A stretch of DNA of 41,371 nucleotides. Origin: Aneurinibacillus sp. (GTDB lineage Bacteria > Bacillota > UBA5301 > DYFA01). Shown piece after piece: positions 1 through 41,371 of this stretch (the stretch's first letter is position 1; the number at the start of each line of letters is the position of its first letter). The notes under the pieces were generated by a model, which was given only the letters and a program-made list of their open reading frames with translations, was not told the DNA's origin and ran no database searches. The DNA lies in assembly GCA_020725425.1 (NCBI GenBank), contig DYFA01000029.1, positions 1 through 41,371 on the forward strand, given 5' to 3'. Position numbers and translations under genes: made by a program.

Positions 1-24
1 CAGATGTTCCTCAAGGGGTGTCAC
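1..24 (-). CDS. 5' end of a gene running out of the window
   Basis: A GTG codon at 24-22 overlaps the TGA of the upstream XRE gene (GTGA overlap). A strong Shine-Dalgarno GGAAGGAGG lies 7 nt before it, inside the XRE gene. Only eight codons (MTPLEEHL) are visible, so no function can be given. The overlap suggests translational coupling to the XRE regulator, as is common in repressor operons of mobile elements. Confidence 0.45.
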
Positions 25-236
25 CGCCGGTCCTCCTTCCCGTTTTGCGCCAGGAATAGCGCCTCCACCGGATGCCCGAGGAAGTCAGCGATCCTGGCGG
101 CGATTGTCAGGGAAGGTGTCCGCTTTCCGCATTCGATCTTCTGATAGTGGCTCAGCGAGATTCCGAGCCGTTGCGCCATCTCGGCTTGGTTCAGCTTGAG
201 TGCCTTCCTAGCCGTGATCAGCGCCTCTCTCCGCAC
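21..236 (-). CDS. small XRE-family HTH transcriptional regulator
   Basis: This is a 71-residue single-domain Cro/CI-type DNA-binding protein. The helix-turn-helix covers roughly residues 5-60, with the recognition segment in QAEMAQRLGISLSHYQKIECG followed by a PSL..AARIADFLG helix. It starts at GTG 236. It is divergent from a second XRE gene at 373, and the gap between them holds a repeated GCAC(A/G)AAA motif and a promoter for this gene. The arrangement resembles a repressor/antirepressor switch of a prophage or integrative element. Specificity and ligand cannot be told. The fold is clear; the role as element regulator is inferred from the nearby integrase. Confidence 0.85.
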   Translation of the reverse strand: MRREALITARKALKLNQAEMAQRLGISLSHYQKIECGKRTPSLTIAARIADFLGHPVEALFLAQNGKEDRR

Positions 237-372
237 GTTTAGTCACCCCCCATCGCACGTTTTGTGCCTGTCCGTTTTTATAATACCGCACGAAACGGGT
301 GGAGGGCAAGTACCTTTTGTGCGGAACTTTTGAGCACGGACTGTGCTATGTTAAGAAGAGAGGTGGACAAGA
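237..372. promoter_or_regulatory. divergent control region with repeated operator-like motif and promoter
   Basis: A GCAC(A/G)AAA-type motif recurs in both orientations. It appears as the palindrome GCACGTTTTGTGC at 255-267, CCGCACGAAACGG at 286-298, and the inverse of CCGCACAAAAGG at 313-324. A related CCGCACGTTT lies at 231-240 at the start of the leftward gene. A leftward promoter is readable: -35 TTGCCC (309-304), 18-nt spacer, -10 TATTAT (285-280). The 286-298 motif fills most of that spacer, so a protein bound there should block transcription. No equally good rightward promoter was found, although TATGTT near 346-352 could be a -10. The rightward gene has an AGAGGTGG ribosome site. Confidence 0.6.
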
Positions 373-726
373 ATGGGGCTTGGCGACGTACTCAGAAAAG
401 CACGAAAAGCGATGGGACTGACACAAGCAGAAGTCGCAGCACGCCTCGAAGTCTCGGAGTCGGCGGTGAGAATGTGGGAACTCGGTCAAAGAGAACCCGA
501 TGTTCAGATGCTGCGGAACCTGTCGCTCTTGCTTGGTATTCCAGCAGACAAACTGCTCGGCTTAACTTCGCCAGTCGAACGAGAAAAGGAGTTTGCACAG
601 CTTCTAGACGGCTTGTCGCCAGAGGCCAGAGAGGAACTTCTGCGATATGCCCGCTACCTGCGGGTGAGAGAAACCCTGGACGATCCGGACAAGGAAAGCT
701 CCGCTACTTCAGAAAGGACGGGGTGA
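373..726 (+). CDS. XRE-family HTH transcriptional regulator with C-terminal helical domain
   Basis: This is a 117-residue regulator. The N-terminal HTH (about residues 5-62, LRKARKAMGLTQAEVAARLE then SESAVRMWELGQREP) is a textbook XRE domain with the LLGIPADKLLGL ending. The C-terminal 50 residues (LLDGLSPEAREELLRYARYL) form a helix often used for dimerisation in phage-type and SinR-like repressors. It starts at ATG 373 after AGAGGTGG. It is divergent to the smaller XRE gene and is followed 52 bp later by a gene for an exported protein and then by the integrase. It probably controls the element's own genes, which is inference. Confidence 0.88.
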   Translation: MGLGDVLRKARKAMGLTQAEVAARLEVSESAVRMWELGQREPDVQMLRNLSLLLGIPADKLLGLTSPVEREKEFAQLLDGLSPEAREELLRYARYLRVRETLDDPDKESSATSERTG

Positions 727-778
727 AAAGGAAGCGCGCGAAACGCCTGGGAAGCATGATTGAGAGGAGGACATGAAG

Positions 779-1471
779 ATGAAGCGGGTTCTGCTCATGG
801 CGGCGCTGATCGTTCTTTCGTTGAACGTTACGCAGGTATTTGGGTGGACACCGCTGGAGGACTCGTCTGCGGGAGTCTCCGTGGTCTACATCAACGGACT
901 GGCGGTAGCCGTCTCCAGGCTCGAGAAATCCGCGGTCGGGGTCGCCGTTGATGGCGAGCAAGGCAACACAGTTTTTCTACGGGTGGCCTACCGGAACAAT
1001 TCCGATGCGCCCCTGCTCGCGCAGCCAGAGAGCATCGAGCTGCGGGGACGGGATTACGACGGAGCCTACGTCTCGGGCACGGTCTACGACCCAGACCGCT
1101 ACATAGAGTCCTTGCGCACGGCGGACAGCCTTTCCCAAGCAATCGCCAGCCTGGGCGCAGCGCTGTTCCCCTCTGGGCCGCCCCAGACTGCGTTTAACAT
1201 GAGCGGGCCGGACGGATTCTACTGGGGCACGATCACGGACTACGGAGCCCAGGCCCAGGCGCAGCAGCGACAGCAACTGGAACTACAAAGGCAGGCCGCA
1301 GCGCAAGCCCTCCAGCGGGAGCAACTCTCGCGCGCAATGCTCAGGACGACCACCGTATTCCCCGGTCAGGCCGTTGAGGGTTTGGTGGTGGTCGTCGCCC
1401 CTAAGGCGCCCGTGATTACCGTCGTCGTCCCTTTCGGGGATGAAGTCCACGAACTTCAGTTCGCGCAGTAA
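779..1471 (+). CDS. exported protein of unknown function with Gln-rich helix
   Basis: I chose ATG 779 because AGGAGG (765-770) is 8 nt upstream of it; an in-frame ATG at 773 is only 2 nt from that site. The product of about 230 residues starts with a signal peptide (KR, then LLMAALIVLSLNVTQVFG, with likely cleavage near FG/WT). There is no lipobox. The mature part has a beta-rich section with VAYRNNSDAPLL, a Gln/Ala-rich helix (AQAQAQQRQQLELQRQAA) likely to form a coiled coil, and a C-terminal beta segment (TTTVFPGQAVEGLVVVVAPK). I do not recognise the family. Because it sits between the XRE regulator and the integrase, it is probably cargo of the mobile element. Confidence 0.7.
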   Translation: MKRVLLMAALIVLSLNVTQVFGWTPLEDSSAGVSVVYINGLAVAVSRLEKSAVGVAVDGEQGNTVFLRVAYRNNSDAPLLAQPESIELRGRDYDGAYVSGTVYDPDRYIESLRTADSLSQAIASLGAALFPSGPPQTAFNMSGPDGFYWGTITDYGAQAQAQQRQQLELQRQAAAQALQREQLSRAMLRTTTVFPGQAVEGLVVVVAPKAPVITVVVPFGDEVHELQFAQ

Positions 1472-1496
1472 CCCTGACGGCCGGTAGGTGTTCCTG

Positions 1497-2996
1497 ATGC
1501 GCAAACCCGCCGCGATGTATATCCGCCGTTCGACCGACCGCCAGGAAAACTCCCCGGAGGTTCAGCGGTCTGTGATTCAGGAGCGGTTGCCGAAGGACTT
1601 GGAGATCGTCGCCACATACGAGGACACCGTCTCGGGCAAGTTCATGGACCGCCGCCCGGGGCTCATGCAGATGCTGCGGGACGCCGAAGCTGGCAAGTTT
1701 GAGGCGGTGGTCTTCTACAAGTACGACCGCGCCTTTCGCAACGGTGAGGAGCAGGCGGTGATTCTGGGCAAGCTGAAACGCGCCGGCGTCTCCGTCCACT
1801 CTATCCTCGATCCGCCGTGGGACGGACCGGCGGGGAACCTCATTGTAGGCATTCTGGGTTACGTCAACCAGTTCGAGCGGGAACTGATTGGCGAGCGGGT
1901 TTACCAGACCAACCGACACCTAGCACAGCAGGGCCGGTGGACTGGCGGGAGGAGAGTGCCGCTCGGGTACAGCTACAACCGGGTGCTGAAGCAGCTTGTG
2001 GTGGATCCGGAGGAGGCGAAAGTGGTCCGTCTCGTCTTCCGGCTGTACCTGGAGTGTGAGTCGGCCTACGGCGCAGCGAAGCGGCTGCGAGAGATGGGCC
2101 ACGTCACGAAGTATGGCAATCCATGGACATGCGAGGCGGTGCGCGATGTCGTGACGAACCCACTCTACATTGGCAAGCTCCGCTGGGGATACCGACGGGC
2201 CGTGCCGGGGATGCGTTACCGGCCGAGGTGCGCCGACTTTGAGGTGTTCGACGGCCAGCAGGAAGCGATTGTAGACGAGGAGACGTTTGCCAGGGCACAG
2301 GCGATCCGGGCCGCTCGTCAGCGCGCTCCCCGCTCCTCGGCAGCCAGTCCCCACCTTCTCACGAACCTGGGCCGGTGCTCCATCTGCGGCTCGACCATCG
2401 CCACCGGTCGGCCGCACCGGTACCGCTGCCAAAGCCAGGTGACGGGCCGAGATTGCACGCACTGGAGCCGGAAGCAGAGCTACCTAGAGAACACGGTCTA
2501 CATGCTCGTGGTGACCAACATCCGTCAGAGCGAATTGCCGCAGCACTACCAGGCCGTCCAGCGGCCCCGCGGCCAGGCCCGGGACTACGAGCGGGAATTG
2601 GCCAGACTGAACGCACAGCTGGACCGCCAGATGGCGGCCTACGAGGGGGGGGCGTACACGCTGGAGGAGTTCCGGGCGCGGCGGTCCGTAATCGAGGAGG
2701 AAAAGAGGAGCCTCCTTCGAGAGATGGAGGCAGCCAAGTGTCGGCTGGGCGAGGAGGAGTTCGAGGCGCTGAAGAACTTTGAGGCCCTTTGGGAACGGCT
2801 TGACGTGGTTGGCCGACGGAGACTGCTTCGGTCTCTGGTCGACCGGTTCGAGTGCGACGGATCAGTCATGCGGGTGTATTTCCGGGACCTTGGAATAGCG
2901 GGTTGGCAGACGGTGATGGAGAATCACCTAGTCCGGGATGATTATTTCCGGTATTGGCGGGAAGCCCGACGGGAAGTGGCCGCGGCCAGGGGATGA
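1497..2996 (+). CDS. large serine recombinase (site-specific integrase)
   Basis: This phage/ICE-type serine integrase has about 499 residues. The N-terminal resolvase domain (residues 1-145) carries the catalytic serine in YIRRSTDRQ, the VFYKYDRAFRN segment and the GYVNQFERELIGER helix. A recombinase domain follows (GGRRVPLGYSYN to about residue 270), then a zinc ribbon (LGRCSICGS ... RYRCQ ... DCTHW), a coiled-coil segment (YERELARLNAQLDRQMAAYE) and a terminal helix region. ATG 1497 is preferred because GGTAGGTG lies just upstream, but GTG 1488 is possible. The stop codon directly abuts the truncated radC, so the enzyme probably integrated its element into radC. All domains look intact. Confidence 0.95.
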   Translation: MRKPAAMYIRRSTDRQENSPEVQRSVIQERLPKDLEIVATYEDTVSGKFMDRRPGLMQMLRDAEAGKFEAVVFYKYDRAFRNGEEQAVILGKLKRAGVSVHSILDPPWDGPAGNLIVGILGYVNQFERELIGERVYQTNRHLAQQGRWTGGRRVPLGYSYNRVLKQLVVDPEEAKVVRLVFRLYLECESAYGAAKRLREMGHVTKYGNPWTCEAVRDVVTNPLYIGKLRWGYRRAVPGMRYRPRCADFEVFDGQQEAIVDEETFARAQAIRAARQRAPRSSAASPHLLTNLGRCSICGSTIATGRPHRYRCQSQVTGRDCTHWSRKQSYLENTVYMLVVTNIRQSELPQHYQAVQRPRGQARDYERELARLNAQLDRQMAAYEGGAYTLEEFRARRSVIEEEKRSLLREMEAAKCRLGEEEFEALKNFEALWERLDVVGRRRLLRSLVDRFECDGSVMRVYFRDLGIAGWQTVMENHLVRDDYFRYWREARREVAAARG

Positions 2997-3014
2997 TTAG
3001 TGGGGGTTTGAGAC
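2997..3014. other. probable attachment-site junction of the integrated element in radC
   Basis: Reading radC leftward, family-like sequence ends at LLGIEV (valine codon 3014-3012). The next residues, SNPH and a stop, do not match the usual RadC ending, which continues with an (L/V)DH(I/V)(I/V)(I/V)G strand. The integrase stop is at 2996, immediately next to the new radC stop. The recombination crossover should therefore lie within a few bases of 3000-3014. The partner site, with the missing radC end, would be outside the window. Confidence 0.55.
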
Positions 3015-3638
3015 CTCGATTCCCAGAAGTTTCCCGGACTCCACCAGGCGCCGCGTCAGCGCCAAGTCCTCCGCCGAGGGGGTTGGGTCGCCGGAAGGGT
3101 GGTTATGCACCAGGATTACGGCGGCGGCGCTCGCCTGGATGGCCCGCCGGAAGAGCTCCCGGGGGTGGACCAGGCTGGTGTTGAGGGTGCCGATGGAGAC
3201 AAGTTCCGAGGCAAGCACCCGGTTCTTGGCGTCCAGGAGCAACACCCGGAAGTGCTCCTGGGGCAGGAAGCGCATCTCCGGCATCACGAGGCCGGCGGCG
3301 TCCGCCGGTGAGCGCAGGGGGTGGCGCTCCTCGGGGCCGAGGGCCAGGAGGCGCCGCCCCAGCTCCAGGCCGGCCAGGATCTGCGCCGCCTTGGCCGGCC
3401 CGATGCCGGGGATCCGGCACAGGTCCTCCGGCGGGGTGGAAGCCAGCCTTCTCAACCCTCCTACCTGGACGAGCAGGTGGTCGGCGAGGGCCAGTGCCGA
3501 GCGGCGGCCCGCCCCCGTTCGCCAGACCAGGGCGAGCAGCTCCCGGGTCGTGAGATCCGCCGGCCCCCGGCGCAACAGCTTCTCCTGGGGACGCTCCTCC
3601 GGCGGGAGGTCCTTCACTCGTGCAAGCGCACCGCTCAT
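2997..3638 (-). CDS. radC: RadC/MPN-domain (JAMM) protein, C-terminally truncated
   Basis: This 213-residue RadC-family protein has an N-terminal helix-hairpin-helix region (CRIPGIGPAKAAQIL, residues 74-88) and an MPN/JAMM domain. The metal motif HNHPSGDPTPSAED (178-191) is complete. Full-length homologues continue about 15-20 residues past GIEV with a final strand ending near G(R/Y)(Y/F)VSL.E.GL. Here that part is replaced by SNPH and a stop, which I attribute to insertion of the neighbouring serine-integrase element. The ATG at 3638 follows GGAGGAACT. It is the last gene of the leftward apbE-maf-radC group. The cellular role of RadC proteins is unclear, and whether this shortened form folds is unknown. 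Confidence 0.85.
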   Translation of the reverse strand: MSGALARVKDLPPEERPQEKLLRRGPADLTTRELLALVWRTGAGRRSALALADHLLVQVGGLRRLASTPPEDLCRIPGIGPAKAAQILAGLELGRRLLALGPEERHPLRSPADAAGLVMPEMRFLPQEHFRVLLLDAKNRVLASELVSIGTLNTSLVHPRELFRRAIQASAAAVILVHNHPSGDPTPSAEDLALTRRLVESGKLLGIEVSNPH

Positions 3639-3685
3639 AGTTCCTCCTTCAGGCTTATGGAACCGGCTGGAACCGGCTGGCAGGC

Positions 3686-4270
3686 TTACAATACCGGATA
3701 GCCGCGGCGGGCGAGCATCTCCGCCACAGTCGCCACCGGGAGGCCGACGACGTTGAAGTAGCAGCCCTCCAACCCCGTCACCAGGGCCGCCCCCCGCCCC
3801 TGGATGGCGTAGGCGCCCGCTTTGTCGAGCGGCTCTCCGGTGGCAACGTACCGGGCGATCTGTTCAGGCGTCAGGGGGCGGAAGGTCACGGCCGTCTGCA
3901 CCGCGGCCGCCTCCTCCCCGGCCCCAGGGTCTATCAGCACGAGCCCGGTGATCACGCGATGGGTGCGCCCGGAGAGGGCCCGGAGCATCGCCGCCGCCTC
4001 CGCCTCGTCTCGAGGCTTCCCGAAGACCTGCTGGTCCAGCACGACCACGGTGTCGGCCCCGAGGACCGCCGCCGGCCGCTTCCGCCCCGCCGCCACCTGG
4101 CGGGCCTTGGCCCGGGCCAGCTCCACAGCGTACTCCGCCGGATCTCCCCCGGTGAAAGGGGGTTCCGGGGCGTTGCTGGGAACCGCCCGGAACGGGTAAC
4201 CCAGGAGGCGCAGGAGCTCCCGCCGGCGGGGGGAGGCGGAGGCCAGGATCAGCGGGGGGAGAGGCGTCAT
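3686..4270 (-). CDS. maf: Maf-like nucleotide pyrophosphatase
   Basis: This 194-residue cytoplasmic house-cleaning enzyme hydrolyses non-canonical or modified nucleoside triphosphates; Firmicute Maf/YhdE types prefer dTTP/UTP. The signature SASPRRREL (residues 11-19) is at the N-terminus. VLGADTVV and KPRDEAEAAAML follow, then the SGRTHRVITG motif and the DKAGAYAIQG segment. Its ATG at 4270 overlaps the apbE stop by four bases (ATGA), so the two are translationally coupled. The start is therefore this ATG rather than any upstream in-frame codon. In many Firmicutes maf sits directly before radC, as here. Length and motifs are normal for the family. Confidence 0.93.
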   Translation of the reverse strand: MTPLPPLILASASPRRRELLRLLGYPFRAVPSNAPEPPFTGGDPAEYAVELARAKARQVAAGRKRPAAVLGADTVVVLDQQVFGKPRDEAEAAAMLRALSGRTHRVITGLVLIDPGAGEEAAAVQTAVTFRPLTPEQIARYVATGEPLDKAGAYAIQGRGAALVTGLEGCYFNVVGLPVATVAEMLARRGYPVL

Positions 4271-5334
4271 GTCCGGTCCCCCTGCCCGCCCGAGGAGGGC
4301 GCATCCGGTGTCCAGGCCCTCTCCAGCTCGGGGGCCACTCTGACTTCGCCCACCGCGTCGACGGTTATTGCCGCCATCCCGTGCTTTCGAACGAAAGCCG
4401 GGCCGCGCTCCGGCCCCAGGACGAAGGCCGCGGTGGAGAGGATATCGGCCACAGTCGAGGAGGGCCCCACCACCGTGACGCTCTGCAGCCCCTCGGCCGG
4501 GTAGCCCGCGGCAGGGTCGAGGAGATGGTGGTACCGCCGGCCACCGGCCTCGAAGTACCGCTCGTAGTCCCCGGAGGTGACCACCGCCCGGTTGACCACC
4601 TCCACCACCCCCAGGACTTCGCCGGGGCGGCGGGGATGGCGCAGCCCTATCCGCCACGGACTTCCGTCGGGACGGGCCCCGAGGGCCACGATGTTGCCAC
4701 CGGCGTCGATCAGGGCCGACTTCACTCCCCGCTGCCGGAGCAGTTCCACCGCCCGTTCGGCGGCGTAGCCCTTGGCCACTCCGCCCAAGTCGAGGGCCAT
4801 GCCCGGCTCCGGAAGGTAGAGACGGCGGCCGGGCACGTCCACCATGACCCGCCGGTAATCCACGAGCCTCCGGGCCTCCTCCACCTCGCCAGGCGCCGGA
4901 GGCTCCGCCCGCCCGGCCTCGATCCCCCAGAGGCGGACCAGCGGGCCGACAGTCGGATCGAACTTCCCGCCAGACAGAGCCGCGTAGCGGAGCGCCAGCG
5001 CCACCAGTTCGACCGTCTCCCGGCTCACTCGCGCCGCTTCCTTCCCGGCGGCGGCGTTTACCCGGCCGAGGTCGCTGTCGGAGCGGTAGGCGGAGAGGAG
5101 CTTATCCAGCCGCTGGAACTCCGCCAGGGCCGCCCGGCCACTTTCCACCGCCCGCGGTCCGTAGACGGTGACTGAAACCAGGGTGTCCATGGCGAAGGTG
5201 GAGCCGGAGAAGCGGGCCGTCCGGTGGGCCCAGCTGTAGAGCGCCACCGCCGCCACCAGGACAAGCCCGAGCGCTCCGGCGGCCGCCAGCCAGGTCAGCC
5301 GCCGTCTGGTACCCTCTGTCCGGCCATCTTCCAT
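4267..5334 (-). CDS. apbE: FAD:protein FMN transferase (ApbE)
   Basis: This 355-residue enzyme transfers FMN from FAD to a threonine in RnfG/RnfD-type proteins. Residues 12-35 form a single N-terminal membrane anchor (LTWLAAAGALGLVLVAAVALYS) with no lipobox, so the enzyme acts outside the membrane. Family motifs are FAMDTLVSVTVYG, the ALDLGGVAKGYAAERA flavin-binding segment, LIDAGGNIVALG, TSGDYERYF and HHLLDPAAGYPA. ATG 5334 follows GGGGGAAAAGCC. It lies downstream of rnfCDGEAB but behind its own promoter-like sequence and a terminator. The obvious substrates are RnfG Thr169 and RnfD Thr162 encoded upstream, which is inferred from context. Confidence 0.95.
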   Translation of the reverse strand: MEDGRTEGTRRRLTWLAAAGALGLVLVAAVALYSWAHRTARFSGSTFAMDTLVSVTVYGPRAVESGRAALAEFQRLDKLLSAYRSDSDLGRVNAAAGKEAARVSRETVELVALALRYAALSGGKFDPTVGPLVRLWGIEAGRAEPPAPGEVEEARRLVDYRRVMVDVPGRRLYLPEPGMALDLGGVAKGYAAERAVELLRQRGVKSALIDAGGNIVALGARPDGSPWRIGLRHPRRPGEVLGVVEVVNRAVVTSGDYERYFEAGGRRYHHLLDPAAGYPAEGLQSVTVVGPSSTVADILSTAAFVLGPERGPAFVRKHGMAAITVDAVGEVRVAPELERAWTPDAPSSGGQGDRT

Positions 5335-5348
5335 GGCTTTTCCCCCTG

Positions 5349-5375
5349 AAAAAAAGCAGCCCGCGCTGGGGCCGC
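5349..5375 (-). terminator. intrinsic terminator between HAD remnant and apbE
   Basis: On the minus strand, GCGGCCCC (5375-5368) can pair with GGGCTGC (5362-5356), with one G-U pair, followed by a run of seven T (5355-5349). It ends 15 nt before the apbE start codon. It lies downstream of a promoter-like sequence at 5391-5419, so it either ends rnf transcripts or attenuates apbE. Confidence 0.7.
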
Positions 5376-5390
5376 AGGGTTTACGACTTC

Positions 5391-5419
5391 AGTGTAGCAT
5401 GTCCTCTTCAGGGGGGCAA
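5391..5419 (-). promoter_or_regulatory. putative sigma-A promoter upstream of apbE
   Basis: The minus strand reads TTGCCC (5419-5414), 17-nt spacer, TACACT (5396-5391). Transcripts starting here would meet the terminator hairpin at 5375-5349 almost at once. Spacing and -10 are good; the -35 is moderate. Confidence 0.5.
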
Positions 5420-5446
5420 GGTTTTGAGAGCGCAAACAGAAAAATT

Positions 5447-5762
5447 CTAGGCGGGAGCTTGGACCACCGGAACGGTCGAAGAGGCTTCCGGCACCGGAAA
5501 ACCTTGGCGGTTCAGCCAGACCGCCCAGAGCCCGGCGTGTAGGGCCCCGACGACGTCCACCTCCCAGTTGTCCCCCACATATACGGCCTCTTCAGGGGCT
5601 ACATGTGGCGCTCCGTCTCCCCTGCCAAAGAGCGATCAGCTCGCCGTCGGACAACCCGGCCACCGCCGGCAGGTAACGCTGCACCGCGGCCAACCCGGCT
5701 CGCAGGGCCGGCGAATCGTCGAGCAGGGTTCCGTCGAGGTCGAAGATGACCGCCTTGATCAT
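5447..5762 (-). pseudogene. decayed HAD-superfamily hydrolase with internal deletion and frameshift
   Basis: The start reads MIKAVIFDLDGTLLDDSPAL, a perfect HAD motif I with the nucleophile and acid Asp pair, and continues to ELIALW. A frame change follows (ETERHM continues in another frame) before stops near 5613. Without any further HAD sequence, the third frame then gives APEEAVYVGDNWEVDVVGA, which is HAD motif IV and the C-terminal strand, ending at TAG 5449-5447. Full phosphatases of this type have about 220-240 residues, so roughly 120 central residues with motifs II and III are missing. It lies just after rnfB in the same direction. It cannot encode an active phosphatase. Confidence 0.85.
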
Positions 5763-5767
5763 CGGGG

Positions 5768-6664
5768 TTATCCCTGGACCACCGCACCTTCAGCCGCAGC
5801 CGGACCAGAGGCCGCCACCGTAGCTGCGGAAGCAGCCACTGCGGGTGCCTCCTGCACCACCGGTAGCGGCCCGGCGATCGCCTTGGTCGGGCACTTGGCC
5901 ACGCACAGACCGCAGTTGGTGCACAAGGCTGCGTCGATGCGGGCCAGGTTGTCCTCGAGGGTGATGCACTTGACTGGGCAGGTCTTGACGCAGATCCCGC
6001 AGGCAATGCATCCCGCCTTGCAGACCGGCCGCACCTCCTGGCCCCGGGCCCGGGAGGAGCAGGCCACGAAGGTCCTGCCCGCCGCCGGGAGAAGCGCCAT
6101 GAGCCCGCGGGGGCAGGCCGCCACACACTTCCCGCAGGCGGTGCACTTATCCTCGTCCACCACCGGCAGGCCGTCGTCCCCTAGGTGCAGGGCGTCGAAG
6201 GGGCAGGCCGCCTCGCAGTTCCCGAAACCCAGGCAGCCATAGGAGCACCCCTTGGGGCCGCCCTGGACCAGGCCCGCCGCCCGGCAGTCGGGCATTCCCT
6301 GGTAGGCCGCCCGATCCACCGCCTTGGCCCGGTCGCCCCCGCAGAGGACGCGAGCCACTCGCCGCTCGGGCATCTCGCCGACTTCCACGCCGAGGATCTC
6401 CGCCACCCGGGCGGCCACCGCCGCTCCCCCGACGACGCAGGCCCCCGCCGGGGCGGCTCCCCTCACCAGGGCATCGGCCAGCCCCTGACACCCCGGATAC
6501 CCACAGGCGCCGCAATTGGCCCCGGGCAGGGCCTCGAGCAATTGCTCGACCCGCGGGTCGGTCTCGATCTTCAACACCGAAGAGGCGACTGCCAAGCCTG
6601 TCGCCAGGACTGCTCCGACGGCCCCCATGCTGATCGTCGCCACTGCGATCAGGTTAGCTGCCAT
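5768..6664 (-). CDS. rnfB: Rnf complex subunit RnfB, polyferredoxin
   Basis: This membrane-anchored iron-sulfur subunit accepts electrons from reduced ferredoxin. ATG 6664 is chosen because GGAGG lies 8 nt upstream; a GTG 15 nt earlier overlaps that site. The 298-residue protein has an N-terminal membrane helix (AVATISMGAVGAVLATGLAVASSV), then the Fe-S domain with CGACGYPGC. It then has CSYGCLGFGNCEAACP, CTACGKCVAACP, CIACGICVKTCP and CTNCGLCVAKCP, giving several [4Fe-4S] sites. An Ala/Val-rich tail (about 35 residues) is typical of clostridial forms. It is the last intact gene of the rnfCDGEAB operon. Confidence 0.97.
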   Translation of the reverse strand: MAANLIAVATISMGAVGAVLATGLAVASSVLKIETDPRVEQLLEALPGANCGACGYPGCQGLADALVRGAAPAGACVVGGAAVAARVAEILGVEVGEMPERRVARVLCGGDRAKAVDRAAYQGMPDCRAAGLVQGGPKGCSYGCLGFGNCEAACPFDALHLGDDGLPVVDEDKCTACGKCVAACPRGLMALLPAAGRTFVACSSRARGQEVRPVCKAGCIACGICVKTCPVKCITLEDNLARIDAALCTNCGLCVAKCPTKAIAGPLPVVQEAPAVAASAATVAASGPAAAEGAVVQG

Positions 6665-6680
6665 GTATCTCGCCTCCACT

Positions 6681-7265
6681 TTACACAGTGATGAGACCCG
6701 TGAAGCCCATGAACGCCAGCGACATCAGCCCGGCGATGATCAGGGCGATCCCGAACCCTTGCAGCGGCTTGGGCACGTCGGCGAAGCGCAGTTCCTGCCG
6801 GATGCCGGCCATGATGACCAGCGCCAGGGTGAAGCCGAGCCCCGCCCCCACCGCGAAGACCGCCGACTCGACCAGGCTGTACCCTTTGATCACGACCAGC
6901 AGGGCGAGTCCGAGGATAGCGCAGTTGGTGGTGATCAGCGGCAGGTAGATCCCGAGCGCCCGGTGGAGCGCCGGCGAGGTCTTGAGGATGAACATCTCGA
7001 CTAGTTGCACCAGCGAGGCGATGACCAGGATGAAGATGATCGACTGCAGGAACGGCAGGCCGAAGGGAGTGAGGATGTACGCTTGGATCATCCAGGCCGC
7101 CGCCGCCGAGAGGGTCATCACGAAGGTCGTCGCCGCCCCCATCGAGAGCGAGTTTTCGATGCTGGTCGAAACGCCCAGGAAGGGGCAGATGCCGAGGAAC
7201 CTCGTGAGGACGAAGTTGTTGACCAGGATGGAGCCGAGAACGATCAGGACCAGTTTGGTGAGCAT
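6681..7265 (-). CDS. rnfA: Rnf complex membrane subunit RnfA
   Basis: This 194-residue integral membrane subunit of the Rnf ferredoxin:NAD+ oxidoreductase is the normal length for the family. Six hydrophobic segments are visible, beginning LVLIVLGSILVNNFVLTRFLGICPFLGVS. The conserved cysteines in GICPF and TTNCAILG are those that hold the membrane-embedded [2Fe-2S] cluster shared between RnfA and RnfE. It ends FTGLITV and is separated from rnfE by only 3 nt and from rnfB by 16 nt, so all are surely cotranscribed. Together the complex couples electron flow from ferredoxin to NAD+ to Na+ or H+ export. Confidence 0.97.
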   Translation of the reverse strand: MLTKLVLIVLGSILVNNFVLTRFLGICPFLGVSTSIENSLSMGAATTFVMTLSAAAAWMIQAYILTPFGLPFLQSIIFILVIASLVQLVEMFILKTSPALHRALGIYLPLITTNCAILGLALLVVIKGYSLVESAVFAVGAGLGFTLALVIMAGIRQELRFADVPKPLQGFGIALIIAGLMSLAFMGFTGLITV

Positions 7266-7268
7266 TGC

Positions 7269-7952
7269 CTACACCTCCGGAACCCGGCAGCAGCCTTCGC
7301 CGGCCGCCGCCTGAGCGGTCGCCAGCCGCCTTTCCCCCACCCGCTGGGCCGACCAGAAGGCGAGCTTCTCCGCCAGCCAGTTCATCCCGCCGAGGAGCAG
7401 CCCCAGCGTGAGGAAGCCACCCGGCGGCAGGATCATCACGATCCACGGCACGTAGCCCGGGGCGAAGACCCGCAGCCCGAACCAGGTGCCGTTGCCGAGG
7501 ATCTCCCGGATGGAACCGAGGACCAGGAGAGCCCAGGTGAAGCCGAGCCCCATTCCGACAGCGTCCAGGGCCGACCGGAGCGGCGGGTTCTTGCCGGCGA
7601 AGGCCTCCGCCCGCCCCAGGATGATGCAGTTCACCACAATGAGCGGGATGAAGATCCCGAGCACCTTGTGGATGGCGGGGAACATCGCCTTCAGGAAATA
7701 GTCCACGATGGTCACGAAGGTGGAGATGATGACGATGTAGATCGGGATTCGGGCCTTGTTGGGTATGACCGGCTTGAGCGCCGAGATCAGGGTGCTCGAG
7801 CAGAGCAGGACGAACATCGCCGACAGCCCCATCGAAACCCCGTTCACTGCCTCGGTGGTCACTGCCAGGGTGGGGCACATCCCGATCATGATCCGGAAGG
7901 TCGGATTCTCCCGCCAGAGCCCTCGGCTCAGATCCTCCCACAGGTGTTTCAT
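7269..7952 (-). CDS. rnfE: Rnf complex membrane subunit RnfE
   Basis: This 227-residue integral membrane paralogue of RnfA has opposite topology. The motifs ENPTFRIMIGMCPTLAVTT and VNCIILGRAEAFA contain the paired cysteines expected for the shared [2Fe-2S] cluster. TM segments include MFVLLCSSTLISALK, YIVIISTFVTIVDYFL and FTWALLVLGSIREIL. The C-terminal 30 residues are soluble and unusually Ala-rich (ERRLATAQAAAGEGCC). The ATG at 7952 overlaps the rnfG stop (ATGA), and rnfA follows after 3 nt. Confidence 0.97.
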   Translation of the reverse strand: MKHLWEDLSRGLWRENPTFRIMIGMCPTLAVTTEAVNGVSMGLSAMFVLLCSSTLISALKPVIPNKARIPIYIVIISTFVTIVDYFLKAMFPAIHKVLGIFIPLIVVNCIILGRAEAFAGKNPPLRSALDAVGMGLGFTWALLVLGSIREILGNGTWFGLRVFAPGYVPWIVMILPPGGFLTLGLLLGGMNWLAEKLAFWSAQRVGERRLATAQAAAGEGCCRVPEV

Positions 7953-8545
7953 GTGCGCCCTCCCTCCTCCTGGGCGTAGGCGGCCAGGACCGCTTCGGCC
8001 GACTCCTTCACGCCCCGGGCCACCGCCTTGGACGAAATGGTCGCCCCCGTCACCGCCTGGAGGTCGCTGCCTGCCCGGGCGGCCACGAAGGGGTCAGCCA
8101 GGTTCTTCCCCTTGAACTGTCCGGTGAACTTCTCCTCACGCACCTTGACTCCGAGCCCCGGCGTCTCCTTCAGGTCCAGGACCCGGATGGCCAGGATCCG
8201 GCGGGCCGCCGGGTCGAGGCCGACCATGAGCCGGATCGTGTCGGCGAAGCCGACCGGCTCGGCGATGTACGCCAGGCCCACCAGGTTGCCGGAGGCGTCC
8301 AGACACTGGTACACCTCGACCTGCCTAGCCTCCGGCTTTCCGCCCGCGCCGGTAAGCTGCACCTTCACGGTAAGGGGGGTAAACCGGGCGGTCCCCGGCA
8401 CCACGTCTTTCAGCGCCTCCTGCCGCGCCTCAGCCTCGTTCGCCCGGATCCGAGGCAGCGTGGCTTCGTAGGTGTAAGCCAGCGCCGCTCCCGCGACGAG
8501 CGAGACGAGGGTCAGGACGATCACCACCCGCGCTTGCTCACGCAC
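7949..8545 (-). CDS. rnfG: Rnf complex flavoprotein subunit RnfG
   Basis: This 198-residue subunit has one N-terminal membrane helix (VVIVLTLVSLVAGAALAYTYE) and an extracytoplasmic FMN-binding domain. The flavinylation motif DLQAVTGATISS (residues 161-172) offers Thr169 for covalent FMN attachment by ApbE, which is encoded downstream. The ETPGLG motif (about 127-132) is also present. Its start overlaps the end of rnfD by eight bases, and its stop overlaps rnfE. RnfG passes electrons between RnfD and the other subunits. All key features are intact. Confidence 0.97.
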   Translation of the reverse strand: MREQARVVIVLTLVSLVAGAALAYTYEATLPRIRANEAEARQEALKDVVPGTARFTPLTVKVQLTGAGGKPEARQVEVYQCLDASGNLVGLAYIAEPVGFADTIRLMVGLDPAARRILAIRVLDLKETPGLGVKVREEKFTGQFKGKNLADPFVAARAGSDLQAVTGATISSKAVARGVKESAEAVLAAYAQEEGGRT

Positions 8546-9488
8546 GGGCCTTCACCTCCCCGAAGCGCCGCGGCGTCGTGGCGCGGTTGATGAGCGGCGT
8601 GAAGCCGTTCATGATCAGGATCGAGTACGTCACGCCCTCGGGCAGCCCGCCGTAGAGGCGGATCACCACCAGGATGAGCCCTGCCCCGATCCCGAAGACC
8701 CACCGGCCGAGCCGGGTCACCGGCGAGGTCACCAGGTCGGTGGCCATGAAGAAGGCGCCGAGCATCAGGCCGCCGGCCATCAGGTGGAAGAGCGGGCTCT
8801 GCCCGAGAAGGGCGGAGAGCAGTGCGACCGTTCCGAGATAGGCGGCCGGGATGCGCCAGTCGATCACCCGCCGGGCGAGCAGGAACGCCGCTCCCAGAAG
8901 GATGGCCAGCGTCGACGTCTCGCCGATCGACCCGAGGCGATTGCCGAAAAAGAGCGGGCCGAGAGAGCTTGTCACGTGCTGCATCTTCCAGAGCTTCAGC
9001 GGCGTGGCGGAGGTGAGGGCGTCGGCTCCAAACTGGGCCAGCTTCCCGCCGAGGACGTTCCAGGTGGTCAACTGGACCGGGAAGGCTGCCGCCAGGAAGG
9101 CCCGCCCGATTAGAGCCGGGTTGAAGGGGTTCGTCCCGAGCCCCCCGAAGAGCTGCTTGGCGAGGACGATCGCCACCGTGCTGCCGAGGACGCCCATCCC
9201 GACCGGCGTCGCCGGCGGCAGGGAGAGGGCCAGGAGAAGCCCCGTGATCAGAGCGCTGCCGTCCCGGACGGTGATCGGCTTCTTCCGGAGCGCCTGGACG
9301 GCCGCCTCGCTGGCCACCGCCGCGGCCATGCAGGCGAGCATGAGCCAGGCCGCATGGACCCCGAAGAAGTAGAGTCCGGCCAGGGCGGAGGGAATCAGGG
9401 CGACCAGCACGGCGCGCATGATCCCGTCCACGGTGTCGCCGTCGAAGATGTGGGGCGAAGAGGTCAAAATCAGCAGTTGCTCGCTCAT
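8538..9488 (-). CDS. rnfD: Rnf complex membrane flavoprotein subunit RnfD
   Basis: This 316-residue NqrB/RnfD-family membrane protein has about nine or ten TM helices. It starts with SPHIFDGDTVDGIMRAVLVALIPS, close to the family SPH..... motif. DGSALITGLLLALSLPP and GGLGTNPFNPALIGRAF are hallmark segments. The covalent-FMN site is DALTSATP (residues 156-163), with Thr162 the modified residue; it has Ser where most have Gly in (S/T)GAT. It follows rnfC after 12 nt and overlaps rnfG by eight bases. Confidence 0.96.
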   Translation of the reverse strand: MSEQLLILTSSPHIFDGDTVDGIMRAVLVALIPSALAGLYFFGVHAAWLMLACMAAAVASEAAVQALRKKPITVRDGSALITGLLLALSLPPATPVGMGVLGSTVAIVLAKQLFGGLGTNPFNPALIGRAFLAAAFPVQLTTWNVLGGKLAQFGADALTSATPLKLWKMQHVTSSLGPLFFGNRLGSIGETSTLAILLGAAFLLARRVIDWRIPAAYLGTVALLSALLGQSPLFHLMAGGLMLGAFFMATDLVTSPVTRLGRWVFGIGAGLILVVIRLYGGLPEGVTYSILIMNGFTPLINRATTPRRFGEVKARA

Positions 9489-9500
9489 CCGCTTAACCCC

Positions 9501-10841
9501 CTACTTCCCCGCCGCGGCCTGGGCCCGCTTGCGGTTCGCCTGGATCGTTTGCTTAGCCAGCCGGATCTCCTGGACCAGCCGGCGCTTGGCCGGGCAGACG
9601 TAGCTGCAGCTGCCGCACTCGATGCAATCCAGGGCGCCGCCGCTCTCCGCCTCGTCCCACAGACCGTGCTCGGCGTACTTCGCCAGGAAGAGGGGGAGCA
9701 GAGACATGGGGCAGACGTCCACGCACCGACCGCACTTGATGCACGGCGCCTCCGGCGGGAGCTGCGCCTCCTCCGGCGAGAGCACCAGCACCCCCGAGGT
9801 GCCCTTGGTCACCGGCACCTCAGCCGACGCCTGGCTCAAGCCCATCATCGGCCCGCCGAGAACGAGCTTCCCCGCTTCCCCGGTCAGGCCGCAGTAGTCA
9901 AGCAGTGCGGAAACCGGGGTCCCGATCCGGACCAGGAGGTTCTTCGGCTCCTTCACCCGGGAGCCGGTCACCGTCACCACCCGCTCGACCAGGGGTTTGC
10001 CAGTCCTGAGCGCCTCCGCCAGGGCGACCGCCGTGCCGGCGTTGTGGACCAAAACTCCGACGTCCATCGGCAGCTTCCCCGGGGGCACTTTCCGCCCGGT
10101 CACGGCGTAGATGAGTTGCTTCTCCGCCCCCTGCGGGTACTTGGTCGGCAGGACCCGGACCTCCACCCCCGCTGCCTCTCCGGGCGGGATCGCCTTGGCC
10201 AGCGCTTCAGCGGCGTCCGGCTTGTTGTCCTCCACCGCCACCACCGCCCGGGCCGCCCCGACAGCCCGGCGGATGGCCCGCAGCCCGAAGATGACCTCGT
10301 TCGGCCGCTCCACCATCAGCCGGTGGTCGGCCGTCAGGTAGGGCTCGCACTCGCAACCGTTGATGATCACCGTGTCGACCGGCTTCTCCGGCGGCGGGGA
10401 GAGCTTGACGTGGGAGGGGAAGGTGGCGCCGCCCAGCCCGACCAGGCCGGCATTGAGAGCCGCGGCCCGGATGGCCTCCGGGGGCAGTTCCTCGAGGTCG
10501 CCTGCCGGGGTCAATTCGACCCACTCGTCCTCCGGATCGGCGGCGATAGTCACCGCCGGCCCCTCCACCGCCAGGGGGTTGAGGGCCTGGCCGACGCTCA
10601 CCACCTTGCCGGAGACGCTGGCGTGGACCGGCACGGAGACGAAGCCCTGAGCCTCGCCGATCTTCTGCCCGGCCTTCACCCGCTCGCCCGCCGCCACCAG
10701 CGGCTTGGCCGGCGCCCCCAGGCTCTGGGCCAGGGGAATCACCACCTGTGCCGGCCGGGGCGCAGGCTCGATGGGTTTCCCGGCGGTCCGCTCCTTGGCC
10801 GGCCGGGGATGCACTCCCCCGCGAAAGCTTCCCAGCGCCAT
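9501..10841 (-). CDS. rnfC: Rnf complex NADH-binding subunit RnfC
   Basis: ATG 10841 (MALGSFRGGVHP) is chosen because GGAAGGAGGAG precedes it; a longer frame exists but has no ribosome site. The 446-residue peripheral subunit oxidises or reduces NAD(H). It has an N-terminal barrel-sandwich domain (SVPVHASVSGKVVSV), a FMN/NADH-binding region (GLGGATFPSHVKL, VIINGCECEPYLTADHRLM), an SLBB domain, and two C-terminal [4Fe-4S] motifs (CIKCGRCVDVCP, CIECGSCSYVCP). It heads the operon, as in most clostridial rnf loci. A terminator and an AT-rich palindrome lie just upstream. Confidence 0.97.
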   Translation of the reverse strand: MALGSFRGGVHPRPAKERTAGKPIEPAPRPAQVVIPLAQSLGAPAKPLVAAGERVKAGQKIGEAQGFVSVPVHASVSGKVVSVGQALNPLAVEGPAVTIAADPEDEWVELTPAGDLEELPPEAIRAAALNAGLVGLGGATFPSHVKLSPPPEKPVDTVIINGCECEPYLTADHRLMVERPNEVIFGLRAIRRAVGAARAVVAVEDNKPDAAEALAKAIPPGEAAGVEVRVLPTKYPQGAEKQLIYAVTGRKVPPGKLPMDVGVLVHNAGTAVALAEALRTGKPLVERVVTVTGSRVKEPKNLLVRIGTPVSALLDYCGLTGEAGKLVLGGPMMGLSQASAEVPVTKGTSGVLVLSPEEAQLPPEAPCIKCGRCVDVCPMSLLPLFLAKYAEHGLWDEAESGGALDCIECGSCSYVCPAKRRLVQEIRLAKQTIQANRKRAQAAAGK

Positions 10842-10867
10842 GCTGCTCCTCCTTCCGGGCGGTTCCG

Positions 10868-10891
10868 CATCAATTAAATGATGCATTTAAT
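10868..10891. promoter_or_regulatory. AT-rich palindrome upstream of rnfC, candidate operator
   Basis: A perfect 19-bp palindrome, ATTAAATG-ATG-CATTTAAT (10873-10891), overlaps a second one with arms GCATCA/TGATGC (10868-10885). It stands out in GC-rich DNA and lies 31 nt before rnfC, between the upstream terminator and the ribosome site. A TTGGAC at about 10915-10910 could be the -35 of the rnf promoter, putting the palindrome over the -10 and start region. No known regulator site (for example Rex) matches, so the binding protein is unknown. Confidence 0.5.
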
Positions 10892-10927
10892 GCGCTCCCG
10901 CCTGTCCAAATCCTGCTGCTTTTGCCC

Positions 10928-10956
10928 AAAAAAATCAGCGCCACCAGTGGCGCTGA
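10928..10956 (-). terminator. strong intrinsic terminator between rseC-like gene and rnfC
   Basis: On the minus strand, a perfect 10-bp stem (TCAGCGCCAC and GTGGCGCTGA, 2-nt loop, 10956-10935) is followed by seven T (10934-10928). It ends the upstream transcript before the rnf operon. Confidence 0.88.
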
Positions 10957-10965
10957 CAAAAAGTT

Positions 10966-11175
10966 CTGAACGTTTTGCAGGGCGGGGTGGCGAGTCCAAG
11001 ACCTGTACTCACGGTTCCGGGGCCGGTGCGACGGTACTCCCGGCAGGGCATCAGCTGCGCCTCCCGACCAAGCGACGATCTCTGCGCCGTTGTCGTGCGA
11101 CAATCAATCAGTCACAACAGTTGGTTATTCTCCACCGGTGCCTCGTCTCCTCCAAAGCGGAAGAACTTACCTCGA
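10966..11175 (-). other. 210-nt stretch without a recognised gene
   Basis: This stretch lies between the stop of the RseC-like gene and the terminator. It contains the palindrome TTGTCG-TG-CGACAA (11090-11103) and small hairpins, but no convincing ORF. I compared it by eye with T-box, cobalamin, TPP, SAM, SRP and tmRNA hallmarks and saw none. It may be a long 3' untranslated region or a small RNA that uses the terminator at 10928-10956. Confidence 0.3.
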
Positions 11176-11616
11176 TCAAGCCTCCGGAGAGCTGGCCGGC
11201 TCTCCCGGGAAAACCGCTTCCATGGCCGGAGTGCAGCGGGTGCGCCGCGTGCGCCGGTCCCAGAGGAAGAGCAAGCGATACGAGAGGAGGAGAAAAAGGA
11301 TCCCCGTCACAAAGACCAGGAGTTCGGAGGGGTGCCCGGTCCACCGGCCGAGGAGCTCCCCGGCGGCGAACCCGATCAGGAGGGCAGCCAGCGGGATGAC
11401 GTACACCGTGAACGATGCCCTGGCCACCTCGCCCGGGCCGACTACGAGCCGCACGGTCGTACCGGGAGGGTAGCCCCGGGGGTTGGGGAGTTCGATCACC
11501 TGTTCCGGGCGGGCGCCCAGCTCGCAGGCGCCGCAGCGGGCGCAGGCCCCCGGGCGCCGGACCAGGACGCGCGCCTTGCCGTTATGGCTTTCGAGAATGG
11601 TTCCGAGTTGTTCCAT
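11176..11616 (-). CDS. RseC/SoxR-reducing-system family membrane protein
   Basis: This 146-residue protein has a short N-terminal domain with a Cys cluster (ACARCGACELG), then two membrane helices (YVIPLAALLIGFAAGELL and LLVFVTGILFLLLSYRLLFLW). This is the RseC/MucC layout. In gamma-proteobacteria RseC belongs to the Rnf-like Rsx system that reduces SoxR; in Firmicutes it often accompanies rnf, as here upstream of rnfC. ATG 11616 has GGAGGTG 7 nt upstream and is preferred to an earlier GTG. Its function in this organism is unproven, but an accessory role for Rnf assembly or cluster reduction is plausible. Confidence 0.82.
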   Translation of the reverse strand: MEQLGTILESHNGKARVLVRRPGACARCGACELGARPEQVIELPNPRGYPPGTTVRLVVGPGEVARASFTVYVIPLAALLIGFAAGELLGRWTGHPSELLVFVTGILFLLLSYRLLFLWDRRTRRTRCTPAMEAVFPGEPASSPEA

Positions 11617-11710
11617 ACCCCACACCTCCACCCCGCCGGCGGGCGGGGTCTGGGATGCTTCTTCTCGGCCAGGGGAGCGTTTCCTCTCTCGCCCGGAGCC
11701 CTGGGAGGGC

Positions 11711-12154
11711 TCAGCTGAGGAGGAGGCGCGCCCCTGCAGCGAGCAGGGCGACGCCGAGGAGCTTGAACCAAGCGAACGGCCGGCACTCCGCGCCGAAGAG
11801 GCCGAAATGGTCGATCGCGGCGGCGGTAAGGATCTGGGCGACCAGGATGGCGGTGGTCGCCGTAGCGATCCCCAGCCGGGTCATGGCCGCCACCACGGTG
11901 AAAACGATCGCCACGCCGAGCACCCCTCCGAGCAGGGTATACCACGGCGCTTGGCGGAGCTGCCCCAGGTCCCCGGTACCCAGCCGGAGCGGGAAGAGCA
12001 GGAACCCGGCGCTGAGCAGGCCGATCGTCTGGATCACCAGCGTCGCCTCGACCCTGCCGATGGTGCGGGACAACTGGGTGTTGAGGGTTCCCTGGACCGC
12101 CATGAGCAGGCCGGCCAGGGCGCCGAAAGCCAAGGCCGGGAGCCTTTGGGGCAC
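11711..12154 (-). CDS. YdcZ/DUF606-type DMT-superfamily transporter
   Basis: This 147-residue membrane protein has five predicted helices (FGALAGLLMAVQGTLNTQLS, LVIQTIGLLSAGFLLFPL, LLGGVLGVAIVFTVVAAM, ATTAILVAQILTAAAIDHF, FKLLGVALLAAGARLLL). Length and the Q.TLN.QLS motif fit the YdcZ (DUF606) branch of the drug/metabolite transporter superfamily, whose members are half the usual size and may dimerise. The substrate is unknown. It starts at GTG 12154 after GGGGGTGA, 27 nt after larE in the same direction, so it is probably cotranscribed with cysK-larE. Confidence 0.85.
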   Translation of the reverse strand: MPQRLPALAFGALAGLLMAVQGTLNTQLSRTIGRVEATLVIQTIGLLSAGFLLFPLRLGTGDLGQLRQAPWYTLLGGVLGVAIVFTVVAAMTRLGIATATTAILVAQILTAAAIDHFGLFGAECRPFAWFKLLGVALLAAGARLLLS

Positions 12155-12181
12155 GCCGTCACCCCCTGTCGGCTTGCCCCG

Positions 12182-13045
12182 CTAGGATGCCCGCCCTGCC
12201 CCGCCGGGATTCGGTCCCTCCGCCGGCCGCACCAGGACCCGGTTGAGACTGCCCGTCCGGTAGCCCGCCAGATCGAGCGCCACAAAGCGGAAACCCAACC
12301 CCTCCAGGAAAGCCCGGACCTCCGCGCTCCGCTCCAGGAGCCGGCCCCGCTCAGCGGGGGCCACCTCGATGCGTGCCACGTCGCCGTGGTGGCGGACCCG
12401 GACCGGCGAGAAGCCGAGGTCCGCCAGGAACTCCTCCGCCCGCTCCACCTGGCGGAGCCGCTCTAGGGTGATCTCCGTCCCGTACGGGAGCCGGGAGGCA
12501 AGGCAAGCAGCGGCCGGCCGGTCCCACCCTTCCAGCGTCAGTCGGTGAGAGAGCTCCCGGATTTCGGCCTTGCTCAAGCCGGCTTCCAGGAGCGGACTGC
12601 GGACCCCCGCCTCCTCCGACGCCCGCAGCCCGGGGCGGTAGTCGGCCAGGTCATCCAGGTTGGTCCCTTCCACCAGCTGGCCGAACCCCCGGGCCGCCGC
12701 CGCCCGCCGCAGCTCGTGCAAGCGGTGCCGCTTGCAGTAGTAGCATCGGTCGGGCGAGTTGCTCCGGAAACCGGGGTCGTCCAGTTCGCCGGTCTCCACC
12801 TCGAGGTGCTCCACCCCCAGCTGCCGCGCCGTCTCCCTGGCCGCCGCCAGCTCCCGCTCCGGCAGAGTCGCCGAGCGGGCGGTGAGGGCCAGGACGTTCC
12901 GTGAGCCGCAGGCGTCCACGGCCAGCCGCAAGAGCAGCGTGCTGTCCACCCCGCCGGAGAAGGCCACACCCACTTTGCCGAGCCCGAAGAGAATCGCCTT
13001 CACCCGGTTCGCTTTGTTCTCCAGCTCCGACCGGTGCAGGCTCAT
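12182..13045 (-). CDS. larE: LarE-type ATP-dependent sulfur transferase
   Basis: This 287-residue PP-loop pyrophosphatase-family protein adenylates a substrate and inserts sulfur. The P-loop SGGVDS is at residues 30-35. Cys101 and Cys104 ([13 protein letters not shown]) plus Cys181 ([11 protein letters not shown]) match the three-cysteine pattern of LarE enzymes that carry a [4Fe-4S] cluster, rather than the single sacrificial cysteine of the lactobacillus enzyme. LarE classically thiolates pyridinium biscarboxylate for the nickel-pincer cofactor of lactate racemase. No larA, larB or larC is seen here. ATG 13045 overlaps the cysK stop (ATGA); linkage to cysteine synthase suggests a sulfur-supply context. 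Confidence 0.9.
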
Positions 13046-13983
13046 CGCTCCCCACACCCCGGGCGGAAGAGTTGCTCGAGTGAAAGGTAGCGCTCGCCGG
13101 TGTCAGGCAGAATCACCACGACCCGCTTCCCAGACCCCAGCTCCCGGGCTACCTGAAGTGCAGCGAAGACTGCCGCCCCGGAGGAGACGCCCACCAGCAG
13201 CCCTTCCTGCTGCGCCAGGGCAGCTGCGATCCGAAAAGCGTCTTCGTCGGTCACCGGGACGACCCGGTCGAGCAGCCGCCGATCCAGGACCTCGGGGATG
13301 AATCCGGCGCCGATCCCCTGAATCTTGTGGGGGCCGGGCGCTCCCCCTGAGAGCACCGGCGAGGCCGCCGGCTCCACTGCCACCACCAGGACCTCCGGCC
13401 GGCGGGCCTTGAGGACGCTCCCCACCCCGGTGATCGTTCCCCCGGTGCCGACCCCGGCCACGAAGGCGTCGAGTTCACCCTCGACTGCCTGCCATAGCTC
13501 CTCGGCCGTTGTCCGCCGGTGGGCTGCCGGATTCTCAGGGTTTTTGAACTGCTGGGGCATGAAGTACTCGGGGTGCTCCGCCGCGATGGCCTCCGCCCGG
13601 CGCACCGCCCCGGCCATCCCCTCGCTTCCCGGAGTCAAGACCAGTTCCGCCCCGTAGGCACTCAGGAGCGCCCGCCGCTCGAGGCTCATCGTCTCCGGCA
13701 TCACCAGGATAAGCCGGTACCCCCGGGCGGCCGCCACCATGGCCAGCCCGATTCCAGTGTTGCCGCTGGTCGGCTCGACGATCGTCCCCCCCGGCGCCAA
13801 CCGGCCGTCCCGCTCCGCTGCCTCGATCATCGCCTGGGCGATCCGGTCCTTCACCGATCCCCCGGGATTCTTGGCCTCCAGCTTCGCCAGGACCTCGGCC
13901 ATCCCCGGCTCCACCAGTCTGGAGAGCCGGATCAGCGGCGTATGGCCGATGAGGTCGGACACCTGGGACGCCACCTGCGCCAT
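13042..13983 (-). CDS. cysK: cysteine synthase A (O-acetylserine sulfhydrylase)
   Basis: This 313-residue PLP enzyme makes cysteine from O-acetylserine and sulfide. The Schiff-base lysine is Lys45 in [12 protein letters not shown]. The PLP phosphate loop is PTSGNTGIG, and the substrate segment is [12 protein letters not shown]. The C-terminus has the GVSSGAA and [11 protein letters not shown] motifs. Length is normal. ATG 13983 follows GGGGGAAGAGGC. It is the first gene after a consensus promoter at 14037-14065 with an inverted repeat in the leader, and it is coupled to larE by an ATGA overlap. Confidence 0.95.
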
Positions 13984-14003
13984 GCCTCTTCCCCCCAATT
14001 ATA

Positions 14004-14028
14004 AGTAACCTTATCGGAATTTGTTACT
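14004..14028. promoter_or_regulatory. inverted repeat in the cysK leader, candidate operator
   Basis: AGTAAC (14004-14009) and GTTACT (14023-14028) are perfect inverted arms 13 nt apart, around the expected cysK transcription start and before the ribosome site. The AT-rich core with TTCCGATAAG on the coding strand is reminiscent of Rrf2/CymR-like cysteine regulators, but the match is too loose to name one. Confidence 0.4.
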
Positions 14029-14036
14029 TTACCCTG

Positions 14037-14065
14037 AGTATACCAAGTCGACCCGCGGGTGTCAA
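14037..14065 (-). promoter_or_regulatory. consensus sigma-A promoter for cysK-larE
   Basis: The minus strand reads TTGACA (14065-14060), 17-nt spacer, TATACT (14042-14037). This is near-perfect consensus, pointing at cysK, whose start codon lies 54 nt beyond the -10. Confidence 0.9.
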
Positions 14066-14106
14066 GGGAACGCCGCGGGAGATGATCGCGCCCAAAGGGT
14101 CTGGGC

Positions 14107-14319
14107 CTAGCTCAAGGTCAGCCGCTGGCAGGGTACAACTGGGTCTTTCCTGGAGGAGTCATCCTCCAGGATCGCGGTGGGGGGAGAAGAGCCGAGGCCG
14201 GAGGGGTTGTCGGCCACGCCTATGGCAACGGTGGGGGGACATCGGTGCTTGGGAAGGGTCTCCGGCCTCGGCTCAAGGCTGACAATCAGCGGCGCAGCCT
14301 TAGGCGCCTTTGCGGTCAT
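14107..14319 (-). CDS. doubtful 70-residue ORF downstream of c-di-GMP riboswitch
   Basis: This is the only ORF of any length between the riboswitch and the cysK promoter. ATG 14319 has GAGGGA 6-8 nt upstream. The product is Pro/Ser-rich (PRPETLPKHRCPP, VADNPSGLGSSPPTAI) with no membrane helix, signal peptide or known domain. Long inverted repeats (14189-14203 with 14260-14274; hairpin 14148-14171) run through it, which argues that the region may act as structured RNA instead. I list it because a riboswitch normally controls something, but coding is uncertain. Confidence 0.25.
   Translation of the reverse strand: MTAKAPKAAPLIVSLEPRPETLPKHRCPPTVAIGVADNPSGLGSSPPTAILEDDSSRKDPVVPCQRLTLS
14117..14282. 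repeat. nested inverted repeats, possible structured RNA
   Basis: Perfect 15-bp arms (GAGCCGAGGCCGGAG at 14189-14203 and its complement at 14260-14274) enclose 56 nt. They are themselves flanked by GTCAGCC (14117-14123) and GGCTGAC (14276-14282). A separate perfect 10-bp stem with GTCA loop lies at 14148-14171 (TCCTGGAGGA/TCCTCCAGGA). No T-run follows any of them, so these are not ordinary terminators. Confidence 0.6.
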
Positions 14320-14423
14320 TGGCCATCCCTCGCTTCAACCTCTGCCTGTCTCCAAAACACAACGAGGCCGGTTTCCCGGTGTCGAGAAACAGGCCCCGCA
14401 ACTCCGTGGGTTTGCCCCTGTCT

Positions 14424-14508
14424 CTTCGGCAGCCCGGCAGTCATAGCCCGGTGGCTTTAGACCCGCAGCTTTGCGCCCCCCGCTTTCGCGAGGTTTGCCG
14501 TTTCGGTA
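14424..14508 (-). ncRNA. c-di-GMP-I (GEMM) riboswitch aptamer
   Basis: Read on the minus strand, all GEMM hallmarks are in order: GGCAAACC (14498-14491), a stem capped by GAAA, GGGCGCAAAGC, GGGTCTAAAG, then CCGGGCTATGACTGCCGGG and the closing CTGCCGA. This follows the class-I consensus almost base for base, including the paired stems on either side. A consensus promoter lies 44 nt upstream. Downstream is only a doubtful small ORF and repeat-rich sequence before the cysK promoter. The expression platform (14320-14423) has no clear terminator. The aptamer should sense cyclic di-GMP; what it controls is open. Confidence 0.95.
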
Positions 14509-14551
14509 ACGAGGCGTCAATCCTTCGGCTGAACGCTGATGAACTAATTGT

Positions 14552-14580
14552 ATACTACCAGTCTATCCCATGATTGTCAA
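14552..14580 (-). promoter_or_regulatory. consensus promoter for the riboswitch transcript
   Basis: The minus strand reads TTGACA (14580-14575), 17-nt spacer, TAGTAT (14557-14552), placing the transcript start about 35-40 nt before the aptamer. It shows that the riboswitch is a separate transcript and not read-through from the ZIP gene. Confidence 0.8.
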
Positions 14581-14611
14581 TAGCCGCAGCGCAAGAGACG
14601 ATCCTGGCTGC

Positions 14612-15346
14612 CTAAAGGCGGGCGAGCAAAAAAGCCAGGAGGAAGCCGGCGGTCGTGGCGAGCGAGGTGAGGCGCCCGCCCCGGCGGAAGGCTTCCGGGA
14701 GGAGCGTGTCGGCGAGCATCGCCAGGACCGCCCCGGCGGCAAAGGCCAGGAGGAACCCGAGGACGTCGCCGGGGACCCGCTCAGCCACCAAGTATCCGAC
14801 GAGGGTGGCCAAGGTCGACAGGGTGCCGATACCGGCCCAGAGCCGCAACGTCCCGCTCGTCCCCCGCTCCTTGGCCAGCTCCGGCGTGGCGACCACCGCT
14901 TCGGACAGGTTGGAGAGGAGGATGGCCGCCAGGACAAGCAGGCCCAGGCTGGATCCGAGCTTCACCCCGACCCCCAGGGCGAACTGCTCCGGCAGGCCGT
15001 CCATCACGGCTGCGGTGACGATGGAGAGGCCGGCCCCGGGCCGGCCGGATCGGGAGGTGAAGTGGGAGCCGGAGGAACGGGGATGACGCAGGAGGGTGAC
15101 GTGGGCCAGGTAGTACACGAGGGCGCCGCCGACGAGGCCGACCGCTCCCGCGTCCAACCCGCCGCAGCGGTACGACTCTTCCATCAGGCCGTAGCTCAGG
15201 GAGGCGATCAACACGCCGGCTCCGAAGGCCATGGTCAGCGCCACCATCCGCCGGCCTAAAGTGACGACGTTGGTCAATGCCCCGCCGATCAGCAGGGAAA
15301 AGCCGCTGATCCCCCCGTACAGCAGCGCTGCCGTCCAGCTTCCCAT
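14612..15346 (-). CDS. ZIP-family metal transporter
   Basis: This 244-residue membrane protein has about eight helices and belongs to the ZIP (zinc/iron) family. MAFGAGVLIASLSYGLMEE (helix 2) and LSIVTAAVMDGLPEQFALGV (helix 4) carry the metal-binding pattern, although the usual HN...H motif is changed to DGLPEQ, as in bacterial ZupT-distant members. LLSNLSEAVVAT (helix 5) has the E/S pattern, and FAAGAVLAMLADTLLPEAF closes it. The metal is not predictable from the sequence. Homologues in Firmicutes are commonly annotated as ZIP permeases. It stands 11 nt after the YIEGIA-partner gene, suggesting one operon. Confidence 0.82.
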   Translation of the reverse strand: MGSWTAALLYGGISGFSLLIGGALTNVVTLGRRMVALTMAFGAGVLIASLSYGLMEESYRCGGLDAGAVGLVGGALVYYLAHVTLLRHPRSSGSHFTSRSGRPGAGLSIVTAAVMDGLPEQFALGVGVKLGSSLGLLVLAAILLSNLSEAVVATPELAKERGTSGTLRLWAGIGTLSTLATLVGYLVAERVPGDVLGFLLAFAAGAVLAMLADTLLPEAFRRGGRLTSLATTAGFLLAFLLARL

Positions 15347-15357
15347 CCCCCGGCACC

Positions 15358-15570
15358 TCAGTGCTTGACCAGCAGGAGAACCTCGGAGTCAAGCTCGTGA
15401 ACCATCGCCCGCGTGGTCCGGGAGAGGATCAGCGCCCAGCGGTTCATCTCCTCCTCGCTTCCGGCGAGGAAGATGGGGATGTCGCCGATGACCTTCCGCT
15501 CGTTCACCGTCACCACGGCCAGGAGTTGCCCCTCTATGTCCATCCCGCCCGCCGCCCTGCCGCGCCTCAT
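15358..15570 (-). CDS. small YIEGIA-associated protein (capping complex subunit)
   Basis: This 70-residue soluble protein (IEGQLLAVVTVNERKVIGDIPIFLAGSEEEMNRWALIL...) always sits next to YIEGIA-domain membrane proteins in Firmicutes and is named capping complex subunit for YIEGIA. ATG 15570 overlaps the YIEGIA stop (ATGA) and has GGGGTGAG upstream, so translation is coupled. An internal ATG (MDIEGQL) is an alternative start and would remove a basic N-terminus (RRGRAAGG). The function is not established; the pair is mainly known from spore-forming lineages. Confidence 0.78.
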   Translation of the reverse strand: MRRGRAAGGMDIEGQLLAVVTVNERKVIGDIPIFLAGSEEEMNRWALILSRTTRAMVHELDSEVLLLVKH

Positions 15571-16421
15571 CCCCACTCACCCCCCGCATCGCTCGCCCGG
15601 CGCCCGGCGGCCGCGGCGGTCGGCTTCCGCTTGACGCTCTCGATCACCGGAACCCGGGCGATGGCCTCCACCAGCGCCGCCTCGTCCCGCTTCACCGGCA
15701 GGATGACCAGCCCGACTTCGCCTGTCTCGTGGTTGAGGCGGGCCATCGGGGTGAACTCGGCCTCGTCCACGTCCCGGCGGATGCCGAGGATGGCGGAGAG
15801 GTCGTGGAGAATCGCCTGCCGCTGGCCGGGGCTGGCGAGGGTGGCCCGGGCGTTGAGGTCCACCGGCGTGATGATCGCCCCCAGACCGTAGTCGAGAATG
15901 GCCTGCCGCGCCTCGGGGCGGCCTACGTTCATGAGCTGCACCTCCCCCGCGTACAGGAAGGGGCCGGCGAAGTGGAGCGGCGCCTTCCTCACGGTCGCAT
16001 AGTCGCCCACCCGGCGTCCGGACATCAGCCGTTCCAGGAGGAGGACGAGTGCCCCCGCTCCGGCCAGCGCCAGGAGGAACCCCCACCGGAGGCGTCCGGG
16101 GAACAAAAGCAGCACCCCGCCGGTCCAGAGGGCGGTGAACATGGCGACGTAGTTCCGCGCCTCGAAGACCTTGGCGATCCCCTCGATGTAGGCCGCCCCC
16201 CGCGGCACCAGCTCCGTCTCCTCGAGCGCCAGGAGACTGTCCCTCTCCAGCGTGCGGATGTCCCGGAACTGGGTGGCGGCGAGGACCAGGAAAGTCACTG
16301 CCTCATAGTGGCGGGAGAGCAGAGCCGGGAAAGCCACGGCCCCGATGGCCGCGGCGATGAAGCCCAGGAAGAGGTGGGTCAGGTAACCCTGCGGATAGCT
16401 GGGGTACTGCCGGTAGTCCAC
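15567..16421 (-). CDS. YIEGIA-domain membrane protein
   Basis: This 284-residue membrane protein is identified by the eponymous segment AAYIEGIAKVFEARNYVAMF. It has about four hydrophobic helices (GFIAAAIGAVAFPALLS, YVAMFTALWTGGVLLLF, GFLLALAGAGALVLLL) and a soluble C-terminal half. The GTG at 16421 starts at DYRQYPSYPQGY, but the frame runs upstream through a further membrane helix (TLTAIVLATAVGTLARLYLLR). That segment has no ATG, GTG or TTG, and a good Shine-Dalgarno sits 8 nt before an ACG at 16493. The natural start may therefore be ACG, giving 308 residues. Likely role: envelope or spore-related; unproven. Confidence 0.85.
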   Translation of the reverse strand: MDYRQYPSYPQGYLTHLFLGFIAAAIGAVAFPALLSRHYEAVTFLVLAATQFRDIRTLERDSLLALEETELVPRGAAYIEGIAKVFEARNYVAMFTALWTGGVLLLFPGRLRWGFLLALAGAGALVLLLERLMSGRRVGDYATVRKAPLHFAGPFLYAGEVQLMNVGRPEARQAILDYGLGAIITPVDLNARATLASPGQRQAILHDLSAILGIRRDVDEAEFTPMARLNHETGEVGLVILPVKRDEAALVEAIARVPVIESVKRKPTAAAAGRRASDAGGEWG

Positions 16422-16555
16422 CCGGAGAAGGTACAGCCGGGCCAGCGTCCCGACTGCTGTGGCCAGGACGATTGCTGTAAGCGTGCGATTCGTAGGGCTC
16501 GCCCTCCGCTGCGATTATGCCCCTGGTAGAAGGGGTTTATGTTCGGCGGACGGCT

Positions 16556-17116
16556 TCAGGGCTCCACCAGCCGGACGTCGGTGTACCGCTTCGCCCGCAG
16601 TTCAGCCGCGAGGCGGGCGGCAGCCTCCCGGCGGGCGAAAGCGCCAACCTGCACCCGGTACGGCCGGTCGGCGGTGACATAGGTGGGATAACCGTCGGCC
16701 AGCAGGCGGCTGGCGGCGGCCACCGCCTCCTGACGGGTGGCGAACGGCCCTACCTGGACCCGGTACAGGGGCGACGCAGCCGTTCGGTCTGCCGCTCCGC
16801 CCGTGCTGGGCGCAGGCGATTCAGGAGCCGGCGCCGTCTTCTCCCCGAGCTGGGTGAGCAGCCGGGACTCACCGGCAGGCGTTTGGGCAGGCGAACCGGA
16901 CGGTGCGGTGGCAGGCGACTCGCTCCCGGCCGGAGGCGAAGCGGCAGGCTCAGCGGGGGTGGTGTCCCGAGGCGCCGCAGGCTTGTGGCGGGCCGCAGTC
17001 ATCGCGGTGATGGCGTAGTTGCCCATGGCGTAACCGAGCAGGAGGGCCAGTCCGCAGACCGCTACAATTCCTGCAGTCGTCGCAATCGACCGAGTGAACC
17101 GGTGTTTCCCGCGCAC
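16556..17116 (-). CDS. SPOR-domain membrane protein
   Basis: This 186-residue protein has a basic N-terminus, one membrane helix (TTAGIVAVCGLALLLGYAMG, about 13-32), a Pro/Ala/Ser-rich linker of about 80 residues, and a C-terminal SPOR domain (YRVQVGPFATRQEAVAAASRL ... YRVQVGAFARREAAARLAAEL). SPOR domains bind glycan strands lacking stem peptides at division septa or during spore engulfment. The domain therefore lies outside the membrane. It starts at GTG 17116 after GGGGAGGAG. It follows a folC-linked operon in the same direction. Related proteins are common in Clostridia near valS-folC. Confidence 0.88.
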   Translation of the reverse strand: MRGKHRFTRSIATTAGIVAVCGLALLLGYAMGNYAITAMTAARHKPAAPRDTTPAEPAASPPAGSESPATAPSGSPAQTPAGESRLLTQLGEKTAPAPESPAPSTGGAADRTAASPLYRVQVGPFATRQEAVAAASRLLADGYPTYVTADRPYRVQVGAFARREAAARLAAELRAKRYTDVRLVEP

Positions 17117-17194
17117 GAAACACTCCTCCCCAGGGTCGCTGGTTCGCCATCCTGTATGAGGGGAGTATTCCGAATGGGGCGGGGGAATTCCTCC

Positions 17195-17974
17195 CTAGCT
17201 TGACCGCTCCCAGGGTGGCCGCAGGAAGCGCTGGATCGCAAAGACCGGCACGGGGAGGCGACGGGCCAGGGAGGGGCAGAGTTCCGCCCGGGCCGCCGCC
17301 CAGGCCACGGGAATCCCCAGTTCGCCGGCGGCGCGGGCCACCTCCTGATAGCCTCGAATCACCTGGTCTTCGGTGGTTTGGTCGAGGAGTTGCGGATTGG
17401 CCACCACGCCGGTCAAGTCGAGGTCGGCGGCCGCGGCGAGGGCCGCTCCAGTGGCGGCGATCGCCGGCGCATCGCCGGTGAAGGGGCGGAAAGGGTTGAC
17501 CACGAGCAGGAAGGCCACCCGCCGGTTGGGGGCGCTCTGGAGCAGTCCCCGAAGGACCCGGGCTCCCGCCTCCTCGCCGGCCAGATCGATCACCACTCGT
17601 TCCCGGCCGAGGCGCAGCGCCCCCAGGATGGCCGGAGAAAGTGCCGGGACGTCGGCGTGGGCGAACCCCTCCGCCGCCCCCAGGAAGCGCACCCCGAAGC
17701 CCCGGAAGGCCTGCTCCAACTCGCGGGCGCGGAAGTACGGCTTCACGGTGTCCAGGTCGATCAAGGTCACCCCTTTGCGTGCGGGCGGAGGCGGCGGGAC
17801 GGCGCCGGGCGGCCAGGCGAGCGAGTCGAAAGGGCGCCGGCCCGCGAGATACGCGGCCAGGTTGAGCGCCAGCTCGGTCTTACCGCTCCCGTAGGCTCCG
17901 GTCAGCACGATCACTTCCGAACCGAGCACCGCCGGAGCCCCGCTGGCGGTAGGTCGGGCGCCGCCGTGAGTCAT
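17195..17974 (-). CDS. P-loop NTPase of unknown function, CobQ/MinD-like
   Basis: This 259-residue soluble protein has a Walker A motif GAYGSGKTELALNLA (residues 26-40). It has a likely switch/Walker B segment VTLIDLDTVKPYFRARELE and a second acidic strand ERVVIDLAGEEAGARVL. The strand FLLVVNPFRPFTGD and the specificity-like VVANPQLLDQTT look like SIMIBI-class GTPases/ATPases such as MinD or CobQ. No membrane-targeting helix is seen. Its ATG overlaps the folC stop (ATGA), and conserved linkage with folC and valS is seen in Clostridia, but no function is known to me. Confidence 0.75.
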   Translation of the reverse strand: MTHGGARPTASGAPAVLGSEVIVLTGAYGSGKTELALNLAAYLAGRRPFDSLAWPPGAVPPPPPARKGVTLIDLDTVKPYFRARELEQAFRGFGVRFLGAAEGFAHADVPALSPAILGALRLGRERVVIDLAGEEAGARVLRGLLQSAPNRRVAFLLVVNPFRPFTGDAPAIAATGAALAAAADLDLTGVVANPQLLDQTTEDQVIRGYQEVARAAGELGIPVAWAAARAELCPSLARRLPVPVFAIQRFLRPPWERSS

Positions 17975-19419
17975 GGCGTGTCGCTCCCTTCCCCGGTAGA
18001 GGCCCGAGCTTTAGGTCGCCAGGCTCGGCGGAGGGCGCCCACCAGGTAGAGCGTGCCGCAGCCGAGCACCGGCGCGCCGGCTTTCACTGAAGGGCGGGCC
18101 AGGGCCAGACAGGCCGCCGCGGTCGGATCCCCTTCGACCGTGGCGTCCACGCCGTGGGAGGCGAACAGCCCCGCCACCTCCACCGGCTCAGCAGCACGGT
18201 CGCTCGCCGGCCGGGTGACAATGACCTCGCCGGCCAACCCGGCTAGAGCGGCCACCATCTCGGCCACCGGCCTGTCCCGCAGGAAACCGCAGACCACAAG
18301 CGGCCGACGACCGGGGGACAGCTCCTTCCAGGCCTCCACCAGGCGCCTCATCCCATCCGGGTTGTGTGCCCCGTCCACCACCACCAGCGGCCGCCGGCGC
18401 AGGACCTCAAGACGTCCCGGCCACCGGGCCGACGCCAGCCCCCGGCGGATAGCCTCCTCGGTTGTGGCGAACCCCTCTCGGCGCAGCGCCAGCGCCGCCG
18501 CCAGGGCGACGGCGGCGTTGGTCGCCTGGTGACGCCCGAGGAGCGCCGTCCGCAGCCCCTCGAGCGGCGGACCTGCCGCCGGGAAGTACGTAAAGGTCGT
18601 GTGGCGCCAGGTGACCCCCTCCACCGCGTAGCGGGCCACGGCGACTGAAGCCGCGGCAGCTCCCTCGCTCCTCGGCTCGGCGCCTTCCCGCCCTTCGCTC
18701 ACCGCAAAAACGGGCGATCCCTGGCCGGCTGCCTGTCGGGCGATCACCGCCCAGGCCTCGCCGGCCTGCGGCGCCACCACTACCGGCCGCCCCGGGCGGA
18801 TGATCGCCGCCTTCTCGGCGGCGATGGCAGCCAGGGTGGAGCCGAGCCGGTCGGTATGGTCCAGGTCGATGTGGGTGAGGACGGCGAGGAGGGCCGGGAC
18901 GGCGGTGGTGGCGTCCAGCCGCCCGCCCAGGCCCACCTCCAGGACTGCGACGTCCACCTGTTCCTCGGCGAACCACTGGGCGGCGGTGGCAGTCAGAACC
19001 TCGAACTCGGTCGGCGCACCGGCAGGCCCCCGCGCCACCTCGTCCGCCACCGCCATGACTCTCCCCAGGACGGAGGCGAGGCGCCGGCCCGCGACCAGGC
19101 GGCGGCAGATCCGGGCAGGCCTCCCCGCTCGCTTGGAGGAACGTTCCTCCAGAATCGCCAGGCGTTCCCGGTAACTCTCCAAGTGGGGAGAGGTGTAAAG
19201 ACCGGTGCGGCAGCCGGCCGCCGCCAGAATGCTGGCCAGCATGGCGGCAGTCGACCCCTTGCCGTTGGTCCCGGCCACCTGCACCGCCGGGAAAGCCCGC
19301 TCCGGGTGGCCTAACCCGGCCAGCAGGGCTTCGATGCGGTCCAGGCCCAAGTGCCATCCGAACCGGGCTAACCGCCCCAGATACTCCTCGATCAGGCCAG
19401 CCGGAACCTTCCCCATCAC
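17971..19419 (-). CDS. folC: bifunctional folylpolyglutamate synthase / dihydrofolate synthase
   Basis: This Mur-ligase-family enzyme adds glutamate to folates. The ATP loop is VAGTNGKGSTAAML, followed by TSPHLESYRERL, EVGLGGRLDATTAV, the HTDRLG region and VVDGAHNPDGM. Its length of 482 is above the usual 420-440 because of a basic insert (SSKRAGRPARICRRLVAGRR) after RLAI. Start: GTG 19419 or ATG 19416, both overlapping the valS stop, so it is translationally coupled to valS. In this organism polyglutamylated tetrahydrofolate feeds the Fhs/FolD C1 enzymes encoded at 34.5-37.5 kb. Confidence 0.94.
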   Translation of the reverse strand: MMGKVPAGLIEEYLGRLARFGWHLGLDRIEALLAGLGHPERAFPAVQVAGTNGKGSTAAMLASILAAAGCRTGLYTSPHLESYRERLAILEERSSKRAGRPARICRRLVAGRRLASVLGRVMAVADEVARGPAGAPTEFEVLTATAAQWFAEEQVDVAVLEVGLGGRLDATTAVPALLAVLTHIDLDHTDRLGSTLAAIAAEKAAIIRPGRPVVVAPQAGEAWAVIARQAAGQGSPVFAVSEGREGAEPRSEGAAAASVAVARYAVEGVTWRHTTFTYFPAAGPPLEGLRTALLGRHQATNAAVALAAALALRREGFATTEEAIRRGLASARWPGRLEVLRRRPLVVVDGAHNPDGMRRLVEAWKELSPGRRPLVVCGFLRDRPVAEMVAALAGLAGEVIVTRPASDRAAEPVEVAGLFASHGVDATVEGDPTAAACLALARPSVKAGAPVLGCGTLYLVGALRRAWRPKARASTGEGSDTP

Positions 19420-22094
19420 GCCCCGCCTTGTCCGGACAGCCGCTCCAGATCGCTCAAGCGGGCCCGCACCAGGGTCAGCCGCTCCTCCGCCGCGGCCAGC
19501 TTGGTCCGCTCCTTCTGGACCACCTCGGCCGGGGCCCGCTCCACGAAGCCGGCGTCGGCCAGCTTCGCCTGAAGTCGCTCCGCCTCCGCGGCTGCCGCCG
19601 CCGTTTCCTTCTCCAGCCGCTCCCGCTCCCTGGCCACGTCGATCAGCCCGGCCAGAGGGAGGAAGACCTCGACTCCGGCGGCCACCGCGGTCACTGCCTG
19701 CTCGGGCGTGGGCGCTCCGGCCGGCAGCAGGGCCAGATCGCTCAGGCGGGCCAGCGGCAAAAGGAGCGGCCGGGTGTCTTCGAGGAGCTCCAGCGCCCCC
19801 TTCCCGCCCCGAACCAGCGCCGGTACGGCCTTCCCCGGCTCCACCCGGTACTCCGCCCGCAGGTTCCGAACGACCCGCACCACCTCAGTGACCAGGTGCA
19901 TCTCCCGTTCGGCAGCCGCGTCGTGGAGCGCCCGGGGAACCTTGGGCCACGGCGCGACAATCAGCGCCTCGCCGCAGTGGGGCAGGCTTTGCCAGATCTC
20001 CTCCGTGATGAAGGGCATAAACGGGTGGAGCAGCCGGAGCGTCCCCTCCAACACGTACCAGAGGACCGTCTGGGCGACCCTCCGCTCCTCCTCTCCCTGT
20101 TTCCCGTAAAGCCTCGGCTTGGCCAGCTCCAGGTACCAATCGCAGAACTCGTTCCAGAGAAAATCGTAGACGGCCTTGCCCGCCTCGCCCAGGTCATACC
20201 GGTCGAGCTTCTGCGTCACCCGCTGGGCCACCCCTGTGTAGCGGGAGAGGATCCACCGGTCCGGCAGCGTCAGGGCGAGCGACTGCAGGTCCGTGGCCGT
20301 CGGCTCCTTCGCCGGGGCGGTGAAGCCCTCCAAGTTCAGCAGGGCGAACCGGGCGGCATTCCAGAGCTTGTTGGCGAAGTTGCGGGCCGCCTCGATGCGC
20401 TCCGTCCGGAAGCGCTGGTCGTACCCGGGCGCCACGCCGGTCACCAGGGTGAACCGCAGGGCGTCTGCCCCGTACTGGTCGATGGCCTCGAGGGGGTCCG
20501 CCACGTTGCCCCGCGACTTGGACATCTTCTGGCCCTCGGCGTCCCTGATCAGCCCGTGGATGAAGACGTCCCGGAAGGGCACGTCGCCCATAAACTCGAG
20601 CCCCATCACCATCATCCGGGCCACCCAGAAGTAGATGATGTCGAACCCGGTGCACAGAACCGAGGTCGGATAGAAGTAGGCCAGCTCCGGCGTCTTCTCC
20701 GGCCAGCCCAGCGTCGAGAAGGGCCACAAGGCCGAGGAGAACCAGGTGTCCAGGACGTCGGGGTCCTGCTCCAGCGTCCCGCCGCACTTTGGGCACCGCT
20801 CCGGGTCGGTCGTTTGGCAGACGACCTCGCCGCAGTCCTGGCAGTACCAGACCGGAATCCGGTGACCCCACCAGAGCTGACGGGAGATGCACCAGTCCTT
20901 GATGTTCTCCATCCAGTGCAGGTACAGCTTGGCGAAGCGTTTGGGGACGAACCTGGTCCGCCCCTCCCTCACCGCGGCGATGGCCGGCTCGGCGAGTGGC
21001 TTCATCCTCACGAACCACTGCTTGGAGAGGAGCGGTTCGACCGTCGTGTCGCAGCGGTAGCACTGGCCGACGGCATGCCTGTGGCGCTCCTCACCGACCA
21101 AAAACCCCTCGGCCTTCAGCGCCTCGACCACGGCCTTCCGGGCGGCGTACCGGTCCATTCCGGCGAAGCGTCCGGCCTCCGCCGTCATCTTCCCGTCCGT
21201 CCCGATCACCAGGATGGAGGGCAGGCCGTGGCGCTGGCCGATCTCGAAGTCGTTGGGGTCGTGGGCCGGGGTCACCTTCACCGCCCCCGTTCCAAACTGT
21301 GGGTCCACGTACTCGTCCGCCACGATGGGGATCTCCCGGTTCATCAGCGGCAGGATGACCGTTCGCCCCACGAACTTGGTGTAGCGCTTATCGTCCGGGT
21401 GGACCGCCACCGCCGTGTCGCCCAGCATCGTCTCGGGCCGGGTCGTGGCCACCTCGATGTACTCGTCCCCCTCCTTGAAGGGATAGCGGATGCGCCACAG
21501 CCGTCCCTCCCGCTCCTTGTGTTCCACCTCGATGTCGGAGAGGGTCGTGTGGCACTTCGGGCAGTAGTTGATGATCCGGTCGCCCTGGTAGATCAAGCCC
21601 TTGTGGTAGAGGCGGACGAAGACCTCCCGGACCGCCCGGGAACACCCCTCGTCCAGCGTGAACCGGGCCCGGTCCCAGTCGCAGGAGGAGCCCAGGCGCT
21701 TGAGCTGGTTGAGAATGCGCCCGCCGTACTCCTCCTTCCAGGCCCAGACCCGCTCCAGGAACTTTTCCCGCCCCAGGTCGTGCCGGGTCTTCCCCTCCTT
21801 GGCCAACTGCTCTTCGACCTTGACCTGGGTGGCGATCCCGGCATGGTCGGTCCCCGGGAGCCAGAGCGTCTCGTAACCGGCCATCCGGTGGTAGCGGATG
21901 AGGATGTCCTGGTTGGCGTTGTCCCAAGCGTGGCCGAGGTGGAGAGATCCCGTCACGTTGGGCGGCGGGATCACGATGCAGTACGGCTTCTTCTTGGGGT
22001 TAGGCTCGGCGTGGAAATAGCGGCGGGCCAGCCAAAAGTCGTACCACTTCTTCTCCACCTGTTGCGGGTCGTAAGTCTTCGGCAGCTCGTGCAT
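19416..22094 (-). CDS. valS: valyl-tRNA synthetase
   Basis: This 892-residue class Ia synthetase charges tRNA-Val. The HIGH-type motif is PPPNVTGSLHLGHAW, the KMSKS motif is in QKMSKSRGNVADP, and the editing (CP1) domain contains TTRPETMLGDTAVAVHPDD. A zinc-like CPKCGGTL pair lies in the middle, and a C-terminal coiled-coil arm (RERERLEKETAAAAAEAERLQ) binds tRNA. ATG 22094 follows GAGGAGGG. Its expression is controlled by a T-box leader with a valine specifier. It is the first gene of a valS-folC-P-loop operon. All domains are full length. Confidence 0.97.
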   Translation of the reverse strand: MHELPKTYDPQQVEKKWYDFWLARRYFHAEPNPKKKPYCIVIPPPNVTGSLHLGHAWDNANQDILIRYHRMAGYETLWLPGTDHAGIATQVKVEEQLAKEGKTRHDLGREKFLERVWAWKEEYGGRILNQLKRLGSSCDWDRARFTLDEGCSRAVREVFVRLYHKGLIYQGDRIINYCPKCHTTLSDIEVEHKEREGRLWRIRYPFKEGDEYIEVATTRPETMLGDTAVAVHPDDKRYTKFVGRTVILPLMNREIPIVADEYVDPQFGTGAVKVTPAHDPNDFEIGQRHGLPSILVIGTDGKMTAEAGRFAGMDRYAARKAVVEALKAEGFLVGEERHRHAVGQCYRCDTTVEPLLSKQWFVRMKPLAEPAIAAVREGRTRFVPKRFAKLYLHWMENIKDWCISRQLWWGHRIPVWYCQDCGEVVCQTTDPERCPKCGGTLEQDPDVLDTWFSSALWPFSTLGWPEKTPELAYFYPTSVLCTGFDIIYFWVARMMVMGLEFMGDVPFRDVFIHGLIRDAEGQKMSKSRGNVADPLEAIDQYGADALRFTLVTGVAPGYDQRFRTERIEAARNFANKLWNAARFALLNLEGFTAPAKEPTATDLQSLALTLPDRWILSRYTGVAQRVTQKLDRYDLGEAGKAVYDFLWNEFCDWYLELAKPRLYGKQGEEERRVAQTVLWYVLEGTLRLLHPFMPFITEEIWQSLPHCGEALIVAPWPKVPRALHDAAAEREMHLVTEVVRVVRNLRAEYRVEPGKAVPALVRGGKGALELLEDTRPLLLPLARLSDLALLPAGAPTPEQAVTAVAAGVEVFLPLAGLIDVARERERLEKETAAAAAEAERLQAKLADAGFVERAPAEVVQKERTKLAAAEERLTLVRARLSDLERLSGQGGA

Positions 22095-22117
22095 GGCGGT
22101 GCCCTCCTCTGCGGCAA

Positions 22118-22394
22118 TGAGAAAAGGCGCCCTCGTCCTTCAGGACGGACGGCGCCTCCGCGGTACCACCTGACTTCCCGCGCCGCTCGGCGTGGGCTCT
22201 CGTCTCTGCGGTAACGGGCAGTCCCGGCCAGGCTACTCAGGTCTCCACCCTTCACCTGGCTGGCTCCCGGGCGACCTTCGGGCCTTCCGCCGGGAAGGCT
22301 TGCAGCCTGCGGCCTTCCTCTCTGAGCGGCGGTTCGGGGACCCTACTCCTCCCGCTCATCGCCGGCAGGGTGTAATGACACCCCTGCGTCTATT
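22118..22394 (-). ncRNA. T-box leader (valine) upstream of valS
   Basis: The minus strand shows AGTA near the 5' end, the distal AGAGAG with hairpin (GGAAGGCCGCAGGCTGCAAG...), and the specifier loop GAA-G-GTC with GTC (22275-22273) encoding valine. It continues with CTGCCCGTTACCGC and the T-box AGGTGGTACCGCGG (22171-22158). A terminator (GGCGCC...GGCGCC then TTTT, 22156-22120) follows. Uncharged tRNA-Val should stabilise the antiterminator and switch valS on. It begins about 7 nt after the consensus promoter at 22401-22430. Confidence 0.95.
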
Positions 22395-23222
22395 GTTACC
22401 ATCATAGCCCCGAGGAGTCCGGCCTGTCAACTCCAGCACCGCCACCCACGCTCCCATCGACCCGAGGACAATCAATCCCCTGGGCATGGACTGGGCAAGT
22501 CTTGACGCGATGGCCGGGTTGAGCAAGACGTCTGAGGCGACGCCCGGCAGGTAAGCCAGAGGGAAGTAGGTCAGCGGGTTGCCGGTGATGGAGGTTACGG
22601 ACTGCATCATCACCCCGACCAGGAAGAGTTCCCAAAGCTTACCCGCCGGGTCGGCCTCCCACGGCAATTGAAAGCCGATATGGTGCAGCGAGTAGAGGGC
22701 CGCTCCCAGGACGATTGCCGGCAGGCGGCCGAAGGCCTTGGCGAAGGCCGTCTGCAGAAAACCGTAGTACAGGACCGCCTCGAAGACGCCTGGCGCCAGC
22801 AGCGCCACGAGGGCCCTGGCCGTGCTGACGTCCAGGGCCGGCCTCCGCTCACTGAAGATCAAGCCGAGGGAGATGAAGAGGCCGGTCGCGGCGCCGACGG
22901 CCAGACTCGGCCAGAGGTTATCTCCGGACAGGCCCAAGTCCCGCCAGGAACCCCGCTTCTTCAGGAGCACGTACCAGGTCGGAAGCACCAGCCCACAGCC
23001 CAATACCATCAGGACGTCCCGCAGGAGGATACCAACGGGCAGAAGCCGCGCCTCCCGCCCGAACGGAAGCATCGCCGCGCTCAGGAGGATCGCCAGAAGG
23101 CCGAACCCCAACGCGACCCAGGTCTCCTCGGCGGGTTTCCATCTCACCGCCAGAAACCGCTTCCCGTGTATCCCGAAGGCCACTCCCAGCGCCACCAAGG
23201 CCCACCAGACCAAACCTTCCAC
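22356..23222 (-). CDS. CPBP-like intramembrane protein with altered active-site motif
   Basis: This 288-residue membrane protein has about eight helices and CPBP/Abi-like architecture. The region GVFEAVLYYGFLQTAFAKAFG followed by ALYSLHHIGFQLPW aligns with CPBP motifs 1 (EExxxR) and 2 (FxxxH). Motif 1 here has only one Glu and no Arg, so proteolytic activity is doubtful. GTG 23222 is very close to AGGAGG (TTG 23213 is an alternative). The valS promoter and the first part of the T-box leader lie inside its 3' end. Its last 20 residues are basic (RTPRGYDGNNRRRG) and may be non-conserved. Confidence 0.75.
   Translation of the reverse strand: MEGLVWWALVALGVAFGIHGKRFLAVRWKPAEETWVALGFGLLAILLSAAMLPFGREARLLPVGILLRDVLMVLGCGLVLPTWYVLLKKRGSWRDLGLSGDNLWPSLAVGAATGLFISLGLIFSERRPALDVSTARALVALLAPGVFEAVLYYGFLQTAFAKAFGRLPAIVLGAALYSLHHIGFQLPWEADPAGKLWELFLVGVMMQSVTSITGNPLTYFPLAYLPGVASDVLLNPAIASRLAQSMPRGLIVLGSMGAWVAVLELTGRTPRGYDGNNRRRGVITPCRR
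22401..22430 (-). promoter_or_regulatory. consensus promoter for valS
   Basis: The minus strand reads TTGACA (22430-22425), 18-nt spacer, TATGAT (22406-22401). It lies within the 3' end of the CPBP-like gene and starts the T-box transcript. Confidence 0.88.
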
Positions 23223-23274
23223 CTCCTCCTAGCCGTTCTGTCCAAACCTGAACCAAGATGAGAACCTTATACTG

Positions 23275-23303
23275 TTACTGGTCTGTTTCACTATCGATAT
23301 GTT
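23275..23303 (+). promoter_or_regulatory. putative promoter for the 100-residue protein gene
   Basis: TTACTG (23275-23280), 17-nt spacer, TATGTT (23298-23303), 45 nt before the start codon. It is in the divergent gap with the CPBP-like gene. Confidence 0.5.
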
Positions 23304-23347
23304 GAACTGACCGCGTTGGATGTCCAGATAAGGAGGGGAGACCATCC

Positions 23348-23650
23348 GTGAGTAAGAGAAAAGCCTCAACCGCAGGGGAAAGCGCTGCCCAGCAGATCAC
23401 GCAACAGTTCGTGGAGAGAATGCAGAGCCTGAATTACGCCACCGAGGACCCTCAGGTAGTCAGCGCCTCGATCCAGCAGTTCACGCGTGACTTGACGGCG
23501 GCCCTGACTCCGTCGGTCTTGGCCAACTACGTGCCGTGCACCAGCAGCGAAGAGTTCCTGAGCCGCTGCAAGGCCTTTGGGGAGTGCATCACCCAAGCCA
23601 AGGACCGGGAGTCCATGTGGAAGGCCTTCGACAAGCTGGCCGGGAGGTAG
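23348..23650 (+). CDS. small soluble protein of unknown function
   Basis: GTG 23348 has AGGAGGGGAG 8 nt upstream, a strong site. The 100-residue product is mostly helical and hydrophilic with a Lys-rich start (SKRKASTAGESAAQQITQQF), two cysteines (VPCTSSEEFLSRCKAFG) plus one in GECITQ, and no signal or membrane segment. I recognise no family. It has its own promoter and a bidirectional-type terminator after it, so it is a single-gene unit, unlike almost everything around it. Codon use resembles the neighbours. Confidence 0.7.
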   Translation: MSKRKASTAGESAAQQITQQFVERMQSLNYATEDPQVVSASIQQFTRDLTAALTPSVLANYVPCTSSEEFLSRCKAFGECITQAKDRESMWKAFDKLAGR

Positions 23651-23687
23651 CCGGCTGCTCGAAGGAACGACTTCTTCCAGCAAGTAA

Positions 23688-23708
23688 CCGCCCGGTGCGC
23701 CCGGGCGG
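23688..23708. terminator. hairpin between convergent genes, likely bidirectional terminator
   Basis: CCGCCCGG (23688-23695) and CCGGGCGG (23701-23708) pair around a 5-nt loop. The flanks AGCAAG and CTTGCT extend the symmetry, and CTTTGCTT follows on the plus strand. It serves the plus-strand 100-residue gene and the leftward seven-gene operon. Confidence 0.6.
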
Positions 23709-23724
23709 CTTTGCTTGCTCCGCC

Positions 23725-23913
23725 TCAGGAATGTTGTTCCAGACTCCGACGGCCGCTGGCCAACTTGTGGATATCCTCCCGCCGGATCCTGACCGCCCGC
23801 CCGAAGCGGTACATGCAGAGTTTGCCGGCGCGTTCCCAGTTATAAAGCGTGGACCGGGACACCTTGATGTAGCGGCATGCTTCGCGAATGGTCATCCAAT
23901 CGAACTCTGGCAC
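23725..23913 (-). CDS. small HTH DNA-binding protein (excisionase/MerR-like)
   Basis: This 62-residue single-domain protein has the sequence pattern MTIREACRYIKVSRSTLYNWERAGKL, then a wing with YRFGRAVRIRREDIHKL. That is the HTH_17 (excisionase-type, MerR-like winged helix) fold, and the whole protein is just this domain. It is the last gene of the leftward operon at 23725-31145, 24 nt after the aldolase gene, and is followed by a terminator. It might regulate the cluster, or it might belong to a mobile element; no integrase is nearby, which favours the first. Confidence 0.82.
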   Translation of the reverse strand: MPEFDWMTIREACRYIKVSRSTLYNWERAGKLCMYRFGRAVRIRREDIHKLASGRRSLEQHS

Positions 23914-23937
23914 TGGTCGTCCCTCCCAAGGGGCCGC

Positions 23938-24771
23938 CTAGCTCCCCCCGCGGCTCACTGCCGTCCAGTCGGCGCATAGCGCATCCAGGTAGGCGTCGTC
24001 TCTCTCCGCCAGCTGGGGATCGTCCAAGATGCGCCTCACCAGGGCTGAGAGACCTGCCGGGTTCTGGTCCTCGAAGATGTTGCGGCCGATGGCGACGCCC
24101 CTGGCCCCCGCCCGCACCGCGTCCCGGATCATGAGCAGGAGGTCCCTGAGTGAGCCCGCCTTCGGGCCCCCGGCGATGATCACCGGGATGCTGACGGCCG
24201 AGACCACCCCGGAGAAGGTCTCCACCGAGCCGGTATAGTTGACCTTGACGATGTCCGCGCCGAGCTCTTCGGCTATCCTGGCGGCGTGGGCGACCTTGCC
24301 CGGATGGAATTCGCTTTCCTTGGAGCCGTCCCTGACGTACATCATGGCGAGGAGCGGCATCCCCCAGGACTGGCACTGTTCGGATACCCGTCCCAGATCC
24401 CTCAGCATCTCCGGTTCAGCCGGGTCTCCCAGGTTCACGTGGACTGACACGGCCGTCGCTCCGAGTTGAACGGCATGCTCGGGTGAGGCCACCAACTCCT
24501 TCCGGTTGGGGGCGGGGCCCAAGGCCGTGGAGCCAGAGAGGTGGACGATGAGTTCGCAGTCTCCTCCCTTGAGAGCCGGGCCGATCCGCCGTGCGATCCC
24601 CTTGTGGACCACGATCGCGTCGGCCCCGCCGGCGCTGACCGCCTGCACCACCCGGTGCATGTCCTTGAGTCCGCCCACCGCCCCGATCGTGACCCCGTGG
24701 TCCATGGGGACGATGAACAGGCGGTCCGAGCGCTTGAACAACCGGTTAAGTCGGATTTGTCTGCCTTCCAT
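23938..24771 (-). CDS. ADH synthase / GriI-type aldolase (archaeal shikimate aldolase family)
   Basis: This 277-residue class I aldolase belongs to the fructose-bisphosphate aldolase DhnA-like group that includes MJ0400 (2-amino-3,7-dideoxy-D-threo-hept-6-ulosonate synthase) and GriI. The Schiff-base lysine is Lys176 in ADIVKVNYTG. Asp24 lies in VPMDHGVTIG and Tyr145 in MMYVRDGS, with the 31-residue Tyr-Lys spacing of MJ0400. Phosphate-binding loops are IAGGPK and AIGRNIFED. Both types condense aspartate semialdehyde with a ketose phosphate or DHAP. It directly follows the DHQ-synthase-II-like gene. In this cluster a GriI role (3-amino-4-hydroxybenzoate) fits best, but a primary shikimate role is possible. 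Confidence 0.88.
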   Translation of the reverse strand: MEGRQIRLNRLFKRSDRLFIVPMDHGVTIGAVGGLKDMHRVVQAVSAGGADAIVVHKGIARRIGPALKGGDCELIVHLSGSTALGPAPNRKELVASPEHAVQLGATAVSVHVNLGDPAEPEMLRDLGRVSEQCQSWGMPLLAMMYVRDGSKESEFHPGKVAHAARIAEELGADIVKVNYTGSVETFSGVVSAVSIPVIIAGGPKAGSLRDLLLMIRDAVRAGARGVAIGRNIFEDQNPAGLSALVRRILDDPQLAERDDAYLDALCADWTAVSRGGS

Positions 24772-24813
24772 CCCTCGCTGCCCCCTTTGACGTGGGACGC
24801 CCCTTGCGGGACG

Positions 24814-25944
24814 TCACCGTTCGATTATCGTCTCGTCGACCGCTATCCCCACGTGTCGCCCCGGCTTGCACACGTAACTGAGGAGTTCGTCGCCGGGGCG
24901 CAGCTCGGTGGCGTTCTTGGGTTTCTTGTCCGCTCCCATCACCCGGATATGCCAGTCGTCCTGCACGATCACGTTCAGGCGCTGCCCGGCCGCTTCACCC
25001 TCGATGAGGAGCAGCGGCCGCACCTCGATCTTGATCCGGCCAACGGTGAGCGCCCGGGTTTGGCCATCCGTGTTCACGCACAGAACCCGGCTGCCGGCCA
25101 TGAGGTCCGTCAGGTACTGGGCGGTGTTGTTGGGCATCCAGATGTACGAGTGGACCGCCCCGGCGTTGACCCGGAAGGGCCTCAGGTTCATGTAGGGGAG
25201 GTAGTGGGTCTCCGAGCAGATGAAGATGCCCCCGTTCGAGGTCGAGCCGACGATCATCCCTTCGTCCTGGCCCAAGAGTCCCGTGGTGTCGACGCAGGCC
25301 CGGAGGCCCATCCCGATGTGGCGGGTTCCGCTCACGACCAGCGGCTGGAGCTGGAGCGTCCCCCTGTCCTGGTGGACCAGGTACCGGCTGACCTTCAGGA
25401 TCTCCCCCAGGTCGTCGGTGGACAGCAGCACCCCGTCGCTCCCCTGTTCCATCACGCCGAAGGCCACCGCCATGCCTTCGAAGGTTTCCTCCTTCTTCAG
25501 GATCCTGGTCTGGCGGTGGGAGAGCTGGGCCAGGATCAGTTCGAGCGGGATGTTGGTGGGCAGGTCGAACTCCACCACGGCGTAGTCGTGGCGGGAGGCC
25601 TCCTGCCAGGCCCGCTCGAGCGCCTCCTGACTGTCCACCGAGGCGTGCAGGCAAGTGACGAACCCGTCCGCCCGGGCCTGTTTCAGTAGTCCGGGATCGC
25701 TGGAAAGCACGGTCTCTCCCGGTTCAAGGTCCGCCAGGTCGTCCACCCCTGTTACCTCGGTCACCAGTTCGGTCTTGAGCGGGAAGTGGCCAGCTTGGCG
25801 TTGAGCGGTGGTCACTACGACTTTCTGGAGAGCCGAGTTGTTGACGAGGTCCCAGATATCCCGGCGTTCCAGGGGAATTCGGCGTCCGTCGAACCAGATT
25901 TCCCGGTGCCGCAGCGGTTCCATTCCAAGTGTCACACCATACAC
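24814..25944 (-). CDS. 3-dehydroquinate synthase II / GriH-type cyclase
   Basis: This 376-residue protein of the archaeal-type DHQ synthase II family (MJ1249, GriH) is unrelated to bacterial AroB. Family segments include DKKPKNATELRPGDELLSYV near the C-terminus, SSDPGLLKQARADGF, VGSTSNGGIFICSETHYLPY and PFRVNAGAVHSYIWMP. MJ1249 oxidatively deaminates and cyclises the aldolase product to 3-dehydroquinate; GriH cyclises its analogue to 3-amino-4-hydroxybenzoate without deamination. Here it starts 6 nt after a ligase gene and precedes the partner aldolase. The co-encoded ligases and amidohydrolase favour the GriH reaction. The sequence is complete. Confidence 0.88.
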   Translation of the reverse strand: MYGVTLGMEPLRHREIWFDGRRIPLERRDIWDLVNNSALQKVVVTTAQRQAGHFPLKTELVTEVTGVDDLADLEPGETVLSSDPGLLKQARADGFVTCLHASVDSQEALERAWQEASRHDYAVVEFDLPTNIPLELILAQLSHRQTRILKKEETFEGMAVAFGVMEQGSDGVLLSTDDLGEILKVSRYLVHQDRGTLQLQPLVVSGTRHIGMGLRACVDTTGLLGQDEGMIVGSTSNGGIFICSETHYLPYMNLRPFRVNAGAVHSYIWMPNNTAQYLTDLMAGSRVLCVNTDGQTRALTVGRIKIEVRPLLLIEGEAAGQRLNVIVQDDWHIRVMGADKKPKNATELRPGDELLSYVCKPGRHVGIAVDETIIER

Positions 25945-25950
25945 CCCATT

Positions 25951-27213
25951 TCACAGCTTGGTCGTCTTGAGGTGCGCGGAGCGTCGGAGTTCCTCTTCCG
26001 CATAGATGTACCGGGGTTTGCCGACCTCACCGACGGCCAGCAGTTCCTGGCGGTCATAGAGAGTCCCTTTGGGCACGACGTCCACCGCCAGCTCCACCCG
26101 GTACTGGTCGGCCAGGGTGCCGACTAGCCCGGGGAAGACCGGGTCCGCCCCGCTTTCCTGTTCGACCACGAAGTGCAGCCCCCGGCTGGTGGGGGCAACC
26201 ACCCAGAACCGGCGGGACGGCAGATGGGAGATGATCTCCTCGAGGTCCCACAGGTCGAACGACCTGTCTCCCACCCGTACGACGTCCTGGTCGCGGCCTC
26301 GCACCTCCAAGGCCATGCCTCGCCCGCAGGGACACTCCCCGGGGATCCAGCGCGCCCGGTCGCCGGTCAGGTACCGGATGGTGGGCGCAGCCTGACGCCG
26401 GAGCGCCGTCACCACCAGGCGGCCCGTCTGGCCCGGTTCCACACTGGACTGCAGGTCGTCCGCCAGGAGTTCCACGATGAAGAAGCCGTTCCCGGCGACG
26501 TGGAGCCGGCCGTACTCGCAGTCGGCCGCCACGTTGCCGGCTTCGGTCATGCCGTAGAAGTTGAACAGGGGCACTCCCCAGATGCCCTCCAGCAAAGCTC
26601 GCTTGGCAGGGCTCAGGCTCTCGCCGGCCGTGCAGATGGCCCGCAGGGAGGGGAAATCCCGGCGGGGGTTCAAGCCGAGAAGCTCGGCGGTCTCGGCCAG
26701 AAGCAAGGCCTGGAGAGGCAGCCCGGCGAGGACGGTGACGTTCAGCTTTCGCAAGAGGTCGATGATCCGGGGGAAGGGGCTCACGGTCGAACGGCTGCTG
26801 GCCGGTATGGCGCAAGCCCCCTTCATTCGGACGGCCTCGTGAAAGACGTGGGCGGCGCTGGAGATGGCGTAGGGGAAGCGGATCAGGACGATATCCTCCT
26901 CCGTGAGCCTCACCCCGCTGCTGACGATCATCTCCCGGGCGTTGTCCTCCAGGTCTTGTTTGGTGTACCAGCTCGAGACCGGCGTGCCGGTCGTCCCGAA
27001 GGTCTCATGGTACTGGTACAGGTCACTAACCGGCACGCAGAGGAGGCCCCAGGGCGAAGCGGCGCGGAGGTCCTCCTTGGTGGTCAGCGGCAGCTCCCGC
27101 AACTCGTCCAGGGACTTCAAGGGACGGCTGGGCAGCCGATCCCGGTAGAGGTCGCACCGGCGTGCTATCTCGATTGTCCGGTTGAGAGCCAAGAGCTTCT
27201 CCTCCGGCGTCAT
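25951..27213 (-). CDS. PaaK-type adenylate-forming ligase (second copy)
   Basis: This 420-residue member of the phenylacetate-CoA-ligase branch of AMP-forming enzymes has the ATP loop TFGTTGTP at 71-78. YGMTEAG (220-226) and YLTGDRARW (281-289) follow, with a zinc-like CPCGRG at 294-299 and the hinge region EVRGRDQDVVRVGDRSFDLWDLEE. The N-terminal PaaK helix region is shorter than in its neighbour at 28004-29326. The C-terminal lysine may be Lys in GEVGKPRYIY. It likely activates an aromatic acid as adenylate or thioester, with 3-amino-4-hydroxybenzoate the obvious candidate here. Start: ATG 27213. It lies 13 nt after the amidohydrolase gene. Confidence 0.85.
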   Translation of the reverse strand: MTPEEKLLALNRTIEIARRCDLYRDRLPSRPLKSLDELRELPLTTKEDLRAASPWGLLCVPVSDLYQYHETFGTTGTPVSSWYTKQDLEDNAREMIVSSGVRLTEEDIVLIRFPYAISSAAHVFHEAVRMKGACAIPASSRSTVSPFPRIIDLLRKLNVTVLAGLPLQALLLAETAELLGLNPRRDFPSLRAICTAGESLSPAKRALLEGIWGVPLFNFYGMTEAGNVAADCEYGRLHVAGNGFFIVELLADDLQSSVEPGQTGRLVVTALRRQAAPTIRYLTGDRARWIPGECPCGRGMALEVRGRDQDVVRVGDRSFDLWDLEEIISHLPSRRFWVVAPTSRGLHFVVEQESGADPVFPGLVGTLADQYRVELAVDVVPKGTLYDRQELLAVGEVGKPRYIYAEEELRRSAHLKTTKL

Positions 27214-27226
27214 GATGCCACCTCCT

Positions 27227-27991
27227 CTACGCCGGCGCCCAGCCCGTCAGAGCCTGGATGTTGCCCCCCAGGATGCGTTCCAGGGCGTGGTCTGGAGCCT
27301 TAAGGAGCAGGACCTTTTCCAGTTCCGCCTTGGGATGTGAGAGCGGGTACTCGGAACCGAAGATGATCTTGGCCGGCCCGGCCTTGGCCAGCGCCTCCTT
27401 CAGGTGAAGGAAGTTGCCGGTGGAGGTTTCGAGGAAGAAGTTGTCGAGCCGGACCGCCGCCTCCAGACCCTCCTGGTCGGCAGGCCCGAACCCCATGTGC
27501 CCCAAGATGAAGTTGACCTTCGGGAATTCCCTGGCCAAGGCGACGAACCTGGCCGTCGAGGCGCCGGGGCTGTAGAGCACATGGGTGTAGACCGGGAACC
27601 CGTACCTCTCGCAGCAGGCCGCCAGGTCCGCCACCGCCTTGCTGGCAAAAGAGAACTGATGGGTGATCGGCGAGAGCTTCAACCCCCGGAACCCCCTCTC
27701 GAAGGCCGCCTCCAGGCTCTCGACGGCCCCGGGTTCGTGGGGGTCGACGCAGAAGAATCCGCCGACAGAGGCGCCGTGGGTCCGGTAGCATTCCTCCACG
27801 TAGGCGTTGTTCGGCATGGTATTCTCCGGCTTAGCCCGGCCGGTGATGTAGTCGGTCATCTTGCGGACGTCAACCATGCCCCCGGGAACCACCATGGCCC
27901 CCTGGATTCCGCTCTCGGCGAGTTGTTCCAAGAGGAGGTCGACGTTCCCGTAGTCGGTCGGCGAAACGTGCGCATGGGCGTCGATAATCAT
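27227..27991 (-). CDS. amidohydrolase-2-family metal-dependent enzyme, candidate benzoxazole cyclase
   Basis: This 254-residue TIM-barrel protein of the ACMSD/amidohydrolase_2 type has metal ligands His6 and His8 (DAHAH), His137 (YTHVL) and His165 (LGHMGFG). The usual catalytic Asp in the GS(D)YP segment is Glu214 here (IIFGSEYP). RGLKLSP and NIQALTG are standard family features. Family members hydrolyse C-N bonds or decarboxylate. In actinobacterial benzoxazole pathways an amidohydrolase-like protein (NatAM of nataxazole) performs ring closure instead, and that role fits this cluster. ATG 27991 follows AGGAGGGGG. Confidence 0.85.
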   Translation of the reverse strand: MIIDAHAHVSPTDYGNVDLLLEQLAESGIQGAMVVPGGMVDVRKMTDYITGRAKPENTMPNNAYVEECYRTHGASVGGFFCVDPHEPGAVESLEAAFERGFRGLKLSPITHQFSFASKAVADLAACCERYGFPVYTHVLYSPGASTARFVALAREFPKVNFILGHMGFGPADQEGLEAAVRLDNFFLETSTGNFLHLKEALAKAGPAKIIFGSEYPLSHPKAELEKVLLLKAPDHALERILGGNIQALTGWAPA

Positions 27992-28003
27992 CGCTTCCCC
28001 CTC

Positions 28004-29326
28004 CTACTCGTGAACTACCCGGATGGTCTTCGTGACAGGCCGGGGCAGCCGGTCCACGAACTCGAATTCGCAGGGGATGCCGAGGCCGAACTCCATTTTG
28101 CTCGCCAGTCGATCGGCCAGCTCCGGTGTGGGTTCCACTCCCGGCTGCAGCTCGACCCGGATCTTGAGCCGGTCGGCGCCTTCCGGGGGCACCACGAACT
28201 GGTACCACATCCCCACCTCCGGAAGCCGCATCAGAAACTCCTCGAGGTAGAAGGGGGAAAACTCATACCCCTGGAGCACCACTTGGTCCACCTGACGGCC
28301 CCGCAGGAAGAGCCGCGGGAGGGCCACTCCACAAGGGCACTGGTCGTATTCGACATACCCCAGGTCCTGTGTCCGATAGCGGATCAGCGGGGAGCTGTAG
28401 CGCAGGAGGCAGGTGGCCACGATCTCGCCGATTTCTCCCGGCTCCAGCACCTCTCCGGTCTTGGGATCGACGATCTCCACGACGACGTGGGCCAGGGGGA
28501 TGTGGTAGCCGAAGTGCTGGTCGCACTCCATCCCCAGCGCCCCGCATTCGAGCGATCCGTAGTAGAAGTTGGCCGTGGTTCCCCAGATCTTCTCCAAGCG
28601 GTCCCGGAACGCTGGCGAACACCCTTCCCCGGTGATCCACATCCTTTTCAGGGGAAGTTCCTTGAGGTCGAAGCCGGCTTCCCCGGCCGCCTCTGCAAGC
28701 CTCACCGCCCAGGAGGGAGTGGTCATCACGATGGTCGGCTTGAGATCTCTCATGATCCTGACGGTCTTCTCCGGAGTGGAGTAGGCCCCGCCTTTGCCCA
28801 CCGGCACCGCGGTGGCCCCGCAGGCATCCATGAAGACTTTGTGGAAAGCGAGGCCTGCCGAGCTCATCTCATAAGGGAGGGCATTGATGCAGATGTCTCC
28901 CGGTTCGATGGGGACGAGCCTCGGGTAGCCGACGGCCAGGTCGTTGAGGTAGAAGTCTTTCCAGGTGTAGAAGATGTAGATCATCTCTCCCCCGGTCGTT
29001 CCGGTGGAGACGTTGATTACGGAGACGTCCTTCTTGTCGCAGGCCAGGAGAATCCAGGGATCGCCCCGCAGCTCGTCCTTGTCAGTAAAGGGCAGCTTGG
29101 AGAGGTCGGCGACGCTTCGCACCTCCTCCGGCCTCACCCCAGCCTGGTCCATCTTGGCGCGGTAGAACGGACTGTTGGCGTAGGTATGCGCCACCAGTTC
29201 CTTCACAGCTTCGTCCTGGAAAGCCAGCAACTTCTCCACGGGGAGCGCGTCCCCATGCTGGAAGAAATGCTTCTCAATCACGTCCAGGTGGCCCTGGTTC
29301 TTCAGTTTGTCAAGATAGGAACCCAC
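28004..29326 (-). CDS. PaaK-type adenylate-forming ligase (first copy)
   Basis: This 440-residue phenylacetate-CoA-ligase-like enzyme is longer than the copy downstream. It has the N-terminal PaaK helices (HTYANSPFYRAKMDQAG) and the P-loop STGTTGGE at 107-114. YYGSLECG is at 255-262, YRTQDLGY at 317-324 and CPCG at 330-333. The C-terminal catalytic lysine is probably Lys433 in RPVTKTIRVV. Two different ligases in one short cluster suggest that two acids, or two steps, need activation. Start GTG 29326 is 1 nt after the TPR-like gene stop, with GAGGTG upstream. Substrate preference is inferred from context only. Confidence 0.86.
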   Translation of the reverse strand: MGSYLDKLKNQGHLDVIEKHFFQHGDALPVEKLLAFQDEAVKELVAHTYANSPFYRAKMDQAGVRPEEVRSVADLSKLPFTDKDELRGDPWILLACDKKDVSVINVSTGTTGGEMIYIFYTWKDFYLNDLAVGYPRLVPIEPGDICINALPYEMSSAGLAFHKVFMDACGATAVPVGKGGAYSTPEKTVRIMRDLKPTIVMTTPSWAVRLAEAAGEAGFDLKELPLKRMWITGEGCSPAFRDRLEKIWGTTANFYYGSLECGALGMECDQHFGYHIPLAHVVVEIVDPKTGEVLEPGEIGEIVATCLLRYSSPLIRYRTQDLGYVEYDQCPCGVALPRLFLRGRQVDQVVLQGYEFSPFYLEEFLMRLPEVGMWYQFVVPPEGADRLKIRVELQPGVEPTPELADRLASKMEFGLGIPCEFEFVDRLPRPVTKTIRVVHE

Positions 29327-29327
29327 T

Positions 29328-31145
29328 TCAATTCACCTCTTCCGCGCTCACGAGCGTCTGGAATTGCGGGTCGGACGAGACAGCGAGGAGCCTCTTCCAC
29401 ACCTTGCGCGCTTCCTCCGTCTCCCCCGCCCGCTTGAGGGCGCGTCCCAGGTCGTACAGCACCTGCCAGTAAGCCGCCTCCGGGACTCGCCCGTCCCCCT
29501 GTTCATAAGCCGTTTTCACGAAGCGGAAGTCCTTGATCGCCTGCGAGGTCAGGTGGAAGAAGGTGTCGGGCAGCGAATAGCACAGGTAACCCCGCAACAG
29601 GCGGATCCGGGGGTCCGCCCAGTCCTTGCCGACCGCCTTCTTAAGGAGAAGGAGCCCTTCCACCGCCTTGGAAAACATCTCGCTGGGATTGGAGGAATAC
29701 TTTCCAAGCAGCGCCACGGAACTGCCGTAACAGGCCTGGAGCAGGGCGTCCTGGGGAGACAGCTCATAGGCCTGGGACACCAACTGGTGGGCCTGTTCCG
29801 CTGCTCTCCGATTCCCCTCCGCTCCCAACCGGAGCAGGCGCATCGCTTCGTCGAACAGTTGCGTCTCGGTCCACGACACCGGCCTCGCCCACCTCCCGGC
29901 GGAACAACCCCCTAACTTCTCCTGCGCCAGACGCCGCAGGGTGGGGTCGGGCTGCTGGGATAAAAGCCTGGTCCAGGCGGCCTTCGCTTCAGCCGCCATC
30001 CCTAAGCGGTCGTAGCAGACTCCAAGGTCGTAGAGGATCCGCTGGACAGTCGCAGCCGGAAGCGCGTTCGGCTGCTTTTCCAGCAGCGAGAGAAGGTATT
30101 CGAAGTCTGTTATGGCGGTCGTCGAACGGCGGAAAAAGGGCTCCGGCAGGCGGTAGCTATGGTTGCCCCGCAGCAGGCGGAGCCCTAGATGGTCAGGGTG
30201 GCGCGCCACGAGTTGGTCCAGGGTAATCATGGCCTTGATGGCGTTCTCGAACATGAGGCCGGTATCGGACGAGTACTTCCCCACCAGCGACAGGGCGCTG
30301 GCCCGGTAAGCTTCAGCCAAGGCGTTATCCGGTTGCTTACGGCAGATCCGGTCCAACAGTTCAAAGGCCTTTTCGGCGGCTCCGGCGTCGCCGGCCAGGG
30401 CCAGGTCATGCAGGCGGATCCCCTCGGACAACTCCGCGGCATCCACCCCTTCTTTGGTTTTCATGACGCTCTGGGGCCACTTGAGCCGGCCACCGGAGGC
30501 GGCCGGAGGGTCAAAAGGGCGTTCCATCACCCCCTCGGCCTTGAGCAGTTCCCGATACTTGGGCTCCCGCGCGACGGAAAGCAGCTTCTTCCACGTCTCC
30601 CTGGCTTCAGCCGTCCGGCCCACGGTATGATAGGCCTTGCCCAAGTCGAAGAGGATCTGCCAGTAGAAGCCTTCGGCGAACAGGTCCTTGTTCTTTTCGT
30701 AAAGATCGACGAGATGGCGGAAGTCTTCCACCGCGGTAGAGGTTCGATGGAAATACATCTCCGGCAGCCGATAGCAGACATAGGCGCGCAGGGTTCTGAC
30801 CGTAACGTTGTCGGGCGCAGCCCGCACGGCCTGGTCAAGGATCTTCAGGCCGCGCATGCCCAAGGAGAACCGTTCGTTTTGGTCGATGGCATCCCGCCCC
30901 ATCAGAGCCGTGGCGCTGCCGAAGTAGGCCTGTGCGACTGGGTCCTCGGGGTTGGCCAGGTGAGCAGCCTTCAAGAGTTCGTAGGCCTTCTTGGTGGCGC
31001 CTTTATCCCCTTTAACCGCCAAGTCATGAAACTCGATGCCCTGTGCGAGCGTCGCCTCCCGTGGCGGTGAACTGGGCTGGGTTGAACCGGGCACAGCATA
31101 GACCGGACCCTTCCGCCAACCGGTGAATCCTGAATGTGGCATCAC
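29328..31145 (-). CDS. triplicated TPR-like repeat protein, unknown function
   Basis: This 605-residue soluble protein consists of three copies of a module of about 180 residues (roughly 35-205, 230-405 and 420-600). Each begins with a (H)DLA..GD.GA..KA(F/Y)ELL pattern and continues with AQAYFGS..(A/S)L.GK and a (G/A)(L/M)..LD..V segment. (R)LLRGY.CYRLP(E/D).FFHRT(S)TAI.DF and ILYDLGKAY...G...EA...W.(R/K)LLS follow, and a diverged linker separates the copies. The segments look like helical hairpins of TPR type. There is no signal peptide or enzymatic motif. It heads the cluster, with GTG 31145 behind AGGAGG. It might scaffold the enzymes or bind the product, but no homologue of known role comes to mind. 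Confidence 0.85.
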   Translation of the reverse strand: MMPHSGFTGWRKGPVYAVPGSTQPSSPPREATLAQGIEFHDLAVKGDKGATKKAYELLKAAHLANPEDPVAQAYFGSATALMGRDAIDQNERFSLGMRGLKILDQAVRAAPDNVTVRTLRAYVCYRLPEMYFHRTSTAVEDFRHLVDLYEKNKDLFAEGFYWQILFDLGKAYHTVGRTAEARETWKKLLSVAREPKYRELLKAEGVMERPFDPPAASGGRLKWPQSVMKTKEGVDAAELSEGIRLHDLALAGDAGAAEKAFELLDRICRKQPDNALAEAYRASALSLVGKYSSDTGLMFENAIKAMITLDQLVARHPDHLGLRLLRGNHSYRLPEPFFRRSTTAITDFEYLLSLLEKQPNALPAATVQRILYDLGVCYDRLGMAAEAKAAWTRLLSQQPDPTLRRLAQEKLGGCSAGRWARPVSWTETQLFDEAMRLLRLGAEGNRRAAEQAHQLVSQAYELSPQDALLQACYGSSVALLGKYSSNPSEMFSKAVEGLLLLKKAVGKDWADPRIRLLRGYLCYSLPDTFFHLTSQAIKDFRFVKTAYEQGDGRVPEAAYWQVLYDLGRALKRAGETEEARKVWKRLLAVSSDPQFQTLVSAEEVN

Positions 31146-31428
31146 GACGATACCTCCTGTAGACCACTTGGGTGGCCAGGACTTGACGAAGCTGGTCTAT
31201 AGATATCCAACAGCAACCTGGCTCGATATAGGTGGGAGCGCCTGATTCAGGCATCATCATCGGAAATCAGGTCTGCGTATCTCCGTCCAACGGCGTCTGA
31301 CACGGTTGGACATGGGAGGACTAGCCTAGGGCTGGTGCACTGGGCGAAGGGACTTATCAGGAGCTGGGAAAGGCGGTTGGTTGGCTCTTGTGATAGAATG
31401 GGTCATGTGAAGGAAGAGGAGGCCTGCC
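31146..31428. promoter_or_regulatory. divergent intergenic region between the seven-gene operon and cca
   Basis: No gene is seen in these 283 nt. They hold perfect inverted arms GTCCAAC (31285-31291) and GTTGGAC (31305-31311), a candidate operator. TAGACCA/TGGTCTA arms (about 31161-31201) could form a stem just before the leftward ribosome site. The only leftward -10-like sequence is TATAGA near 31202-31197, without a good -35. Rightward, TAGAAT near 31395-31400 may be the cca -10. The promoter of the biosynthetic operon therefore looks non-consensus and may need an activator. Confidence 0.4.
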
Positions 31429-32877
31429 ATGCCTGCTGATCGTCTCCCCAAGTTGCCCCCCTGCGTGACCGATCTCCTGGTACGGCTGGAAAGTGCCGGG
31501 TTTGCGGCTTGGGTGGTCGGTGGAGCCGTCCGGGACGCCCTCGTGGATCGTCCAGGACGCGACTGGGACGTGGCCACCTCCGCCCGTCCGGAACAGGTCT
31601 TGGCTCTTCTCCCGGAGGCCCGGCCGACCGGGTTGAAGTACGGAACGGTGACGGTACCGGCGCCCGAGTTGGAAGGCGGCGGTGTGGAGGTCACCACCTT
31701 CCGGAGCGACGGGGCGTACGTCGACGGGCGCCACCCCGTGGAGGTCAGTTTCACGGCGGACATCGAAGCTGATTTGGCCCGGCGGGACTTCACCATCAAT
31801 GCCCTGGCCTACCATCCGGAAAAGGGGCTCTTCGACCCCTTCGGCGGAGCGGCGGACCTGGCCCGGCGGCGCCTGCGGACCGTCGGCGACCCGGGGGAAC
31901 GCCTCCGGGAAGACGCCCTCCGCCTGATGCGGGCCTGCCGGTTTTGCGCCGAATTCCGCCTGCGCCCCGCCAAAGAGGTCCTCCAGGCGATGCGGCGCCA
32001 TGCCCCGCTCCTCTCCGCTGTCTCCGCCGAACGCCAGCGGGACGAACTGAGCAAGCTCCTCCTGGCGGAGGACCCCCGGCGCGGCCTGCGGCTGCTCCGG
32101 GTGGGCGGCCTGTTGCCCGGCGTGCTCCCCTCCCTGGCCGCCGCCTACGGGCTGCGCCAGAGCCGGGTCCACGCCTACTCGGTTTACTACCACACCTTGA
32201 AGGCAGTGGCCGCCACCCCGCCCGACCTGGTTCTGCGCCTGGCCGCCCTCTTTCATGATCTGGGCAAGACGGAAGCGCGGCTCGAGGACTCCGAAGGGCG
32301 GCTGCTCTTCCCCGGCCACGCCCGGCTCTCCGCTGAGATCGCCGCCTCCACCCTCCACCGGCTGGCTTATCCCCGTCGCCTTTCCGAGCTCGTCGTCCTG
32401 CTCGTCCGCGAACACATGTTCCACTGGACCCCAAAGGACGGGCCGGCTGCTCTGCGCCGCCTCCTCGCCCGGGTCGGCCCGGAGAACCTGCAGGCTTTGG
32501 TGGCTCTGCGCCGGGCCGACCTCTTGTCCCTCCGCCCCGTCATCCCGGACGACCACCGCCTGGCCGTCCTCGAGGAGCTGGAGGCCGCCGTGCAGGGACT
32601 CCTGGCTTCCCGCCCACCCGTCCGGCGCCAGGATCTCGCCCTCACTGGGCGCGACCTGATGGAAGCCTTTCACCTCCCGCCCGGACCGGCGGTGGGACGC
32701 CTCCTCGACCAGCTGGTGGAGGACGTGCTCGACGACCCGGCCCGCAACGACCGGGAGACGCTGCTCAGACTCGCCGCCTCACACCTCGACGTCGGCGACG
32801 AGTTCTCCGCCCAGGTGGGCCGTGTCGTTCAACGTGAGAAGGACGGGCAGCCCTTCCCGCCAGGCAAAAACCGTTAG
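31429..32877 (+). CDS. cca: CCA tRNA nucleotidyltransferase family protein with HD domain
   Basis: This 482-residue class II nucleotidyltransferase repairs or adds the tRNA 3' CCA end, or acts as polyA polymerase. The head domain has VVGGAVRDALVDRPGRDWDVAT, RRDFTINALAY and FDPFGGAADLARRRLRTVG. The RNA-binding neck has EDALRLMRACRFCAEF. An HD phosphohydrolase domain (ALFHDLGKTE, then ..H..LSAEIA) follows, and a C-terminal helical region (TGRDLMEAFHLPPG). ATG 31429 follows GAAGAGGAGG. It is the only long rightward gene between 3 kb and the right end. Its last 99 nt overlap the convergent phosphatase gene. Confidence 0.93.
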   Translation: MPADRLPKLPPCVTDLLVRLESAGFAAWVVGGAVRDALVDRPGRDWDVATSARPEQVLALLPEARPTGLKYGTVTVPAPELEGGGVEVTTFRSDGAYVDGRHPVEVSFTADIEADLARRDFTINALAYHPEKGLFDPFGGAADLARRRLRTVGDPGERLREDALRLMRACRFCAEFRLRPAKEVLQAMRRHAPLLSAVSAERQRDELSKLLLAEDPRRGLRLLRVGGLLPGVLPSLAAAYGLRQSRVHAYSVYYHTLKAVAATPPDLVLRLAALFHDLGKTEARLEDSEGRLLFPGHARLSAEIAASTLHRLAYPRRLSELVVLLVREHMFHWTPKDGPAALRRLLARVGPENLQALVALRRADLLSLRPVIPDDHRLAVLEELEAAVQGLLASRPPVRRQDLALTGRDLMEAFHLPPGPAVGRLLDQLVEDVLDDPARNDRETLLRLAASHLDVGDEFSAQVGRVVQREKDGQPFPPGKNR

Positions 32878-33417
32878 ACTGCAGTTGTCCACCACGAACC
32901 GCCGGCGCTGGGCCAGGTCCAGCCCGAGCAGCCGGCAGACGATGGCCTTGAGGGCGCCCCCGTGGGTCACGACGGCCACCGTCTCCCCGGGATGCGCCGC
33001 GGCGATCTCCTCCACCGCCCGCTGCGCCCGGTCGGCCACCTCGGCGATGCACTCCCCGTCCAACGGCCGCCCGAAGACTGGGTCCTGCCGGAAGGCGGCG
33101 TAGTTCTCGGCGAACCGCTCCTGCACCTCGGCGATGGTCAGCCCCTGCCAGGCGCCGAAGCATCCCTCCCGCAGATCCGGCCGGGTGGCCACCGCAAGGC
33201 AGTGCGGCTCGGCGATGATCGCCGCGGTTTCGCGGGCCCGGGCCAGGTCCGAGGAGTAGACCGCCGCCAACTCCTCCCCGGCCAGCCGTCCCGCCACCCT
33301 CTTCGCCTGCGCCCGGCCGACCGCTGAGAGCACCACGTCGAGCTGCCCCTGGATCTTGGCGTCACGGTTCCACTCCGTCTCTCCGTGACGCACTAAAATG
33401 AGCCGGGTCTCCTCCAC
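32779..33417 (-). CDS. histidine phosphatase family protein
   Basis: This 212-residue enzyme of the phosphoglycerate mutase/CobC-like superfamily has LVRHGETEWN near the start, with the catalytic His in RHG. SSDLARARETA, the LREGCFGAWQGLT segment and the second His in VVTHGGAL complete the active site. I chose GTG 33417 because AGGGAGG is 7 nt upstream; a TTG 21 nt earlier overlaps this site. The substrate is not predictable; CobC and phosphoglycerate mutase are both possible. The 3' end overlaps cca by 99 nt on the opposite strand. Confidence 0.9.
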   Translation of the reverse strand: MEETRLILVRHGETEWNRDAKIQGQLDVVLSAVGRAQAKRVAGRLAGEELAAVYSSDLARARETAAIIAEPHCLAVATRPDLREGCFGAWQGLTIAEVQERFAENYAAFRQDPVFGRPLDGECIAEVADRAQRAVEEIAAAHPGETVAVVTHGGALKAIVCRLLGLDLAQRRRFVVDNCSLTVFAWREGLPVLLTLNDTAHLGGELVADVEV

Positions 33418-33443
33418 CTGGCCGCCTCCCTGTCGCAAAGTAA

Positions 33444-33465
33444 GGAAGCGGGTCGCCCCGCTTCC
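33444..33465 (-). terminator. hairpin after the ferredoxin gene, possible terminator
   Basis: GGAAGCGGG (33444-33452) and CCCGCTTCC (33457-33465) pair around 4 nt. On the minus strand TTACTTTG follows, a weak T-tract. It separates the ferredoxin gene from the phosphatase gene. Confidence 0.5.
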
Positions 33466-33501
33466 AGCCGCCGCTTCCCCTAAGGGGTAGGCGCTATCGC
33501 G

Positions 33502-33741
<240 letters not shown>

Positions 33742-33774
33742 TCAGGGCTATTTTACCCCCTGCCATGGGGAATA

Positions 33775-34560
33775 TCAAGGCAGAATCCGCTCGGGGTGGG
33801 TGTAGACGTTCAGGCGTCGCCCCCGGGCGAAGCCGGCCGCGGTGATCCCTAACTCCTGCGCCAGCGCCACGGCCAGATCGGTCGCCGCCGACCGCGAGAC
33901 GACGACCGGGATGTCCGCCTTGGCCACCTTGATGAGGATCTCCGAGGAGATGCGCCCCGTGGTGGCGAGGCACTTGTCCCGGCGTGACCAGCCTTCCCGC
34001 AAGCTGCGGCCGATCACCTTGTCCACGGCGTTGTGCCGCCCGGCGTCCTCGGCCAGGCACAGGATCCCCCCTTCGGCGGTCAGCAAAGCCGCCGAATGCG
34101 GGCAGCCGGTCTTGGCGAAGAGCTCCGCCTTCTCCCCCCAGCCTTTCAGCGCGGCCAGGATCGTCCCGGCCGAAAGGCGGAGGTCCGATTCCACCCGGTG
34201 GGTCTTCAGGGCGTCGGTCACATGGTAGAAGATGGTCCCCCGCCCGCAGCCAGTGGTGAGGGTTCGCTTCCCGTAGAGCTTCGCCGCCAGCTCGTGACGG
34301 CGCCGGGTGGTCACCCGCACCCGCCCCTCCTGCTCGTCGATCTCGAGCTCGGCCAGGTCGTCCGCGCCGTCCGCCAGCCCTTCCGAGAAGAGGAAGCCGA
34401 GGACCAGGTCGTCGAGGTTGGTCGGGGTGCAGAGCATGGTCACGAACTCCTCGCCGTTGACCTCCAAGGTCAGCGGCAACTCGACCAGCAGGGAGTCCTC
34501 CTTCTCCCGGATCTCTCCCTGGTTGATCTCGCGGACTGTCCGCCGGTTGACGCTCTCCAC
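33775..34560 (-). CDS. fdhD: formate dehydrogenase accessory sulfurtransferase FdhD
   Basis: This 261-residue protein passes sulfur from a cysteine desulfurase to the Mo/W-bis-MGD cofactor, which formate dehydrogenase needs. The motif TTGCGRGT has Cys105 as the acceptor; the second Cys of the E. coli CxxC is absent. CTPTNLDDLVLGFLFSEGL, the CLAEDAGRHNAVDKVIG motif and TTGRISSEILIKV are family hallmarks. The GTG start shares one base with the folD stop (TAGTG). It implies that a formate dehydrogenase exists elsewhere in the genome. Grouping with folD and fhs fits the methyl branch of acetogenesis. Confidence 0.95.
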   Translation of the reverse strand: MESVNRRTVREINQGEIREKEDSLLVELPLTLEVNGEEFVTMLCTPTNLDDLVLGFLFSEGLADGADDLAELEIDEQEGRVRVTTRRRHELAAKLYGKRTLTTGCGRGTIFYHVTDALKTHRVESDLRLSAGTILAALKGWGEKAELFAKTGCPHSAALLTAEGGILCLAEDAGRHNAVDKVIGRSLREGWSRRDKCLATTGRISSEILIKVAKADIPVVVSRSAATDLAVALAQELGITAAGFARGRRLNVYTHPERILP

Positions 34561-35423
34561 TAGCCGCGCCCCCCTTGGATCGCTGCCAGCCGGGCCGCCT
34601 TCACGGTGTTGACCATGAGCATGGCCACTGTCATCGGACCCACCCCGCCCGGCACCGGCGTGAGGAAGCCGGCCACCTCCCGGGCCGAGGCGAACTCCAC
34701 GTCCCCGTAGAGCTTATCCTCCCCGCGGTTGATCCCGACGTCGATCACCACCGCCCCCGGCCTGATCCAGTCCCCTTTGACCAGCTCCCGCCGGCCGACC
34801 GCCACCACCAGGATCTCTCCCCGGCGGCAGACGTCGGGCAAGTTGCGGGTCTTCGAGTGGCAGACCGTCACGGTGGCGTTCTCGGCCAGGAGCAGGGTGG
34901 CCGTGGGCTTGCCCACCGTGGCGCTCCGCCCCACCACCACGGCCTCACAGCCCGCGATCTCCGTGCCGGTCGACTTGACCAGCTCGAGAATCCCGGCCGG
35001 GGTGCAGGGGACGAAGCCCGGCTGCCCGAGAAGCAGGCGCCCGGCGTTCACAGGGTGGAACCCGTCCACGTCCTTATCCGGGTCGACGGCCCGCTGCAGC
35101 TCGTCGGCGCGAAGCCCCGGGGGAAGGGGGACTTGAACCAGAATCCCGTGAACCGCCGGATCGGCGTTGAGCCGGTCGATCAGCGCCAGAAGCTCTTCCT
35201 GGGATGTGGCCGCCGGCAGGCGGTGGACCAGGGAACGGATCCCCACGTCGGCGCAGGCCCGTTCCTTGTTCCGGACGTAGACCTGGGAGGCCGGGTCCTC
35301 GCCGACCAGGATCACCGCCAGGCCAGGCTGGAGGCCGGCCGCGGTGAGCTCCTGCACCTCGGCCCGGACCCGTGCCCGGACCTGTTCCGCCAGGGCCTTC
35401 CCGTCGATGATCTTCGCCGCCAT
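34560..35423 (-). CDS. folD: bifunctional methylene-THF dehydrogenase / methenyl-THF cyclohydrolase
   Basis: This 287-residue enzyme interconverts formyl-, methenyl- and methylene-tetrahydrofolate with NAD(P)H. The active-site Tyr and Lys lie in [54 protein letters not shown] (nucleotide loop) and [15 protein letters not shown] are diagnostic. It follows ndk after 1 nt and overlaps fdhD. Together with Fhs it provides steps two and three of the methyl branch of the Wood-Ljungdahl pathway or purine C1 supply. Confidence 0.96.
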
Positions 35424-35424
35424 G

Positions 35425-35835
35425 TCAGCCCTCCGGGAAGAAGAGGCCGATCTCCCGGGCGGCGCTCTCCGGCGAGTCGGAGGCGTGGACGACGTTGTAC
35501 GGCAGGACCGTGCCGTAGTCGCCCCGGATGGTCCCCGGCGCCGCCTTCATGGGGTCGGTCGCCCCGAGGAGCTGGCGCACCAGCTCGATGGCGTTCTCTC
35601 CCTCGAGGACGCCGAGCACCACCGGCCCGGCGGTGATGGAGTCGAGCACCCCCTCGAAGAAGGGCTTCCCGCGCAAGTGGGCGTAGTGGACCCGCGCCAG
35701 GTCCCGCCCGATCTGCCGGACCTCCAGCCGCTTGATGGCCAGCCCCCGGTTCTCGAAGCGGGTCAGCACCGTCCCGACGAGCCCCCGCTGCACCGCCTCG
35801 GGTTTGATGATGATGAAAGTCTGTTCGATGGCCAA
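35425..35835 (-). CDS. ndk: nucleoside diphosphate kinase
   Basis: This 136-residue kinase balances nucleoside triphosphates by a phosphohistidine intermediate. The active His is in [38 protein letters not shown] and [14 protein letters not shown] are all normal. It lies between fhs (20-nt gap) and folD (1-nt gap). That position inside a C1 operon has no obvious mechanistic reason. Start ATG 35835. Confidence 0.97.
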
Positions 35836-35855
35836 GTCGGTAACCTCCTTTTTCC

Positions 35856-37529
35856 CTAGAAGAGCCCGGTGATCTTCCCCCGGCGGTCGATGTCCATCTG
35901 CTCGGCCGCTGGGTGCTTCGGCAGTCCGGGCATGGTGCGGATCTCCCCGGTGTAGACCACCAGGAACCCCGCCCCGACCGCCGGCTTGATCTCCCGCACC
36001 GTCAGCTTCCAGCCCTGGGGGGCTCCCAGAAGCGCCGGATCATCGGAGAGGGAGAACTGGGTCTTCGCCACGCAGAGCGGCAGCCGGTCCAGTCCCAGGC
36101 GGGTGAGTTCCCTGATGTCCTTCTCCGCCTGGGGGGTGTACTGGATGTAGGAAGCCCCGTAGATCCCGAGTGCCAGGTACTCCAGCTTCTGCTTGAGCGG
36201 AGTGTTGGCCCTGTAAAGCGGGTGGAAGCCGGAGGGGCCAGCCTCCAGCTGGTCCAGGACGGCCCGGGCCAGCGCTTCTCCGCCCTTTCCGCCCGCGGCG
36301 AAGACCTCCGACACCTCGCAGGCCACCCCGAGCTCGTTGGTCACATACTCCCTGACAAAGGCGAGTTCCTCCGGGTGATCCTGGGGGAACCGGTTGAGCG
36401 CCACGACCACCGGCAGCCCGAACTTGCGCAGGTTCTCCACGTGCTTTTCCAGGTTGGGCAGGCCGGCCTCGAGCGCCCTCAGGTTGAGCGAACCCAGGTC
36501 CTCCTTCGCCGCCCCGCCGTGCAGGTGGAGGGCCCGGATCGAGGCCACCAGGACTGCCACGTCCGGCCGCAGCCCGCTCTGGGGACAGACGATGTCGAAG
36601 AACTTCTCCGCCCCGAGGTCCGCCGCGAACCCGCCCTCGGTCACCACGTAGTCGGCGAGCTTGAGCGCGGTCCTGGTGGCAATGACGGAGTTGTTGCCGT
36701 GGGCGATGTTGGCAAACGGCCCCCCGTGGATGAAGGCGGGTTGTCCCTCCAGCGTCTGGACCAGGTTCGGTTTGAAGGCGTCCTTCAAGAGGATCAACAT
36801 GGCCCCGACCGCCTTGAGGTCCCGGGCGTAGATCGGGTCGCCTTTGCGGTCATAGGCCACGAGCAGCCGGCTGAGACGCTCCCGCAGGTCCTCCCAGTCC
36901 TGAGCCAGGCAGAGGACGGCCATGACTTCGCTGGCCGCCGTGATCTCGAAACCGGTTTCCCGGGGGATGCCGTTCCCCCGCCCGCCAAGGCCGACCACGA
37001 TGTCCCGGAGCTGCCGGTCGTTCATGTCCAGCACCCGCTTCCACACGACCCGGGTGATATCCACGTCCAGCTCGTTCCCCTGCACGATGTGGTTGTCCAG
37101 AAGGGCGGCCAACAGATTGTGAGCGGCGGCCACCGCCGCGAAGTCCCCCGTGAAGTGGAGGTTGATGTCCTCCATCGGCACCACCTGGGCGAAGCCGCCC
37201 CCCGCTGCACCGCCCTTGACCCCGAAGACCGGTCCCAGCGAAGGCTCGCGCAGGCAGAGCATCACCTTCTTGCCCAGGTACCCCAGGGCCTGAGTGAGTC
37301 CCACGGCAGTGCAGGTCTTCCCCTCTCCAGCCGGCGTGGCGGTGATGGCGGTGACGAAGATCAGCTTACCGTCGGGGTTGGACCTCAGCCGTTCACAGGC
37401 TTCCAGCGTCACCTTGGCCTTGTAGCGCCCGAAGTACTCCAAGTCCTCGGACGAGAGCCCGACGGACTCGGCGATCTCCTTGATGGACCGCAGTTTCGCC
37501 CCCTGGGCGATTTCGATATCCGAGAGCAC
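35856..37529 (-). CDS. fhs: formate--tetrahydrofolate ligase
   Basis: This 557-residue enzyme makes 10-formyl-THF from formate, THF and ATP, the first committed step of the methyl branch in acetogens. The P-loop region is TPAGEGKTCTAVGL. LREPSLGPVFGVKGGAAGGG, HFTGDFAAVAAAHNLLAALLDNH and VWKRVLDMNDRQLRD are family segments, and VATEGGFAADLGAEKFFDI appears with V-TEGG. Length matches monofunctional clostridial enzymes. It follows nfnB by 29 nt and leads into ndk-folD-fdhD. Confidence 0.97.
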   Translation of the reverse strand: MLSDIEIAQGAKLRSIKEIAESVGLSSEDLEYFGRYKAKVTLEACERLRSNPDGKLIFVTAITATPAGEGKTCTAVGLTQALGYLGKKVMLCLREPSLGPVFGVKGGAAGGGFAQVVPMEDINLHFTGDFAAVAAAHNLLAALLDNHIVQGNELDVDITRVVWKRVLDMNDRQLRDIVVGLGGRGNGIPRETGFEITAASEVMAVLCLAQDWEDLRERLSRLLVAYDRKGDPIYARDLKAVGAMLILLKDAFKPNLVQTLEGQPAFIHGGPFANIAHGNNSVIATRTALKLADYVVTEGGFAADLGAEKFFDIVCPQSGLRPDVAVLVASIRALHLHGGAAKEDLGSLNLRALEAGLPNLEKHVENLRKFGLPVVVALNRFPQDHPEELAFVREYVTNELGVACEVSEVFAAGGKGGEALARAVLDQLEAGPSGFHPLYRANTPLKQKLEYLALGIYGASYIQYTPQAEKDIRELTRLGLDRLPLCVAKTQFSLSDDPALLGAPQGWKLTVREIKPAVGAGFLVVYTGEIRTMPGLPKHPAAEQMDIDRRGKITGLF

Positions 37530-37558
37530 TGACTGCTCCGCCTCCTTGAGAGCTTTCC

Positions 37559-38959
37559 CTAGAGCTGACCCTCGAGCCGCCGGTGGATCTGGTGGGCTGC
37601 CTCCTTGCCCGCTCCCATCGCCAGGATGACCGTGGCCGCCCCGGTGACAATGTCCCCGCCGGCGAAGACGCCGCGCAGGCTCGTCTCACCGTTCTCGTCC
37701 ACGGCGATCTGCCCGCCGGCGGTCGTGGCAAGCCCCGGCGTGTAGCGGATGAACAACGGGTTGGGCCCCTGTCCGATAGCCGAGATCACTGTATCGACCG
37801 GGATGACCTCTTCCGCCCCGGGCACCGGCACCGGCCGGCGCCGGCCGGAGGCATCCGGCTCGCCCAGTTCCATCCGCTGGACCTCAAGCCCTACCACCTG
37901 CCCCCGCTCGTCCCCGAGGATCCGGGTCGGGGCCTGCAGGAAGCGGAACTCGATCCCTTCCTCCTCGGCGTTCTCGACCTCTTCCCGGCGGGCCGGGAGC
38001 TCCTCCCGGGACCGGCGGTAGACGATCATCACCTGTTCGGCCCCGAGGCGCAGGGCGGTCCGGGCGGAATCCATCGCCACGTTGCCGCCGCCCACCACCG
38101 CCACGCGGCGCCCGGTCCGGATGGGGGTGTCGGTCTCCGGGAACTCGTACGCCCGCATCAGGTTGGCTCTGGTCAAAAACTCGTTGGCGCTGTAAACCCC
38201 GTTCAGGTTCTCTCCCGCGACGCCGAGGAAGTGTGGCAGCCCGGCTCCGGTACCCACGAAGACCGCCCGGAAGCCTTCGGCCCACAAATCCTCCAAGGTC
38301 ACCGTCTGCCCGACCACCACGTCGCACTCGATCTCCACCCCCAGGCGGCGCAGGCCGTCGAGCTCGGCGTCGAGTACGCTCTTCGGGAGCCGGAACTCCG
38401 GGATTCCGTACCGCAGGACCCCCCCGGCGGCGTGGAGCGACTCGAAGACGGTCACCCGGTAGCCGTGACGGGCCAGCTCCGCGGCGGCGGTCAGTCCCGC
38501 CGGCCCCGACCCGACGACCGCTACCCGGGCGCGCGAAGGCCGGGCCGTCGAGGCCGCCGGAGCCGGAGAAGCTTCGGAAGCTACCGCTCGCCCAGGCTGG
38601 GCAGCATCCGCTGCTCCGTGGTCGGCGGCGAAACGCTCCAGCGCCCCGATGGCGATCGGCTCGCCCTTCTTCGCCCAGACGCACTTGGCTTCGCACTGCA
38701 CCTCCTGGGGGCAGACCCGTCCGCAGATCGCCGGCAAGAGGTTCTTCTCCCGGATCCTCTTCAGCGCCGCCGCCGGGTCCCCCTGGCCGATCAGGCCGAT
38801 GAACTCCTTGATTGGCACCTGCACCGGGCACCCGGTCACGCAGGGCGGGTTCTTGCACTGCAGGCAGCGCCGCGCCTCCGCCACCGCCAGCTCGGGGGTG
38901 AGCCCCAGCGCCACTTCGCGGAAGTTCTTCCGCCGCTCCCCGGGAGGCTGCTTCGGCAT
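37559..38959 (-). CDS. nfnB: NfnB, NADPH-side subunit of bifurcating transhydrogenase
   Basis: ATG 38959 lies 2 nt after the nfnA stop, so I reject longer frames. The 466-residue GltD-like flavoprotein has N-terminal [4Fe-4S] sites (CLQCKNPPCVTGCP, CGRVCPQEVQCEAKC), an FAD loop VVGSGPAGLTAAAEL and an NADP(H) loop VVGGGNVAMDSARTALR. GVFAGGDIVTGAATVILAMG closes the FAD site. An Ala/Ser-rich linker (about 45 residues) precedes the FAD domain. With NfnA it couples ferredoxin plus NADH oxidation to NADP+ reduction. It could be mistaken for a glutamate synthase small subunit, but the paired NfnA settles it. Confidence 0.95.
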   Translation of the reverse strand: MPKQPPGERRKNFREVALGLTPELAVAEARRCLQCKNPPCVTGCPVQVPIKEFIGLIGQGDPAAALKRIREKNLLPAICGRVCPQEVQCEAKCVWAKKGEPIAIGALERFAADHGAADAAQPGRAVASEASPAPAASTARPSRARVAVVGSGPAGLTAAAELARHGYRVTVFESLHAAGGVLRYGIPEFRLPKSVLDAELDGLRRLGVEIECDVVVGQTVTLEDLWAEGFRAVFVGTGAGLPHFLGVAGENLNGVYSANEFLTRANLMRAYEFPETDTPIRTGRRVAVVGGGNVAMDSARTALRLGAEQVMIVYRRSREELPARREEVENAEEEGIEFRFLQAPTRILGDERGQVVGLEVQRMELGEPDASGRRRPVPVPGAEEVIPVDTVISAIGQGPNPLFIRYTPGLATTAGGQIAVDENGETSLRGVFAGGDIVTGAATVILAMGAGKEAAHQIHRRLEGQL

Positions 38960-38961
38960 CG

Positions 38962-39819
38962 CTACGCGCCCCGGCACTGGCACTCGCCTCCTTTCCGCCG
39001 GGCGGCGAACCGCTCCGCCGCCAGCCTCTCCTCGGCCGCGTACTGGCGCAGCCGGGCCGAGAGCTCGCCGAAGTCCACCTGCGCCCCGTCGAATTCCGGC
39101 CCGTCGACGCAGGTGAACCTGGTGACGCCGCCCACCGTGACCCGGCAGGCGCCGCACATCCCGGTACCGTCCACCATCAGGGCGTTGAGACTCACCGTTA
39201 CCGGGAGGCCCAGCTCCCCGCACTTGGCCACGGCCGCCCGCATCATCGGCACCGGCCCGATGGCCAGCACCCGGTCGACGGGGCCGTGTTCGGCCTGGGC
39301 GAGCGGGATCAGGTCCGTCACCAGCCCGTGATGGCCGAAGGAACCGTCGTCAGTGCAGAAATAGACCCGGTCGCAGGTCTCCTCCATCTCCCGACCGAGG
39401 ATGAGCAGGTCGCGGTTGCGCGCCCCCACGATCCCGATCACCCGGTTGCCCGCCGCCTTGAACTCCCGCGCCCGAGGCAGGACCGGCGCCGTCCCGACCC
39501 CTCCGCCGACGCAGAGGACCGTCCCCACCTTCCCCGCCGGCTCCGCCTGCCCCAGCGGGCCGACCACGTCCAGGAGGGCGTCTCCCGGGCTGTACCCGGC
39601 GAGCTCGGCAGTGGACTTGCCCACCTCCTGGAAGATGAGCCAGACGAGCCCCTTCTCCGGCTCTGTGCCGACCACCGTCAGCGGGATGCGCTCCCCCCGC
39701 TCGTGCAGGCGGAGGATAACAAAGTGGCCCGGGCGGGCCTTCGACGCCACCCGGTCCGCTTTTACCCATAACGAATGAATCCCCGGCGCGATCTCCCGCC
39801 GGGCAATGATTGGAAACAC
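38962..39819 (-). CDS. nfnA: NfnA, NADH-side subunit of bifurcating transhydrogenase
   Basis: GTG 39819 (MFPIIARREI) has GAGGAG 8 nt upstream and is preferred to a GTG 9 nt earlier. The 285-residue protein has an FAD-binding barrel (HFVILRLHERGERIPLTVVG), an NAD(H) domain (VLCVGGGVGTAPVLPRA) and a C-terminal [2Fe-2S] site (TGMCGACRVTV ... FTCVDGPEFDG). This is the NfnA/dihydroorotate dehydrogenase electron-transfer layout. It is directly followed by nfnB. The complex links NADPH, NADH and ferredoxin, complementing Rnf. Confidence 0.95.
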   Translation of the reverse strand: MFPIIARREIAPGIHSLWVKADRVASKARPGHFVILRLHERGERIPLTVVGTEPEKGLVWLIFQEVGKSTAELAGYSPGDALLDVVGPLGQAEPAGKVGTVLCVGGGVGTAPVLPRAREFKAAGNRVIGIVGARNRDLLILGREMEETCDRVYFCTDDGSFGHHGLVTDLIPLAQAEHGPVDRVLAIGPVPMMRAAVAKCGELGLPVTVSLNALMVDGTGMCGACRVTVGGVTRFTCVDGPEFDGAQVDFGELSARLRQYAAEERLAAERFAARRKGGECQCRGA

Positions 39820-39835
39820 CGCGTTCACTCCTCTG

Positions 39836-40480
39836 CTACCAGCGGCCGGCCTCGCGCCGGCGCCGTTCCCGCTGCTCGGCGAAGACGAAAGAGACGATGC
39901 GCTCCTGGACCGGCAGCGGAAGGTCCAGGAACTCCACGCCGTGAGCGTAGCGCGACGGACCCTTCTCGCCCTCGCACTCCGTCGCCTTGACCACCCTGCC
40001 CCGGGCCGCCAGGTGGAAGCCGTCCGGAAGATCCAGGGCGAGCTCCAGCTCGGTGCCGACGGCCAAGAGCTCCGGGGCCACGAGACACACCCCGCCGCCC
40101 GACAGGTCCAGCGTCGATCCCTTCTGGACAGTCCCACTCCCGGCCACCTTGAAGAGGACCGGCAGGACCACCGGCAGACGGAAGAGCCGGCGCCGCTGGA
40201 AGCGCTGGACGGTCTCGGGCCGCCGCAAGACGAGCACTGGGACCGGCAGGTGCCGCCGCTGGATGATCTCGGCCTGGAAGGCGTAGAAAGCGTCGTCGCG
40301 GGGGAAGTGGCAGTCGAGCAGGGTGCCGGGGGGAAGCGAAACCACCGCTCCAGCTTTGATCGGCGCCGCGATGGTCACCGTCTCCCCGGTCAAGTCCTCC
40401 ACCCGTGACGAATACCACTCATCCTCGCTGTCGGCCGTCTTGATCTGTATCCTTTGCCCTATTCTCAGCCCGTCGGCCAT
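39836..40480 (-). CDS. PilZ-domain c-di-GMP-binding protein (YcgR-like)
   Basis: This 214-residue protein has an N-terminal YcgR-like domain (IGQRIQIKTADSEDEWYSSRVEDL, up to about 90) and a C-terminal PilZ domain. The c-di-GMP motifs are RRLFR (residues 97-101, RxxxR) and DLSGGG (125-130, DxSxxG). Such proteins slow flagella or regulate secretion on binding c-di-GMP. ATG 40480 follows GGAGGAAGCG. It is 16 nt upstream of nfnA, perhaps cotranscribed by chance. Together with the GEMM riboswitch at 14.4 kb it shows that the cell uses c-di-GMP. Confidence 0.92.
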   Translation of the reverse strand: MADGLRIGQRIQIKTADSEDEWYSSRVEDLTGETVTIAAPIKAGAVVSLPPGTLLDCHFPRDDAFYAFQAEIIQRRHLPVPVLVLRRPETVQRFQRRRLFRLPVVLPVLFKVAGSGTVQKGSTLDLSGGGVCLVAPELLAVGTELELALDLPDGFHLAARGRVVKATECEGEKGPSRYAHGVEFLDLPLPVQERIVSFVFAEQRERRRREAGRW

Positions 40481-40561
40481 CGCTTCCTCCAGCCAGGTGA
40501 CGCCATATCCCTACTACGGTTCGCCGCTGACCCCGCTTTCCCTTCCCTACTTCCTCCGCCC

Positions 40562-41371
40562 TCACTGCGGAGGAATGACCAGGCCGTCCACCGGGTCGGA
40601 GAGCAGCGGCAGCCGGTCCTCCTTCGCCGGCCGCGGGACCTCTGCAAAGGCGCCGGACCGGGAGGCCGGGAGCGGTTCGGCCAGCGCCAGGCGGAGTACC
40701 TCGTCCATATGCTCCACCGGGACCAGCTCCAGGCGGCGCCGCACGTTGACCGGGATGTCCTCCAGGTCCTTCTCGTTCTCCTGCGGGAAGAGGACGGTCC
40801 TGATCCCGGCCCGGTAGGCTGCCAGGGTCTTCTCCTTCAGGCCGCCGATCCCCAACACCCGGCCGCGCAGGGTGATCTCGCCGGTCAGCGCCACGTCGTG
40901 CCGCACCGGTACTCCCGTAAGCGCGGAAACCAGTGCCGTGGCCATCGTGATCCCCGCCGACGGGCCGTCCTTGGGGATGGCCCCCTCGGGGATGTGGATG
41001 TGGAGGTCCAGCTTCTCGTGGAAGTCCTCGGGAATACCGAAGGCCGCGGCCCGCGAGCGGATGTAGCTGAAGGCGGCCTGAGCCGACTCCTGCATGACCT
41101 CTCCCAGCTTGCCGGTGAGAATGAGCTGGCCCTTCCCCTTGACCGGGATGACCTCGATGGTCAAGAGATCCCCCCCGACCTCGGTGACCGCCAGGCCGGC
41201 CGCCAGGCCGACCCGGTCCTCGGCCTCGGCGGGGTTGCGCCGGTAGCGCGGCGCCCCCAGGTACTTGGGCAGCCGGCGGCCGGTGACCCGGATGGGCGGC
41301 TTCGCTCCCTTGACCAGGTCCTTAGCCACCTTCCGGCAGATGGCCGCGATCTCCCGCTCCAGATTCCGGAC
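40562..41371 (-). CDS. lon: Lon protease, C-terminal part (cut by the window edge)
   Basis: The visible 269 residues are the end of the AAA+ module ([19 protein letters not shown]) and the complete protease domain. The catalytic Ser lies in [21 protein letters not shown] and the Lys in [35 protein letters not shown] is the standard domain entry. The C-terminal tail is longer than usual by about 40 residues ([33 protein letters not shown]). The frame is open to the last base. Lon degrades misfolded and regulatory proteins in the cytoplasm. Confidence 0.95.

Follow-up and report, generated by a model that had tools for sequence, protein, structure and literature searches.

The window analyzed here, a contig of 41,371 nucleotides from the spore-forming Firmicute Aneurinibacillus sp. 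(DYFA01000029.1), carries a seven-gene operon that we predict to make a benzoxazole-type aryl metabolite by the logic of closoxazole biosynthesis, in a variant with a lineage-specific TPR partner. We put the probability of this reading, whose chemistry is predicted by homology, at roughly three in four. A benzoxazole-type cluster had been proposed from the DNA alone; comparison with known enzymes supported that proposal and assigned the operon to the closoxazole kind, not the nataxazole kind.

Organization of the operon

All seven genes lie on the minus strand between positions 23725 and 31145 (Table 1). In the 5' to 3' direction, they encode the TPR protein, ligase 1, the amidohydrolase, ligase 2, the DHQ-synthase-II-like protein, the aldolase and the HTH protein, with spacers of 1, 12, 13, 6, 42 and 24 bp from first to last. 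Seven tightly spaced genes had been predicted at this locus; all were present with gaps of 1-42 bp, and their families agreed with the prediction: DeoC/ADH synthase, PF01959, two PaaK-type AMP-binding proteins, Amidohydro_2, TPR and HTH_17. Six of the seven genes displayed codon-position composition of the coding type, the HTH gene, too short for scoring, being the exception. The DHQ-synthase-II-like gene may actually start at the ATG at position 25923. The operon is not a chance arrangement, since dozens of genomes carry the same set of genes. A search of viral contigs found no relatives, and a search of related clusters found no counterpart of the HTH protein.

Table 1. Genes of the operon and the neighboring protease gene in the window
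Feature	Position	Strand	Basis
Triple-module TPR-like protein, 605 aa (first gene of the operon)	29328..31145	-	Pfam TPR; three ~180-aa helical modules
Ligase 1, PaaK-type adenylate-forming, 440 aa; putative ClxC/PfxA counterpart	28004..29326	-	Family models; ligase tree; pfxA position
Condensing-amidohydrolase homologue, 254 aa; putative ClxD/PfxB counterpart	27227..27991	-	Amidohydro_2; conserved active-site residues
Ligase 2, ClxA/PfxC-type, 420 aa	25951..27213	-	Best solved match 9s3l; ClxA residues; tree
DHQ-synthase-II-family protein; putative 3-amino-4-hydroxybenzoate synthase (ClxB/PfxD/GriH type)	24814..25944	-	PF01959 E 1e-97; tree; alignment
Aldolase, DeoC/ADH synthase family	23938..24771	-	TIGR01949 317 bits (cut-off 299); MJ0400 E 3e-73
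Small HTH_17 (MerR/excisionase-like) protein, 62 aa, GTG start (last gene of the operon)	23725..23913	-	PF12728 E 1e-13
CPBP (Rce1-like) intramembrane protease, own transcript	22356..23222	-	Family match

Homologues of the CPBP protease adjoin clusters in 7 of 20 cluster genomes, as opposed to 4 of 379 others (Fisher 7.5e-8). Between the protease gene and the operon, the window contains a gene for a 100-aa protein without a family match (positions 23348-23650, plus strand), which is transcribed toward the operon and away from the CPBP gene.

Comparison with known clusters

Two clusters for closoxazoles, a kind of benzoxazole antibiotic, have been described, one of which was reconstituted in vitro (PMC12118335). 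In pfxABCDE of Pyxidicoccus fallax, PfxC joins two 3-amino-4-hydroxybenzoate units, PfxB closes the oxazole and PfxA attaches a third unit, so that the three enzymes together yield closoxazole A in vitro; for PfxD and PfxE, roles as precursor synthase and aldolase, respectively, are presumed (PMC12118335). The operon in the window shares with pfxABCDE the five enzyme types and their order (ligase, amidohydrolase, ligase, synthase, aldolase), but it is extended by a TPR gene at its start and an HTH gene at its end, and its sequences form part of a separate Firmicute clade in trees that were built without the Pfx sequences themselves. The enzyme set is likewise that of clxA-E from Clostridium cavendishii (PMC12118335, PMC12519233), ligase 2 being homologous to ClxA, although no TPR protein has been described for that cluster. 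Because the clx and pfx gene orders differ (PMC12118335) and the window has the pfx order, its arrangement is unlike that of clx.

Two other kinds of clusters were considered. The nataxazole proteins NatL2 and NatAM share with the operon the logic of an AMP ligase combined with a condensing amidohydrolase, but NatL2 uses 3-hydroxyanthranilate and ligase 2 falls outside its lineage; ClxD and NatAM are themselves only distantly similar, at 18.4% (PMC12118335). GriI/GriH of grixazone and BagB/BagC of bagremycin/ferroverdin biosynthesis resemble the pair of aldolase and DHQ-synthase-II-like protein, but the enzymes acting downstream differ.

Two groups of related clusters

The survey covered 399 genomes of the phylum and a scan of named genomes with an amidohydrolase alignment. 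The scan split the clusters into two groups, with 56-74% identity (group i) and 41-47% identity (group ii) to the amidohydrolase in the window. Group i includes Peptococcaceae, Thermincola, Heliobacterium, Heliophilum, Heliorestis, Syntrophomonas zehnderi and Ammonifex, as well as Metabacillus, Brevibacillus, Rossellomorea, Aquisalibacillus and Filobacillus. Group ii includes Anaerobacterium, Lachnospiraceae, Paenibacillus, Sporosarcina, Acidovorax, Sorangium and Spirochaetes. The host, originally proposed as a new element, is one among many carriers.

The ligase tree contained two lineages, each uniting the clade of the window with closoxazole-type clusters. The group-i clade was well supported in both (100/99 and 100/100), and ClxA grouped with group ii. 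Group i also stayed together in quick trees of the amidohydrolase and the synthase. As judged from these phylogenies, the cluster in the window is a member of a separate Firmicute clade, related to the clx type but distinct from it.

Ligases and amidohydrolase

The best match of ligase 2 among solved structures was 9s3l (E 4e-79). We identify this entry as ClxA, since it has Y218, Y219, T222, N226, S118, P120 and K140 at the numbered positions of the published ClxA, whose structure and contact residues have been reported (PMC12519233). Ligase 2 scored 270 bits against ClxA and 186 bits against NatL2, which, together with the pfxABCDE gene order, argues for a cluster of the closoxazole over the nataxazole kind. 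In the tree, NatL2, represented by a single long-branched sequence, fell outside the clade of ClxA and the ligase in the window (95/85). Ligase 1 lies in the second lineage, within a 21-row clade with a support of 100/100, and its tentative assignment as a ClxC/PfxA counterpart was made via closoxazole-like clusters.

Residues S118, Y219, T222, N226, D281 and K393 of ClxA, which make contacts with AMP and 3-amino-4-hydroxybenzoate, are all retained in the alignment with ligase 2, whereas K140, placed at the acceptor carboxylate by docking, is replaced by a serine with an adjacent arginine. N226 touches the 4-hydroxyl of the substrate (PMC12519233). Ligase 2 has an asparagine at this position and thereby appears to fit 3-amino-4-hydroxybenzoate as a substrate, whereas most other members of its clade, and NatL2, have a threonine. 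Donor acids may therefore vary within the clade.

In the amidohydrolase, H6, H8, K105, H137, H165 and E214, which include metal-type residues, are invariant in both cluster groups; the position of E214 is occupied by an aspartate in the nearest solved relative. The AlphaFold2 model (pLDDT 95) has the fold of aromatic-acid amidohydrolases, which is that of aromatic-acid decarboxylases and hydrolases. The protein is 41-47% identical to its counterparts from closoxazole-like clusters, through which a likeness to ClxD and PfxB is predicted.

This fold bears on an alternative in which the operon would turn 3-amino-4-hydroxybenzoate into an aryl ester or amide and no benzoxazole would form: the amidohydrolase would trim, decarboxylate or hydrolyze, or the product would be an ester of the bagremycin/ferroverdin type. 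The threonine found in most relatives at ClxA position 226 points the same way by suggesting other donor acids, as does the best NCBIfam model for ligase 2, the bagremycin/ferroverdin synthetase BagE/FevW. However, ligase 2 scored only 204 bits against this model, far under its cut-off of 800, ClxA is the nearest relative among solved structures, and agreement with the closoxazole set extends to the amidohydrolase, both ligases and the precursor genes. We therefore consider this alternative unlikely.

Origin of the aryl precursor

Pairs of an aldolase and a DHQ-synthase-II-like protein, GriI/GriH and BagB/BagC, yield 3-amino-4-hydroxybenzoate. The corresponding genes are adjacent in the window and would have the same function. 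Their products scored well under the cut-offs of the BagB and BagC models (212 vs 500 and 243 vs 750 bits), and NCBIfam models failed to separate 3,4-AHBA synthase from DHQ synthase II, the scores being too close. Since sequence models cannot tell the two synthases apart, we infer the precursor from gene context. The synthase tree placed the protein with closoxazole-type relatives. For ligase 1, the amidohydrolase, the synthase and the aldolase, comparisons were made with look-alike clusters and not with the characterized Clx/Pfx enzymes.

The aldolase exceeds the TIGR01949 cut-off and its partner matches PF01959, which, given that both synthase functions look alike to HMMs, would also suit a shikimate entry of the archaeal/Desulfovibrio type next to unrelated aromatic-acid enzymes. 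The original prediction had named a genome without aroF and aroB as the case against it, but the genome has both aroB (369 bits, full-score) and DAHP synthases (279 and 252 bits) elsewhere, and the pair is thus not its shikimate entry. Moreover, PF01959 tracks the amidohydrolase across the 399 genomes: it was above cut-off in 18, of which 17 had an amidohydrolase of the window type and the remaining one (G196) carries a closoxazole-like cluster. The operon is also conserved together with its ligases, leaving a role in shikimate synthesis extremely improbable.

The TPR protein

A triplicated TPR-like protein had been predicted, and the three modules of ~180 residues indeed share 33-38% pairwise identity. 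It had been proposed as a new element; it is not confined to this host and proved to be a constant partner across a whole Firmicute lineage of clusters. The amidohydrolase (E < 1e-120) and the TPR protein (E < 1e-100) pick out the identical 20 of 399 genomes, with next-best matches of 1e-82, of group-ii type, for the amidohydrolase and 1e-46 or weaker for the TPR protein. The Fisher p of this co-occurrence, 4e-34, is overstated owing to close relationships between some of the genomes. Among named group-i loci, the TPR gene was visible in 45 of 49; of the four exceptions, three are truncated at the end of a contig, and one has its TPR gene on another contig. None of the 13 group-ii loci checked contained the triple protein, and small genes of TPR-like type, present in Bacilli clusters of this group, showed weak similarity to the TPR module of the window (E 0.001-0.06). 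The triple-module TPR protein is the distinguishing feature of the clade.

Its AlphaFold2 model is all-helical (mean pLDDT 86), and a Foldseek search against the PDB returned generic TPR matches alone (TM <= 0.25 by query length). It probably has no enzymatic activity and serves as a scaffold or binding partner required by this lineage's version of the pathway. Lone TPR modules were also seen in other settings: beside an FAD amine-oxidase-like protein and a PadR regulator in L164-L166 (families checked in L164 only), and within a GCS2/ATP-grasp/radical-SAM/QueC-like cluster in L032/L167.

Variation among relatives

Some clusters are incomplete, which weakens the closoxazole-type reading. Three genomes, G043 (L031/L125), G387 (L066/L082) and G195 (L073), have the TPR protein, the amidohydrolase and one or more ligases, but a PF01959 protein was not found in their assemblies. 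Loci of the Metabacillus litoralis type and of M. crassostreae (L104, L106 and L110) consist of TPR, TPR, amidohydrolase, synthase and aldolase genes without ligases within 20 kb; the ligases may be located elsewhere in the genome.

LIV-type importers adjoin the clusters of G043 and G387, both of which are without the synthase, and also flank other loci. An NMT1/SsuA-type solute-binding gene was found near the amidohydrolase in six Firmicute loci (L085, L086, L097, L099, L108 and L126), none of which showed a ClxA-type ligase within the stretch examined. The importer-bearing loci would be consistent with uptake of a different aryl building block. Such importers, together with the three genomes missing the synthase, could also point to catabolism or salvage, with aromatic acids being imported and activated by the products of the cluster. 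The operon in the window, however, has no importer, genes for aryl-precursor biosynthesis are part of the canonical operon, and no ring-reducing or ring-cleaving genes were found among the neighbors tested. We regard a catabolic role as very unlikely.

Further genes accompany individual clusters. The spirochaete locus L142 also has an NMT1/SsuA-type solute-binding gene near the amidohydrolase. An amidase gene (PF01425) is inserted in the operon in L092, L098 and L102 (between ligase 1 and the amidohydrolase) and lies near L103. A LysM-CAP (YkwD-like) gene occurs near the Metabacillus/Bacillus clusters L101, L104, L106, L107, L109, L110, L111 and L114.

Proposed pathway

By closoxazole logic, the aldolase would combine aspartate semialdehyde and a triose phosphate into a C7 aminosugar acid, which the DHQ-synthase-II-like enzyme would cyclize to 3-amino-4-hydroxybenzoate. 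Ligase 2 would adenylate an aryl acid and link it to a second unit through that unit's phenol or amine, the metal-dependent amidohydrolase would close the oxazole ring by condensation, and ligase 1 would attach another aryl unit at the carboxylate.

A possible link to sporulation

SpoIVA was present in 19 of 20 cluster genomes, the exception being 75% complete, but also in 190 of 220 in the phylum, and it is therefore uninformative as a link to sporulation. We also searched for a SigK-like promoter motif of the mother-cell type (AC-N16/17-CATAnnnT), which occurred in 14 of 29 operon upstream regions as opposed to 17 of 235 others; at about one locus per lineage, with lineages grouped by eye, the count was 5 of 20 (Fisher 0.02). 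The motif precedes the operon by 72-112 bp in Brevibacillus, Syntrophomonas, one Peptococcaceae locus and relatives from Metabacillus and Bacillus, at a frequency above background, and was not found in the window. Given that SpoIVA is common to most of the phylum and the motif is missing in the window, a role in the spore is no more than a lead. It is conceivable, if rather doubtful, that the TPR-linked clade represents a distinct benzoxazole pathway of endospore formers whose expression is induced in the mother cell. The aryl ligases or their product would then need the TPR protein as a scaffold or carrier, and the spore would make use of the metabolite, e.g., for UV screening or metal binding.

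Should the predicted chemistry hold, closoxazole-type benzoxazole biosynthesis would be widespread, though patchily distributed, among spore-forming Firmicutes. Cultured carriers, among them Heliobacterium, Metabacillus, Brevibacillus and Syntrophomonas, allow immediate searches for the product. The distribution also raises a specific question: why the enzymes are accompanied in every genome examined by a TPR protein that is apparently not an enzyme itself.
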